From Candidatus Eremiobacterota bacterium (GTDB taxonomy: Bacteria; Vulcanimicrobiota; CADAWZ01; Ess09-12), in assembly GCA_031082125.1 (NCBI GenBank), contig JAVHLM010000040.1, positions 1-54,467 of the forward strand: a stretch of DNA of 54,467 nucleotides, written 5' to 3'. The notes below the pieces were generated by a model. That model had not been told where the DNA came from. It was given only the letters and a program-made list of their open reading frames with translations, and did not search any database. Below are positions 1 through 54,467 of the stretch, piece after piece. The position numbers and the translations under genes were made by a program. Within the stretch, counting starts at the first letter, position 1; the number at the start of each line of letters is the position of its first letter.

Positions 1-129
1 CACGGCCTCCGGACCCTCACCATAAGGGGCCGGGCTCCCCACAATCTCACCTTCTCCTTTGGCGCCCCCTCGGAAAATGAGCCTTTCCTGGTCTATGAGA
101 AGGGGGTAAAATCAAGGATCAGCCGGTAA
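1..129 (+). CDS. C-terminal tail of an unknown protein (partial)
   Basis: The frame beginning at base 1 is open for 42 codons and ends in TAA at 127-129. It is cut by the window edge, so only the C-terminus is visible. The peptide is basic and polar, ending near EKGVKSRISR, with no motif I recognise. The frame fits the strand of the next genes and ends 32 nt before an extended -10 element. The call rests only on the open frame and its good fit upstream of a promoter, so it could be chance. Confidence 0.45.
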   Translation, partial: HGLRTLTIRGRAPHNLTFSFGAPSENEPFLVYEKGVKSRISR

Positions 130-160
130 ATGTCGCCACCTGTTCCCTCCCCTCATTATA

Positions 161-169
161 TGCTATAAT
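161..169 (+). promoter_or_regulatory. Extended -10 promoter element for the CrtC/AttH-like gene
   Basis: A TG-C-TATAAT extended -10 lies at 161-169. The expected -35 position (141-146, TGTTCC) is poor, as is common for extended -10 promoters. Transcription would start near 176, just after the first possible ATG (174). This supports the internal ATG at 240 as the real start. Confidence 0.5.
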
Positions 170-239
170 AAATATGCATTGCCGCATCCTGCCCGACGGC
201 TTGATTAAAGAAGCATGGCGAGAGAAGGAGTATCTGCTC

Positions 240-1622
240 ATGGAGATAAGCAACGGGAGCCAGAAATATGTCTCCCTCCCTCTGAACCCGCACCCCATGG
301 AGGGAGAAAGCCCACCCACAGCCGCTCCTGAGCCACGGGAGAGCGTCGATATAGGAAATGCCCCCCAGGGCAGGCTTGCAGGAAGACCGGTGTTTCCTCA
401 GCCCACAGGGCTTCCCGCAAGCGCCCCTCAGGGAACAGAGGGAACTGAGGCAAAAACCGATGGACCCTCGGAGGTGCGGCGCCCTGTGCCACCTGAGCCT
501 CCCGCCTTTCCCGCCGACGAGGGAGCCCATCCCGGGGTGAAGACAGAATGGTGGTATGTCAACGGGCACCTCAAGGACAGTGACGGCCGCCGTTTTGGCT
601 TCCACGAGGCGCTTTTTGACACTCCTGATGTCATATCGGGCCGTTACAACATCGACCTGCCAGGCATGCCGGGAGCGACGATGCTTGACACGGCATTTCT
701 TGAACTTGACGCGAAAGCTCACACCCAGAAAAGGATCCTTCACCTCCATATGCCGGGAGCAGACCATCCCGGTCTCTCTGAAGGCAAGCTCGACAACCGC
801 TTCGATTCCCCCATGGGAGAATGGCAGCTCAGGCGGATCGACCCTTCCACCATTGAGCTGGATAAACCCCTCCCCGACGGGAAGCTCCACCTTACCCTCC
901 GCGAGAAAAAGGCGCCCCTCATGATGGGAGGCCAGGGCGAGATACCCATGGGCCCCAAAGGGCTCTCCAAGTATTACACCCACTCTTCTCTCAAGGCCGA
1001 GGGCACCATTACGAGGAACGGCAAGACCCTCGACATCAAAGGCTCCGTGTGGATGGATCACCAGTGGGGCGACATGTCCATGTTTGATCCCTGGAAGGGA
1101 TGGGACTGGTTCGGTATACAGCTTGACGGGGGGAGGCAGCTCAATGCATTCAACTTCAGAAACGAAGATGGCACCAGCCTCCAGACCACCCTTGGGATAA
1201 GCAACCCTGACGGCACCCAGGAGCACCTGGACGAGTTCACCGTGAAGCCCGGAGGCCACTGGGAAAGCCCTGTGACCGGCGCATGCTATCCCCTCGAGTG
1301 GACTATTGAAATTCCCGCGAAAAAGGCCACCCTCCACGTCAAGGCATATCACAAGAAGCAGGAGGTGCCCGGCAACTGGCCCTATACCAGCAAATATCTT
1401 TCTGCCATGCCCACGTACTGGGAGGGAGCGTGCAAGGTGACCGGAACCTTTGAGGATAAGCCTGTCAAAGGAAAGGCTTACATGGAGCTCCTCGGCTATG
1501 AGGAGAGGAAAGATGACGGTGAAAAGGCCGTGGCAGAGGCCAGGAAGCTTGTGGCAGCGGCAGAGAGCCACGATCCTTCGGCAGAGATGCTCTTCTCGGG
1601 GGGGAACAGGCAGCAGGGATAA
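240..1622 (+). CDS. CrtC/AttH-like lipocalin-family protein
   Basis: This 460-residue protein has the hallmarks of the carotenoid 1,2-hydratase (CrtC)/AttH lipocalin-like family. These are the EWWY signature followed by VNGH near residues 103-108, and MDHQWGD near 272-278. The family folds as two lipocalin-like beta barrels; known members hydrate carotenoids or act on unknown lipids. The first 95 residues are proline-rich and low in complexity, with no clear signal peptide. The start at 240 is chosen because AGAAGGAG sits 9 nt upstream, and the earlier ATG (174) overlaps the likely transcription start. No carotenoid genes lie nearby, so a carotenoid substrate is not supported; AttH-like lipid processing is equally possible. 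Confidence 0.82.
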   Translation: MEISNGSQKYVSLPLNPHPMEGESPPTAAPEPRESVDIGNAPQGRLAGRPVFPQPTGLPASAPQGTEGTEAKTDGPSEVRRPVPPEPPAFPADEGAHPGVKTEWWYVNGHLKDSDGRRFGFHEALFDTPDVISGRYNIDLPGMPGATMLDTAFLELDAKAHTQKRILHLHMPGADHPGLSEGKLDNRFDSPMGEWQLRRIDPSTIELDKPLPDGKLHLTLREKKAPLMMGGQGEIPMGPKGLSKYYTHSSLKAEGTITRNGKTLDIKGSVWMDHQWGDMSMFDPWKGWDWFGIQLDGGRQLNAFNFRNEDGTSLQTTLGISNPDGTQEHLDEFTVKPGGHWESPVTGACYPLEWTIEIPAKKATLHVKAYHKKQEVPGNWPYTSKYLSAMPTYWEGACKVTGTFEDKPVKGKAYMELLGYEERKDDGEKAVAEARKLVAAAESHDPSAEMLFSGGNRQQG

Positions 1623-1727
1623 TCAAAGAGGTATTCTGGTGAAGAAAAGGGCCTGTCATAGACAGGTGCCTCAGGGGTGCCAGAGGCTTCCCTGGTGAAA
1701 GAACAATATGAAGAGGGGGTGGCAATT

Positions 1728-2555
1728 ATGCGAATAATGATGCCCGTCCTTCTCCTCATGGCAGTTTTTCTGCTCATGACGCCCTTCCAGGCCCATGCGT
1801 GCGGAACCTGTGCCTATCAGATGATAAACGCGCACTTCCCTTTCATCGGTCAGTGGTTCGTGCTTTTTCTCCTTTGGTTCCTCATCATCATTGTGCTGAA
1901 AGCCATTGACGGCACCCTTGAAGGTGCAGCTGTCGGACAATTCGCGATTTTCGGATTCATAGCCTTTTGCAGCGGCGCGGCCATGCTGGGCCCCCTTCCA
2001 TTCATTCCTGTCCTGATCTACTGGCTCTGGTGGTACGGGAGCCTTTTCTACCAGAAGGGGAAGACGAGGACCGAGAAGCTGGCGCTCTATGTCACCCATG
2101 GGCTGACGATAGCTCTCATCGTGTCAGCAGGCCTATCTCTGAACAAGGCCGCGGACGAAGGAATAAAGGGAAAGCTGAGCAGGGTCAGCGGCGGGTCCAT
2201 GCTTTACGGCCTTAGAAGCCAGGTGGCGCAGGAAAAGCTTTTAAGCGACATCGAGCTTGTGGAGCTTGCCCAGAACGGCGATGCGAACCAGAAAACAAGC
2301 TCCATTGCAATCATGGGCAAGATGAAAAATACCTTCTTTGTTCCTGCACTCGTGGAGATCATGCAGAACGAAAAGAATAGTAATGTCAGAACACAGATAT
2401 CCTCTACTCTCAAGGAGCTTACGTCGGTGACGGGGGCGACAGACAGTTCTGTCTTCTGGAAAAACTGGTGGACAGAGATAAAGCCCACGTGGAGCACTTT
2501 TAAAGAGCGCCGGAAGGAAGAACAGGAGAGGAGCTCATTATGTCCGGGCCCTTAA
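1728..2555 (+). CDS. Membrane protein with C-terminal HEAT-like helical region
   Basis: A 275-residue unknown protein. It starts with a hydrophobic signal or anchor (residues 1-24) followed at once by a CGTC (C25/C28) pair. Then come two or three membrane segments up to about residue 145, and a soluble helical tail. Part of the tail (around 190-240) reads like a HEAT-type repeat: NGDANQKTSSIAIMGKMKN, then VPALVEIM. The start at 1728 has GAGGGGG a few bases upstream; a GTG at 1677 is in frame but has no ribosome site. The last 16 nt overlap the start of the downstream kinase, so the two are probably translationally coupled and may work together, for example as sensor and kinase. Function unknown. 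Confidence 0.75.
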   Translation: MRIMMPVLLLMAVFLLMTPFQAHACGTCAYQMINAHFPFIGQWFVLFLLWFLIIIVLKAIDGTLEGAAVGQFAIFGFIAFCSGAAMLGPLPFIPVLIYWLWWYGSLFYQKGKTRTEKLALYVTHGLTIALIVSAGLSLNKAADEGIKGKLSRVSGGSMLYGLRSQVAQEKLLSDIELVELAQNGDANQKTSSIAIMGKMKNTFFVPALVEIMQNEKNSNVRTQISSTLKELTSVTGATDSSVFWKNWWTEIKPTWSTFKERRKEEQERSSLCPGP

Positions 2556-3982
2556 AGGAAGGCGAGACAATAAAGGACAGGTACAAGGTGGAGCGTCTCA
2601 TCGGAGAAGGCGCCACAGGGTTTGTTTATCTTGTCACAGAGATAAGCAACCCTGCTATCACGTGGGCCGTCAAGGAGATCGTGAGCTCCCTTCCCGCGGG
2701 AGCCGAACAAAGTGAAATCCTGGAGCAGTTTCAGCGGGAATGCGCTATCCTGCAGAACCTTAACCACACGGGCCTGCCGAAGGTAGGCGAGACATTCTCC
2801 GAGGAGGAGAGGCACTATCTCGTCATGGAGTACATTGACGGAGAGAACCTTCTCCTGAAGCTCAAGATAAGGGAAAGCCCCTTCACCTTCGAAGAGCTGC
2901 TCCCCGTGATAAGTCAGCTTACCAGCATCCTGGAATACCTTCATGGGCAGGACCCGCCGGTCATATTCAGGGATCTCAAGCCTTCCAATATCATGATCAC
3001 CGCGAAAGGGCGCGTGAAGCTCATAGATTTCGGCATTGCAAGGCATTTTACCCCGGGCAAGGTGCGGGATACCTACATAATGGGCACCCCGGGGTTTTCA
3101 GCGCCCGAGCAGTACGGGAAAGAACAGACTGACCCTAAGAGCGACCTCTATTCCCTTGCCGTCACCGTGTACTTTCTCCTCACCAAAGAAGACCCTGAGA
3201 AATTTGCCTTTAAATTCCCTCCCGTGACGCAGTTTAACAGTACCGTGCCCCAGTGGCTCTCGGCGGTTCTCTCCCGCGCGCTGGAAGAGGACAGGGAGAA
3301 GCGCTTCCCTTCTGTCGGCGAGATGCTCAAGGAGATAAGGAAAAACGTGCATTCCGAGTCGAAGACGGCATTCTCCTTACCGCCGCAGCCGCAGGCTCCG
3401 GCTCCCGTCTCTGATACAGCCATCTTATTCTGGAAGCTTTTCAGCTCCGTCACCCTGTCCGGGGCGTCGGTCCTCGTGCTCAGATATGACTGGGGAATTC
3501 CCCTCGGGCTTATTTTTGCCGCAGGTGCCTTCCTGTTCACTCTTGCCCTGTTTTTTGATTTTTTTGCTTCCCATGGGAAAAGGGGATCGGCAGGACAGGG
3601 GATCCCGCCATTGATTCCCCTGTGCGCCGGTATTGTGTGCGCCATTGTGCTCTTTTACCCTTTGAGGTCCTGTTATGCAAAACTCACCCCTCCCCCGCGC
3701 GATGTTTATGGAGACTGCGTCCGCAATCTTGAAAGCATAGGAGTTGCCTGCGAGCTCTACGCAGGCGACAATGGCGGTCTCTACCCTCCTGCCCTGGATA
3801 AGCTTGCCCCCCGCTATATTGAAAAAATACCGGCATGCAGCCTTACAGGCCAGGAAGGATATTACTACCAGACCGACGGAGGGGCAGCTTATACGGTGCA
3901 GTGCAAGGGGAGACATAAGGAAGAGAAGGCTCCTTACTTCCCTCAATACAGCTCCAGCAAAGGGCTATCCCGGCAGAATTAA
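2540..3982 (+). CDS. Hanks-type Ser/Thr protein kinase with membrane segments and pseudopilin-like C-terminus
   Basis: The 480-residue protein begins with a complete kinase domain (about 15-275). Visible parts are the glycine loop IGEGATGFVY (21-30), the ATP-binding lysine in WAVKE (K45), the catalytic loop FRDLKPSN (143-150), DFG (163-165) and APEQYG (188-193). A proline-rich linker (280-292) leads to hydrophobic segments around 294-342 and 355-380. The last 90 residues resemble the globular part of type IV pilin or pseudopilin-like proteins: NLESIGVACELYAGDNGGLYP, then PRYIEKIPAC and YTVQCKG. Kinase inside, pilin-like sensor outside is the inferred topology. It overlaps the upstream membrane-protein gene by 16 nt and has AGGAGAGGAG before its ATG. 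A paralogue of the same order lies at 50101-51684. Confidence 0.9.
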   Translation: MSGPLKEGETIKDRYKVERLIGEGATGFVYLVTEISNPAITWAVKEIVSSLPAGAEQSEILEQFQRECAILQNLNHTGLPKVGETFSEEERHYLVMEYIDGENLLLKLKIRESPFTFEELLPVISQLTSILEYLHGQDPPVIFRDLKPSNIMITAKGRVKLIDFGIARHFTPGKVRDTYIMGTPGFSAPEQYGKEQTDPKSDLYSLAVTVYFLLTKEDPEKFAFKFPPVTQFNSTVPQWLSAVLSRALEEDREKRFPSVGEMLKEIRKNVHSESKTAFSLPPQPQAPAPVSDTAILFWKLFSSVTLSGASVLVLRYDWGIPLGLIFAAGAFLFTLALFFDFFASHGKRGSAGQGIPPLIPLCAGIVCAIVLFYPLRSCYAKLTPPPRDVYGDCVRNLESIGVACELYAGDNGGLYPPALDKLAPRYIEKIPACSLTGQEGYYYQTDGGAAYTVQCKGRHKEEKAPYFPQYSSSKGLSRQN

Positions 3983-4087
3983 ATGGGATCTCAAGAGCAA
4001 GCCGCCGTTCCCTTTAGAGGACAAGCCGCGGCCGTTGTTGAACATTGAAAAGACCGTTATGCCTGAAAGAGAAGTGGGGGAATCGAG

Positions 4088-4762
4088 TTGGAGAGCCCGT
4101 CAATCATAACCGTGATATTACTTTTAGTCGTGCCGGTTCTCATCGTCATCTATGCATTATGGACGAGGGCGCGGATTATGGGTCAGCTTGAGAATCTGAA
4201 GCATCTGCCCCCGCTCGCCCCGACTATTTCTCTTGAACCGGCTTCCTCGCCTTCCCTGAAAGACCGCAGAAAGGCGGATTCCTGCAGCGACGAGTTCGTC
4301 AATCTCGGCTTTGCCTCACTCGGAAGCTTCACGATACCTGAAAAACCGGGCTACGTCGTGATTGCCTTCATAGATGAGAAGGAAAACATTTTCGGCTTCA
4401 TTCAGGAGTTCCCTCAATTAGGCATCTTCGCAGAATTGCGCTGCTATTATGAGGACGGCACCCGCCTGAGAGTGAGCAATTATATCACCACACTCACTCC
4501 GGAGCAGCGGGAGAACAAGAAGGCTCCTCAAGGGGAAAATGGATCCTCAGAAAGTTCGAGCACAATAGCGATAAACAGGGAAGGTGCCTCCGTCACCGGC
4601 CTTGCCGCACTTATGAAGGAAAGCCTGGGGGATAAGCCCCGGAAGGCTCTCTCCGGCGAGCTTTTCAAGGCATGCTACGAGAATGATTATGCTGAAGAGG
4701 CAAAGCACATAAATGAGGTCATTGAGCAACTGAATGCGCAACTCGTTAAAAGAGTATGCTGA
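4088..4762 (+). CDS. Single-pass membrane protein of unknown function
   Basis: A 224-residue protein with a TTG start preceded by GTGGGGG. Residues 6-25 form one strong membrane helix (ITVILLLVVPVLIVIYALW), followed by a soluble domain. The region from about 65 to 140 looks like an alpha/beta domain with aromatic strands (GYVVIAFIDE, IFGFIQEF, AELRCYYEDG). It is followed by a Ser/Glu-rich loop and a helical tail. I recognise no family. It follows the kinase gene by about 105 nt on the same strand and may be transcribed with it. Orientation of the soluble domain cannot be decided from the sequence. Confidence 0.7.
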   Translation: MESPSIITVILLLVVPVLIVIYALWTRARIMGQLENLKHLPPLAPTISLEPASSPSLKDRRKADSCSDEFVNLGFASLGSFTIPEKPGYVVIAFIDEKENIFGFIQEFPQLGIFAELRCYYEDGTRLRVSNYITTLTPEQRENKKAPQGENGSSESSSTIAINREGASVTGLAALMKESLGDKPRKALSGELFKACYENDYAEEAKHINEVIEQLNAQLVKRVC

Positions 4763-4874
4763 AGCCTGCAGGAAATATGCTCTCTGACCGAAGTAAATAG
4801 CTTTTCATACTCTCGTATAGGACTTTCTCTCATCTCTATTGAAGTGGATTCATTATGAGCAATGGAGGTATATT

Positions 4875-5798
4875 TTGGATAAAACAGAGATAATCAACTC
4901 CAGCTTTAGGATTCTCTATTTCACCGGAACAGGCAACACCGACTGGGTGGTAAACAAGATCAGGAACGGCCTCATCGCAAAGGGTGCTTCATGCGAGGCT
5001 CTGCCGGCGGACCGCCTGCTGGCGGATTGCGGGATGGGTGTCAGTACAAAGGCGGACCCGGAGCTGATCAGGGCAAAACTGGGAGATTTCCTGGCCGGCG
5101 ACGCAGTCCTGGTGCTGGGATTCCCCACATACGAGGGAACGGTCCCGAGGCCCTTCAGGGAGCTCTTTCCGCTCTTGCCTGATGGAAAGGTCCGGAAACT
5201 GGCATGTGTCTCGACGATACTGCTGGCGGGCGGGGACGCCGTCCACATCGCCGAGAAGACTCTCGCACATCGCGGGTACAAGTCGTTCCTTACCACTTAC
5301 GTGGTCATGCCCGGCAATATAAGGCTGCCTGATTTCACGTTTTTTGAGATACATAACGGTCATGAGCTTGACCGCTTTTACGAGTCGGCGGGAAAGGCCG
5401 TCGCGGAGATTGTGGATGAGCTGCTTTACCAGAAGGCCCACTTTGAAGGAAGAACCATCGCCGACTATCTTATCGGCGCCTCGAACCGATGGGGCGAATA
5501 TATCCTCCCTGACCTGTGGGGCAGGCATATGTTCGCCGATGCGAAGTGCATCAAGTGCGCTCTCTGCGCTTCCTCCTGCCCGATGGGGAACATCAGCCTT
5601 GCAAAGGGATATCCCGAGTTCGGCAACGACTGCTGCACGTGCCTGCGCTGCTACAACTTCTGCCCGGAAAACGCCGTCCAGATAACAGAGCATACCAGGG
5701 ACGAGAAAAAATACAACCGCTACAAGGGCTTTGACGGCTGGAAGCCGCCGCGGCTGAGGAATGTAGAGGTCGGAAAGCGGGAGCCGGCGAAAAAGTAA
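4875..5798 (+). CDS. EFR1-family flavodoxin-ferredoxin fusion protein
   Basis: The 307-residue protein joins an N-terminal flavodoxin-like domain to a C-terminal two-cluster ferredoxin, the order of EFR1-family proteins. The FMN phosphate loop FTGTGNTDW is at residues 16-24, and LGFPTYEG near 81-88 is the second flavodoxin motif. The iron-sulfur cysteines are C225, C228, C231 and C235, then C253, C256, C259 and C263, each set spaced CxxCxxCxxxC. No membrane segment is seen, so it is probably a cytoplasmic electron carrier or reductase. TTG at 4875 is chosen because GGAGG lies 6 nt upstream; a TTG at 4839 is possible but lacks one. Partner enzyme unknown; the AOR cluster is 25 kb away. Confidence 0.88.
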   Translation: MDKTEIINSSFRILYFTGTGNTDWVVNKIRNGLIAKGASCEALPADRLLADCGMGVSTKADPELIRAKLGDFLAGDAVLVLGFPTYEGTVPRPFRELFPLLPDGKVRKLACVSTILLAGGDAVHIAEKTLAHRGYKSFLTTYVVMPGNIRLPDFTFFEIHNGHELDRFYESAGKAVAEIVDELLYQKAHFEGRTIADYLIGASNRWGEYILPDLWGRHMFADAKCIKCALCASSCPMGNISLAKGYPEFGNDCCTCLRCYNFCPENAVQITEHTRDEKKYNRYKGFDGWKPPRLRNVEVGKREPAKK

Positions 5799-5822
5799 CC
5801 AGCACATCGATGACGGGGGGCG

Positions 5823-7583
5823 ATGAATATGAAGGTGAAGTTCACTGTTTCCCTGCAGGTTCTATCATTATGCCTGATTTTCCTGTGCTCCGGCGCTTAC
5901 GCACAATCAGGCAGGGATCCCGGGAAGGCCGTGACCCTCCCCGTCACCTCAAAGGCCGTCACCATAATCAGCTCCGTTCCCTCCTGTGAAAGGGGGAGCG
6001 AGGTAAAAGCCTTTTCAGGCGCTTTCAGAAAGCTCAGCGCAAAGGCACACAATGGCTCCGTCTCCGTTCAGGCCGGGAGGGAGCCCGTTTTTATCAGTGA
6101 TGGTGATACTTCTTTACCGGGGAATGTGCCTGCTGAAAAATCCCCTTTCGGCTTTCATCCTGCGAATGTGGCAGGTGACAGGAAGCCCTTTGGTGCCGCG
6201 GAGGATATCGGCATCAGGTGGCACCGGGGATTTTATGCCTATTGGATCGTGATACAGAGAGATAACGAAGATATTGAGAAAGGCCGTTACCACTGGGTCG
6301 AGAATGACCGCGAGTGGGGCGCCGTGCCCCCTTCAATGACGATTCTCGCGAATATCGGCCTCCCAGAGCGCCTGAAGCCCAATCCCGTGAAGGCGGGAAA
6401 AACCGGTGCCCATGACCGCGGAGGCTCACTGTGGCAACTCAACGAGCCCGAAGAGGCCTATCTCAGTTTCGTGAAGGCGGCCGTTGACAGATATGACGGC
6501 GATGGAAAGAATGACATGCCGGGCCTCAAGGTGCCCATTAAATACTGGCAGTTCGAGAATGAGCCCGACCTGAGAGGGAACAGTGACTGGGAAGGCTTTG
6601 CACATCTCCAGGAGATCACCTATAAGGCCATCAAGAAGCAGTGTCCCGCAGCCAAGGTAATGATGGGGGGACAGTCGGGCGGCGGCATCGAGACTTTTGA
6701 CGCTTTCTATGCGCCTATTCTCAAAAAACTTGGGGGGCGCTTCGTCGATATCTATGATTTCCATTATTATGGCGATGCAAGGCTGGACTGGCGCGGCGTG
6801 AAGAAGATATATGATCATATAAGGAAAACGCTTGACAGCCTGGGGTATAAAAAGACCGAGATATGGATCACGGAGATGGGCTCATACAGCGGGGCGCCGG
6901 GTGATGAAAAAGAAAGGCAGGGGCCCCGCCAGGATCCCCATAGAATCAAGGACCGGCCGCAGACAGAGCGGGAGCAGGCAAGAGACGTGGTCAAGAGATA
7001 TGTCTATCCTCTTGCCCTCGGGGTGAAAAAGGTCTTCTGGGCCTTCGGCCTCATGGAAGGGTTCAAGCATGACGACGGCTATTTTGACCATACAGGATTC
7101 ATCTATGACGGGGAGTTCGACAATGACCCGCCGCGGGGAACGAAAAAGCTCTCTTACTATACCTTCAAGCTGATGACACAGACGCTTGAGGGCGCCGACT
7201 GGGACAAGGCAGGAATACTCGACCTGGCCGGCAATGTATATGCGATCAGGGTGCCGCGTGGAAAAGGCACGGTGACCATCCTCTGGTATGATCCCCCCTA
7301 TGCTGTCTCAGAATGCCTGCCTCCTGAGAAAATAGCTGAAATCAGGAAAATGCTGAGCGCACTGGAAGAGGAAAAGACAGACCAGAGCAATGCCGAGAAG
7401 AAATTCGCCAGGCTCTTCCGGATTATCAGGATAGCCGTCGAGTCCGGCGGGCCGGGCGCGGTAAACTCCTGGGCCCCGAAAGACAAAGTGACGGCCATAG
7501 AGAGAAAAATCCGCGAAAGAAAAGCCGATGCCGTGAGCGACCTTGACGGCCTGATAAGGAAAGCCGTCAAGGCCTTTCAGTAG
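5823..7583 (+). CDS. Secreted clan GH-A glycoside hydrolase (GH39-like)
   Basis: A 586-residue protein with a Sec signal (hydrophobic core about 8-24, likely cut after AYA at 25-27). A TIM-barrel glycosidase of clan GH-A follows. WQFENEPD carries the expected acid/base glutamate (E247) and IWITEMG the nucleophile (E351). DFHYYGD and VFWAFG are further barrel-end motifs. The NEP and TEMG pair and overall length fit GH39-like or related families, but the exact family and sugar are uncertain. A charged helical tail after about residue 490 is not part of the barrel. It starts 24 nt after the EFR1 gene with a G-rich ribosome site, so the two may be co-transcribed. Confidence 0.8.
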   Translation: MNMKVKFTVSLQVLSLCLIFLCSGAYAQSGRDPGKAVTLPVTSKAVTIISSVPSCERGSEVKAFSGAFRKLSAKAHNGSVSVQAGREPVFISDGDTSLPGNVPAEKSPFGFHPANVAGDRKPFGAAEDIGIRWHRGFYAYWIVIQRDNEDIEKGRYHWVENDREWGAVPPSMTILANIGLPERLKPNPVKAGKTGAHDRGGSLWQLNEPEEAYLSFVKAAVDRYDGDGKNDMPGLKVPIKYWQFENEPDLRGNSDWEGFAHLQEITYKAIKKQCPAAKVMMGGQSGGGIETFDAFYAPILKKLGGRFVDIYDFHYYGDARLDWRGVKKIYDHIRKTLDSLGYKKTEIWITEMGSYSGAPGDEKERQGPRQDPHRIKDRPQTEREQARDVVKRYVYPLALGVKKVFWAFGLMEGFKHDDGYFDHTGFIYDGEFDNDPPRGTKKLSYYTFKLMTQTLEGADWDKAGILDLAGNVYAIRVPRGKGTVTILWYDPPYAVSECLPPEKIAEIRKMLSALEEEKTDQSNAEKKFARLFRIIRIAVESGGPGAVNSWAPKDKVTAIERKIRERKADAVSDLDGLIRKAVKAFQ

Positions 7584-7612
7584 GCAAGAAAGAATCCGGG
7601 AGCGGTCCCCTT

Positions 7613-10600
7613 TCAGAAGGTTATCTCGCCGACGCGCTGCGTCTCTTTCCCCTCTGCAAGGCGCAGCGTGAGGTTTCTCCTCTTTTCCTCGGGGCGCCCG
7701 AAGCTGGTGATCACCTCGGCCTGCACGGTGACAGGGCCCATAAGCGAAGGGGCGCTGCTCCCGTAGTAGTTCACATCCACCTTGTAAGTCCCCTTCTCGG
7801 CGCGCCTCAGGCAGTATTCCTCAGGGCCGTATCCCTGGGTGAAATCGCGGCTCACCAGCCCGCCGATGGTGGTCCTGTTGTGGTTGTATGACGCCTCTTC
7901 ACCTGACGGCTCTATGAGGTGGAGGTCCATGTCAGTGAGATCGGCATCCCATGTGAGAAGTATCCTGATATCAAGATCAAGGAGCTTCACAAGCCTCTTG
8001 TCGGAGGGATATTGTGCCGTCGCACCGCTCGTGCGCCTCAGGTACTCGGCACGGATGGCGTTGAGATCCATGAGAGCTATGACCTCGATCTCTTCGAAGC
8101 GGTCCCATGTATTGATCACCACGTGGTTCAGAAGCTCCATCGACTTCTCGTATTCCTTCGCGTCACCGGTGCTGCGGGCTCTCTTCGCAAGGGCCAGGGC
8201 GAGATCGCGGTATGACTGGGGTTCTTCGGGGCGGAGCCTCTTTGCCTCCTCGAGGAGAGGAATGGCAAGATCATATTTCTCGAGCTGCAGGAGCCTCTGG
8301 GCCAGCACCCTCAGGAGCGGCGCGCTCTCGAGCTCAAGCTCCGCTATGTTGGAGAGGATCTGTATCGCGATGCCTTCCTGCTTCTTTTTCAGCATATACT
8401 GCGCGCAGTCAAGGTAGAAGGCCGGCGAGGCACCGTATTTTTTCTTCTCCTTGATATAAACACTGAAGGGGTCCTCCTTGCCTGCCTGCGAGAGAGCCGT
8501 GAGATAGGGAGTCTCAGGATTCCATTCCTTGATGATGATCTCAGGCCCCGCCGGGCTCTCGCCCTTCCCGCCCGACTGCTTCTTGTCGGCGCCCGCCTCT
8601 GTCTTTGACATCGCCTCGTCGCGCTCCCCTCCACTGCCGAAGCCGTCTGCCGCCGAAGTGCGCGGCGCTGCAGTTGTTGCCTGGGGTGCGGCACTGTTTC
8701 TCATGGGCTCCGCAGGAGCCTGGTGACGCTCTCTTTGCTGCTCCCCGTTATAATATTTGAAATCCTTCTTGTAGGAATATTTCTTTTCCCACCAGGACAC
8801 GCGGTCATCCCACAGCTTCACTATCCGCTCTATCTTGGACTCATCATCCTTCACTTTTGCCGCTTTTTTCTCTTTCATAGCCCTGTCATACTGCTCCCGG
8901 TAATCGGCAAGCCCCGCGGGAGGCCTTATGGCGTGATCCATATACTGCTCAATGCTCTCAAGGACTATAAGGGAAGTGAAGGGAGTGACAAGTGAGAACT
9001 CTTTTCCCACGCTCTCAATCTCCTGGGCATTTTTCTCCTGGAATATCGAGAGGTCCTCGACCTTTTTCTCCGCCCAGCAGCAGCGGAGAAGCTGGCCCGA
9101 TGGCGCATTTTTTGTATCGATGGTATAGGAGGATTCCTTCTCAGTCATACCGGCGCGCCCATACCTGAGAGCCACCTTCGCCCCGGCCCCGCTGAAGCGC
9201 CCAAGGAGGGTGAACCTGCCCTGCACAGGCTGTGCCGTCGCAGGATAGCATTCAGGCTCCTCCGGAGATCCCAGATACGAAAAAGGCTTTTTACCTATCT
9301 CCCCGACAATTTCAGAAGGGGCGCGGCGCTCAAGGTTGAAAAATGCGCCGCCTGACGAGAGGGCGAGGAATTTCAGGAATCCGTAATTGGCCGAGAGATC
9401 CGATGAAAAGACGTAAAGGGGCTTTTTGAGCCCTGAGGGGACCTCACTGCCGAAATTGGAAATACCGTCGGTGAAGAGCAGGGCCACATCAGGATCCCGG
9501 GGAGGCGCCGCCAGGCAGCCTGTCTGTGTCCCGCCGTCATAGGCAAGCCCGCTTATTGCCTTTAAAAGCCCTCCGGCATCGCCGTTTCTCACCTCGAAAG
9601 ACTGCGGCGGGGCCATGGCGTTCCTGAAAACAAGGAGATCGACGATGACTGGATCATTCCTGTACTGAGAGAAGAAGGCTTCAAGAAGGGCAAGCTCTTT
9701 CTTGTGATCAGCCTTTTCCCTTGAGCCCGAGGCATCCCAGTAGAGAGCCACGCGGCGGGGTGCAGGGCTTCTCTCCGCGACACCGGCAGGCGAGGGAAAA
9801 TCATTGACGGCGAAGTAGTAGAAGCCATCGCCGCCATCCTCAACGATGACCGGCGTTTTTTCTACCTCAGGGAGCGCGATGGAGATCAGACCCTCGGCAG
9901 GACTGTCCTTGAGCTTGGCTTCGGCCACGTAACTGTCGTTCCAGCGGGAAAAGGCCAGGTTCGCCGGCCCTCCTGACTTCACCACCGGGGCGGCGGCACC
10001 CTTCACCACTTCCACCCTCATGGAGAACTCGCTGAGCTTTTTCGCAAAATTGAGGGGGAGGCGGTAGGAGGCCCCATCCTTCCCCGTCACAATGTCGCTT
10101 ACATAGCTTACCCTTACGGTGCGGCTGCCCCCCGGGGGAATGGGAAATACGCGGGTCTTGAAGGTATTGCCTTTCGCCAGCTCCATGAGGCCCGGGTCGA
10201 TTCCCTTGCGGACCTCCTTCTCAAAGACCTGCCTCCCCTTCTCCTTGCTCACGGCCACTCCTTCAACCATACGGCCCTTCACGTCCAGGGCATAGCCGCT
10301 TACTGTGGCGCCTTCAGGAAGGGGAAAGTAGAGATCGCCCGCCATAGGCCTGCTGTGGGGATTCGAGAATACCAGGGTCATCTCCGTCTCGGCAAAGTAC
10401 CCGTAGATCCTGGTCTTTATCTCAACCCTCGCGATGCCGAGCTCTTCGGGCTTCTCGTCCTGCCCCTTCACCACCATTGCCGGGGGCCTTGTCACATCAG
10501 GCGCCGGAGGCTCGTCATCGGAGACCTGTGAAACCTGGCTATCAGGCCTGGTCTGCGCTACGGGGGCTTTTGCGGTTCGCGTGCAGGCCATGGCAAAGAA

Positions 10601-10666
10601 AAAAATCACGACAAATAAGGAGATCCACAGCTTCAGGGCAGAATTTACTTTCATCGCGGCAGGCAT
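7613..10666 (-). CDS. Large VIT/vWA/TPR/DUF2135 lipoprotein
   Basis: A 1017-residue protein with a lipoprotein signal; the lipobox is AMAC with C28 as the likely lipidated cysteine. Domains in order: a VIT domain (about 70-190), a von Willebrand A domain (about 305-440) starting with WDASGS and containing LLFTDGISN, a low-complexity Ala/Gly/Ser linker, TPR-like repeats (about 740-870), and a C-terminal DUF2135 domain from about 895 (LTWDADLTDMDLHLIEPSG). VIT/vWA proteins are usually cell-surface or periplasmic adhesion and assembly factors. The first metal-site motif is DASGS rather than DxSGS with a hydrophobic x, so metal binding is likely but altered. The upstream reading frame would overlap the divergent SGNH gene, so the start is placed at 10666; 10654 (MKVNS) is an equally good alternative. 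Confidence 0.85.
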   Translation of the reverse strand: MPAAMKVNSALKLWISLFVVIFFFAMACTRTAKAPVAQTRPDSQVSQVSDDEPPAPDVTRPPAMVVKGQDEKPEELGIARVEIKTRIYGYFAETEMTLVFSNPHSRPMAGDLYFPLPEGATVSGYALDVKGRMVEGVAVSKEKGRQVFEKEVRKGIDPGLMELAKGNTFKTRVFPIPPGGSRTVRVSYVSDIVTGKDGASYRLPLNFAKKLSEFSMRVEVVKGAAAPVVKSGGPANLAFSRWNDSYVAEAKLKDSPAEGLISIALPEVEKTPVIVEDGGDGFYYFAVNDFPSPAGVAERSPAPRRVALYWDASGSREKADHKKELALLEAFFSQYRNDPVIVDLLVFRNAMAPPQSFEVRNGDAGGLLKAISGLAYDGGTQTGCLAAPPRDPDVALLFTDGISNFGSEVPSGLKKPLYVFSSDLSANYGFLKFLALSSGGAFFNLERRAPSEIVGEIGKKPFSYLGSPEEPECYPATAQPVQGRFTLLGRFSGAGAKVALRYGRAGMTEKESSYTIDTKNAPSGQLLRCCWAEKKVEDLSIFQEKNAQEIESVGKEFSLVTPFTSLIVLESIEQYMDHAIRPPAGLADYREQYDRAMKEKKAAKVKDDESKIERIVKLWDDRVSWWEKKYSYKKDFKYYNGEQQRERHQAPAEPMRNSAAPQATTAAPRTSAADGFGSGGERDEAMSKTEAGADKKQSGGKGESPAGPEIIIKEWNPETPYLTALSQAGKEDPFSVYIKEKKKYGASPAFYLDCAQYMLKKKQEGIAIQILSNIAELELESAPLLRVLAQRLLQLEKYDLAIPLLEEAKRLRPEEPQSYRDLALALAKRARSTGDAKEYEKSMELLNHVVINTWDRFEEIEVIALMDLNAIRAEYLRRTSGATAQYPSDKRLVKLLDLDIRILLTWDADLTDMDLHLIEPSGEEASYNHNRTTIGGLVSRDFTQGYGPEEYCLRRAEKGTYKVDVNYYGSSAPSLMGPVTVQAEVITSFGRPEEKRRNLTLRLAEGKETQRVGEITF

Positions 10667-10824
10667 CCTTTCATAATTTACCTCAAGATAAGAGAAGAGT
10701 CGCATGTTCCGGACTATTATTTCTTCTCCCGCGACGATGAAAAATCTTTTTTGAGGGAAAAGGTTTGTAAAGGAGTCTGTCCCCATTTTCCTCGAATGCT
10801 GCAGATATGAGGGAGCATGAGAGC

Positions 10825-12108
10825 ATGGCACCACCGCAAGATAAGGCAGGAAGAGGCGCAGGCGCTGCAAAAAAGAAAACGGCCTTTGTGGTGCTCACTG
10901 CTCTTGTGCTCCTCATCCTGCTGGAGCTGTTCCTCAGGATGTCCGTGAAACCATCTGAAATATCGTACGGGAAGCTCTTCGGCACCGAGCTCCCACCCTT
11001 CAAGATCGCCCCCGTCCCTGAGAAACCTGCTGAGAAACCTGCTGAGAAACCGCCTGTAAAGCAGAATGAGCCCCCTGTCTCAGGCGATGACCTCTATGGC
11101 TATTTTGTCCCCGATCCCCTTATCGGTTACCGATATCCCGAGAGCTATTCGTCGGCCCACAGGTGGTGGCGCACCAACAATGTAGGGGCCCGGGCCGACA
11201 GGGAGACAGCCCGCCAGAGGGAGCAGGGGAAGAAGCGTGTCATCATTTTCGGCGATTCCTTCACCAACTGCAGCCAGGTGCCCCAGGAAGCCACGTGGCC
11301 CCTCATTATGGAGAAAAGGGATCCCTCCCTGGAAGTGCTCAATTTCGGCGTCGATGGCTACGGTATGGGGCAGAGCCTTCTCAGGTACAGCCAGATAAAG
11401 GAAAAAATAAACTACGACGCGGTGCTCATGGTCCATGTCTCCTCCTGTGATCTCCTCAGGGACATCAACACTTACAGGAAGCTCATCGGCTGGGGAGGAT
11501 GGCAGATCATGCCCAGATATGTCATTGAAAACAACGGCCTGAAGCTCATAAAAAGCCCATTTGCCTCCACCGATGAATTCTACAGCGAAAATGAAGGAAA
11601 GCTCAGCAGGCGTACTGTCGAGCACCTCAGGAAATACGACGCGCTCTATATCCCCACGAAGTACGAGAGTCCCCCGCTCCTCGGCGATCTGATTCTAGTG
11701 AAGCTGCTGCTGGGCTTCTACAACTATGTCCGTGAAGATTCCGTGCGCCTGGGGGTCTTCAAGGGAAACTCCGAGGCCCTGAGGATCACGAAGCTGATAT
11801 TCAAGGAGATGGAGAAGGAGTGCCGCCAGGGGGGCAGGCTCTTTCTCGTCATCGTGCTGCCGCGCCAGGACGAGATCATCCAGTACAGGGATAAACCGGT
11901 CTTCAAGAGAAAGTGGGACGGCATCATCAGCTCCCTGGAAAAAGACCATATTCCTTTTGTTGACCTCATGCCCGATATGGTGGACATCCCCGAAAACAGA
12001 TTCGACAAGAGCTACGACGGTGAGCATAACGGGCCGGAAGCAAACAGGATCATTGCCGATCTCCTGCTGAAAGCTCTCATCGAGAAGGGAATAACCCGGG
12101 ACCTTTGA
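10825..12108 (+). CDS. Membrane-anchored SGNH/GDSL-type hydrolase
   Basis: A 427-residue protein with one N-terminal membrane helix (about residues 18-35), then a short Lys/Pro/Glu linker and an SGNH hydrolase domain. Visible catalytic residues are S145 in FGDSFT (block I), and D398 and H401 in YDGEHNG (block V, the D-x2-H spacing of SGNH enzymes). NFGVDGYGMGQ carries the block II glycine. Such anchored SGNH proteins often add or remove acyl or acetyl groups on exported polysaccharides; the substrate here is unknown. The ATG at 10825 is preferred because GGGAG lies 9 nt upstream; ATG 10807 has no ribosome site. The gene is divergent from the vWA lipoprotein gene. Confidence 0.82.
   Translation: MAPPQDKAGRGAGAAKKKTAFVVLTALVLLILLELFLRMSVKPSEISYGKLFGTELPPFKIAPVPEKPAEKPAEKPPVKQNEPPVSGDDLYGYFVPDPLIGYRYPESYSSAHRWWRTNNVGARADRETARQREQGKKRVIIFGDSFTNCSQVPQEATWPLIMEKRDPSLEVLNFGVDGYGMGQSLLRYSQIKEKINYDAVLMVHVSSCDLLRDINTYRKLIGWGGWQIMPRYVIENNGLKLIKSPFASTDEFYSENEGKLSRRTVEHLRKYDALYIPTKYESPPLLGDLILVKLLLGFYNYVREDSVRLGVFKGNSEALRITKLIFKEMEKECRQGGRLFLVIVLPRQDEIIQYRDKPVFKRKWDGIISSLEKDHIPFVDLMPDMVDIPENRFDKSYDGEHNGPEANRIIADLLLKALIEKGITRDL
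11020..11052 (+). repeat. Short 12-nt tandem repeat encoding EKPA units
   Basis: The 12-nt unit GAGAAACCTGCT occurs twice in a row, then a third near-copy. It encodes EKPA-EKPA-EKPP in the linker between the membrane helix and the SGNH domain. It probably acts as a flexible spacer and could change length by slippage. Confidence 0.7.
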
Positions 12109-12120
12109 TATTGAAGCGAG

Positions 12121-12150
12121 TTGACTGCCTCAGGCGTATTCTGTTATCAT
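12121..12150 (+). promoter_or_regulatory. Sigma70-type promoter for the CNNM/HlyC gene pair
   Basis: TTGACT at 12121-12126 and TATCAT at 12145-12150 are separated by 18 nt. The first coding ATG (12238) is about 80 nt downstream of the expected start point. Confidence 0.55.
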
Positions 12151-12237
12151 ATGAGCGCAGCATTTTAGCGGGCAGAGCCGCGGTCCTTGTTTCAGCGATG
12201 GGGTTTACCGCCTGAAGCTGACTGTGAGGTAAGGATA

Positions 12238-13563
12238 ATGCTTTCAACATGGCTTGTCATACTTTTTCTTATAGCCGTCAATGCTCTTTATGTTGCGGCC
12301 GAGTTCTCGGCTGTGAGCGTGAGGCGGAGCAGAATCCAGCAGCTTGCCGCTGAAGGGAATCTCTTCGCACGCCAGCTGCTGCTGTCAATCAAGGAAGCGA
12401 TGGCACTTGACCGGTATGTCGCCGCGTGCCAGATAGGCATCACCATTTCCAGTCTCGTGCTGGGAGCCTACGGGCAGGCGACGCTTGCCTGTGAATTGGC
12501 ACCTCTTTTCGCACGCTGGGGCTCACTTCAGGAAGCTGCGGCACAGTCAACATCGGCGGTAATCGTGCTTGTCGCGCTGACGGTGCTGCAGGTGATACTC
12601 GGGGAGCTCGTTCCCAAATCCATTGCATTACAGTATTCACTGCAGACGGCCCTTTTCTCAGTCGTGCCCATGCGTTTCTCAATGAAGATCCTCTCCTGGT
12701 TCATCAACGTGCTGAACGGCAGCGGCATCAGGATACTCAGGTGGCTGCGCGTGCCCTACGGAGCCCATCGCCATATCCACTCTCCGGAAGAGATTTATCT
12801 GCTCATCGCCGAGAGCCGTGACGGGGGGCTTCTTGAAGAGGATGAGCAGCGCCGTCTTCATAAGGCCCTGAAGCTGACGACAAGGACCGCAAGGGACCTT
12901 ATGGTGCCCCGCCGCTCCATCGTGGCGATAGACAGCGCATCTTCACTGGAGAAGATTCTGTCACAGGCAGGCGAAGGCCCCTATACCAGAGTGCCGGTGT
13001 ACCGGGAATCAATAGACCACATCATAGGATTCATTCATACCAAGGATCTCATGCTCCGCTGCTTCGAGCCCTGCGGCATCGGTGTACTGTCCGAGGCGCT
13101 GCGGCCCGCGGTCTTTGTCCCTGAGCACATTACCACGGATCGCCTGCTGTCGGTCCTTCGTGAGAAACGCAGTCACCAGGCGGTCGTCATCGATGAGTTT
13201 GGAGGCGTGAAGGGCCTGGTGACGCTGGAGGACGTCCTGACTGAGCTGCTCGGTGACGTGGGAGACGAGCTCAAGGCCGATCAGCCGGAACCTGAAAGAC
13301 TCCCTGACGGCCGTGTGCGCCTTCCCGGCATCATGCGCCTTGACGGCATCGAAAGATGGACAGGGATTCCCTGGAAGGGCGGCTCGTCAACCGTGGGGGG
13401 CCACGTGGCAGAGGCTGCGGGGCGCATTCCTGCTGCAGGAGAGAGGATTACCATTGACGGTGTGCAGGTGGAAGTAGAGCAGATGGACTGCCATACCATA
13501 GTCTCCGTGCTCGTCACCCCGGTTTTACCCATTGAGAAAGAGAGAGAGCCGTGGAGATACTGA
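12238..13563 (+). CDS. CNNM/HlyC-CorC family transporter-like protein (copy 1)
   Basis: A 441-residue protein of the hemolysin C/CNNM family. It has an N-terminal DUF21 membrane domain (about 1-190, with ALYVAAEFSAVSVRRSRIQ). A CBS-domain pair follows (about 200-335, with DLMVPRRSIVAID and a second half ending VTLEDVLTELLGDV). Last comes the C-terminal CorC_HlyC domain (about 345-425, with GHVAEAAGRIPAAGERI). The family is linked to magnesium or cobalt efflux and to ion homeostasis; the name hemolysin is historical. ATG 12238 is chosen because AGGTAAGG lies just before it; an upstream TTG adds an unlikely 17-residue soluble head. It overlaps the next gene by 13 nt. Confidence 0.9.
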   Translation: MLSTWLVILFLIAVNALYVAAEFSAVSVRRSRIQQLAAEGNLFARQLLLSIKEAMALDRYVAACQIGITISSLVLGAYGQATLACELAPLFARWGSLQEAAAQSTSAVIVLVALTVLQVILGELVPKSIALQYSLQTALFSVVPMRFSMKILSWFINVLNGSGIRILRWLRVPYGAHRHIHSPEEIYLLIAESRDGGLLEEDEQRRLHKALKLTTRTARDLMVPRRSIVAIDSASSLEKILSQAGEGPYTRVPVYRESIDHIIGFIHTKDLMLRCFEPCGIGVLSEALRPAVFVPEHITTDRLLSVLREKRSHQAVVIDEFGGVKGLVTLEDVLTELLGDVGDELKADQPEPERLPDGRVRLPGIMRLDGIERWTGIPWKGGSSTVGGHVAEAAGRIPAAGERITIDGVQVEVEQMDCHTIVSVLVTPVLPIEKEREPWRY

Positions 13564-14870
13564 TCCCGGTCATAATCATTAGTATCCTGATTCTCGTCAA
13601 CGGGCTTTTCGTGGCGGCCGAGTTCGCTATTGCAGGTGTCTCCCGCGCCGCTGTCGAGAATATGGCGTCGAAAGGTCACCGCATTGCCCGTCAGGTCCTG
13701 CGTATTATCAGCGATACGCGCCTCCAGGACCGCTATATCGCCACTGCACAGCTTGGAATAACCTTTGCGAGCCTGGGCCTGGGAATGTACGGCGAGCACA
13801 TTCTGGCAGGGTGGATAGCCGGGAGCCTTGATTCCCTCGGTGCCTCCCGCTGGCCTGCAGCTCACGGCCTTGCGAGCGTGCTTTCCATTGTCATTCTGAC
13901 GTACTTTCATATCGTGCTGGGCGAAATGGTTCCGAAGTCTCTCGCGCTTCTTTCCGCCGAGCGGACCGTGCTGTGGATCACCCCGCTGATGGGCATCATT
14001 CAGAGCGCCCTTTATCCCCTTGTGATCGGACTGAACGCCACAGGCAACATTTTTTTGAAGCTGCTGGGCATCAGGAGGGAGTTTTCTGCCGGGAACTACC
14101 ACACCCCGGAAGAGATAGAATACATTGTAAGGGAAAGCGAAGAGGGAGGCCTGCTTCGCGCCGAGGCGGGAAAAGTGCTGCGCGATCTCTTCGAGTTCGG
14201 CGACCTCACTGCAAGTGAAGTGATGGTTCCCCGCGTCCGTGTCACAGGGCTGCCGATGGACGCCGCAGAAGACCGCATTCTCTCTCTCGTAAGGCAGTCA
14301 CGCCATACTCGTTACCCTGTGTACAGGGAAAGTCTGGATCACATCCTGGGAATGATCCATATCAAGGATCTTTTCCGTCTTCTGCGGTCAGGCAGGACGA
14401 TCCAGGAGATCGACATAAGGGCAGTGCCTTATCTTCCGGAGACAACCGACCTGGATACCGTGCTCGCCGCCATGCGGAAGTCCCATGCGCAGATGGTGGT
14501 GGTGATGGATGAGCATGGCGGAACCGCCGGAATCATCACGCTGGAGGACCTTTTTCAGGAAGTGATAGGTGACATAGAGGAAGGCAGGGCTTCTGAGCCT
14601 GAGATTGCCAGGGATCAAGACGGCCGCCTCACCGTGAGCGGTACCGTGCGACTAGACGAAGTCGGAGAAATCTGCGGGATACCAATTGAGAATGAAGAGG
14701 TTGACACCGTGAGCGGCCTTGTGCTCATGCTGCTTGAGCGCCCCCCGGAAATCGGGGATGTCGTACATTACAGGAATATCCGTTTTGAAGTGACAGCAGT
14801 GGTGGGCCACGGGGTAAGGAAATGCACCGTCATTCCTGAGGCTGAGCCGGCCGATCAGGCGGGAAGATGA
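13551..14870 (+). CDS. CNNM/HlyC-CorC family transporter-like protein (copy 2)
   Basis: A 439-residue paralogue of the gene before it, with the same DUF21 (about 1-190), CBS pair (about 205-335, with VMVPRVRVTGLP and ITLEDLFQEVIGDI) and CorC_HlyC (about 350-430) order. It starts with GTG inside the end of copy 1, so translation is coupled, and the two may form a heteromeric membrane complex. Clear sequence divergence between copies argues for an old duplication. The family is associated with divalent-cation transport at the inner membrane; substrate is not shown here. Confidence 0.9.
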   Translation: MEILIPVIIISILILVNGLFVAAEFAIAGVSRAAVENMASKGHRIARQVLRIISDTRLQDRYIATAQLGITFASLGLGMYGEHILAGWIAGSLDSLGASRWPAAHGLASVLSIVILTYFHIVLGEMVPKSLALLSAERTVLWITPLMGIIQSALYPLVIGLNATGNIFLKLLGIRREFSAGNYHTPEEIEYIVRESEEGGLLRAEAGKVLRDLFEFGDLTASEVMVPRVRVTGLPMDAAEDRILSLVRQSRHTRYPVYRESLDHILGMIHIKDLFRLLRSGRTIQEIDIRAVPYLPETTDLDTVLAAMRKSHAQMVVVMDEHGGTAGIITLEDLFQEVIGDIEEGRASEPEIARDQDGRLTVSGTVRLDEVGEICGIPIENEEVDTVSGLVLMLLERPPEIGDVVHYRNIRFEVTAVVGHGVRKCTVIPEAEPADQAGR

Positions 14871-14998
14871 TGCTGCACACCGCGGGGACGGAATTCTCCC
14901 CGGCAGGTAGGATAATCAGGCAGAAAATGAGAATGAGGAATAAAACCACCGCGGGGATTCCAGGTGTTTCATCAAGGATGCCCGGCCCGCCTCCTTTC

Positions 14999-15027
14999 TT
15001 TACAAAAGATGGCATTCTTATGATATA
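14999..15027 (+). promoter_or_regulatory. Possible promoter for the CoA-transferase gene
   Basis: TTTACA at 14999-15004 and GATATA at 15022-15027 are 17 nt apart (TATACA two bases later is an alternative -10). They lie 67 nt before the CoA-transferase start. The match is partial. Confidence 0.35.
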
Positions 15028-15093
15028 CAACAGTGCTGAAGGGAGCGACCGCCACAGAGGGCTGGCAATCGCCTCATGTCCGAAAGAGGAGCC

Positions 15094-16155
15094 ATGCAGC
15101 TACTGAAAGGATTAAAAGTCATCGAGCTGGCAAGCGTGCTGGCAGGTCCCGCCGTGGGCATGTTCTTCGCCGAGCTGGGCGCCACAGTCACTAAAATAGA
15201 GAACAAAAAAACGGGAGGAGATCTGACCCGCACCTGGAGGTCCCTCTCGGAAGACGACCACCCCGTCACTGCTTATTTTTCCTCGGTAAACTGCGGCAAA
15301 ACCTATCTCAGCCTGGATTTGAGCGATGCCAGGGATTACGGGAGACTTCTGAAGCTTCTGGCCAGAGCTGATATAGTACTATCCAATTTCAGGGCCGACA
15401 GCGCAAAGAAGCTCAAAGTGGACTACAGGACGATAAAAAGCATCAACGCCAGGATTGTCTATGGGCAGATCAGGGGCTTCAAAGATTCTTCCCGGCCGGC
15501 ATTCGACGTGGTGCTCCAGGCCGAGACAGGTTTCATGGATATGAACGGAGCGCCAGATGCCGAAGCCTGTAAAATGCCTGTGGCCCTTATTGATGTGCTG
15601 GCAGCCCACCAGCTCAAGGAGGGCATTCTCCTTGCCCTGCTGAAAAGGGAAAAAACCGGCAGGGGTTCCTATGTGGAGTGTTCGCTGGAGGAGGCTTCCA
15701 TTGCCTCGCTGGTGAACCAGGCCAGCAGTTATCTGATGAACGGTACCATACCCCGCCGCATGGGCTCCCTCCATCCCAGTATCGCCCCTTATGGGGAAAT
15801 TGTGTACACAAAAGACCGCAGGCCCCTGGTGCTCGCCATCGGAAGTGACAGGCAGTTTTCTGAGCTGTGCCGTCTGGTAGACATCAAGGAAACAGCACTT
15901 GACGGGCGGTTCATTGATAATCCCGGCAGGGTGGCCCGCAGGAAAGAGCTTCATGAAATCCTGTCGAGGGCATTTTCACTGAAAAGATTCGCACAAATCT
16001 ACCCTGCGCTGATACAGGCCGACGTGCCCGTCGGCGCCATCAGGAACCTGAAAGAGGTGCTCTCAGCCCCTGCCGCTCAGCACATGATTCTTGAGGAGGA
16101 TATTGAGGGGAAACACACGAGAAGGGTGAAAACGGTGGCGTTCACGATCTGCTAG
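15094..16155 (+). CDS. Class III (CaiB/BaiF-type) CoA-transferase family protein
   Basis: A 353-residue cytoplasmic protein of the CaiB/BaiF/alpha-methylacyl-CoA racemase family. The N-terminal signature reads LKGLKVIELASVLAGPAVG and FFAELGATVTKIE. The family aspartate is most likely in the GFMDMNG stretch near residue 150. Family members move CoA between carboxylic acids or epimerise acyl-CoAs; the acid handled here cannot be told. At about 350 residues it is close to the racemase-sized members rather than the 400-residue transferases. ATG 15094 is preceded by AAGAGGAG; ATG 15076 is in frame but lacks a ribosome site. The 3' end overlaps the convergent gene by 14 nt. Confidence 0.85.
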   Translation: MQLLKGLKVIELASVLAGPAVGMFFAELGATVTKIENKKTGGDLTRTWRSLSEDDHPVTAYFSSVNCGKTYLSLDLSDARDYGRLLKLLARADIVLSNFRADSAKKLKVDYRTIKSINARIVYGQIRGFKDSSRPAFDVVLQAETGFMDMNGAPDAEACKMPVALIDVLAAHQLKEGILLALLKREKTGRGSYVECSLEEASIASLVNQASSYLMNGTIPRRMGSLHPSIAPYGEIVYTKDRRPLVLAIGSDRQFSELCRLVDIKETALDGRFIDNPGRVARRKELHEILSRAFSLKRFAQIYPALIQADVPVGAIRNLKEVLSAPAAQHMILEEDIEGKHTRRVKTVAFTIC

Positions 16156-17539
16156 GAAGCATTCTCTTTTCCTTCAGCAGCCACCTGCCGGCACACTCGT
16201 CACCGGTGAGAAAGAGAAGGAGCAGGCCCGCGGCAAAAAGGATAATGCACTGGGGCCCTGATACCAGCCAGAGATAAAAGGGATATCCGTCCATCTTCTC
16301 CTTGAGGGCTGTCACATCAGCTGCCGCAGTCGCCTTGCATGTCTTTTCAAAATCCCCTCTCTTCTCATAGGAGGAGGCTTTCCTTTTCTTGACTCTTCCC
16401 CATGAATCGGCAGTATAGTGAATGTTATGCATGGTATAGAACTCCAGGTCATTGTCGCTGTTGACCTTGAAGCTGACGGGTTTTCCCCCTGAGTGGATAA
16501 ACCATCCCGAGAGAAATGTCCCTGCGCTGTCGTATTTCTGGAAACGGCAGAGGAAGCTCAGGAACACGTAGGAGTTTCCCCCGCGGTCCACGGCAACTCT
16601 GGTGTATGGCGCTATGGGAAGCTCTGTATGGGAGGTAATCCACGGGGTGAAGCCGCATGTGGCGAGGATACCATGCATAACAATGCTAATCCCGGTGATA
16701 AGCATGATCATGCCGATTACCTTGAGAGCTGCAAGGGGAAGGCTCATCCATCTGAATTGAGGCTTCATGCGACGGAGGAATTTCGGGATTTCCTTTAAGG
16801 TAATCATTACAAAGGTGCAGAGCCCTCCTCCGAAGAGGGAAACCGTGATCGTCGCCATGATCCCCAGGAAAAATGACCACGGGGGGGAAAAAGAGAGCAT
16901 GGAGACAATCGATACAAGAGCGATGACGGCAGCGCACAGCATGAAAAAACGCGACTCTTCCGGGGTCATCCCCTCGGCCTGGGGGCGGGCCTTTTTCTTT
17001 TTGGGCTTTTCCCGCTTATGGAACTCTTCACTGAACTCTTCACTGAATATTTTTTTCATAAGGCGGGACTTGCTCCAGTAAGTCGCAAGGTTGAAAGTGT
17101 ATCCCAGTAGAAAGCCAAATGTGGCAAAAAGCAAGAAGCCGGAAAATTTTCCAGGCAGCTGGCCGGGAGAGCTGGAGGAAAGATTTCCCAGGCCCGAGCA
17201 GAAGGCCAGGGCAAGAAATCCCAGGAGCATCTTCATGCCGGAGTCATCTTTGATCTTCACAAAAACGGTGAGGGCAGACTTTTTCTCTCCAAGCGGCGCA
17301 ATCTCGCCTCTCAAGGCGAAGGAGACCCCTCTCACGTCAGGCGTGATAAGATCGGCTTCGAAGCCATTGCCCGACAACTCGCCGCGGAAGTGCTGAAAGG
17401 TGGAATCCTCAAGTTCGTAGCCACATTTCAGCATATGGCCCACCTTCTCGAGGACCTTCTCCTCAGGCAATGCCACCACTATTGAGAATGAATACCTGAA
17501 GAGGAGATAATTCAGAAAATGATTCTGCCGCTCCGTCAT
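16142..17539 (-). CDS. Polytopic membrane protein of unknown function
   Basis: A 465-residue protein with hydrophobic segments near 104-122, 130-155, 200-218, 222-250, 268-292 and 430-450. These are separated by a long charged, lysine-rich loop (about 165-195). The first 100 residues form a soluble domain with beta-strand character. The stretch at about 300-400 is another soluble region with repeated short strands (RVAVDRGGNSYVFLSFLC), perhaps NHL/beta-propeller-like but too short to be a full propeller. I recognise no family. The gene is convergent with the CoA-transferase, sharing 14 nt at the 3' ends. No convincing ribosome site precedes the chosen ATG. Confidence 0.65.
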   Translation of the reverse strand: MTERQNHFLNYLLFRYSFSIVVALPEEKVLEKVGHMLKCGYELEDSTFQHFRGELSGNGFEADLITPDVRGVSFALRGEIAPLGEKKSALTVFVKIKDDSGMKMLLGFLALAFCSGLGNLSSSSPGQLPGKFSGFLLFATFGFLLGYTFNLATYWSKSRLMKKIFSEEFSEEFHKREKPKKKKARPQAEGMTPEESRFFMLCAAVIALVSIVSMLSFSPPWSFFLGIMATITVSLFGGGLCTFVMITLKEIPKFLRRMKPQFRWMSLPLAALKVIGMIMLITGISIVMHGILATCGFTPWITSHTELPIAPYTRVAVDRGGNSYVFLSFLCRFQKYDSAGTFLSGWFIHSGGKPVSFKVNSDNDLEFYTMHNIHYTADSWGRVKKRKASSYEKRGDFEKTCKATAAADVTALKEKMDGYPFYLWLVSGPQCIILFAAGLLLLFLTGDECAGRWLLKEKRMLPSRS

Positions 17540-17608
17540 ACTGCTATTTTATCATAAATTGGTCACAGTCACTACTGCTCCACGACCTTTGCCTCAAAGA
17601 TGAGGGCG

Positions 17609-18577
17609 TCAGACTGCCTGCCACGTATGGCGGAAGTGCCGCACCGGGGTCTGTGCGCCCCTGAACTGCCAGAGCTGCGACGCCGGGCCGATGAAACTGG
17701 CCGCAAACCAGAGCGTGTGGATCGGGTTCGAGATGAAGTGCCTGGCCAGGGCCGCGCTGAAACGAAAATCACGGAATAAAGCGCATCGGAACTTTCTCAG
17801 CCAGTCTTCGGCGGTGAATCCATAGTCCTGTGTGCCGTCAACTTCGCGAATAAGGGCAAACTTGTCCCGCGCGCAGCGCTCGAGCTGGCCTTCCGCTGGA
17901 TAGTAGCCCCCGTAGCCTCGATGAAGAATCGAGAAATGCAGCCCTGCGCTGTCGAAGAGCTGCAGGAACGGGGATTTCAGGAATTTAAAAGGTTCCACCG
18001 GCTTTCCCCTGAAATGAAGGGCGGTAGTGACCACTCTTTGCGAGCGGGAAGCGGGGTCAAGCAGGGATGAGAAGATCCGGAACATCTCGCGGTAGATCCT
18101 GTCCTGCAGACCTTCGAGGGCATCCTCTGGCTGGCAGAAATGCTCGAGCGCCCCGTTCGCAATGATCCCGTCGAAGTTTCCTTTCAGATGGAGGGGAAGC
18201 TCTCTGTAATCAGAAAGCACGACAGAAAGCCCTTTCGCGCGGCATGCCGCCCACTGATCCTCTGAAATGGTCACGCCGGTCGCATTTATTCCCCGCTTGC
18301 GCGCGGCCGCCAGCAGAGTGCCCAGACCGCAGCCGATTTCCAGCAGTCTGAAACCAGGACCCGCGTTGAGCTCATCGAGGAGATACTCATGCTGCCGCCT
18401 CTGGGTCGCGCAGAAATCCTCGCTGGGATTTCCATCGTAGATTCCCTCTGTGTAGTCCTCCACTCCGGCCAGGGTTGAGATGCCGGTAAGACTGTAGCAG
18501 AGGCGCACAGTCTGTGCTGTTTCAACATAGCCTGCCTTGTGAGTATTCTGCTCTAAAACGAGTGCGTCCATAGTCAT
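17609..18577 (-). CDS. SAM-dependent methyltransferase, cyclopropane-fatty-acid-synthase-like
   Basis: A 322-residue class I methyltransferase. The SAM-binding motif I is LLEIGCGLGT (78-87), and GVTISEDQW about 20 residues later matches the motif of cyclopropane-fatty-acid synthases and related mycolate-type methyltransferases. The C-terminal half (GYGGYYPAEGQL and an aromatic-rich end) would form the lipid-binding lid, but I do not see the full CFA signature, so the substrate is open. ATG 18577 has AGGGAG 8 nt upstream; a longer in-frame start adds 36 unrelated basic residues. A good sigma70-like promoter lies about 140 nt upstream. Confidence 0.8.
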   Translation of the reverse strand: MTMDALVLEQNTHKAGYVETAQTVRLCYSLTGISTLAGVEDYTEGIYDGNPSEDFCATQRRQHEYLLDELNAGPGFRLLEIGCGLGTLLAAARKRGINATGVTISEDQWAACRAKGLSVVLSDYRELPLHLKGNFDGIIANGALEHFCQPEDALEGLQDRIYREMFRIFSSLLDPASRSQRVVTTALHFRGKPVEPFKFLKSPFLQLFDSAGLHFSILHRGYGGYYPAEGQLERCARDKFALIREVDGTQDYGFTAEDWLRKFRCALFRDFRFSAALARHFISNPIHTLWFAASFIGPASQLWQFRGAQTPVRHFRHTWQAV

Positions 18578-18718
18578 AGAAAAAACTCCCTGTTGGTGCT
18601 TCGACCTAAAGTGCGTTTCAGTTCTTCGACAATAGTTCTGTGAGGCAGGAGTTCTTCTTTTCTCCCTTTCGGTGAGAGTAAGCACAAGGATAGCAATGTG
18701 CTTTTCTGTCTCCCCTAC

Positions 18719-18747
18719 ATTTTAACAAAAAAAAATCCTTATGACAA
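18719..18747 (-). promoter_or_regulatory. Sigma70-type promoter for the methyltransferase gene
   Basis: On the minus strand TTGTCA (18742-18747) and TAAAAT (18719-18724) are separated by exactly 17 nt, in a strongly AT-rich tract with nine consecutive T. The predicted leader of about 135 nt before the ATG at 18577 is long enough to hold a control element, but I see no known riboswitch in it. Confidence 0.6.
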
Positions 18748-18791
18748 GAATTTATCAAACTTAAAAAATTTCTCTCCCGGCGCCGGCTTTA

Positions 18792-19823
18792 CTATTTTTC
18801 CCTGATGTTCCTTATATCTTTGAGCATCTTGCTGTACGTCGCGTCATCAAGCCCTGATTTCCCCGCCTGCTGCGCTTCTTTCACGGAGCGCTCATAGACT
18901 TCCCACTTGGCCTTTGCGGCATCAGTGAGCCTCTCCCCGAGAGATTCCATTAAAGCTCTCAGCGCGTCATATTCAACTCCGGCGGCGGTGCCGTCGCGAT
19001 CCTTCGGGCTTGTCACAAGGCTCAGCAGGCTTTGAAATCCTTCGCCGCCCTCGCTTGTTCCCTTGATGATGAAGCGCTCCATCTGCTCCCCGGAAACGGG
19101 TCCACGGGGGCATTCAGCAAGAAGAGCCTCTATGGCCGCCCCGGCGCCTCTGTCGGCGTAGCCCGAGGCGCTCTTCATCTTCTCCAGCATCTCCCTGTAT
19201 TTCTCAATCGGAATTGCCCCCTGGCCTTCCCGCCTGATCTCCTTCACCGTTTTCTCATAAACAGCCCACTTGGCCGCCGCGTCAGGCGACAGGCGCCCAG
19301 CATTTTTCATGATGAAGGCATTAAGATCCTCATATTCCCTGCCTGCCCCCGTTCCGTCCCAGTCGCCAGGCCCCATGAGGACCTGGACCGCATCGGAGAG
19401 GGAATCATCTCCCTTGAGAGCATACTCTTCAAGGGCGTTATGGATGAGCTCTTCGAGCTGCCTGCCACTGATTATCCCCGCGGGATTCTCCCTGTCAAGA
19501 GCCGCAACAGCGGACAGGACGCTCTCGTCACAAGGCGCCGCTCCCAACGCTCCCTCTGTGCCTGCCCCTTTACCTGACCCGCATGCATCGCGTGATGACA
19601 TGGCCGGCGGGGCAATGGAGCGCGGTTTACTGAGGCTCAGGACAGCATCGTGGAGGCTTGCTAAAAAAACCTTCACCTTTTCCCGGTCACTGTCTCCCGG
19701 GACCAGGGCTTTTCCAATGAGTCTGTCAATCTCTTTCCTGAGGGAAGCTCTCCTGGTCTCCCTGAAAGCCTGGTAGTCACCTGCGGTATAGATACGCACC
19801 CCTTTGCGGTATGGTTCTTTCAT
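18792..19823 (-). CDS. Unknown protein with an internal domain duplication
   Basis: A 343-residue, apparently soluble protein of unknown function. Residues 117-220 and 242-343 are clearly related copies. Both start with SGxQxExxI, carry DxDGTxAGxEY (154-164 and 275-285), then KWxVYExxVKE (185-195 and 306-316) and end in a YxxMLxxxxxxx helix. Residues 1-100 are helical and charged, with a low-complexity Gly/Ala stretch at 82-97. The DxDGT loops recall calcium-binding EF-hand loops but do not match fully. No signal peptide is seen. GGAGAG stands 5 nt before the ATG. It precedes, in the same direction, the methyltransferase, but the latter has its own promoter. Confidence 0.7.
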   Translation of the reverse strand: MKEPYRKGVRIYTAGDYQAFRETRRASLRKEIDRLIGKALVPGDSDREKVKVFLASLHDAVLSLSKPRSIAPPAMSSRDACGSGKGAGTEGALGAAPCDESVLSAVAALDRENPAGIISGRQLEELIHNALEEYALKGDDSLSDAVQVLMGPGDWDGTGAGREYEDLNAFIMKNAGRLSPDAAAKWAVYEKTVKEIRREGQGAIPIEKYREMLEKMKSASGYADRGAGAAIEALLAECPRGPVSGEQMERFIIKGTSEGGEGFQSLLSLVTSPKDRDGTAAGVEYDALRALMESLGERLTDAAKAKWEVYERSVKEAQQAGKSGLDDATYSKMLKDIRNIREK

Positions 19824-19981
19824 GGCATCTCTCCAAGGAAAATATCCAGACCTGGTATCCTAAATCTTATATAAGAGGCTCCTGTTTCCCTCTTGGAGAT
19901 GCATGGTTATGGCTCATTCGAGGTTTGCCGTCCTGTCTTTCTACCCCGCAGCCTGGTGTTATGAGAAGCCTGACCATTTCC

Positions 19982-20794
19982 TTATTGAGCCCTCTGGAGG
20001 GTGAGGCGCCCGTTCACTGTCGGATCCAGGCTGTGCCTCGCGCTCCGCGTGCAGATGTCAACTCTTCCGAATCCCTTCCCGTTAAAGGCTCCTCCCGTAT
20101 CGACGGCCCTGAAGAGGATGGGCCTGCCGTACCTTTTCTCAAGCTCCGGTATCCTGAAGGCGTCGCCGTATTTGACCTGGCCGCTCTTGTAGAGGTTCTT
20201 GTCCAGGGCGATGGAGACATAGGGAGCCTTCCCTTCCAGGTAGTCCTGGAGGGTGCAGAGCTTCTTCCCCCTTTTGTCGGTAAAGCCGCCTTCCATGGCG
20301 CTGCTGTCGGGATAGTAGCCCGTTCCTTTCGCACTGCCCATGGTCGCGCCAGCATCAGGAACAGCCTGGGGCATGGCGCCGGTCTGGCCTGCCTGCCCGG
20401 GAAACATTTCCTGCCCGAATGGAGGTGCTCCCGGTCCCCCGCACCCTCCGCCGCCTCCGGGGCAGCCGCCTCCCGGCGAGCCTCCCATGCCCATCCGGGA
20501 AAACATACCCATCATCATATCCATCATCTGCTTCATCATCTGGAGCATCTGCTGCATCATCTGCTGAGGCCCCCCGCATGAAGGCATGGCCCCGCCCGGC
20601 CCGCCGAAGTCTGCAAGCTCTCTCATGAGATTGTAGGGAGCGCTCATTGGATTTCCGGGCATGGAGTCCCCTCCGGAAAGCTGAAGCCCTGAGGGAGACT
20701 GGACGGGAGGCCTTACCTGGCCTGATCCCGCGGAGAGTGAAAAGGTGCTCATCATCACCCTGAATTGCATGGAAGTATTTATATCACTGTTCAT
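19982..20794 (-). CDS. 3D-domain (RlpA/MltA-like barrel) protein with Met-rich middle
   Basis: A 270-residue protein. The C-terminal 100 residues match the 3D domain, a small double-psi beta barrel found in MltA-type murein hydrolases. They include VSIALDKNLYKSGQ, FRIPELE and the aspartate signature VDTGG (231-235) with GRVDICT, giving D232 and D246. The middle (78-130) is strikingly low-complexity: Met/Gln-rich (MMQQMLQMMKQMMDMMMG) then Gly/Pro/Cys-rich. No signal peptide is evident, so secretion by a special route or a cytoplasmic role is open. AAAGGAG precedes the ATG by 7 nt. A peptidoglycan-cleaving role is inferred from the domain only. Confidence 0.72.
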   Translation of the reverse strand: MNSDINTSMQFRVMMSTFSLSAGSGQVRPPVQSPSGLQLSGGDSMPGNPMSAPYNLMRELADFGGPGGAMPSCGGPQQMMQQMLQMMKQMMDMMMGMFSRMGMGGSPGGGCPGGGGGCGGPGAPPFGQEMFPGQAGQTGAMPQAVPDAGATMGSAKGTGYYPDSSAMEGGFTDKRGKKLCTLQDYLEGKAPYVSIALDKNLYKSGQVKYGDAFRIPELEKRYGRPILFRAVDTGGAFNGKGFGRVDICTRSARHSLDPTVNGRLTLQRAQ

Positions 20795-20890
20795 ATGAAG
20801 GCTCCTTTCCTGGTCCTTCCCTCATGATAAGGCACGAAGTCCACAAAAGGCTCAAAAGGTGCTCAGATGAAACTCAAATATGTTATTTTT

Positions 20891-22132
20891 TCATTGACCT
20901 GCCGGCTCTTCCAGGCCCAGGGCTTTCAGGAATCCCCTGTTGATGATGCAGTGCTCCACCTTTGCCTTCTCCAGGAGCTCATCAAGGGCTTTCCTGCACA
21001 TCTGTGGCGAAGGCCGGTGAAGGCGTCTCTCTTTCCATGAGGCGCCCCGGTATTTTTCGGCATAGCTCACCAGCTCTTCCCACACCCGGGGCTTTGGGAA
21101 GGTGGCCACGCATGAGGGAGAGTCCATTTTCTTATAAGGCCAGAAAGACCAGCCGATGCGGTGCTTTTCCAGGGATTTTCTGTAAGCCTCAATCCATTGA
21201 TCGGTGTTTTCCCCGGATTCGCCCATCCAGAGCGGGACGCCGTATTTTTCTCTGAAGGCAAGAGCTTTCTGCAGGCTTTTCTCCGAAGGATCAGCCCAGT
21301 AGTGGTGGAACGTATAGACAAGCTTCGAATCGAAGGGTTTTCCGAAGCACTCAAAATTGGTGCACCACCGGGAGCCTCCAAGAATGATGAGATGGTCCCT
21401 GTCAACAGTGCGGATGGCTTCAGTGATCCTCCTGTAGAGCGGCTCGAGGGAGGCCTCATAGCGCCCGTAGCCTTCAAAATCAGGGACAGGCTCGTTCAGG
21501 AGCTCATAGCCGATGACGGTCCTGCTGGCTTTGTAGCGCTCAGCAAGCTTCTTCCAGAGGGCGATGGTCCGCTCCTGGCATTCGGGGCTTTCAAAAAGCC
21601 ATGGTGTCCCCCACCCGTCATCGATATTCTCTCCCGTCTGGCCTCCCGGGGCGCCGTGCATGTCAAGAATCACCATGAGCCCTGCCTCTTGAGCCCAGGA
21701 GACCACCTGATCGAGGAGCGTGAATCCTTCGTCAAGCCATATGCCGGGATGATCCTCGGGGGTGAAGAGGCGGTAGTTGAAAGGCACCCTTATCATATTG
21801 AATCCCAGTTTCCGGATCAGCATGATATCCTTTTTGCTGATATAGGCGGCACGGTAGTCTTTCCAGAACCTCCGTGCTTCACCGGGGCCGACAAGCTCAC
21901 AGAGAAGGTCGTTCAGCAGGCGGGGCGACGAGATTTCCTCGAACTTGAGCATGTAGCCCTCGGGGAGAAGCCAGTTCCCCAGCGAGATGCCTTTCAAGAG
22001 AAGCGGAGAGCCGCCAGGCGCCGCTATCTCGGCGCCCTTCAGCGATACAAAACCGTGGCCGGCGGCAAAACAAGGAACACAGGCAAAAGAAAACAGGATG
22101 AGCAGAATGCCAAGGGCACAGAGTTTCTTCAT
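20891..22132 (-). CDS. Secreted GH5-type glycoside hydrolase
   Basis: A 413-residue secreted glycosidase of family GH5 (cellulase/exo-glucanase-like). A Sec signal covers residues 1-24 (MKKL, hydrophobic core, CFA before the cut). Visible family motifs are LKGISLGNWL, FNMIRVPFNYR, VILDMHGAPGG, LLNEPVPDF (acid/base E214) and LWMGESGEN (nucleophile E305). SFWPYKKM supplies the sugar-stacking tryptophan. The set is closest to exo-beta-1,3-glucanase-like or cellulase-like GH5 members; substrate unproved. The ATG at 22132 is preceded by AGGGAGG; an upstream in-frame start would put 14 residues before the signal. It is divergent from the aldehyde dehydrogenase at 22376. Confidence 0.88.
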   Translation of the reverse strand: MKKLCALGILLILFSFACVPCFAAGHGFVSLKGAEIAAPGGSPLLLKGISLGNWLLPEGYMLKFEEISSPRLLNDLLCELVGPGEARRFWKDYRAAYISKKDIMLIRKLGFNMIRVPFNYRLFTPEDHPGIWLDEGFTLLDQVVSWAQEAGLMVILDMHGAPGGQTGENIDDGWGTPWLFESPECQERTIALWKKLAERYKASRTVIGYELLNEPVPDFEGYGRYEASLEPLYRRITEAIRTVDRDHLIILGGSRWCTNFECFGKPFDSKLVYTFHHYWADPSEKSLQKALAFREKYGVPLWMGESGENTDQWIEAYRKSLEKHRIGWSFWPYKKMDSPSCVATFPKPRVWEELVSYAEKYRGASWKERRLHRPSPQMCRKALDELLEKAKVEHCIINRGFLKALGLEEPAGQ

Positions 22133-22375
22133 AAAAGCCTCCCTGTGAAAAAACTGGGTAGCCTGAAGTACCATTCTCTGTTACCTGCTTTTTACCTCGG
22201 TAGGGCTGCTCCCTACATTGAATATTTCCAGGACTTGCCTCAATTTATACTTAAATGTGATAAAAGAGCCTTTCCATGAAAGGTGATGGGAATCGCCCAT
22301 AGAAATGTTATAGCAGATATATCCGCACAGCCTGTCAAGGCGGAAACATTTCATGGAAGTGAAGGAGGGGGAGTC

Positions 22376-23893
22376 ATGGTATCGACTAAAGTTCTGGATT
22401 ACAAGCTCTTTATAGGGGGAGAATGGGTTGCCTCAGGCTCCGGTGAGACCATGAAGGTCATTAACCCAGCAACCGGCGAGGAAATTGCCCGTGTCGCCTC
22501 TGCAACGGCTGAGGACGTGAACAAGGCCGTTGCGGCCGCGCGGGCAGCCTTTGAGGATGGCCGGTGGAGTGGCCTCTCTCCAGGGGAGCGCTCCATGCTG
22601 CTGTGGAAATTCGCCGCAGCCCTGGAAGAAAAAGCCATGGAGCTTGCGGACCTTGAGACGCTGCACTCGGGCAAGCCTGTGAAGCTCACCCGGAACAGCG
22701 ACATACCTTTCGCCATTGATAACCTGCGCTTTTTCGCGGGAGCCTGCCGCGCCCTTGAAGGGCGCTCCACTGCGGAATATGTGACTGGCTATACCAGCAT
22801 GATCCGCCGCGAGCCCCTTGGCGTCGTGGCGTCAATCGCGCCCTGGAACTATCCCTTCCTGATGGCCATCTGGAAAATAGGGCCGGCACTGGCAGCCGGG
22901 AATACCGTCGTGCTGAAGCCCGCTTCAATTACCCCCCTCACTTCCCTCGAGCTCGCAAAAATAGCCCACGAGGCAGGGATTCCCCCAGGCGTCCTGAACG
23001 TGATCACGGGCCGCGGGGAGATAGTGGGCTCCGCTCTTGCAGGCCATATGGATGTCGATATGGTTTCACTCACGGGCGACACCGCCACCGGCCGGCGCAT
23101 AATGACCGCAGCTTCCGGCTCATTGAAGCGCGTGCACCTGGAGCTGGGCGGCAAGGCTGCCCTTATCGTTTATGATGACGCCGATCTCGACGCCGCTGCC
23201 CGGGGAGCGGTTGTCGCAGGCTTTGTCAATACCGGCCAGGATTGCACTGCCGCCACCAGGATATATGCCCACGAGAGCGTTTTCCAGTCCGTGGTGGACC
23301 GCATGGTGGAGCTTACAAAGCAGGTCCGCCTAGGTGATCCCAAGGATGAGAAGACTGACATGGGGCCACTCTCGTCAGAGGGGCACCTCAAGAACGTGTC
23401 GTCCTTCGTGGAGCGGGCCCGGAAAGCCGGAGCTACCATCCTTGTGGGAGGCCAGCAGGCCCGGGGGGCCGGGCTTGATAAAGGATTTTACTATGAGCCC
23501 ACCCTTGTGACGGGCCTCCCCCAGGATGCAGAGCTGGTCCGGAACGAAGTCTTCGGTCCCGTCATGGTGCTTCTCCCTTTCAAGACCGAAGATGAGGTAA
23601 TCGCCAAGGCGAACGATGTAATCTTCGGACTCGCGAGCAGCGTCTGGACAAAGGACATCTATAAGGCCATGAATACGGCGCGGCGCCTTGACTTCGGCAC
23701 AGTCTGGATAAATGATCACCTGCCGCTTGCCTCGGAAATGCCCCATGGCGGTTTCAAGCAAAGCGGCTTCGGCAAGGATATGTCCATGTATTCCCTTGAT
23801 GAATACACGCGAATCAAGCATGTGATGGCCGACCTGGGCGGGCAGGTCCGCAAGGGCTGGCATTTCACCATCTTCGGCGACCAGGAGGCATAG
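22376..23893 (+). CDS. Aldehyde dehydrogenase, aminobutyraldehyde-type (PatD-like)
   Basis: A 505-residue NAD(P)-dependent aldehyde dehydrogenase. The catalytic cysteine is C290 in NTGQDCTAATRIYAH, and the general base is E256 in HLELGGK. APWNYPFLMA is the cofactor-binding motif. The QDCTA context is characteristic of gamma-aminobutyraldehyde/betaine-aldehyde-type enzymes such as PatD, which oxidise amino aldehydes from polyamine breakdown. ATG 22376 has GGAGGGGGAG just upstream. A strong terminator hairpin follows the stop codon. Its link to amine catabolism fits the aminotransferase and amine oxidase of the minus-strand cluster, though it is on the other strand. Confidence 0.88.
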   Translation: MVSTKVLDYKLFIGGEWVASGSGETMKVINPATGEEIARVASATAEDVNKAVAAARAAFEDGRWSGLSPGERSMLLWKFAAALEEKAMELADLETLHSGKPVKLTRNSDIPFAIDNLRFFAGACRALEGRSTAEYVTGYTSMIRREPLGVVASIAPWNYPFLMAIWKIGPALAAGNTVVLKPASITPLTSLELAKIAHEAGIPPGVLNVITGRGEIVGSALAGHMDVDMVSLTGDTATGRRIMTAASGSLKRVHLELGGKAALIVYDDADLDAAARGAVVAGFVNTGQDCTAATRIYAHESVFQSVVDRMVELTKQVRLGDPKDEKTDMGPLSSEGHLKNVSSFVERARKAGATILVGGQQARGAGLDKGFYYEPTLVTGLPQDAELVRNEVFGPVMVLLPFKTEDEVIAKANDVIFGLASSVWTKDIYKAMNTARRLDFGTVWINDHLPLASEMPHGGFKQSGFGKDMSMYSLDEYTRIKHVMADLGGQVRKGWHFTIFGDQEA

Positions 23894-23898
23894 GAGCC

Positions 23899-25266
23899 GT
23901 GAGGGAGCCTTCCCCGGCTGAAGGACATGAGAGCTCCGGCAGGAGCTCTTTTTTTCAGAGACTGTGGACCTCCGCCGGCTCGGCAAGGACTGCAGTTTTT
24001 CTTCTCTGCATTCTCGCTTTCCTCTCTGCCCTGGGCACCCTGATACCGCAGAATGAGAGCGGTGAATTCTATGCCGGGAAGTACGGCATGCTCCCGGGAA
24101 GGCTTATCATAGCTTCCTCCCTGGACACCATGTATTATGCATGGTGGTTTCTGCTGCTCCTTGTGCTTGTGGCCATAAACCTCGTCGTATCCAACATGAA
24201 GCGCCTTGAGACCCTGCGCGGGCTCTCAAAAAAAAAGGGCGCAGCCGCACCAGGCAGGGCTTACTTCCTTAACTCACCTCTGGCGGTCAGGTTCACCGCC
24301 AAAGATGATGATGAAAAAATCAGGGCAGACCTGGAGCAGGCGCTCCGCCGCCTGGGATACAGGCTGAAGAGAGAACCCCGGGGCGATGAGGTCTGTTACC
24401 TTGCTGAAAAAGGCGCCCTGCGGCGCTGGGGCTCCCTCGTGACCCACACAGGCATTCTCATCGTCTTTCTGGGAGTCATCTACGGACACTGGCCCGGCAA
24501 TGGATTTTCAGGAACAGCCCATATGACGCCTCATGGGGAGGACTCGCTCTTTGAACTCACGCAGGCCGGGTTTTCCCTGAAAATGCTCGACACAGGATCA
24601 AAGAGCGACGAGAAGGGAAGGCCTCTTGATTATTTCAGCATCGTAGAGGTGCAGAAAGAGGGGAAAAAGGTCCTGGGCCATACCATCAGGGTCAATGATC
24701 CCCTGGAGTTCGAGGGAGTGAAGTTCTACCAGTCTGACTTCGGGGTCCTGGGATTTTACCTCGATGTTGAGGGACCCGACGGGGTGGCCCAAAACGTCCC
24801 AGTGCACCTCACCATGGAGGGCGCTCCCGACATGGACCTGCCCATCGAGGTGCCCGGTACGGACCTCTCCCTGTTTCTCCACCGGTATATTCCCGACGGA
24901 CAAGGAGCCGAAGTCTTCCTTTATGAGCACTTCGTGATGGATTCCTATAATAAATGGGTGGCAAAAGGATGGGTAAGCAAGGGGACTCCTCTCAGCTACA
25001 AGGGCTACAGGATATCCATGGGGAATCAGGTCTGCTACTCAGGCCTCCAGTACCGCAAGGACCCGGGAGTTCCCCTCGTCTGGGCAGGGTTCTTCCTCAT
25101 GATCCTGGGGCTTGCACTCTCTTTTTATGTGACAGAAAAGACCATCCATATCCTTGTTCTTCCAGGGGAAGGTGAGCACAGCATTCTTGCCGTGACTCAT
25201 TCCCCTGCCGATGAAGACTTTGACGAAGAGCTTTCCGCGTTGCGGAAGTCCTGGAAGGAGCACTGA
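23899..25266 (+). CDS. resB: Cytochrome c biogenesis protein ResB
   Basis: A 455-residue ResB/Ccs1 protein, half of the system II machinery that delivers haem and joins it to apocytochromes outside the cytoplasmic membrane. Visible are RTAVFLLCILAFLSALGTLIPQ (the family's first membrane helix and GTLIPQ), further helices near 80-100 and 175-195, a large periplasmic domain (about 200-390) and a last helix near 395-415. The GTG start at 23899 is the only upstream start in frame, five bases after the aldehyde dehydrogenase stop and with AGGAG two nt upstream. A perfect terminator hairpin lies inside its first codons (23930-23955). Directly followed by ccsA, and adjacent to two multiheme cytochrome genes. 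Confidence 0.88.
   Translation: MREPSPAEGHESSGRSSFFQRLWTSAGSARTAVFLLCILAFLSALGTLIPQNESGEFYAGKYGMLPGRLIIASSLDTMYYAWWFLLLLVLVAINLVVSNMKRLETLRGLSKKKGAAAPGRAYFLNSPLAVRFTAKDDDEKIRADLEQALRRLGYRLKREPRGDEVCYLAEKGALRRWGSLVTHTGILIVFLGVIYGHWPGNGFSGTAHMTPHGEDSLFELTQAGFSLKMLDTGSKSDEKGRPLDYFSIVEVQKEGKKVLGHTIRVNDPLEFEGVKFYQSDFGVLGFYLDVEGPDGVAQNVPVHLTMEGAPDMDLPIEVPGTDLSLFLHRYIPDGQGAEVFLYEHFVMDSYNKWVAKGWVSKGTPLSYKGYRISMGNQVCYSGLQYRKDPGVPLVWAGFFLMILGLALSFYVTEKTIHILVLPGEGEHSILAVTHSPADEDFDEELSALRKSWKEH
23930..23955 (+). terminator. Intrinsic terminator-like hairpin between aldehyde dehydrogenase and resB
   Basis: An 8-bp perfect stem (23930-23937 with 23942-23949), a 4-nt GGCA loop and a run of seven T (23949-23955) form a textbook intrinsic terminator. 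It starts 37 nt after the aldehyde dehydrogenase stop but lies within resB codons 11-19. Confidence 0.75.
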
Positions 25267-25270
25267 GCCT

Positions 25271-26119
25271 ATGCCGCAGAGCATTAAAATGCATCCACTT
25301 GAGCCCCTTTCGTTCCAGGCTTTCTTCGGGCTCTATTTTCTGAGCCTCGTGGCGTATCTCTTTTATGCCTTTACGAAAAGGGAATCAGCGGGAAAGGCGG
25401 CAACGGCGCTCCTCGTTCTGGGGCTTCTCGCCAACACGGTAAACCTGGTCGCGCGGGGCATCGAGGCCGGCAGGGTCCCCTTCGCCAACCTTTATGAATC
25501 CCTTCTCATCTTTATCTGGGGCATAGCCCTCTGCCTGCTGTGGTGCACCCTGCGATGGAGGATCCACCTTGCAGGCGCCCTGGTGATGCCCCTCGTGTTT
25601 GCCATGGCATGCTTCGCCCTCACGGTGGACTCGGAGATAGAGCCCCTCATGCCAGCCCTTCGCAGCAACTGGATCACTTACCATGTCGCCACTGCAATAG
25701 TCGCTTACGGGGCTTTTGCATACTCTTTTGCACTGGCGGTCATTTACCTCATCAGGGAGCATATGGAGAAAGACGGCAGCAGCAGTCCGCTCCTGGAGAG
25801 GCTCCCCGGGCTGGAGAAGCTTGACAGGCTCATTTACAAGGTTATTGCCTTCGGCTTCCCCTTCCTTGTGCTCCTCATCATTACAGGGGCCATCTGGGCG
25901 GAAAGGGCCTGGGGGCGGTACTGGTCCTGGGATCCCAAGGAAACGTGGTCCCTCATCACCATGTTCATCTATGCCGGCTTTCTCCACGCGCGGTTTTTTC
26001 TGAAATGGCGCGGGAGAACCACGGCATTATTTGCAATAATCGGCTTCGCGAGCGTGGTGTTCTGCTACCTGGGCGTGAATCTTCTCCTTCCCGGCCTCCA
26101 CAGCTATGGAAGAAGGTAA
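25271..26119 (+). CDS. ccsA: Cytochrome c assembly protein CcsA/ResC
   Basis: A 282-residue polytopic protein of the CcsA/CcmC/ResC family, the haem-channel half of the system II cytochrome c synthase. The haem-handling WWD-type motif reads WGRYWSWDPKETWSL near residues 215-229. About eight helices are visible, as is the family's typical ending NLLLPGLHSYG. The ATG at 25271 lies 4 nt after the resB stop, so the pair is one operon. A longer in-frame start (25211) would overlap resB and has no support. The gene ends 12 nt from the three-heme cytochrome gene on the other strand. The presence of system II is consistent with the 33 haem-binding sites encoded next door. Confidence 0.92.
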   Translation: MPQSIKMHPLEPLSFQAFFGLYFLSLVAYLFYAFTKRESAGKAATALLVLGLLANTVNLVARGIEAGRVPFANLYESLLIFIWGIALCLLWCTLRWRIHLAGALVMPLVFAMACFALTVDSEIEPLMPALRSNWITYHVATAIVAYGAFAYSFALAVIYLIREHMEKDGSSSPLLERLPGLEKLDRLIYKVIAFGFPFLVLLIITGAIWAERAWGRYWSWDPKETWSLITMFIYAGFLHARFFLKWRGRTTALFAIIGFASVVFCYLGVNLLLPGLHSYGRR

Positions 26120-26131
26120 GATCGCAGAGGA

Positions 26132-26485
26132 TCAGGATTTGGGCTGATGGCACCTCTTGCAGTCAGCCTCAGCCTTTACTGAAAAGCATCTTTCGCCGTT
26201 ATGGCATTTCCCGCAGTGCTCGCCGGTGTTTATGGTGTCGTTGGTCATCCCCGAGGTGCCCTGCTTCATCTGGAAAATGCCGATGTGGCAGTCCTTGCAG
26301 AGCAGTCTCTGCTCCGTCGCGTGGGTTGAATGCCTGTATATCACATCGCCCGCCGTAGGGCATTTGTAGGTGAGATCGACAAGGCCGCTTGCATGTATCA
26401 TTGATATGAGGGCCAGTGCAGCGAGGCCCGTCATTGCCGCGACAAGAAAAACAGCCCGTAATTTCGCCTTTTCGCCCTTTTTCAT
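26132..26485 (-). CDS. Triheme c7-type cytochrome
   Basis: A 117-residue protein with an N-terminal signal or anchor (about 14-34) and three haem-binding CxxCH motifs (CKDCH, CGKCH, CKRCH). Single histidines before them are ready to act as distal ligands (YRHSTHATEQ). The short size and CHNGERCF spacing match c7-type triheme domains that are often found in cytochrome wires. It would sit in the periplasm, or be held to the membrane by an uncut signal. GAGGGGGCGG stands before the ATG. It is the last gene of the minus-strand run, 101 nt after the 30-heme cytochrome, and likely exchanges electrons with it. Confidence 0.88.
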   Translation of the reverse strand: MKKGEKAKLRAVFLVAAMTGLAALALISMIHASGLVDLTYKCPTAGDVIYRHSTHATEQRLLCKDCHIGIFQMKQGTSGMTNDTINTGEHCGKCHNGERCFSVKAEADCKRCHQPKS

Positions 26486-26586
26486 TTCCCGCCCCCTCTT
26501 TTGAATTTATGCTCCCGGGCATGCCTTGCGACATCTCGTGAGCAATGAATCAATATATCTTCTTACCCGGTATGATATTACTTTAT

Positions 26587-28656
26587 TCATTTAATTTTTG
26601 ATTTTTCCTCCGGATGGCACTTTCTGCATTCTCCGGCATCATGGCAGGCCTTGCACAGATCCTTCCTCTTGAGGGCGTCCTGCTTGTGAAGCCTTAATTT
26701 CCACTCCTCCTTGTGGTTGGAAGGCGGCATGGCCTGGTGGCATTTCAGGCATTCCTCCCGCGTGTGACACTTGATGCAGCTCGAAGACTTTTCCCTGGAT
26801 TCCTTCCCATGATCCATGCCGTAATTCTTCGCATGGGGCAGCTCAATGCCTCCGTGGCAAGTTTTACAGGCGCTCTGCCTCCCTGTCGCGGTATGGCACA
26901 GGGCGCACTGCGATTCCCTTCCCTTGGAGCTCTTATGCTCTTTCTTCCACATTTTGCCTTTATGGGACGGGGGGGTCACACTCCTGTGGCAGGCGACGCA
27001 TTCCTCCTTTTTGTGGCAGCGCAGGCACATGGTCTCCTTTTTCGTGTAGGCGGCCTTGTGATCAATGCCCCAGTTCCCTGGATGCGGCAGGGCAAGGCCA
27101 TGGCAGCGGTCGCAGGCTTCCCTGGCGTGGCATTTGAAGCAGTTCTCCTTTCCCGCCATTAACGCCGCCCCGTGGCTTTTCTCCCAGCTCCTTCCATGGG
27201 ATGAAGGCTTTTTGGACCTGTGGCACGACGCACATTCCTTTTCAGTGTGGCAGCGCAGGCAGAATCCCTCGCCGGTCCGTGAGCGGTGGGTGGCCATCCA
27301 CTGCCCGCTGTGCGGCATTGAGAGGGTATGACACTGGTCACAGGAGGAGTCACTGTCGTGGCAGAGCCTGCATGCTTTCCTGTCCTGTTGCGCTGCTCCA
27401 CCGTGCTTTTCAGTCCACGCATCATTGTGAGTTGATGGCCTGCTGGTCTTGTGGCATTTCACGCAGAAATCCTGCTTATGGCAGAGAGAGCACTGGGCGT
27501 TCTTCTTCGCCCCCTCTTTCTTATGCTTTCCCATCCACCCCTTTTCCCCATGGGAGACCGGAACTGAGTGCTCGTGGCATTTCACGCAGTAGCTCTCTTC
27601 ATGGCAGCTCTTGCACCGGCCCGGGTGCTGCCTGGCCTCGGCGGCGTGTTTTGCCTCATAGCCCGTCTGGTGCTGTGCAAGCTTTGTGTGGCAGTCGTCG
27701 CAGAAATCCTGCTTATGGCATTCATCGCACTTTTTCCTCTTCTTCTCGGCATCACTGACATGGGTTCTCATCCAGTCTATGGGGTGCTGCCACTTCATGT
27801 CGTGGCAGGCATCGCAGAACTGCTTGTCATGGCATCTTTTGCATCGGCTCTCGTCCTTTTTCGCGTCCGCTATGTGGGGAGAGCTCTCAAAATCCCTGGA
27901 ATGGGGGAATATGCTTTTATGGCAGTTCGTGCAGTAGTCCTTGTGATGGCATCGCTTGCACGATTCCTCGCCAGATTCCTTGATATTGCGCTTGTGGTTC
28001 GTGACCCATTTCTCCTGGTATCCCCTTCGATCCCGCTCGATTTCTCCCACATGACAGACGCTGCACTTGTTGGAGGTTTTCTTGCCGTCATGGCAGGTGA
28101 TGCACGTGGCCATCGTGGGATTGTGCAGGAAATCGGAACCGGCGCCGTGGACGACGTTCTTGTGGCAGAACACGCATTTGACGCCCAGGGTGAGATGCTT
28201 TTTATGGGTGATCTTGAGAGAATGGTACTCCACGAGCTCGGGAGATTCTTTATGGCACTGCGTGCAGTTGACGTCGGGAACATGTCCCTTGATGTCCCCC
28301 GGTTTCACGCCTTTGAAGTGGACATATACCTGCTTGAGGCTTTTGGTCTTGTGAACCACAAGGTTCTTCGTGCCCGGTGAGATATGGCACTGGACGCACT
28401 GGAGATCCTTATGGGGAGAGTTCTTCCATGATTCATAGTAGATGCCCATTTCATGGCAGCTGAAGCAGAAGGTGGGGCTGCTGGTCTGCCGGACCGCCAG
28501 CAGGAAGGAGAGAACACCTGCAAGAGCGCCGAAAAGGACCAGCAGGAGGAGGAGCCTGAGGCTCACTGTCTTCCTGATGAAAGGGAGGGTGATTCCCCGC
28601 TTCCAGAGGCTCTCGCCCGGACCCGGGAGGATTTTCTTGCCGTTATCCTTGTCCAT
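26587..28656 (-). CDS. Membrane-anchored 30-heme c-type cytochrome, NapC/NrfH-like head with tandem diheme repeats
   Basis: A 689-residue protein containing 30 CxxCH haem motifs by direct count. A short basic cytoplasmic head and one membrane helix (about 33-55) are followed by four haems (C64, C87, C131, C161) in a NapC/NirT/NrfH-like quinol-oxidising arrangement (CFSCHEMG). The other 26 fall in residues about 181-683, mostly in a repeating unit of roughly 40 residues: CxxCH, 4-8 residues, CxxCH, a histidine/proline stretch, Trp or aromatic, His. The inferred role is passing electrons from membrane quinol, or from soluble partners, along a periplasmic chain. AGGAAG lies 4 nt before the ATG. 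Encoded after the AOR and MoaD-like genes and before a triheme cytochrome, all on one strand. Confidence 0.93.
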   Translation of the reverse strand: MDKDNGKKILPGPGESLWKRGITLPFIRKTVSLRLLLLLVLFGALAGVLSFLLAVRQTSSPTFCFSCHEMGIYYESWKNSPHKDLQCVQCHISPGTKNLVVHKTKSLKQVYVHFKGVKPGDIKGHVPDVNCTQCHKESPELVEYHSLKITHKKHLTLGVKCVFCHKNVVHGAGSDFLHNPTMATCITCHDGKKTSNKCSVCHVGEIERDRRGYQEKWVTNHKRNIKESGEESCKRCHHKDYCTNCHKSIFPHSRDFESSPHIADAKKDESRCKRCHDKQFCDACHDMKWQHPIDWMRTHVSDAEKKRKKCDECHKQDFCDDCHTKLAQHQTGYEAKHAAEARQHPGRCKSCHEESYCVKCHEHSVPVSHGEKGWMGKHKKEGAKKNAQCSLCHKQDFCVKCHKTSRPSTHNDAWTEKHGGAAQQDRKACRLCHDSDSSCDQCHTLSMPHSGQWMATHRSRTGEGFCLRCHTEKECASCHRSKKPSSHGRSWEKSHGAALMAGKENCFKCHAREACDRCHGLALPHPGNWGIDHKAAYTKKETMCLRCHKKEECVACHRSVTPPSHKGKMWKKEHKSSKGRESQCALCHTATGRQSACKTCHGGIELPHAKNYGMDHGKESREKSSSCIKCHTREECLKCHQAMPPSNHKEEWKLRLHKQDALKRKDLCKACHDAGECRKCHPEEKSKIK

Positions 28657-28726
28657 ATCGCTTCCTTTGACGGCAGCTCACATACCTTGTCTCAGCGGGA
28701 GGGCAGAAGAAAAGAAGCGATGGCAT

Positions 28727-28954
28727 CTATCCGCCGGAGATTGAAGGGATGACCTCCACCACGGAGCCTTCTTGTGGAACATGGGCGTAGTCAAATCTTT
28801 TCCCGTCAATCACCAGGGCCATTACATCGCCATGAGGAATGGCGAGCCTTTCCAGCACCTCTCCGAGAGACTCGCCGCCTGAAAGCTCCACCACCTCTTC
28901 CCTCTTTCCCCTGAAGTGCCTCAGATGTCCGTTAAGAATAAGGGTTATTTTCAT
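28727..28954 (-). CDS. MoaD/ThiS-family ubiquitin-like sulfur carrier
   Basis: A 75-residue beta-grasp protein that ends in GG, the thiocarboxylate-forming tail of MoaD and ThiS. MKITLILNGHLRHF and the VVEVIPSISGG ending fit the fold. MoaD supplies sulfur for the dithiolene of molybdopterin, which AOR needs as its tungsten ligand. The gene begins 9 nt after the AOR stop codon with AAGG upstream, so the two are almost certainly co-transcribed. Small MoaD-like genes often follow AOR genes, consistent with a dedicated pterin sulfur donor. Whether it serves tungstopterin specifically is inference. Confidence 0.85.
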   Translation of the reverse strand: MKITLILNGHLRHFRGKREEVVELSGGESLGEVLERLAIPHGDVMALVIDGKRFDYAHVPQEGSVVEVIPSISGG

Positions 28955-28963
28955 AGGTTACCT

Positions 28964-30850
28964 TCATGCCTTGCGGGTATGGCTTTCACACTGCTCCAGT
29001 CCCAGGTCCTTCAGGAGCTGCGGGGTGGGAATGCCGTCATCATCCCACCTCCTCAGGCGGTAATATTCCTCCAGGATGAGAGGCAGATCGGGGAGAACTC
29101 CGGCAGCCCGTCCCGACGGCCTGGGCTCTTTCTGAAGCCTCCGTGGGATGATATCGTCCTTTTTTGTGATTCCCAGCCTGTTGTTGAACAGTCTCTTGAG
29201 AGTGAAAATCCGCTCCCCGGTCTTCATCAGCTCGTCCTGCCCGACAGGCCATCCCGTCGAGAGGGAGAGCCACCGGGCAATCTGCGAGGGGCCCACCTGG
29301 GCCGTAAAAATAAACTTGCAGAGCCCCAGGGGGTTGAAGCAGGACATATAATTCTGCATCAGGTAGGCAACATGGCCCTTGCCTTCATTGATATGGGGAT
29401 CGGGCGGCGTGGCGAAGCCAAGATCGGGAAGGGGCACTCCTCTCCCGAGGAAGTAACTGAGCGCTTCCAGGTGACAGGCGCCGCGGTTCGCCGTGGCGTA
29501 ATTAGCAGCCATGCAGGTGAAGGCCCTGGGATCGTGGTAAGGGAATTCCTGTCCCTTGGTGTGAATGGCAAAATCCCCGGTGGCTCCCCCGAAATGGGCA
29601 GCGGCCTTCTTCACTCCCTCACCCAGCAGGCGGGCAAAAGCTCCTTCACGTAGCGCGATTCTGCGGGTAAGCTCCACAATGGCCTCTCCCCTCCCCCATT
29701 CCAGGGTAAGACCGTCGGCAGTGGTGCTGTTTATTATCCCTTTTTCATAAGCCTCCATGGCGAAGGCAATCATTGAGCTCGACGATATCGTATCCATACC
29801 GAGGCGGTTGCAGAGATCATTCGCAGCGATAATAACCTCGGGATTCTCATTCAACAGGTTTGATCCGAAGCCTGCAAGGGTCTCATACTCGGGCCCGTGG
29901 CCGTAAATTCCCTTGTAAGGCCCCTCCTTCACTTTCACAATCTTTGCGCACCTTATGGCGCATGAATAGCAGGTGGCGTGATGATCAAGAAGGGTTGGAA
30001 GATAAGCCTGCCCCGCGATTTTCTTTGCCCCTTCCACCCAGCTTCCAAGCTGCCAGTTCTTGATGGGAAGGTCTCCAAGGAACTCAATTGTCTCGACGCC
30101 GCCTGCGGTGCTCCAGTTGCGGAGTCCCTGGGCGTTCTTCACCATGAGGGGGACTTCAGCCTTGATAACCTTGAGCAGCTCTTCAGCATTCTCAGTCTCG
30201 ACAGGCTGCGAGCCCTTCAGCGCAATGGACTTGAGGTTCTTTGAGCCCATGACGGCTCCCATGCCGGAGCGCCCCATGGCTCTCGCGTGGATTCCGTCAA
30301 GCATTATGGAGGCAAAGGCCACACCGAGCTCCCCTGCCCTTCCTATGCTTGCGACTTTCGCATCACTCCGGGTTTCTTTTAAAATCTGGTCGGAGGCTTC
30401 AAAGGTGTCAAGTCCCCAGAGATGCTCCGCGCGGCGGATTTCAACGGCAGAATCGTTGATCCAGAGATAGACGGGGTGCGGCGCCTTACCCCTCACAAGG
30501 ATCCCGTCATACCCTGTAAAGGCAAGCTCTGCGCCCCATAGACCGCCGCTGCAGGACTCAGCCCAGATTCCCGTGAGGGGGGAGCGTGCACATGCGGTTA
30601 CGCGCGAAGAGGATGGGATCTTTGTACCGTTGAAGAGGCCTTTCATGAAGAGGAGCGGGCTTTCAGGCGCGAGGGGCTCAAGGGGCACCTTGTGCTCTTC
30701 AAAAAGGACTCTCACTCCCATGCCGCTTCCCGCCAGGAAGTCCCGGTACCACTGGAGGGGAATCTCAATCACCCTTGAAGTGAGAGAAGCAAGATTGACC
30801 TCCACGATCTTTCCATTGCAGAGAGAGCGTTTCCTGTTCACCTTGTCCAC
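28964..30850 (-). CDS. aor: Aldehyde:ferredoxin oxidoreductase (tungsten enzyme family)
   Basis: A 628-residue AOR-family protein, full length for the family. The 4Fe-4S cysteines are C294, C297 and C301 in CYSCAIRC plus C511 in NPLGLCKF, the classic AOR pattern. RSGMGAVMGSKNLKSIA and YGHGPEYETLAGFGSN are further family signatures, and the latter carries the EYET(L) residues near the pterin. AORs oxidise aldehydes to acids (or run in reverse) with ferredoxin as partner and use a tungsten bis-pterin site. It has a GTG start 25 nt after an aldehyde dehydrogenase gene. The nearby cytochrome genes suggest that electrons may go onward to haem proteins, which is unproved. No signal peptide, so it is probably cytoplasmic. 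Confidence 0.93.
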   Translation of the reverse strand: MDKVNRKRSLCNGKIVEVNLASLTSRVIEIPLQWYRDFLAGSGMGVRVLFEEHKVPLEPLAPESPLLFMKGLFNGTKIPSSSRVTACARSPLTGIWAESCSGGLWGAELAFTGYDGILVRGKAPHPVYLWINDSAVEIRRAEHLWGLDTFEASDQILKETRSDAKVASIGRAGELGVAFASIMLDGIHARAMGRSGMGAVMGSKNLKSIALKGSQPVETENAEELLKVIKAEVPLMVKNAQGLRNWSTAGGVETIEFLGDLPIKNWQLGSWVEGAKKIAGQAYLPTLLDHHATCYSCAIRCAKIVKVKEGPYKGIYGHGPEYETLAGFGSNLLNENPEVIIAANDLCNRLGMDTISSSSMIAFAMEAYEKGIINSTTADGLTLEWGRGEAIVELTRRIALREGAFARLLGEGVKKAAAHFGGATGDFAIHTKGQEFPYHDPRAFTCMAANYATANRGACHLEALSYFLGRGVPLPDLGFATPPDPHINEGKGHVAYLMQNYMSCFNPLGLCKFIFTAQVGPSQIARWLSLSTGWPVGQDELMKTGERIFTLKRLFNNRLGITKKDDIIPRRLQKEPRPSGRAAGVLPDLPLILEEYYRLRRWDDDGIPTPQLLKDLGLEQCESHTRKA

Positions 30851-30875
30851 CCCGCTTTCCTGGTTTCATTGAATC

Positions 30876-32330
30876 TTAATAGGGGTACCACCACTCCTTT
30901 GCTCTCATTTCAAAGTCCCAGTGCACGTGCTTGGTCTCCCTGAACTCCTCAATCCCCTCTTCACCGAGCTCCCTGCCGCCGCCCGTGGACTTCATCCCGC
31001 CGAAAGGCCCGGCATCATTGTCGCTGAGGGGATCGTTTATCCATATGGTGCCTGCCTTGACCTCCTCGAAGAACCTTTTCACCTTCCTGGCGTCATTGGT
31101 GTAAAGGCAGGCACCCAGGCCGTAGTCGGAGTCATTGGCAAGCTCTATGGCCTCGTCGAAGGTCTTGAAGGTCATTATGGGAGCAACGGGGCCAAAGGTC
31201 TCCTCTTTGACGATTCTCATGGTATGGTCCACCCTGGTGAGGACCGTGGGCTCAAGGAAATAGCCTTTCCTGAATTTTTTCGGGCGCTTCCCGCCGTGGA
31301 GGAGTGCTGCTCCCTGTGAGACTGCCTCCTGGATCTGATCCTCCACTTTTTTCCTGTAGCTCTCGCCTGCCATAGGGCCGATGTCAGTGGTGGGCTCCAT
31401 TCCCGGGCCGAGCCTCAGGGTTTTCGTAAACTCCACGAAGCGCTCGGTGAACTCCCTGGCTATTGACTTGTGCACATAGATCCTTTCCGTGGAAGTGCAG
31501 ACCTGGCCCGCATTCAGAAAAGCCGCCCATGCCACGCCCTTCGTGGCGACGGCGAGATCCGCGTCCTCGCAGACCACAAAGGGATCTTTTCCTCCCAGCT
31601 CCAGGTGGACTTTCTTGAACTCTTCCGCGGCGGTCCTCGCAATCTTTCTCCCCGCCTCGACGCTCCCCGTGAAGGCAACCATCCTGATGTCCCTGTGCCT
31701 GATGAGAGCCATTCCGAGCTTCTCGCCGCTTCCGGTGATTATATTGACCACACCGGGAGGAAGCGCACCGAAGGCCTTATGGAGGGCTATGGTGGAGAGC
31801 GGGGTGACGCTTGAAGGCTTTATCACGACGGTATTTCCTGCTGCAAGCGCAGGTGCCACTTTCCACGACGTGAGAAGCAGGGGATAATTCCAGGGAGCGA
31901 TGCAGGCAACCACGCCGTAAGGCTCCTTGATGACCAGGGAGAGCTGGGAAGGCTCAACGGGCGCAATCACGCGCCCCATATAATTTCTCCCTAACTCCGC
32001 ATAATAGTCAAAGCATGCAGCCACCCATGTGACTTCATCGACGTTCTCCCTGAAAGGCTTTCCGCCCTCAAGAGTGAGGATCCTCGCAAGATCTTCCTTC
32101 TGTTCCCGGAGCTTTGCAGCAATTTCGTGGAGCAGCTCAGCCTTCTGGACACCCGGGACCTTCCTCCATTGAGGAAAAGCTTTCTTCGCCGATTGCACCG
32201 CCCTGTCAAGCTCTTCAAGAGTGCCTGAAGGGACTGTGTCAATCACTTCCTCCGTGGCGGGGTTTTTCACTTCTATCCTGTTCTGTGCGGATCCCTTGAC
32301 CATTTTTCCTTCGATCCAGTGACCGTACAT
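30876..32330 (-). CDS. NAD(P)-dependent aldehyde dehydrogenase
   Basis: A 484-residue aldehyde dehydrogenase. The nucleophile is C278 in NAGQVCTSTERIYVH and the general base is in HLELGGKDPFVV. The N-terminal MYGHWIEGKMVKG and cofactor motif APWNYPLLL are typical of the succinate-semialdehyde/aldehyde dehydrogenase superfamily. A substrate such as a semialdehyde from the upstream aminotransferase or amine oxidase is suggested by context, not by sequence. It lies 18 nt after the amine oxidase gene and 25 nt before AOR, so one transcript would carry both an NAD-linked and a ferredoxin-linked aldehyde oxidiser. Confidence 0.88.
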   Translation of the reverse strand: MYGHWIEGKMVKGSAQNRIEVKNPATEEVIDTVPSGTLEELDRAVQSAKKAFPQWRKVPGVQKAELLHEIAAKLREQKEDLARILTLEGGKPFRENVDEVTWVAACFDYYAELGRNYMGRVIAPVEPSQLSLVIKEPYGVVACIAPWNYPLLLTSWKVAPALAAGNTVVIKPSSVTPLSTIALHKAFGALPPGVVNIITGSGEKLGMALIRHRDIRMVAFTGSVEAGRKIARTAAEEFKKVHLELGGKDPFVVCEDADLAVATKGVAWAAFLNAGQVCTSTERIYVHKSIAREFTERFVEFTKTLRLGPGMEPTTDIGPMAGESYRKKVEDQIQEAVSQGAALLHGGKRPKKFRKGYFLEPTVLTRVDHTMRIVKEETFGPVAPIMTFKTFDEAIELANDSDYGLGACLYTNDARKVKRFFEEVKAGTIWINDPLSDNDAGPFGGMKSTGGGRELGEEGIEEFRETKHVHWDFEMRAKEWWYPY

Positions 32331-32348
32331 GGGTGCCCTCCTTATCGG

Positions 32349-33821
32349 CTATTTTCCTTTCAAGGCTTTTGCAATTTCAGCGGCCACCTTCCTGCCGGCC
32401 ATCACGCTTCCTTCCACGTGGCTGCTGTAAAGGTAATCGCCGGCAAGATAGAGGCCAAGGGATGGGTCGTGAAGTGACTTTGTTCCGGCATCAATGGGTG
32501 ATCTCCCCACTGGCCACGCCGGTGTGGCGCCGGGATGGTACCCGTAAAAATACACGGCATTGACATATTTTGAGAAACCCGGCCATATCTTTTCAAGCTC
32601 GGCGAGGTACTCCTTTTTCATGGCGTCCAGGGGCTCGAGGTACGTTCTTGCATAGTCACCATGGATAAGAAGGGTGAACACCTCAAGCTTCTGGCCTGCC
32701 GGGGGCTCTTCCAGGACACCGTAGATGACCCCGAGTCGGCCCCGGGAGATGATGGGAAAAGGGAGCTTCCCGTCGTATTTTAAAAGGCTGTTGGCTTTCG
32801 TGTCAAGCAGGATGTGCACCACATAGTACTGCCCCGCCGTGAGGCTATAGACTGAATCCCATTGTTGCTTGCTGAGGGTGGGCTCCATCTGGATGGAGTG
32901 GAGGTGGTTCCACGAAACGGCCACTACCACGGCCTTTGAATTGATGCACTCCATCCTGTTGTTGAGAAGGTAATGGACCTTCACCTCCACAGTGTTGTCG
33001 GGCATCAAGGTGCGCACGATCCTGGTGACCCTCGCGTTGAGGATCTTGGGGCCTTTTATGGCCGCCGCGAAGGCGCTGGTAATCTTGCTGTTTCCACCCT
33101 TGATATGCCGGCACTTCTCTGTTTTGTGGAGAAACTGGCGAAGCTGCATGATGCCGTAAAGGGCGCTCACCTGCGACCAGTCCGTCGCTATCTCGCACTC
33201 TAGGGTAAGGCGCACAAACTCTGCCGTCTTCTTGGGAAGGTTCTGCCCCGCCACCCACTTGGCGAATGAGATCTTCTGGAGAGGCTCAAGGGCCGGAGTG
33301 AGCTTCTCTGCCACTGTCTCGTCATAGATTTTTTCCGTGGCGCTCCGCCAGTCGGAGAAGGCTTTTGCCTCCTCGGGATTCAGCACCGTTTTCAGGTACT
33401 CCTCAAAAGTGTCCTGGACATAGGGATAGACCTTCCCGTCAAGGATGCAGCTGGAATAGGGCTCCTCGGACTTGCTGTAGGGGAGATTGAACTTCTTGAC
33501 GTAATCGTTGAGAGGACAGGCTTCCCAGATTTCATGCATGCCGATTTCCGACAGGAGGCCGTCGCCGTAATCCACCGTGGCGACCCTGCCTCCCAGGCGA
33601 TCGTTCGCTTCAAGTATGACGCAGGAGATTCCTTTCTGCTCAAGCTCATAGGCAGCCACAAGCCCTGCCATGCCGCCGCCCACGATCACCACGTCCGTCT
33701 TTGACACCGCAGGCGATGCAAAAGATGGGCGGCAGGGAAAAAGCATAACGGCCAGGATGGCCGCGAAAACCAGGAAGGCAAGGCCCCCCCTCTGACAGCT
33801 CCCGGAACTGGCTCTTTTCAT
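32349..33821 (-). CDS. Secreted FAD-dependent amine oxidase
   Basis: A 490-residue flavin amine oxidase with an N-terminal signal (about 1-36; basic head, hydrophobic core, cut near SFA). The FAD-binding Rossmann motif is VVIVGGGMAGL (44-54) with ILEANDRLGGR just after, and the C-terminal family motif is YLAGDYLYSS. Members oxidise amines or related carbon-nitrogen bonds, giving aldehyde and ammonia. The start at 33821 is chosen because AAAGGAGG lies 7 nt before it. There is no twin-arginine motif, which is unusual for an exported flavoprotein. It sits in the middle of the amine/aldehyde gene run, 18 nt before an aldehyde dehydrogenase. Confidence 0.85.
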   Translation of the reverse strand: MKRASSGSCQRGGLAFLVFAAILAVMLFPCRPSFASPAVSKTDVVIVGGGMAGLVAAYELEQKGISCVILEANDRLGGRVATVDYGDGLLSEIGMHEIWEACPLNDYVKKFNLPYSKSEEPYSSCILDGKVYPYVQDTFEEYLKTVLNPEEAKAFSDWRSATEKIYDETVAEKLTPALEPLQKISFAKWVAGQNLPKKTAEFVRLTLECEIATDWSQVSALYGIMQLRQFLHKTEKCRHIKGGNSKITSAFAAAIKGPKILNARVTRIVRTLMPDNTVEVKVHYLLNNRMECINSKAVVVAVSWNHLHSIQMEPTLSKQQWDSVYSLTAGQYYVVHILLDTKANSLLKYDGKLPFPIISRGRLGVIYGVLEEPPAGQKLEVFTLLIHGDYARTYLEPLDAMKKEYLAELEKIWPGFSKYVNAVYFYGYHPGATPAWPVGRSPIDAGTKSLHDPSLGLYLAGDYLYSSHVEGSVMAGRKVAAEIAKALKGK

Positions 33822-33912
33822 TTTCATACCTCCTTTTATTAAAATCATCAGATACCATGGCAGTCAATGGCGATGTTCCAGGCAGAAAGAGGGCATCCCC
33901 CACCTCCCTGCG

Positions 33913-35082
33913 TTATGTAATCTCTTCTCTCGTCACCGAATACACTTTCATCTCTCTCAGGGCCAGTTCTTTGAAGTACTGCTCAGTATCAACGCACACT
34001 TCAGGCGGGAGGACCCCGCGTTTCCTGATCTGCCCGTCGGCAATCATCTGTGCTATGATGGAAGCCGGAACACCGGTGTCAAGGGCTCCTGCGCTCACTT
34101 TCCAGCGGCTGTGGGGCCTGACTATGCTCTCCATGCGGCATTCCACCTTCAGGCCGTTCTTTTTTCCATGGACTTCCACCCTGATGACATCGCAGTCATC
34201 GGCGTCGCCTTCCGGCGAGGGAAGCTCGCTGATAAGGGACAGCAGGAATTTCCGCGGAGACACCTCCACTCCATGAATGGTCCTGCGGGTGTCGCTCGCG
34301 AATCCCAGCTCGGCGAGAAACTTTATCTTGTTATAAAACTCCACGGGGAAAGCGATCCTGAAGCTGGCCCTCTTGATGCCTTTCTCTTTAAAGGAGAGAG
34401 GGAAGGTGGCCACTTCAGAGTGGATGGTATAACAGGCTGTCTGTATCCCCACAGGCGAGGGGAATATCACTTCCTCCTCACCGGAGAGCGGCGGTACCTC
34501 GCGGAACTTCCCCCCCTCAAAGATGACAGGGTTCAGGGAAAACTCATCCAGTATGGTATCCATGGTATAAGGCGGCGTGAGGGGCGATTCACTCCTCGAG
34601 AAATCGGCGCACCCTATTTTTACCTCTGCGGATACCACTTCGTCAAGCCTGCCCGCGGCGTAACCTGCCATGATATTTGTGGTGCCCGGAGTGCTCCCGC
34701 ATCCCAGCACGGCAATAAGGCCCGCCTTCTTGAATTCGGCAGAAAGCTCCAGCTGGCGCTGCGTCATTTTGAAGAGCCCGCCAAGATCAAGGTAGTGGAC
34801 GCGGGCCTCGAGGCAGGCTTTCATCACCTCGAGATTCAGCAGGTAGGGCGTGGAGTTGATTACCACCTCGTGGCCTTTTATGAGGGCGACGAGCTTATCG
34901 TGCTGCTTTATGTCGATGCTCTCCACTTTCAGTCTTTTGTCCTTGAGGTTTCCCAGGATGGCAAGGGCCGACTTGCGGTGCAGCTCTCCCACGGTGACAT
35001 GCTCAATGTCGGGATTTTCCAGCAGATCCTGCACGGTAATGCGTCCCATCAATCCTGCTCCGCCCAGCACTGCAATTTTCAT
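33913..35082 (-). CDS. Saccharopine dehydrogenase-family protein, lysine 6-dehydrogenase-like
   Basis: A 389-residue protein with the NAD(P)-binding head of the saccharopine dehydrogenase family (KIAVLGGAGLMGR near residues 2-14) and the C-terminal half of lysine 6-dehydrogenases (GLxVECRMES, ending in KRGVLPPE). Its length matches L-lysine 6-dehydrogenase (about 385). That enzyme deaminates lysine to allysine/piperideine carboxylate. Related enzymes make or split carboxynorspermidine-like compounds, so the exact amine is uncertain. GAGAGGAG stands upstream of the ATG at 35082. It lies 28 nt after the aminotransferase gene. Confidence 0.83.
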   Translation of the reverse strand: MKIAVLGGAGLMGRITVQDLLENPDIEHVTVGELHRKSALAILGNLKDKRLKVESIDIKQHDKLVALIKGHEVVINSTPYLLNLEVMKACLEARVHYLDLGGLFKMTQRQLELSAEFKKAGLIAVLGCGSTPGTTNIMAGYAAGRLDEVVSAEVKIGCADFSRSESPLTPPYTMDTILDEFSLNPVIFEGGKFREVPPLSGEEEVIFPSPVGIQTACYTIHSEVATFPLSFKEKGIKRASFRIAFPVEFYNKIKFLAELGFASDTRRTIHGVEVSPRKFLLSLISELPSPEGDADDCDVIRVEVHGKKNGLKVECRMESIVRPHSRWKVSAGALDTGVPASIIAQMIADGQIRKRGVLPPEVCVDTEQYFKELALREMKVYSVTREEIT

Positions 35083-35110
35083 ATGGTTGCTCCTCTCTTC
35101 AGAATTTCGT

Positions 35111-36439
35111 CTAGTGAGTGACTTTCGCTGCCGCCATCGATTCTTCAAGGATGTCAAGGCCTTTCACGAGAAGGTCTTTCTCTGTTACCAGGGGCGCCAG
35201 GATTCTTATGACATTGTCATAGATGCCTGCCTTGAGGATGACAAGCCCTCTCTGGTGGCACTCTTTTACTATCGAGGCCGTCTCTGTGCTGGCAGGAGTC
35301 TTCTTTTTCCTGTCTTTCACCAGCTCTATTGCCATCATGGGGCCCATTCCCCTCACGTCGCCGATGAGGGGATATTTCCTCTCCATCTGAACCAGGCGGT
35401 CCCTGATGAGCTTGCCCTGGTCCCGGGCCTTCTTCATGAAGCCTTTCCTCTGCATTACCTCAATGACTTTGAGGGCAGCCGCGCATGAAAGGGGGTTTCC
35501 GCCGAATGTTCCGCCCAGCCCCCCCACCATGGGAGCGTCCATCAGCTCTGCTTTTCCCGTGACAGCTCCGAGAGGAAGTCCCCCTGCCAGCGATTTTGCC
35601 GAAATGATAATATCAGGAGAGATTCCGGAGTGCTCGGAGGCGAAGAAAGCGCCTGTCCGGCCGAAGCCTGTCTGCACCTCGTCAGCGACGAAGAGAATGC
35701 CGTGCTCCCTGCAGATCTTCTGAAGGCCCTCCATATATTCCGGCGGGGCAGGGATAAAGCCGCCCTCGCCGGTGACAGGCTCAATTATCACGGCGGCGAT
35801 CTCTTTGGGGTCCGCGTGTGCGGCGAAGAACTTCGTGAAGAACTCAAGGCATTCCATGGAACAGCCTGCCCGCTCCCTTCCCACAGGGCACCTGTAGCAG
35901 TAAGGATAAGGTATCCTGTATACCTCCGGCGCAAGTGCGCCGAAGCCGAATTTATAGGGCCTCACCTTGCTCGTCATGGTCATGGTGAGATAGGTTCTCC
36001 CGTGGAAGCCCGCCTCAAATACGATGATCCCTTTTCTTCCCGTGGCGCTGCGGGCCACCTTGACGGCGTTTTCAACGGCCTCGGCGCCGCTGTTCACGAA
36101 CATGGACTTTTTGTGAAATTCTCCCGGCGCTATCTCCGCGAGTTTCTCGGCAAGCCTCACATAAGATTCATACATGGTCACGTGAAAGCATCCATGGAGG
36201 AACCTGTCTGCCTGTTCCTTCACGGCCTGGACCACTTCCTCATGGCAGTGGCCTATGTTGAGCACCCCGAGCCCCCCTGCAAAGTCTATGAGGACGGTGC
36301 CGTCCACGTCGGTTATCGCGGCGCCTTTCGCCTCTTTCATGAAGACCGGCACTATATTGAAGACGCCTCTCGGCACATACTGCTCTTTTACCTTGATGAG
36401 CTCAAAAGATCTTTTCCCGGGGATACCTTTGCTTTTCAT
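35111..36439 (-). CDS. Class III PLP aminotransferase, 4-aminobutyrate-type
   Basis: A 442-residue class III aminotransferase of the GABA/ornithine/lysine group. The PLP lysine is K282 in IISAKSLAGGLPLGA; FVADEVQTGFGRTG supplies the cofactor aspartate, and NSGAEAVENAVK is the phosphate-binding motif. The match to GABA aminotransferases is strong, but beta-alanine, putrescine or lysine epsilon-amino substrates cannot be excluded. GGAG is 6 nt before the ATG. It is the first gene of the run that continues with lysine 6-dehydrogenase-like protein, amine oxidase, aldehyde dehydrogenase and AOR. Products of these enzymes would be semialdehydes. Confidence 0.9.
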   Translation of the reverse strand: MKSKGIPGKRSFELIKVKEQYVPRGVFNIVPVFMKEAKGAAITDVDGTVLIDFAGGLGVLNIGHCHEEVVQAVKEQADRFLHGCFHVTMYESYVRLAEKLAEIAPGEFHKKSMFVNSGAEAVENAVKVARSATGRKGIIVFEAGFHGRTYLTMTMTSKVRPYKFGFGALAPEVYRIPYPYCYRCPVGRERAGCSMECLEFFTKFFAAHADPKEIAAVIIEPVTGEGGFIPAPPEYMEGLQKICREHGILFVADEVQTGFGRTGAFFASEHSGISPDIIISAKSLAGGLPLGAVTGKAELMDAPMVGGLGGTFGGNPLSCAAALKVIEVMQRKGFMKKARDQGKLIRDRLVQMERKYPLIGDVRGMGPMMAIELVKDRKKKTPASTETASIVKECHQRGLVILKAGIYDNVIRILAPLVTEKDLLVKGLDILEESMAAAKVTH

Positions 36440-36517
36440 AGTTCACTCCGCAGTCTTTTTCTCTTTAAATCGCCTGGCACTTACAAAATAATTTAGAGGC
36501 AGAGAGAGGAAAATCCT

Positions 36518-36546
36518 TTGACAAGAGCGACTTTTTCTGCTATACT
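36518..36546 (+). promoter_or_regulatory. Strong sigma70-type promoter for the small membrane protein and NCS1 transporter
   Basis: TTGACA at 36518-36523 (perfect -35) and TATACT at 36541-36546 (five of six) are separated by 17 nt. Transcription would start near 36553, leaving a leader of about 95 nt before the small ORF. It is the strongest promoter in the window by inspection. Confidence 0.75.
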
Positions 36547-36647
36547 CCAGAGCATTACTGACGGCATCATTATACTCATCGCTTCACTCTCCACGCCGCA
36601 GCAGTCAATTCTCTTCCGGTCCATCAGAGCGCAGGGGGGGCATGGGC

Positions 36648-36821
36648 ATGCAGAAAAGTTCTCTTGATGAGGCTTTCCAGCAGGAACTGCAGAGGCGTCT
36701 TGTCGAGCTTGATGAGTGCTCGGAAGATTCCTTCGGCGCCTTTACCTCCACGGACTGGATACTCAGCATGGTGCTCTTTGTAGTGCTTCCGCTTTTCCTC
36801 GTCTGGCTCTTCAGATCGTGA
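36648..36821 (+). CDS. Small C-terminal tail-anchored membrane protein (57 aa) before the NCS1 transporter
   Basis: A 57-residue protein, too short for most gene finders. It has a polar helical head (SLDEAFQQELQRRLVELDE), then one membrane helix at the end (residues about 37-55, DWILSMVLFVVLPLFLVWLF). AGGGGGGG lies 7 nt before the ATG at 36648, a strong promoter lies upstream, and it ends 27 nt before the transporter gene. Some secondary transporters need tiny one-helix partners (for example MetS with MetP), so a similar small subunit is a reasonable idea. That role is inference; no known small-subunit family is recognised. Confidence 0.65.
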   Translation: MQKSSLDEAFQQELQRRLVELDECSEDSFGAFTSTDWILSMVLFVVLPLFLVWLFRS

Positions 36822-36848
36822 CCTGAGAGAAAGAGGGCATGCTTTTCC

Positions 36849-38306
36849 ATGAGCAACCTTGAATCCCATGATCCTGGCCTGGAAGCCCGGGTCAAGGAAG
36901 AGGCCATTTTCGGCCGCCTCCCGCTCCTGCCTTCCGAGCGTGAATACTCTCTCTATGGCATCTCCGCCACGGGTTTCGCTTATGCCGTTGCTACATGGTG
37001 CTTTCTGATAGGCGGCTATGCCTCCTCTTATGTCGGCGCAGTGCAGGGCCTCGTTGTGCTCATTGCAGGATGCGTCATCGGCGTTGCAATCTCCGCAGTC
37101 GCCTCCGCTCTTGCCTGCAACAGATATGGCATTGAGCAGATTGATTTCACAAAATCCTGCTTCGGCCAGCGGGGCTCAAAAATCATCCTGGTTTTCTATG
37201 TGATAAACCAGGTGGGATGGACAGGGCTCATCCTGGTGATGATGGCAAGAGGCGTCAAGAATGTCATCGAGTCGGCGGGGTTTCACCCGGGACCCCTCTT
37301 CGTCCACCTCGTCACTCTCGCCGGGATAGTGGTAGCTTACGCAATTATAATAAGAGGTGTCCATATCCTGAACATGTTCAATTCCATAATCACGCCTCTC
37401 CTCGTGGCAGTATGCATCTTCCTTTTCTACGTCATTTTCAGCAGGTTCGGCTGGGCTGCCCTGGTGAAAGCGCTTCCCCTCAACCCCGAGCCCGACGCCC
37501 ATGTCAATTACGCGCTGGCCTTTGAGTGCGGCCTCGGCGCAGGTTTCTCATGGTGGCCCGGCATAGGGTTCCTTGCCCGCAACACCGATACTCAGCGTAA
37601 CAGCTTTTATCCCCAGGTTATCACGATGGGACTCCTGATGGGAGTGGTCTGCTGCACGGGGCTTTTCAGCGGGCTCCTGTTCCAGCAGGGCGACCCCACC
37701 GTGTGGATGCTCAAAGTAGGCGGCCTCACCTTCGGCGTCATATCCCTGCTCCTCGTGGCATCGGCAAATATCTCGGCAAGCTCGATCATGATGTACACCG
37801 CCGAGCTTGCGCTTCGCCATGTGAAGTATCTCAGGGGATTCTCATGGAAAGCCCTTACGGTCATCACTTTTCTCCCGCTCCTGGCTTTTGTGCTCTTCCC
37901 TGACCCTCTTTATGAGAGGGGAAACGCTTTCCTTCCTTACAATGCCACCATGTACGTTCCCATTTCAGGCGTCCTGCTCGTGGATTATCTCTTCCTGAGG
38001 AATAGGAGGCTCAACGCCTCTCAGCTCTTTGAAAGTCACCCCTCAGGGGACTATTTCTTCACCGGGGGCTTCAACTGGTATGCCCTGGGGTGCATGGTTC
38101 TGGGCCAGGGCCTTTATCTCTGGCTTTACAACCCCGTGACCAGCGCTTATCATTATCCCTTCCAGTATCTCACTGCCTCGCTGCCGGCAGCGCTCATCCC
38201 CATGCTCCTCTATTATTTCCTGGCCAGGATCTTCCTCGTGAAGAAAGGGATAGGAGGCTACCTCGAAGATCATGGGAGCCGCCCCCTCCTGGAGCCCAAC
38301 ATCTGA
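36849..38306 (+). CDS. NCS1-family nucleobase/hydantoin-type transporter
   Basis: A 485-residue protein with about twelve membrane helices of the NCS1 family (purine, cytosine, uracil, allantoin, hydantoin permeases). LPLLPSEREYSLYGISATGFAYAVATW is the family N-terminus (loop then first helix), and FSWWPGIGFLARN is a conserved loop around residue 230. The substrate is unknown; pyrimidine breakdown yields beta-alanine, a possible substrate of the divergent aminotransferase, so uracil/cytosine import would fit. It is read from the strong promoter at 36518 together with the 57-residue membrane protein. Sodium or proton coupling cannot be told. Confidence 0.88.
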   Translation: MSNLESHDPGLEARVKEEAIFGRLPLLPSEREYSLYGISATGFAYAVATWCFLIGGYASSYVGAVQGLVVLIAGCVIGVAISAVASALACNRYGIEQIDFTKSCFGQRGSKIILVFYVINQVGWTGLILVMMARGVKNVIESAGFHPGPLFVHLVTLAGIVVAYAIIIRGVHILNMFNSIITPLLVAVCIFLFYVIFSRFGWAALVKALPLNPEPDAHVNYALAFECGLGAGFSWWPGIGFLARNTDTQRNSFYPQVITMGLLMGVVCCTGLFSGLLFQQGDPTVWMLKVGGLTFGVISLLLVASANISASSIMMYTAELALRHVKYLRGFSWKALTVITFLPLLAFVLFPDPLYERGNAFLPYNATMYVPISGVLLVDYLFLRNRRLNASQLFESHPSGDYFFTGGFNWYALGCMVLGQGLYLWLYNPVTSAYHYPFQYLTASLPAALIPMLLYYFLARIFLVKKGIGGYLEDHGSRPLLEPNI

Positions 38307-38326
38307 TGGCAGAGCTCCGCAGGGAA

Positions 38327-38815
38327 TCACTCCCCCCGGGTGGCGGTTTTATTCCAGTTCCTGTAAGGGTTTTTCGTGAGATTGGAATTAAAGTAGCGCG
38401 GATCACCGGAGACCTCTTCACCTATCCAGGGCGGGATCTCGAGTGACTGATGCTCGTCGTGGAGCTCCACCTCGGCGATTATAAGGCCCTCGTTCTCGCC
38501 GGAGAACTCGTCAATCTCCCACGTCACGCCGCCCCTTGCTATTTTGTACCTGTTCTTTTCAATCAGGGGCTTTTCACAGAGGTTTGTCAGCAGTTCGTTG
38601 GCTTCCGCACCAGGGATAGGGTATTCATATTCTGGCCTGCTCACCCCCGTGGTGAGTCCCTTGATGGTGAGAAAGCCTTCGTCGCCAACGGTGCGGACCC
38701 TTACGGTGCGCTCCCTCACCGTGGAAAGATAGCCCTGGCGGTAAGGCACTCCTTCTGCAAGGCTCCTCCAGTCATCGCCATTTACAAGAAACTTTCTCTC
38801 TATTTCCTTCCCCAT
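38327..38815 (-). CDS. CYTH-domain protein (class IV adenylate cyclase/triphosphatase superfamily)
   Basis: A 162-residue CYTH protein. The diagnostic EIERKFLV motif starts at residue 4, and the alternating Arg/Lys/Glu strands RTVRVRTVG, LTIKG, EYEYPIP, WEIDEFSG and IIAEVEL line the tunnel that binds triphosphate and metals. Bacterial members of this size usually cleave inorganic tripolyphosphate or act as thiamine-triphosphatase-like enzymes; cyclase activity is less likely. It is convergent with the NCS1 transporter, 20 nt away. Promoter not seen. Confidence 0.9.
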   Translation of the reverse strand: MGKEIERKFLVNGDDWRSLAEGVPYRQGYLSTVRERTVRVRTVGDEGFLTIKGLTTGVSRPEYEYPIPGAEANELLTNLCEKPLIEKNRYKIARGGVTWEIDEFSGENEGLIIAEVELHDEHQSLEIPPWIGEEVSGDPRYFNSNLTKNPYRNWNKTATRGE

Positions 38816-38939
38816 GGTGTCCTCCCTGGTTATTACTGTTGCGCGACATTTTCTCCTGTGAACTGCATGGAATCACTGCCGGCGGGCCTGCTGCATATGG
38901 CGGCCTCACTGGTGGGAATGCCCGGTGACGCCTCTCTAT

Positions 38940-40109
38940 TCAGCAGGGGAGCGTGAAGGTGAAGATGCTTCCCCTGCCGGGCTCGCTCTGCACCTCAATG
39001 GTGCCGCCATGCTTCTCCACGAACTCCTTGCAGAGGATAAGGCCCAGGCCCGTGCCTTTTTCCCGCCCTGTCCCGATTGTGCTCTGATGCACATCAATCC
39101 TGAAGAGCTTGCCAAGATCGGCCACCGTCATGCCGATGCCGGTATCGGTGACGGAAAGAGCCAGGAAATCCCCCCGCTTTTCCACTGCGAGCGTCACGGC
39201 GCCCCCTTCGCTGGTGAATTTTATCGCGTTGGAGATAAGGTTCCTGAGAACGGTGCCCACCATGTTCTCATCGAAGGTGGCAGCGGTATCGTCTGCAATC
39301 TCCATTGTGACAGAGATGCCCTTCTGCCTGGCTCCAGGAGCCAGCAGTGAGAGCACTTCACGGGCAAGAGGGGCGATACGCTGAGGGGAGGGCTCAAAAT
39401 CTATCCTCCCGGCCTGGGAGCGCGCCCATGTGAGAAGGTTGTCAAGAAGATTGCGAAGGTTGGAAGCGGCGTCGTGGAGAGACCTGAGATACCTGAGACT
39501 GCTCTCCTCGTCCAGCATGTCTTTTTCAAGCAGAAGAGTGGAGACCTGGTAGAAGAGCGTGACAGGATTCTTGAGGTCATGGGCCAGGATGGAAAAGAAT
39601 TTATCCTTCATGCTGTTGGCCAGGAGCAGTCCTTCCTCAGACCTGGCGAGCTTCTCGTTTATCTCCATGAGCGCATCGTTCTGATGCCTTATGCGCTCCC
39701 TGGACTGCCTCAGCTCGAGATGTGTCAGTATCCTGGCCATAAGCTCGGCGGATTTGAAGGGCTTGGTGATATAGTCAACGCCGCCTGCCTCAAAGCCCCG
39801 GACGATCTCGCTTTCGCCGCTGTGGGCAGTGAGGAAGATTATGGGAATGTCGGCCGTGAGGGGATTGGCCTTGAGCCTCTCGCAGGCAGAGTAGCCGTCC
39901 ATCTCCGGCATGCTCACATCCATGAGGATGAGAGCCGGGGGAGCCTTGACGGCGGCGGTGAGGGCCTGCATACCGTTTGTCGCCACTGATATCTCGAAGC
40001 CTGCCTCGCTCAGGAGGCTGCCCAGGATCTCAAGATTTCCGGGCACGTCATCGACTATCAGGATGATGCTGCTCGCCGCCAGCGCTCTCTGCCCATTGGA
40101 GATCGTCAT
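38940..40109 (-). CDS. Receiver-histidine kinase hybrid (response regulator fused to kinase)
   Basis: A 389-residue cytoplasmic protein. An N-terminal receiver domain (about 15-130) has its phospho-acceptor D64 in LILMDVSMPEMDG. It is followed by a coiled linker (about 135-170), a HisKA domain with H177 in ILAHDLKNPV, and an ATP-binding domain (about 285-389) with NLISNAIKFTSEGG and KGTGLGLILC. There is no membrane segment, so it takes input by phosphotransfer to its receiver. The hybrid kinase upstream, 26 nt away in the same direction, is the likely donor. ATG 40109 is preferred over a GTG (40154) that overlaps that gene. Confidence 0.88.
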   Translation of the reverse strand: MTISNGQRALAASSIILIVDDVPGNLEILGSLLSEAGFEISVATNGMQALTAAVKAPPALILMDVSMPEMDGYSACERLKANPLTADIPIIFLTAHSGESEIVRGFEAGGVDYITKPFKSAELMARILTHLELRQSRERIRHQNDALMEINEKLARSEEGLLLANSMKDKFFSILAHDLKNPVTLFYQVSTLLLEKDMLDEESSLRYLRSLHDAASNLRNLLDNLLTWARSQAGRIDFEPSPQRIAPLAREVLSLLAPGARQKGISVTMEIADDTAATFDENMVGTVLRNLISNAIKFTSEGGAVTLAVEKRGDFLALSVTDTGIGMTVADLGKLFRIDVHQSTIGTGREKGTGLGLILCKEFVEKHGGTIEVQSEPGRGSIFTFTLPC

Positions 40110-40135
40110 GAAAGAAGCCCTGCCTTTCCGGTTTT

Positions 40136-43100
40136 CTAAGGCTCTTGAGACCACTCCAGGCCTTCACTGAGAAGACGGGGAAAATGCTTCAGCGTCTGAA
40201 TCATGCGGTCTATCTTGAAAGAGGAGGCCTGCTGGTAGAGAGTATCTCCATAATCCTTAAGCATGAAGACATTCTGGAGTCTTCCAAGCTCCCTGAGGTC
40301 ATAGGCGAAAGCCTTTATCTCTTTCACCACCATGCCTGAGCGGACATCATCCCACCGGGGCTTGAACTTCTCTTTGAGGTGCTGCAGAATTTCCGGGGGA
40401 ATCTCCCTGGCCGGAGAAGGCGCCGGGGTCTCCTCCTCTCCAAAAGAAAAAGGGAGAAAACGGGAGATCTCCTTGAGGAGGCGCGCCTTTGTCACGGGCT
40501 TGCGCAGGTAGCCGCTGAAAAGGCTTTTTATCCTGTGCAGATCTGTCTCCGTCGAGGACGCGGTGAAGGCCACAACGGGAATCGAGGCGAGGGCCTCTTC
40601 ATTCTTCAGAATCACCGTTGCTTCGTAACCGTCCATCACCGGCATCTGGAGATCCATCAGTATCATGCCGGGACGGTTCTGCCGTGACACTTCAAGGGCC
40701 TCCTGCCCGTTGGCTGCCATGAGGAGCACAATGTCGTGAGGCTCGAGGAGACCGGCAATGACACGCCTGTTGGACTCAATATCCTCGGCAAGGAGGACGA
40801 CCGCGTGCTTGAAGCGTATGTCTTCAAACTCGCGGATATCTTCTGTATCAAGAGGCTCAATAGCTGCAACCTTGACGCCGGGGAACCTGATGCTGAACGT
40901 GGAGCCTTTCCCCGCCTCGCTTCTGAGCCTGATGGCTCCTCCCATCATCTCCACAAGCCTCCTGGTAATGGTGAGGCCCAGGCCGGTGCCGCCGAACCTG
41001 CGGGTGCTCTGTCCCTCCTGCTGGCGGAAGGCCTCGAATATCATCTGCTGCTGGCTTTCCGGGATGCCGATGCCCGTGTCCTCAATCTCAAATATGAGGT
41101 CCATGCTGCTCCTGTCTGCCAGGGGATCAGCAGTGAAGACGCGGAGCTTCACATACCCTTTTTCAGTGAACTTGATGGCGTTTCCGATGAGGTTGAGGAG
41201 GATCTGCCTCACCCGCACCTCATCGAGCATGAGGCCGTGAGGCAATTCTTTGCTCACCTCGATCAGAAACTCAATGCCCTTTTCCGCAGTCCTCACTGCA
41301 AAGATCTGCGCCATCTCCTCGCAGAACACATGGGGATTGGCCGGCTCCCAGTGAATCTCCATCTTCCCTGCCTCGATCTTCGACAGGTCAAGCACATCCT
41401 CTATGAGGCCAAGGAGGTTCTTGCCCCCTGTCAGAATCCCCTGGAGATACTCCCTGGACTTTTCATCAGTGACCCGGCCCTTCAGCAGCTCGCTGAAGCC
41501 TATGATTGCGTTCATCGGCGTGCGGATCTCATGGCTCATGTTGGCAAGGAACTCTGATTTTGCACGGTTTGCCCGCTCTGCCTCCTCCTTGGCCATCTGA
41601 AGAGCCTTTTCTATCTCCTTGCGCCTGGTGATATCGTGGACGGTGGCCTGAAGCACTCTCCCGTCAACAAAGTCAAAAGCGGAAAGGAGCACCTCTGCCG
41701 GGAAGTCTTCGCCATTGGCGCGCCGGTGGACCCACTCAAAGCTGTCGGAGCCCTCCCTGAAGGCTTTCAGGATATGTGCCATGGCCGCATCATAAGATGG
41801 CTCGCCACTGGGCTGGAAAGGAGGAGAGAGATCAGCAGGATGGGTTCCCACGAATTCCTCCTTGCTCCTTAAGGCGAACATACCAAGGGTGCGCTCGTTG
41901 CAGTCAAAGAAGCCCTTTTCGGTAAGAAGCATAATGGCGTCGTATGAGCCTTCAAAAATAGCCCTCAATCTCTCTTCATTGGCCCGCAGGGCATCGATGG
42001 CCTGCTTCCGCTCCGTGATGTCGCGCAAGATTCCCACGCCATGCCACTGATCCTGAATCTTCACCGATGCGAGTGCGATCTCGAGGGGAAACTCGCTCCC
42101 GTCTCTCCGCAGACCCGCCAGTTCCAGCACCTTCCCGACGGCTCCTCCCTCGCCTGTATTCTGCCAGTGGGGAAAAGATCTCAGATAGGCCTCCCTGAAC
42201 CTCGGGGGAGCGAGAAAGGCATGGAACTCCCGCCCAAGGGCCTCCATGAGGTTGTATCCGAACATGCGCTCCGCTGCCGGGTTCCAATAGGTGATGGCAC
42301 CGTTGTTATCAATCATCACAATGGCGTCCAGGGCCGATATACTGATAGTGCGGAACTTTTCCTCGCTTTCACGGAGGGCTTCCTGGACATGCACGCGGAT
42401 GGTGATGTCATTTATCGTGGTGATTCTTGCCTTTTCACCGTGGTAATCTATGACGCCTCCCCTTGTCTCGCCCCAGAAAGTGGTTCCATCCTTTCTGACA
42501 TAAAGAGCCGTGTAGGTAGTGGTTAAACCTCTGTCGATGTGGCGCCTCACTATTTCATGGTGGCCGGCATCAATAAGGCACATTATGTCAGGAACGCTCT
42601 GAATCTCTTCAATGGACTGGTAGCCGAAGAGGGTGAGAAATGTCCTGTTGGCATCCTTGATTCTCCCCTCATGATGAATCACGATTCCTTCAAAGGCGAA
42701 CTCGGAGATGATGCGGCTCCGCTCTTCGCTCATTCTCAGCGCCTCGTCGGCCAGCCTGTGGCCGTTAACCTCCTCAAGAAGCCTTGTGTTTGCCTCCCGC
42801 AGCTCTGCCGTGCGCTCCCGGACCTTGGCTTCAAGCTCCTGGTGGGCTCTTTTCAATGCCTCTTCCGCGAGGCCCGAGATGAGCACAAAAGACGCTATGC
42901 TTGCGATATCCTCCAGAATCCTTTCCTCTTCGGCGGTGAGGGGCTCTTTTTTAAAGAGTGCCAGCACGCCTACGGCCCGCCCCTCTGCGGAGACAAGCCT
43001 GTAGCCTGCGAATGATACGAGGCCCAGGGACCTGGCCCACTCCCGGTTGTGCTCACGTAAATCATTGCCCACATCATTGGTGATGAAGCCTTTTTCTTCG

Positions 43101-43495
43101 CCTGCTGCCACACGGCCTATCTTGTAGGCTCCCATCGGGACGCGGCTGTGGATGCCGTCAATATCTGTGTAGCGCCCCGAACTGGCAACAAGGTGAAGGC
43201 ACCGTGTCCTGTCCTTGCAGGCATATGAGCCATCGGTGACTTTTCTATGAAGACACCTGTTGTCGCAGAGATCGCCCTCCCTCAATACCCATATCCGCGC
43301 AAAGTCCGCTCCGACCAGGCGGATGACGGCATCAGTAATAAGCGTGGTCTTCTTACTGAGAGTGCCTGTTTCCAGAAGCCTCTGCTTGAGGGTGCTCAGC
43401 TCCTGGAGAAGCTCCTGCGGGGGCCTGTGGTCCGCTGGCTTCTTCGCTGCCTTGAGGCGCGGTACCCTTTTTCCTGAAGAGGGAGCTTTTTCCAT
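40136..43495 (-). CDS. GAF-PAS hybrid sensor histidine kinase with receiver
   Basis: A 1119-residue cytoplasmic sensor. In order: GAF domain (about 45-215), coiled coil, three PAS domains (about 265-385, 390-505, 515-635), HisKA with H655 in ANMSHEIRTPMNAI, ATP-binding domain (about 765-885, RFGGTGLGL), and a receiver (about 900-1020) with D948 in LILMDLQMPVMDG. A helical C-terminus follows that looks like an Hpt region but has no clear phospho-histidine. The GAF holds four cysteines (C77, C81, C93, C99) in a short loop. No transmembrane helix is seen. Followed by a receiver-kinase gene, so the two probably form a phosphorelay. Confidence 0.9.
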   Translation of the reverse strand: MEKAPSSGKRVPRLKAAKKPADHRPPQELLQELSTLKQRLLETGTLSKKTTLITDAVIRLVGADFARIWVLREGDLCDNRCLHRKVTDGSYACKDRTRCLHLVASSGRYTDIDGIHSRVPMGAYKIGRVAAGEEKGFITNDVGNDLREHNREWARSLGLVSFAGYRLVSAEGRAVGVLALFKKEPLTAEEERILEDIASIASFVLISGLAEEALKRAHQELEAKVRERTAELREANTRLLEEVNGHRLADEALRMSEERSRIISEFAFEGIVIHHEGRIKDANRTFLTLFGYQSIEEIQSVPDIMCLIDAGHHEIVRRHIDRGLTTTYTALYVRKDGTTFWGETRGGVIDYHGEKARITTINDITIRVHVQEALRESEEKFRTISISALDAIVMIDNNGAITYWNPAAERMFGYNLMEALGREFHAFLAPPRFREAYLRSFPHWQNTGEGGAVGKVLELAGLRRDGSEFPLEIALASVKIQDQWHGVGILRDITERKQAIDALRANEERLRAIFEGSYDAIMLLTEKGFFDCNERTLGMFALRSKEEFVGTHPADLSPPFQPSGEPSYDAAMAHILKAFREGSDSFEWVHRRANGEDFPAEVLLSAFDFVDGRVLQATVHDITRRKEIEKALQMAKEEAERANRAKSEFLANMSHEIRTPMNAIIGFSELLKGRVTDEKSREYLQGILTGGKNLLGLIEDVLDLSKIEAGKMEIHWEPANPHVFCEEMAQIFAVRTAEKGIEFLIEVSKELPHGLMLDEVRVRQILLNLIGNAIKFTEKGYVKLRVFTADPLADRSSMDLIFEIEDTGIGIPESQQQMIFEAFRQQEGQSTRRFGGTGLGLTITRRLVEMMGGAIRLRSEAGKGSTFSIRFPGVKVAAIEPLDTEDIREFEDIRFKHAVVLLAEDIESNRRVIAGLLEPHDIVLLMAANGQEALEVSRQNRPGMILMDLQMPVMDGYEATVILKNEEALASIPVVAFTASSTETDLHRIKSLFSGYLRKPVTKARLLKEISRFLPFSFGEEETPAPSPAREIPPEILQHLKEKFKPRWDDVRSGMVVKEIKAFAYDLRELGRLQNVFMLKDYGDTLYQQASSFKIDRMIQTLKHFPRLLSEGLEWSQEP

Positions 43496-43717
43496 CAGTG
43501 ATCCATCTCTCTTTCAGCAAGCGGTCATGCCGGGGAACCTCGCTGTACAGACAAAAGAAGCTCCTGGTGTGAATTCTGGTGCTTCTTCGTAGAGTGCAAC
43601 ATTGCCGCTTTAAGGTAAAGACATGGTTCTCCTCACTGGGCGAAAGTTCCTTTTATAATCCTTCCTGCTCCTTGATAAGGGAGTGAAACGCGTGACCCGG
43701 CACTGAGAGCCATAGCC

Positions 43718-43746
43718 TTGTGCTCTCTGCTGGAATGTGATAAAAT
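43718..43746 (+). promoter_or_regulatory. Probable promoter for the TPM protein pair
   Basis: TTGTGC (43718-43723) and TAAAAT (43741-43746) are 17 nt apart, 30 nt before the ATG at 43777. The -35 is weak (three of six bases), the -10 good. Confidence 0.45.
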
Positions 43747-43776
43747 CACCTTAAACATTCTGACAATGAGGATGAT

Positions 43777-44634
43777 ATGACAGCAAGATGCGGCAAGGCT
43801 TTTTTTCTCATTGTGCTCTTTGCCGCCCTCATCTTATCGTCTGAGTCTGCCGCCCTTCCCCTGCCCCCTCCCCCGGGCAGGGAGGTCTTCACCGTTGATG
43901 ATGCATCTCTCATCAAGAAAGAGGACCTGGAAAAGATCACCGCCATCCAGAAAGATGCGTATACCATTTTCGACACCTCACTGATGGTGGTGACCATTCC
44001 CACCATGAGCCTCTATGACGGCACCGGCGCTCAGGATTTTCAACAGTTCGCGAGGCAGTGGTTCGAAAAGTGGAAGGTGGGAAAAATTGATGCCCATGGG
44101 AACCGCCTTAACAGCGGCATTCTGATCCTGCTGAGCAAGGCCGAGCAGAAGTTCTCGATCCAGCGGGGAGACGGCTGGGTCAATGGCTGGGACCCTTATA
44201 TTGACTATGTGCTCAAGTACGAGATGGGGCCCTCTTTCAGGAAAAACGACTTTTCGAAGGGAATCCTCAGGGGAGTGCAGGCTCTCAACGAGATGATAAA
44301 GGTCACCACCAGGGGCGCGCCCAGGAAGCCGGACACCGCGCAGCTCGCAATCGCGGGACTGGCTGAGTATATCAGGCATCCCCCCTTCTCGGTCTTCGGG
44401 GAGTACACCTGGATAGCCCTGATCGTGGCCTTCATCTTCATATTGACCGCCTTCATCTATGAGAAAGGCTCGGCATTTTTCTTCGGCACAGGTTTTCTCA
44501 TCGCCTGCCTTGCCATTTTCTATCCGGTTTTCATCATTGCCGGAGTGATTCTTGTGGCCCTATTTTACCTATGGATGTATAACCACGATATGGAGCATGA
44601 CATGAAATACCATTCTTTCAGGTTCTGGTCTTGA
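43777..44634 (+). CDS. TPM-domain membrane protein (YgcG-like)
   Basis: A 285-residue protein with a Sec signal (about 1-26), a TPM domain outside the membrane (about 35-180) and a C-terminal hydrophobic region (about 206-268, two to three helices). TPM features are VDDASLIKKEDLEKI, TSLMVVTIPTM, NSGILILLSKAEQKFSIQRG and the later helices. TPM proteins are linked to protein assembly or phosphatase-like roles and are often anchored at one end as here. A second TPM gene follows at once, with one base between the stop and the next ATG, so they are coupled. Confidence 0.85.
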   Translation: MTARCGKAFFLIVLFAALILSSESAALPLPPPPGREVFTVDDASLIKKEDLEKITAIQKDAYTIFDTSLMVVTIPTMSLYDGTGAQDFQQFARQWFEKWKVGKIDAHGNRLNSGILILLSKAEQKFSIQRGDGWVNGWDPYIDYVLKYEMGPSFRKNDFSKGILRGVQALNEMIKVTTRGAPRKPDTAQLAIAGLAEYIRHPPFSVFGEYTWIALIVAFIFILTAFIYEKGSAFFFGTGFLIACLAIFYPVFIIAGVILVALFYLWMYNHDMEHDMKYHSFRFWS

Positions 44635-44635
44635 T

Positions 44636-45316
44636 ATGAATGCAAGGAGATTTCTCACTGAACACGAGAGAGAGGCCGTCGAGAAAGCCGTTTCCGAGGC
44701 GGAGAAGCTTACTTCTGCAGAGATCATATGCGCCATCGCCACTGAGTCCGGCCGGTACGAGAGGGCCATTACCCTCATGTCCATTCTTTCCGCTCTTGTA
44801 GCGCTTCTGGCAGCTAATTTTGCCGGGGCCGCTCTTCTCACCGCACCGGGAAGCTGGTCCCATGCCGAGGGAATCCCCCTGACCTGGCAGCTTGCCGCCG
44901 TGGCGGGGGGCTTTCTTGCCGGAGCGGCAGCAGGAATTTTCTGGAGGAGCCTCCGCAGGCCTTTTATCGGAAGACGCGAGATGGATGAGGAAGTGAAGCG
45001 CTCATCGGCCTTTGTGTACGCCCTTGCCAAGATGGGCAGCACAAGGCAGAGAGGCGGCGTGCTCATCTATCTCTCGCTTTTCGAGAAGAGTGTGCTGATC
45101 CTTGCAGACCAGGGAGCAGAGGCCGTTCTGGGGAAGGAGGGCGCAGAGGAGCTTTCTGAAACAGCCGCCGGCCACCTCCGCGGCAGGAAGCACTGCGAGG
45201 CTTTCACGGTGACGATAGCAGCCGTTGCGCAGAAGCTGAAGGAGGGCCTTCCCCCCGAAGGCGAAAACCCCGACGAGCTCCCCAACGCTCTCCTCCTATA
45301 CCATCCCAGGCCCTGA
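44636..45316 (+). CDS. TPM-domain protein with an inserted membrane hairpin
   Basis: A 226-residue companion of the TPM protein before it. It begins MNARRFLTEHEREAVEKAVSE and TSAEIICAI, the start of a TPM domain, but two membrane helices (about 45-70 and 82-106) interrupt the fold before it resumes (GVLIYLSLFEKSVLILADQGAE). That is the pattern of the shorter TPM paralogues seen beside YgcG-like proteins. No signal peptide; the soluble halves are probably cytoplasmic. Likely partner of the preceding gene product. Function not established. Confidence 0.78.
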   Translation: MNARRFLTEHEREAVEKAVSEAEKLTSAEIICAIATESGRYERAITLMSILSALVALLAANFAGAALLTAPGSWSHAEGIPLTWQLAAVAGGFLAGAAAGIFWRSLRRPFIGRREMDEEVKRSSAFVYALAKMGSTRQRGGVLIYLSLFEKSVLILADQGAEAVLGKEGAEELSETAAGHLRGRKHCEAFTVTIAAVAQKLKEGLPPEGENPDELPNALLLYHPRP

Positions 45317-45383
45317 GGGCGTCAGCGTCAGGGTAATATTGATCAGGTGACGAAATGACGGGCCTGCGCCCGGGAGAAAAAAC

Positions 45384-46457
45384 TTGGAAACCCTTTATGT
45401 AAGGTACGGAACCGATGAAAGAGCGATGACCAGGACCCTCCTTGAAATAATGGATGTTCAGGAGTCCATAAACCCCGCCCATACGGTGGTCATCAAGCCC
45501 AACCTTGTCAATCCCACCGCTCCCTCGGAAGGCGCCACGACCCATTCCGGTATAGTGCGCACTGTGATAGAATACCTGCTGGAAAGGGGTATCCACAAGA
45601 TTGTGATAGCAGAGAGCTCATGGGTCGGCGCTTCCACCCTCGATGCTTTCAGGATATGCGGTTACGAAAGCATCGCAAGGGAATATGACGTGCCTCTTGT
45701 TGACCTGAAAAACGAGGGATCAGTCGAGGTCCCCGTGATGGATATGAAAATCAGGGTCTTCGAGAGAATCCTCAAAGCCGATATCCTCATTAATATGCCG
45801 GTGCTGAAGGCCCATTGCCAGACCTCCATGACATGTGCCATGAAGAACCTCAAGGGCTGCATCCCCGACAGCGAGAAAAGGAGGTTCCACACCCTCGGCA
45901 TCCACAGGCCTGTGGCTCTCCTCAACAGGATTCTCAGGAGCCATCTTGTCATTGTTGACGGGATCTGCGGGGACCTGTTCTTTGAAGAGGGCGGGACTCC
46001 CCTCCCCATGAACAGGATTATTGCCGGGCGGAACGCTCTCACCATGGATTTGTACTGCGCAGGCCTCATCGGATATTCGTTCGAGGATATTGAGTACCTG
46101 GGAATTGCAAGGAAACTGGGCCTGGGCGATGGCCGCTTCAATGTCGTTGAGACAAATACGTGCAAAGACTCCGATACCTGCATGCAAGTAAAAGAAACAC
46201 GGGGGAAAAGGCTTGAGAGCCTCACAAAGAACGTCGTCAACGACCAGGCCTGCTCCGCCTGTTATGGAGGGCTCATCCAGGCCCTGGGCAGGATGAAGGA
46301 CCTGCCGTCAGGGATGAAATTCTCCATCGGCCAGGGCTTCAAAGGCAAAAAGCTCGCGGGTGTGGGCATAGGGAACTGCACCTCGGGATTCACGCGGTGG
46401 GCAAAGGGCTGCCCCCCCAGGGCCATTGATATAATTGATTTTTTGGCACACAGCTGA
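45384..46457 (+). CDS. DUF362-domain protein
   Basis: A 357-residue cytoplasmic protein of the DUF362 family, with VVIKPNLVNPTAPSEGATTH at about 35-54, KIVIAESSW and LKAHCQTSMTCAMKNLKGC matching the family core. Many DUF362 members carry ferredoxin-like cysteine clusters at the C-terminus; here there are only scattered cysteines (CSACYGG near 292 and later C residues), not a clear 4Fe-4S motif. Known relatives include Fe-S proteins of unknown role. TTG start with GGGAG about 8 nt upstream. It precedes the TrkA-N gene by 9 nt and may be co-transcribed. Confidence 0.82.
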   Translation: METLYVRYGTDERAMTRTLLEIMDVQESINPAHTVVIKPNLVNPTAPSEGATTHSGIVRTVIEYLLERGIHKIVIAESSWVGASTLDAFRICGYESIAREYDVPLVDLKNEGSVEVPVMDMKIRVFERILKADILINMPVLKAHCQTSMTCAMKNLKGCIPDSEKRRFHTLGIHRPVALLNRILRSHLVIVDGICGDLFFEEGGTPLPMNRIIAGRNALTMDLYCAGLIGYSFEDIEYLGIARKLGLGDGRFNVVETNTCKDSDTCMQVKETRGKRLESLTKNVVNDQACSACYGGLIQALGRMKDLPSGMKFSIGQGFKGKKLAGVGIGNCTSGFTRWAKGCPPRAIDIIDFLAHS

Positions 46458-46466
46458 GGTGACTTT

Positions 46467-48290
46467 ATGAACAGCAGGCACAGGAGCCTTCTGGCCATTG
46501 AAAAGGAGGACAGGACCCTCTCCACGCGCTGGAAAAAAATGTGGCGCTGCCACGTGAAGCCCTTCTGGCGCAACAACCAGTGGCTCGTCATGATAAGCCT
46601 CTGGGTGCTGACCCTAATCCTGGGATTCACAGGCTTTGCCAAGAACAGGGCCTCAACGGGCCAGGAGGCGACGTTCTGGGATATCTGCTACCTCACCCTC
46701 CAGCTCTTCGTGATGGAATCGGGATCGGTTCATTCCCTCCACTGGGAGCTCGACGTGGCCCGTTTCATGGCTCCGCTGGTGGCAGCCCTCACGGCGGTGC
46801 AGGCCATCGCGCTTCTTTTTCATGAGCAGATGCAGATGCTCTCCATGCGCTTTCTTTCAGGGCATGCGATTGTATGCGGCCTGGGCAGAAAAGGCCTTCT
46901 TATTGCTGAGGAATTCAAGCGCCGGGGATATCAGGTGGTAGGCATTGAAAACGACACCTCCAGCGCGAATATACGGCATTGCCGCGAGGAAGGCATCATT
47001 GTCCTCACGGGGAGCGCAAGGGATGAAGCCCTTCTCATGCGATCGAACTCCAGGAATGCTATCTACCTCGTGGCCGCAACCGGTGACGACACCGTCAACA
47101 TAGACATTGCCTCTCTCGCCTGGGGTACCGCGCTGAAACGCAGGAGGAAAGCCCTCAACACGATCATCCATATCATCAATCCCCGCCTCTGTGTCATGCT
47201 CAAGGAGCATGAGCTTGCGCATTCCTACGAGAGCCTTTTCCGCCTGCAGTTTTTCAATATCTATGAGACCGGTGCCCGCATCCTTATGGAGAGGCATTTT
47301 CCCCCCTCCTGGCAGGCAGCAGCGCCGCACCTTGTCATTGCAGGTGACGGGGAGCTCGGTGCTTTCGCCGTCATTGAGGCGGCGAGAAGATGGAAACAGA
47401 TAAGTCCTGACGTGAAAGAGCGCCTCAATGTCACTCTTGCGGGCGCGGCTGCCTCGGAGCGCCATGACCTTCTGGTGGGCCGCTATCCTTCTCTTGAGAG
47501 ATTCTGCCTTTTCAAGACAATCAACGCCCCCATCATCTCCGCCTTCTTTGAAAAGGCGGAGTTCCTCGAGGAGGGAGAGAAAGGCAGCAGCGCCGATGCA
47601 GTCTTTTTCTGCCATGATGATGACTCCGAGACCGTGCCGGCGGCATTGACCCTGCTCCACCGCCTGAGAGGACAGGCATGCCCGGTTATCGTGCAGACTT
47701 CAAGCCGCGAAGGCCTTGCCTCTTTTCTCATGGCAGGCGGAAGAACAGTTGCTGCCGGAGAGCTGAGCTTCTTTTCTCCCTCCGATGAAGCGTGCAGCTT
47801 TGATTTTCTGCTGGGAGGGACCAATGAGATCATTGCTCGGGCCATGCATGCCGAGTATCTCAGGAACCGTCAGGCCCAGGGCCTTACAGAGAAGGACAGG
47901 CGCTCCCTTGCGCCATGGGATGACCTTCCCGAGCACGTGAGGGAGTGGACAAGGCGGCAGGCCGATCACATCGGGGAAAAGCTTGATGCCATAGGGTGCT
48001 CAATAACACCCCTTCTTGACCTGGACGAAGAGCCCCTCATCTTTGATGAGGAAGAGACTGCCATGCTCGTAAAGATGGAGCGTGAGCGCTTTGTCGGGGA
48101 GCGCCGCGCCGAAGGCTGGACCGACGGCCCCCTTGATCCGGCGAAAAAGATATCGCCCCACCTGGGTGCCTGGGAGAGCCTCCCTCCCGACATCCAGGAG
48201 TATGTGAGGGATTCCGTGAAGAGAATACCGGCCTTCCTTGCCGAGGCAGGCTTCAGCATCTACAGGCGGGCCGGCAGGAAGACGAAATAG
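46467..48290 (+). CDS. TrkA-N channel-like membrane protein with tandem RyR domains
   Basis: A 607-residue protein. Two membrane helices (39-58 and about 100-118) flank a short loop like an ion-channel pore region. A TrkA-N (RCK) NAD-binding domain follows (from about 133, VCGLGRKGLLIAEEF), then a second, more degenerate RCK-like domain (about 285-420, LVIAGDGELGAFAV). Last are two RyR-like repeats at about 452-511 and 532-600. Each has the pattern helix, GW/GL-T, basic turn and a Pro-W-xx-LP stretch: APWDDLPEHV and GAWESLPPDI. RyR repeats first seen in ryanodine receptors also occur in bacterial proteins. A potassium-channel-type role is inferred; no canonical TVGYG filter is seen. Confidence 0.85.
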   Translation: MNSRHRSLLAIEKEDRTLSTRWKKMWRCHVKPFWRNNQWLVMISLWVLTLILGFTGFAKNRASTGQEATFWDICYLTLQLFVMESGSVHSLHWELDVARFMAPLVAALTAVQAIALLFHEQMQMLSMRFLSGHAIVCGLGRKGLLIAEEFKRRGYQVVGIENDTSSANIRHCREEGIIVLTGSARDEALLMRSNSRNAIYLVAATGDDTVNIDIASLAWGTALKRRRKALNTIIHIINPRLCVMLKEHELAHSYESLFRLQFFNIYETGARILMERHFPPSWQAAAPHLVIAGDGELGAFAVIEAARRWKQISPDVKERLNVTLAGAAASERHDLLVGRYPSLERFCLFKTINAPIISAFFEKAEFLEEGEKGSSADAVFFCHDDDSETVPAALTLLHRLRGQACPVIVQTSSREGLASFLMAGGRTVAAGELSFFSPSDEACSFDFLLGGTNEIIARAMHAEYLRNRQAQGLTEKDRRSLAPWDDLPEHVREWTRRQADHIGEKLDAIGCSITPLLDLDEEPLIFDEEETAMLVKMERERFVGERRAEGWTDGPLDPAKKISPHLGAWESLPPDIQEYVRDSVKRIPAFLAEAGFSIYRRAGRKTK

Positions 48291-48455
48291 CCCGCCGTGG
48301 AGAATCCCGGTGCTTATTCCTTAAGGATGAACTTATACGGCAGCCTCACGACCCTTCTCTACAATCCCAAGTGGGGAACCTATAATGATTGGAAGGATAA
48401 CGGCTACCAGGGCTGGGGCACCTTTCTGCAGCTGATGGAGAAGTCCGTCCAGTGA
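48291..48455 (+). pseudogene. Possible gene remnant after the RyR gene
   Basis: The frame that ends the RyR gene stays open for another 54 codons after its stop, then ends in TGA at 48453. The peptide, with ATG 48327 as the only internal ATG start, includes the aromatic-rich NPKWGTYNDWKDNGYQGWG and looks like the C-terminus of a real protein. No ribosome site stands before the ATG (AAGG directly abuts it). It could be a decayed gene fragment or chance. Confidence 0.25.
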
Positions 48456-48479
48456 CTTGCGGGAACTTGACCTGCCGGT

Positions 48480-49091
48480 TTACTCGCCTTCGTGCCTGGC
48501 GGACTTCTTCAGCTTTATTCCGCCTATGATCAGAGTGGAGTCATCATCATTGACGATTCCCCCACCTTCGCCGTCGGCACCGAATGCCACCGCAGTCTCT
48601 GTCACCTTATCCGTCACCGCTTTCCACTCTTCTATCTTTTCCTTTTTATCCATAATGTGCTTCTGTGCCTGCTCTGCTTCCACTATCTGCGCCTGCTGCT
48701 TCATTGCTTCACTTTTCTGGGCACTGGACCGCGCGGTCAAAAGAAGGAGGGCTATCGGCGCGCCAAACATTACCACCAGGGGCAGCACACCGGAGACCGC
48801 TCCGCCGGCCGTGGCGGCAAGGGCAAAGCATCCTATGGCTCCCGCAAATCCGAGAGTCAATCCCAGGGTATTGTTGCTCCTGGCCTTGTGCTCGGTTTTC
48901 ACCTTCATATCCTGGAGGCTCTTTATGTTTTCACCGACATTCTCATATTCTTTACCAAGGGTGTCGATTTTATCATTGTAGAAGGAGCCATGGGCCTCTT
49001 GAACACTTTCTGATGACGGCTTCTGAGAGGCCTGTCCCGCAGTTGCGCTGGAAGCATTGGAAGCGCTTGAAATCAAAGGCTGAATATCCAT
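48480..49091 (-). CDS. Unknown protein with coiled coils around a membrane hairpin
   Basis: A 203-residue protein. A Ser/Ala-rich head (1-35) leads to a predicted coiled coil (about 40-72). Two hydrophobic, Gly/Ala-rich helices (about 75-97 and 99-119) form a hairpin, followed by a second long coiled coil (about 122-160) and a polar tail. The layout resembles small pore or translocator-type membrane proteins, but I recognise no family. ATG 49091 is chosen over 49121 because GGGAAG lies just upstream. A good promoter lies about 150 nt upstream on its strand. Confidence 0.65.
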   Translation of the reverse strand: MDIQPLISSASNASSATAGQASQKPSSESVQEAHGSFYNDKIDTLGKEYENVGENIKSLQDMKVKTEHKARSNNTLGLTLGFAGAIGCFALAATAGGAVSGVLPLVVMFGAPIALLLLTARSSAQKSEAMKQQAQIVEAEQAQKHIMDKKEKIEEWKAVTDKVTETAVAFGADGEGGGIVNDDDSTLIIGGIKLKKSARHEGE

Positions 49092-49238
49092 AAATCTTCC
49101 CGGCTCCTTTAAAATCTTCATTATACCGCCTGTTCCCGGTTACAAGCCCCTCCTGCAGCCGAAAACAGGAGCATCAACAGCAATAAAGCATCGATGCCGT
49201 GGCGAAACATCAGGCAAAAGCCCTGTCCCTGCAAATAT

Positions 49239-49267
49239 ATTATAACAGGGGATCTTTCTTCATACAA
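49239..49267 (-). promoter_or_regulatory. Sigma70-type promoter for the coiled-coil protein gene
   Basis: On the minus strand TTGTAT (49262-49267) and a perfect TATAAT (49239-49244) are 17 nt apart. The leader to the ATG at 49091 would be about 140 nt. Confidence 0.6.
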
Positions 49268-49375
49268 TGGTGGTTTTGTTAAATTGATGTAACTTTAAAG
49301 AGACGGATGCTTCTCCAGCGTCTTTCCGTCCGGGGATTCAGAAGGAGCGGCGGGAGCTGAAGCCGCCGGCAGGGC

Positions 49376-49404
49376 TTGCATTATCCTGAAATTCCTAGTA
49401 TTAT
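49376..49404 (+). promoter_or_regulatory. Sigma70-type promoter for the 219-aa unknown gene
   Basis: TTGCAT (49376-49381) and TATTAT (49399-49404) are 17 nt apart and 20 nt upstream of the ATG at 49425. Confidence 0.55.
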
Positions 49405-49424
49405 TCAAAGGGGACCAGATACTC

Positions 49425-50084
49425 ATGAGTCGTCGGAGGTGCATGGTGGGGATTATCGGGGACCTCATGGCGGGAATGGGCTTTAAAAGATTTACCTTTA
49501 TTTACCAGAACCCCTTCGCTCTCAATGCGCAATCCATCAAGGATGAGATAAGGCACCAGCCCCAGGAGCGCGAGTTTTACAGCCAGTGGCTCTTCAGCGC
49601 CACGGGGGCCGTGAACTGCATCATTGAGGAGTTCTTCTTCGACGAAAAAAGTCTCCCCTTCAGGAGCCATGTCAAAAAAATGACATGGGAGAAGTTTTTC
49701 CAGGTCTTTGAGCTCTTAAGCTGGCACTTTATCATCAAGTTCCTTGAAAGCCAGTATGCCCATGCCATTTTTACCAGCATACAGGGAAGCCCCGCGCGCT
49801 TCGAGGAGGTCATGCTGAATCTTCTTAAATTTGCCGGCGCATCACAGAATATTCTGTGGACCAGCAGCGGGAAAAAAATATACGACCACCTCAAGGAGCT
49901 TTACAGCAAGGATGGCGACTCCTATGAAAAAGACCTGTACCAGCGGCTGTTGAAGATCTTTGACATCTCAGAGGGAGAATCAGCATCACTGGGCCATATT
50001 GCCCTCATGTACGAGAGGCTGAGCCTTCATTACACAAGCTTTTCAATGGGGATCTTTGGCCAGAGAGCTGCCCCGGGCGCATGA
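49425..50084 (+). CDS. Unknown soluble alpha/beta protein
   Basis: A 219-residue protein of unknown function, rich in aromatic residues and predicted to be mostly helical (for example SWHFIIKFLESQYAHAIF). No signal peptide or membrane segment is seen. GGGGA lies 9 nt before the first ATG, but ATG 49443 (with GGAGG 3 nt upstream) is also possible. The size, and its start MVGIIGDLMAGMGFKRFT then helices, are reminiscent of V4R/heme-NO-binding-type sensor domains, but the match is too faint to call. The 3' end is 16 nt from the convergent kinase gene. Confidence 0.6.
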   Translation: MSRRRCMVGIIGDLMAGMGFKRFTFIYQNPFALNAQSIKDEIRHQPQEREFYSQWLFSATGAVNCIIEEFFFDEKSLPFRSHVKKMTWEKFFQVFELLSWHFIIKFLESQYAHAIFTSIQGSPARFEEVMLNLLKFAGASQNILWTSSGKKIYDHLKELYSKDGDSYEKDLYQRLLKIFDISEGESASLGHIALMYERLSLHYTSFSMGIFGQRAAPGA

Positions 50085-50100
50085 GATCGATTTTCCCTTT

Positions 50101-51684
50101 TCATCTGGAAGGCACCGGCTTTCCTGGGTGCTCAAGAAGACCCTCTTTTGAGGTATACTGCGGGTAATCTGGGTCTGTCAGGTAGGCGGGAAACCTTGTC
50201 GCCCTGTGCACCGTGTGGGCTTTCCCGCTGCACCAGAGGGTATAGTCAGTTCTCAGGTCATTCACGTCATACCCGTAGCGGTTTTCTTTTTCAGGGCATT
50301 CAGGGAGCCTGTCGATATATTTTGGGCAGAGGTCAGTGAGATAACGGGGATAATACCTGCTGTCGTGGCCTGCTTTATAGCCTTCGGCGGCCTGGGCCAT
50401 TTTTACAAGGTTGTACTCGCATTTCAACGATCTCTTGGCTTCATCATTGGGATAGAAGATCCCGAAGGAGAAGATGCCTGCTATCCACGTGATCATAAGA
50501 ACATATGATGACGCTTTCATCGAGACGCCTGTTTTCGGTGCATATTTATCGATATAGGTTCCCGATATGAAAAAACAGGCGATTAAGGCCAGCGCATAGT
50601 ATTTATATATCCCCATCACCTTCATGGCAGCGGGAAAATCCTTCTGAAAGCTCTTGAGTGAGGTTATGGCAGTGCCGTCAAAGAAGCGGCAGATAATATC
50701 CTGGGACCACAGGAAAAGTGCAATAAAAGCAATCATGCAGATAACCACAGGCGAGGTGAGGTAAGCGAAAACATAAAGGGGCAGGTTGAGCTTCACCGGC
50801 GGGCCTGGCGGAGCCTTCGGTGCTTTCTTTGAATGCACCGGCGCCGGCGGCGGAATCTGCTGCTGCGACGGAGGAGTGTAGGGGGTAAGGCGGAGAAGCG
50901 CCTCCTTCAGGTCGTTCACCCGCTGAAAGCGCTTGAGGGGCTCTATCTCCAGGCACCGCACTATTACCTTCTCGAGAGCGTGGGATACGTCGGGGTTCAA
51001 TGAGGAGAGGCCCGGGAATGCAAAGTGGTACTTTGCCACGTCTTCCCTGGAGAGAAGAAAAAAGATCGTGGCTCCCAGCGCATAGATGTCGCTCCGTCTG
51101 TCAGACTGGCCTTTGCCGTACTGCTCGGGCGGCGCAAAGCCGGGCGTCCCGAGAAGGTGCGTGTCGCAGATGCTCTCGGGCGAATAAAACCTTGCTATCC
51201 CGTAATCAATGAGGTGCACCCTGCCGTCCCTGGCTATCATGACATTTGACGGCTTGATATCACGGAATATTATGTTCATCCTGTGGAGATACTCAAGGAT
51301 GTCGCATATCCTGAGGCCCCATGAGAGCACTTCCTCCACAGCGGGAGCCCTGTCCCTCGCGATCTGCTCAAGGGTCTCGCCTTCAATGAATTCCATCACG
51401 AGGTAATGACAGGTGCCTTCGGTAAAGAAATCATTTACCTTGGGAATGTCCTTGTGGGAAAGCATGGAAAGGAGCTGAGCTTCGCTCTTGAAGAGCTTTA
51501 TCGCGCTTTCCCGCTCATCAGGGCTGATAAGCTCCTCCCGGAGCTCCTTGACGGCCCAGAACTGCGATTGCTGACCCGGCTCTTCCGCCAGGTACACGCT
51601 CGCAAAAGCGCCTTTCCCCAGTAAGGCACTGATTTTATAGCGGTTATGGAGGGTATCCCCCGGTGACAGATCCGGACAATTCAT
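50101..51684 (-). CDS. Hanks-type Ser/Thr protein kinase with membrane segments and pseudopilin-like C-terminus (paralogue)
   Basis: A 527-residue paralogue of the kinase at 2540-3982. The kinase domain (about 15-275) has LGKGAFASVYLA, the lysine in WAVKE, IFRDIKPSN, DYG in place of DFG (LIDYGIAR) and PPEQYG. A proline/lysine-rich linker (about 273-297) is followed by three hydrophobic segments (about 303-326, 360-378, 393-412). The last 105 residues are pilin-like: YNLVKMAQAAEGYKAGHDSRY, then PKYIDRLPECPE and DYTLWCSGKA. The shared PQYxSxxGLL end shows common descent. The ATG has no good ribosome site. DYG kinases of this kind are usually still active. Confidence 0.88.
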   Translation of the reverse strand: MNCPDLSPGDTLHNRYKISALLGKGAFASVYLAEEPGQQSQFWAVKELREELISPDERESAIKLFKSEAQLLSMLSHKDIPKVNDFFTEGTCHYLVMEFIEGETLEQIARDRAPAVEEVLSWGLRICDILEYLHRMNIIFRDIKPSNVMIARDGRVHLIDYGIARFYSPESICDTHLLGTPGFAPPEQYGKGQSDRRSDIYALGATIFFLLSREDVAKYHFAFPGLSSLNPDVSHALEKVIVRCLEIEPLKRFQRVNDLKEALLRLTPYTPPSQQQIPPPAPVHSKKAPKAPPGPPVKLNLPLYVFAYLTSPVVICMIAFIALFLWSQDIICRFFDGTAITSLKSFQKDFPAAMKVMGIYKYYALALIACFFISGTYIDKYAPKTGVSMKASSYVLMITWIAGIFSFGIFYPNDEAKRSLKCEYNLVKMAQAAEGYKAGHDSRYYPRYLTDLCPKYIDRLPECPEKENRYGYDVNDLRTDYTLWCSGKAHTVHRATRFPAYLTDPDYPQYTSKEGLLEHPGKPVPSR

Positions 51685-52048
51685 AGCACACCACGAAAAT
51701 ATCTGCTTGCTTTAAAGTTCACTTTCCGTGGGTTGCTATCCTGTTTGAGAGCCAGGGTTTCGAGGTCATCAGGCGGGAAATTTTGCGCGCATAGCATCTG
51801 AGCCATTATAGGCCTCGCAGCGAATTTCCTGTTGTAACAGATTTGTAAATTTTCCAGAGCTTTGCCGAACTCATTGCATTGGAGAGGATATTGCACCTCC
51901 AGTGAAATTATTCCCTTTCAGGAAGCCATATTTAAGGGTGACAACTCTGGCACCTTCGTTTTAAAGCCACAAGAGTGCCATACTGATTCCTTTACAATTC
52001 AGCTTTCACTGCCTTATAATATAGTATGCTTCCTCTTTTAAGGGAGCG
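51685..52048. other. Divergent intergenic region between the second kinase and the YiiX-like gene
   Basis: A 364-nt stretch. It holds the promoter at 51991-52020 for the plus-strand gene; no similar promoter was found for the kinase. A 71-codon minus-strand frame across it ends over the kinase start but has no spaced ribosome site and is not called. I see no RNA gene. Confidence 0.5.
51991..52020 (+). promoter_or_regulatory. Sigma70-type promoter for the YiiX-like gene
   Basis: TTTACA (51991-51996) and a perfect TATAAT (52015-52020) are 18 nt apart. Transcription would start near 52027, leaving a leader of 22 to 55 nt depending on which ATG is used. Confidence 0.6.
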
Positions 52049-52081
52049 ATGAAACATCCAAATCCAAGGTGGTGCATGGTG

Positions 52082-53167
52082 ATGAAGATCCAAGGAGAAC
52101 AGACCCCTCCTGCCCTACCGGTGACTCCCCCGGCAAAGAAAGAGCCCGAAGCCGGCGGCAGCACGCTGCCTGTGCCGGCCGATCAATATAAAGGGGCTGT
52201 CGAGGAACACCACTGGGTGAAAGATGCCGACCTCGCCACCTATAAAAAAGTATATGGCGCAATAGGAGCAGCCACTATGGCTTTCGCGAGCCATTTTGCC
52301 ATGGCAGGAGGCTTCGCCGCAGCAGGTGCCGCAATAGGGGGCATAGCAGGCGCGGTGCTCGGAGGACCTGTAGGGGCACTTGTCGGGAAAGTGGCCGGAG
52401 GCGCCGTGGGAGCCTATGCCGGCGCAAAGATCCAGGGGAAGACCAAAATAGGGAGAAAAGCGGCAGGCCGTATCGGCGGGATGATCGGCAACACCATGGG
52501 GCTCTTTGCCAAAGCCCTGAAAATTCCTTTAAGAAGCGATCATATCAAGGAAACGAAGGACTACAGCTATGAAAAGATGAAGACTCACCTGGACACGACG
52601 ACCTACACAAGCCATCCCCGTATAAACGAAAAGGATGCCGATGAGTTCATAAGCAAGCTCAAACCTGGCGACGTGGTGCTCACCAATGACGAGGCCTGCA
52701 CCATTTTCTCACTCCTCATCGTCGCGGCTGACGGGAAGGCCGATTTCAACCACGCGCTGCTCTACACTGGAGACGGCAAGACCATTGAGGCCCGTACAGT
52801 GACCCACGGCGTGGCGGAAGGCGACCTCAAGGATGTGCTCGGCCACAAGCATCACGCGGTCGCAATAAGGCCCCATTACGAGCCCGAGGAAAAACAGGCG
52901 TCCGACGTGGTGCAGGCCGGGAAAGACATGATAGGCATCCCCTATGACTATCGCTTCAAAATGAGCAATGACGCCATGTACTGCTCAGAAGTGGTCTATA
53001 AGGCCGTCAAGAAAGGCGCTCCGCAGATAAATTTCAAGAAGAGGCCCCTTATCACCAGGGAAGTCGTGCTGCCGGGCGATCTCCTTCGCACAAAGCAGGC
53101 CGAGGTGATAGCGGAAGTTGGTAAGGATAACACGCTCTTCAATTCATTCCTCGCCAAGTTCATCTGA
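52082..53167 (+). CDS. YiiX/YebB-type cysteine hydrolase with glycine-zipper membrane region
   Basis: A 361-residue protein in two parts. The first 160 residues include a long glycine/alanine-rich stretch (about 70-130) with glycine-zipper spacing (AAAGAAIGGIAGAVLGGPVG), which may insert into membranes. The second half is a permuted NlpC/P60-like domain of the YiiX/YebB group: KPGDVVLTN, the catalytic histidine H224 in FNHALLYTG, IEA after it, and the catalytic cysteine C301 in YCSEVVYKA. Members cleave or transfer lipid or peptide amide/ester bonds. ATG 52082 has AGGTGG 9 nt upstream; ATG 52049 (with AGGGAG but only 2 nt spacing) would add 11 residues. Confidence 0.78.
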   Translation: MKIQGEQTPPALPVTPPAKKEPEAGGSTLPVPADQYKGAVEEHHWVKDADLATYKKVYGAIGAATMAFASHFAMAGGFAAAGAAIGGIAGAVLGGPVGALVGKVAGGAVGAYAGAKIQGKTKIGRKAAGRIGGMIGNTMGLFAKALKIPLRSDHIKETKDYSYEKMKTHLDTTTYTSHPRINEKDADEFISKLKPGDVVLTNDEACTIFSLLIVAADGKADFNHALLYTGDGKTIEARTVTHGVAEGDLKDVLGHKHHAVAIRPHYEPEEKQASDVVQAGKDMIGIPYDYRFKMSNDAMYCSEVVYKAVKKGAPQINFKKRPLITREVVLPGDLLRTKQAEVIAEVGKDNTLFNSFLAKFI

Positions 53168-53173
53168 TGCGGA

Positions 53174-54346
53174 TTACTGAGACCGGGCGCAGCGGAAGCC
53201 CAGGGTGGCCATCGCCCGCTCGGGAGGGTAAGTGCCGCCCCTGTTGGCAGTGCCGAAGTACCGCGGATTGTCGCCTCTCCATGAGCCTCCCCGCGCCACC
53301 TTCAGCTTTGAGCCGAAATCAGGGCTGAGAAACGGGGCGCCGGGATAGCCGTCATAGCTCGATGCAGTCCATTCCTCGGCATTTCCCGCCATATCCATGA
53401 CACCATAAGGTGAAGCCCCGCCGGGGAAGCTCCCCACGGGCAAGGTTCCCCTTCCCTGGGTTATCCGGCTCATAAGGGGGAGAAGGGCTTCGTCAGAGAG
53501 AAGCAGGCTGTTCAGCGATCCCTTGTCCCAGCCGCTTCCCCAGGGATAGATTCGCACCGTGTCACCTCTGGCGGCCTTCTCCCATTCAGCCTCGGTGGGA
53601 AGCCTTTTCCCTGCCCATTTCGCATAAGCCGCCGCATCGGCAAGAGCGACATTCACCACGGGGTGCCTGCCTGTCTCCTCCGTGTAATAGCGCTCCCACC
53701 CCGACTTTGTCACGTAACCCGTCTCATCGGTAAACTTCTTGAACTGCTCGTTGGTCACCTCATATTTGTCGATATAATAGGCGGGAAGGCTCACCTCGTG
53801 GAGAGGGTATTCATCCTTCTGCCCCATACCGTAATAGGAGCCCATCAGAAAGGGGCCTGCCGGTATGAGGACCATTGTTGATCCGTCTTTCTCGCAGGTG
53901 ACCTCTTTTACGCCTTTGAGAGGCACACCCGCCAGGGCCTCTCCCTTGAAGAGCTTCCCTATTTTCATGATGGCAGGCTTGAGATTCCTCACCGCATCAA
54001 ACCTTATTATCATGCGCGAAGGATTCCCTTCCTTCATCTGCACGAAGGCCACGAGGGGGAGGCACTGAGGCGTCACCTGGAGATTCTTTTCCAGATATTT
54101 TCCCGTGCCTGCATCGGAGTAATCCAGGATCTTATAGGGAAGCGAGGAGTCTGAGAGGACGTTGAGCCTCTGCATTTCGCCATAGCCTTCCCCGGCCTGA
54201 TTCATGAGAGCCTTTGCATGTTTCCCCTTACCGTCAAGGACCACTATTATCATGGGGTCGCTGATGGCACATTCCGCGGAGACGGAAGCAAGAAACATCA
54301 CTGCTGCCGCAATGAGCACGGAGAATATCAAGGCATTTCTCTTCAT
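53174..54346 (-). CDS. Secreted SUMF1/formylglycine-generating-enzyme-like protein lacking catalytic cysteines
   Basis: A 390-residue protein with a Sec signal (about 1-24, MKRN then hydrophobic core). The first 150 residues form a separate domain of unknown kind. The C-terminal 240 residues are the SUMF1/FGE fold, with IPAGPFLMGS, YYIDKYEVTNEQFKKF, RLPTEAEWEKAARG, MDMAGNAEEWTAS and ARGGSW. The ending FRCARS is present. The two cysteines that bind copper in true FGE are absent from the ARGGSWRGDNPRYF region, so this is a non-catalytic or differently acting SUMF1 relative. ATG 54346 is preceded by AGGGAG; the longer upstream frame has no such site. It is convergent with the YiiX-like gene. Confidence 0.85.
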   Translation of the reverse strand: MKRNALIFSVLIAAAVMFLASVSAECAISDPMIIVVLDGKGKHAKALMNQAGEGYGEMQRLNVLSDSSLPYKILDYSDAGTGKYLEKNLQVTPQCLPLVAFVQMKEGNPSRMIIRFDAVRNLKPAIMKIGKLFKGEALAGVPLKGVKEVTCEKDGSTMVLIPAGPFLMGSYYGMGQKDEYPLHEVSLPAYYIDKYEVTNEQFKKFTDETGYVTKSGWERYYTEETGRHPVVNVALADAAAYAKWAGKRLPTEAEWEKAARGDTVRIYPWGSGWDKGSLNSLLLSDEALLPLMSRITQGRGTLPVGSFPGGASPYGVMDMAGNAEEWTASSYDGYPGAPFLSPDFGSKLKVARGGSWRGDNPRYFGTANRGGTYPPERAMATLGFRCARSQ

Positions 54347-54374
54347 GACAGGGCTCCCTTCACTGTAGTGTCCA

Positions 54375-54404
54375 ATTATACCACAGGCGGAATCCCTTTG
54401 TATA
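54375..54404 (-). promoter_or_regulatory. Probable promoter for the SUMF1-like gene
   Basis: On the minus strand TATACA (54399-54404) and a perfect TATAAT (54375-54380) are 18 nt apart. They lie 29 nt upstream of the ATG at 54346. The -35 matches four of six bases. Confidence 0.5.
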
Positions 54405-54467
54405 GTGGCGTCTCTGAGACCCCTGCACAATGAAATGCAATCTGTCAGCTTTGCTCCAAGCGCCTAC

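Follow-up and report, generated by a model that had tools for sequence, protein, structure and literature searches.

A 30-haem c-type cytochrome with a NapC/NrfH-like head and a tail of diheme modules in a Candidatus Eremiobacterota bacterium

The window analyzed here, a stretch of 54,467 nucleotides from a Candidatus Eremiobacterota bacterium, encodes a c-type cytochrome with 30 haem-binding motifs in a single chain of 689 residues: a membrane-anchored, NrfH-like head of six putative haems followed by a tail of 12 diheme modules. The protein is tentatively explained (probability of about 0.45) as a NapC/NrfH-type quinol dehydrogenase, extended by a c7-like triheme and 12 bis-His modules, which would deliver the electrons of amine and aldehyde oxidation, by way of quinol, to a triheme c7 encoded next door. 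From the sequence and its genomic surroundings we infer quinol oxidation, the direction of flow, the partnership with the c7, an extended shape and co-transcription with the neighboring genes.

Head and tail of the 30-haem protein

The gene and the parts of its product are located as follows.

26587..28656, minus strand: gene of the 30-haem c-type cytochrome (689 aa; the span includes the stop codon)
28492..28566, minus strand: single N-terminal membrane anchor, residues ~31-55 (read from the sequence; basic residues ahead of the anchor; N-in, C-out)
28147..28503, minus strand: NrfH-like head, residues 52-170, haems 1-4 (TIGR03153, E 1.1e-12; PDB 2j7a NrfH, E 1.8e-5)
28051..28212, minus strand: c7-like triheme, residues 149-202, haems 4-6 (Pfam Cytochrome_C7)
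26605..27960, minus strand: tail, residues 233-684, 12 diheme modules with 24 haems (module spacing and alignment)
26779..26907, minus strand: module 584-626, absent from a 28-haem relative (comparison with the protein of genome G005)

The open reading frame proposed by an earlier reading of the bare sequence (the sequence-only reading) is a real gene of 689 codons' worth of protein, with one correction: it is encoded on the minus strand. An ORF check found no open frame on the plus strand of 26587-28656. Its ATG is preceded by a Shine-Dalgarno-like AAGGAAG. Recounting gave the same 30 CxxCH motifs as that reading. All 60 cysteines of the protein lie within them, with no orphan CxxC, and 2000 shuffles of the same composition contained on average 0.5 motifs and never more than 4. 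Haem is presumably attached at all 30 motifs, which would add ~18.5 kDa to the calculated apo mass of 78.4 kDa (pI 9.1). The genome is a 69-contig assembly of 7.43 Mb; assembly contamination is an unlikely origin of the contig, whose GC and tetranucleotide profile agree with two other contigs of the same genome.

The anchored NapC/NrfH-like head, claimed before any profile search, is borne out. Pfam Cytochrom_NNT, the NapC/NirT N-terminal domain with its anchor, matches residues 31-116 with 47.6 bits (cut-off 24.1). This match begins together with the anchor, which is also the best-supported part of the full-length AlphaFold model (pLDDT 74-79). The NrfH profile TIGR03153 covers residues 52-170, and NrfH (2j7a) is the sole PDB sequence match of the whole protein. 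As an equivalog, however, TIGR03153 scores 48.2 bits, far under its cut-off of 134.2, which argues against NrfH proper. Haem 1 has a CxxCHxM motif, which we take to be an NrfH feature: it reads CFSCHEM at residue 64 and CNRCHEM in the G005 relative, so that CxxCHEM is conserved. The c7-like triheme overlaps the NrfH-type part at haem 4, and the C185/C198 pair belongs to this triheme; the head therefore consists of six haems, all irregularly spaced. A b561 domain was not found in the protein, which has only one hydrophobic stretch and hence lacks the six-helix di-haem b part of CbcL/MtrH/MtoC.

Behind the head, the spacing becomes regular. CxxCH pairs, 9-13 residues apart, recur each 37-43 residues with the consensus CxxCHx4CxxCHx4PxxHxxxWxxxH. 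The repeats had been described with this spacing and put at about 13; there are 12, the C185/C198 pair being part of the c7-like triheme of the head. Modules two apart score higher than neighbors (mean of 88 vs. 66), so that the PH and PxSH types partly alternate. Identity outside Cys and His among the modules within the array is low (mean of only 19%), and 9 of the 11 counterpart modules in the G005 relative find their best match in their positional partner; a recent repeat expansion was rejected on these two grounds.

Ten non-overlapping, in-register four-module blocks, taken from six proteins of three genomes, were aligned. Every CxxCH is invariant, and two further His columns are present per module (seven of the eight invariant, the eighth at at least 90%). 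Trp occurs often, and at two of the four positions it is conserved, so the conserved His and Trp positions noticed earlier extend to the relatives. In all 10 full modules that the window's protein shares with its G005 counterpart, the two extra His are aligned and identical. Thus, besides its CxxCH, each tail haem has one distal His available, as in bis-His multihaem cytochromes. Two conserved distal His per two haems is what bis-His ligation needs, and from this conservation such ligation is the natural reading of the tail.

Structure prediction was less informative. The full-length AlphaFold model (six-sequence alignment, no haems) reached a pLDDT of 41 and a pTM of 0.20, and the model of a four-module tail, based on the ten in-register blocks, a pLDDT of 55. 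Foldseek searches of the PDB with these low-confidence models found no match for the whole protein or for the four modules, and the tail alone has no PDB sequence match. In GSU1996 of Geobacter, 12 haems span 12 nm (PMC10138318). At that extension, the 24 tail haems would measure ~24 nm, a figure of arithmetic and not of structure.

Relatives and comparison with known systems

Tandem CX2CHX4CX2CH arrays were searched for in 149 genomes of the window's own phylum and were encountered in three of them; the remaining pattern matches are single or of low complexity. In the window's genome, all ten DNA matches to the pattern fall inside the 30-haem gene. The protein thus belongs to a real, rare family. 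Homologues do differ in repeat number, with 28, 22, 22, 24 and 29 haems. The 28-haem protein (G005:C56, from another family of the phylum) shows 42-43% identity (43% over residues 17-567), the same head and position-matched modules, one module fewer, and its gene lies next to cytochrome b561 and other multihaem genes. The same tail module also forms the end of a 24-haem protein (G005) and of a 29-haem protein (G006), whose heads are longer and different. In two 22-haem proteins of G006, only a membrane helix precedes the tail, and NrfD or molybdopterin subunits are encoded nearby. The same tail on different heads, beside quinone-active subunits, argues that it is a portable part, joined to quinone-linked inner-membrane systems.

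Some further features of these loci were observed. The 24-haem (L023:7937-10123, minus strand) and 29-haem (L026:10975-13533, plus strand) proteins combine a head of 14-15 haems with the diheme tail; 8-9-haem genes and a split cytochrome b/PetD lie next to theirs, and together these apparently encode bc-type complexes with giant cytochromes. The 22-haem proteins (L024:2840-4465 and L025:10889-12625) have proline-rich C-terminal ends. A contig-edge fragment in G028, from another family of the phylum (L010:1303-2022, minus strand), encodes seven haems with two tail-like diheme modules and may represent a shorter version of this module. A single weak Bacteroidales locus from a scan of named genomes was taken as generic (23% identity, different motif spacing), a plasmid search for relatives returned a NapC protein only, and five weak matches (L006, L008, L011-L013) were judged to be another kind of protein, 5-haem proteins which we take to be ActA-like.

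The protein shares with NrfH, NapC, CymA and TorC its single N-terminal anchor, the CxxCHxM at haem 1 and, in residues 52-170, the four-haem arrangement of NrfH. Members of the NapC/NrfH family, on the contrary, usually carry 4-5 haems (PMC12285233), against the 30 motifs counted here, and NrfA has no match in the whole genome. CbcL/MtrH/MtoC homologues (3-23 haem motifs) and ImcH (6-10) likewise carry many c-haems on the same chain as a quinone-active membrane part (PMC6295460). However, the b-type domain of CbcL comprises six helices, and ImcH has three, whereas here one helix is followed by an NrfH-like head and a regular diheme tail. The fusion of a quinol head with a multihaem chain, held to be unusual by the sequence-only reading, is therefore already known; such a length behind a NapC/NrfH head is what remains unusual.

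Many haems per chain are also found in the periplasmic Geobacter proteins GSU1996, with 12 haems in tandem domains, and GSU2210, with 27 (PMC10138318), and cytochromes of ANME archaea reach up to 86 haems (PMC9012536). GSU1996 repeats a triheme c7 domain in which one haem is of the His-Met type, whereas the unit repeated here is a diheme module that has two extra His and follows a membrane quinol head. Moreover, TIGR04257, the profile of tandem c7 trihemes, matches the neighboring c7 gene and not the 30-haem protein. By the tests made, the protein is neither NrfH nor CbcL nor of the GSU1996 type, and belongs to the broad class of multihaem cytochromes. Among the open-access full texts searched, none was found to describe tandem diheme modules behind a NapC/NrfH head.

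Gene neighborhood and candidate partners

The 30-haem gene lies near the end of a co-directional run on the minus strand, and a pair of cytochrome c maturation genes converges on the run.

35111..36439, minus strand: class III aminotransferase of the GABA transaminase type (TIGR00700, 548 bits vs. a cut-off of 506.65)
33913..35157, minus strand: saccharopine dehydrogenase/carboxynorspermidine synthase-like protein
32349..33848, minus strand: flavin (FAD) amine oxidase family protein (PF01593, E 5e-37) with a probable Sec signal peptide read from the sequence
30876..32330, minus strand: aldehyde dehydrogenase, nearest to aminobutyraldehyde dehydrogenase (profile match)
28964..30850, minus strand: aldehyde ferredoxin oxidoreductase (AOR) family enzyme (AFOR_N, AFOR_C)
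28727..28954, minus strand: ThiS/MoaD-like sulfur carrier, 75 aa, ending in GG (PF02597, E 4.7e-10)
26132..26485, minus strand: triheme c7, 117 aa, with an N-terminal signal (TIGR04257, E 1.8e-18; 3ov0, E 2.7e-37)
23899..25266, plus strand: ResB, cytochrome c maturation System II (PF05140)
25211..26119, plus strand: CcsB, cytochrome c maturation System II (TIGR03144, over cut-off)

In the order of the run (aminotransferase, saccharopine dehydrogenase-like, amine oxidase, aldehyde dehydrogenase, AOR, ThiS/MoaD-like, 30-haem, c7), the gaps are -47, 64, 18, 25, 9, 70 and 101 bp. The ThiS/MoaD-like gene, too short for the first list of open reading frames, fills most of what had been taken for a gap of ~308 bp upstream of the 30-haem gene; the real distance is 70 bp. 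Judging from spacing and strand, the genes of the run appear to form a single transcription unit that serves the oxidation of amines and aldehydes and has an electron outlet at its end. No promoter-like site was found in the stretch scanned. In other bacteria, the tungsten oxidoreductase family includes membrane-bound enzymes of respiratory appearance that have cytochrome-containing subunits (PMC13328260), so a link between an AOR and a cytochrome has a precedent in kind. Beside the relatives of the 30-haem gene, the amine/aldehyde neighbors are not conserved. Another aldehyde dehydrogenase gene (22283-23893, plus strand) precedes the ResB/CcsB pair by 5 bp and converges on the run.

The triheme c7, encoded on the same strand immediately downstream, is closely related to the repeats of GSU1996 (structure 3ov0) and is a probable periplasmic redox partner of the 30-haem protein; only 12 bp separate its stop codon from that of the convergent CcsB gene. 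A census by profile searches, which used few families, is not exhaustive and covers only part of the porin-cytochrome families, met only three further multihaem c-type genes in the genome: this c7, another c7 (at C19) and a tetrahaem NapC (at C8). No outer-membrane porin lies near the gene, as the sequence-only reading had pointed out, and the MtrB/PioB profile PF11854 has no match in the whole genome, which speaks against an MtrCAB-type porin complex.

Two loci elsewhere in the genome were recorded as well. A second triheme c7 gene (L059:9586-10002, plus strand), with a Cys-rich C-terminus, lies away from other multihaem cytochromes and overlaps the beginning of another gene, whose 400-aa product contains a CxxxCP motif. 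At C8:2963-5313, a gene of the flavin amine oxidase family with a Tat-like signal overlaps the tetrahaem NapC-type gene; this unusual pairing suggests that a periplasmic flavoenzyme exchanges electrons directly with the quinone pool. The genome contains 17 PF01593 matches, and the flavoproteins of C8 and of the run are alike only around the FAD motif; the pairing of NapC and flavin amine oxidase may therefore be due to chance.

Proposed function and alternatives

As a quinol dehydrogenase, the protein would work as follows. Amine and aldehyde oxidation by the enzymes of the run would feed electrons to the quinol pool, from which they would enter at the NrfH-like head and pass from haem to haem along a tail of low-spin haems. 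The tail would hand them to the triheme c7, or to another periplasmic partner, and the c7 would carry them to a periplasmic acceptor. The length of the chain may let it extend into the periplasm and hold up to 30 electrons. This is supported by the homology of the head, by the modules with their conserved His, by the relatives, whose neighbors (cytochrome b561, cytochrome b/PetD, NrfD, molybdopterin subunits) are parts of membrane quinone-active complexes, and by the adjacent System II genes and the tight co-directional run. For the c7 as a partner, a precedent exists in Geobacter, where the quinol-side cytochrome CbcL hands electrons to the triheme PpcA (PMC9129911); the kinship of the neighboring c7 with GSU1996 points the same way. 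The low confidence of the models, the absence of NrfA, a terminal acceptor that was not found, the lack of a promoter-like site in the stretch scanned and the neighbors that are not conserved count against it. NapC-type proteins can also run towards quinone, which weighs against the quinol-oxidizing direction.

A doubtful but serious alternative is an electron capacitor, compact or lying along the membrane, that would store quinol electrons until an acceptor becomes available and bridge no distance. The periplasmic Geobacter proteins GSU1996, GSU0592 and GSU2210 are thought to be electron stores (PMC10138318), and the few multihaem cytochromes met in this genome, with no MtrB/PioB found, would suit such a role. 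However, a linear array accounts better than a compact globule for the regular one-dimensional modules, their A/B alternation and their orthology by position, and GSU1996, though called a store, is itself extended (PMC10138318).

Electron intake is improbable. In that case, electrons from the exported flavin amine oxidase would enter the tail or the c7 and pass through the NrfH-like head to the quinone pool. The signal peptide on the amine oxidase family protein of the run and the Tat-type exported member overlapping the NapC gene at C8 fit this, but the possible chance nature of that pairing, given above, reduces their weight, and no amine oxidase gene lies beside the relatives of the 30-haem gene. 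Least probable is a conduit for extracellular electron transfer, in which the tail reaches an unrecognized outer-membrane partner: its length of ~24 nm, if as extended as GSU1996 (PMC10138318), is close to the 23.5 nm of the Shewanella periplasm (PMC5971433), but, among the porin-cytochrome families searched, MtrB/PioB has no match, and none of the four multihaem cytochrome genes met by profiles is obviously of the outer membrane.

For the preferred quinol dehydrogenase, the same length allows a bolder and rather unlikely idea. In Shewanella, with a periplasm of 23.5 +/- 3.7 nm, the inner-membrane quinol dehydrogenase CymA reaches only ~5 nm, too short for the outer-membrane complex, so that shuttles are needed and electrons were concluded to cross on mobile cytochromes (PMC5971433). 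Here, one polypeptide might conduct electrons from the quinol pool over the greater part, or even the whole, of the periplasm along a 24-haem rod, replacing shuttles of the Shewanella type, with a module that evolution has attached to different quinone-linked heads. With a NapC/NrfH head and 24 extra haems on one chain, a fixed wire becomes testable, and the diheme module is a natural variable-copy building block for studying how haem chains lengthen. For the organism, the position of the gene at the end of an amine/aldehyde oxidation run suggests an electron outlet dedicated to that chemistry.
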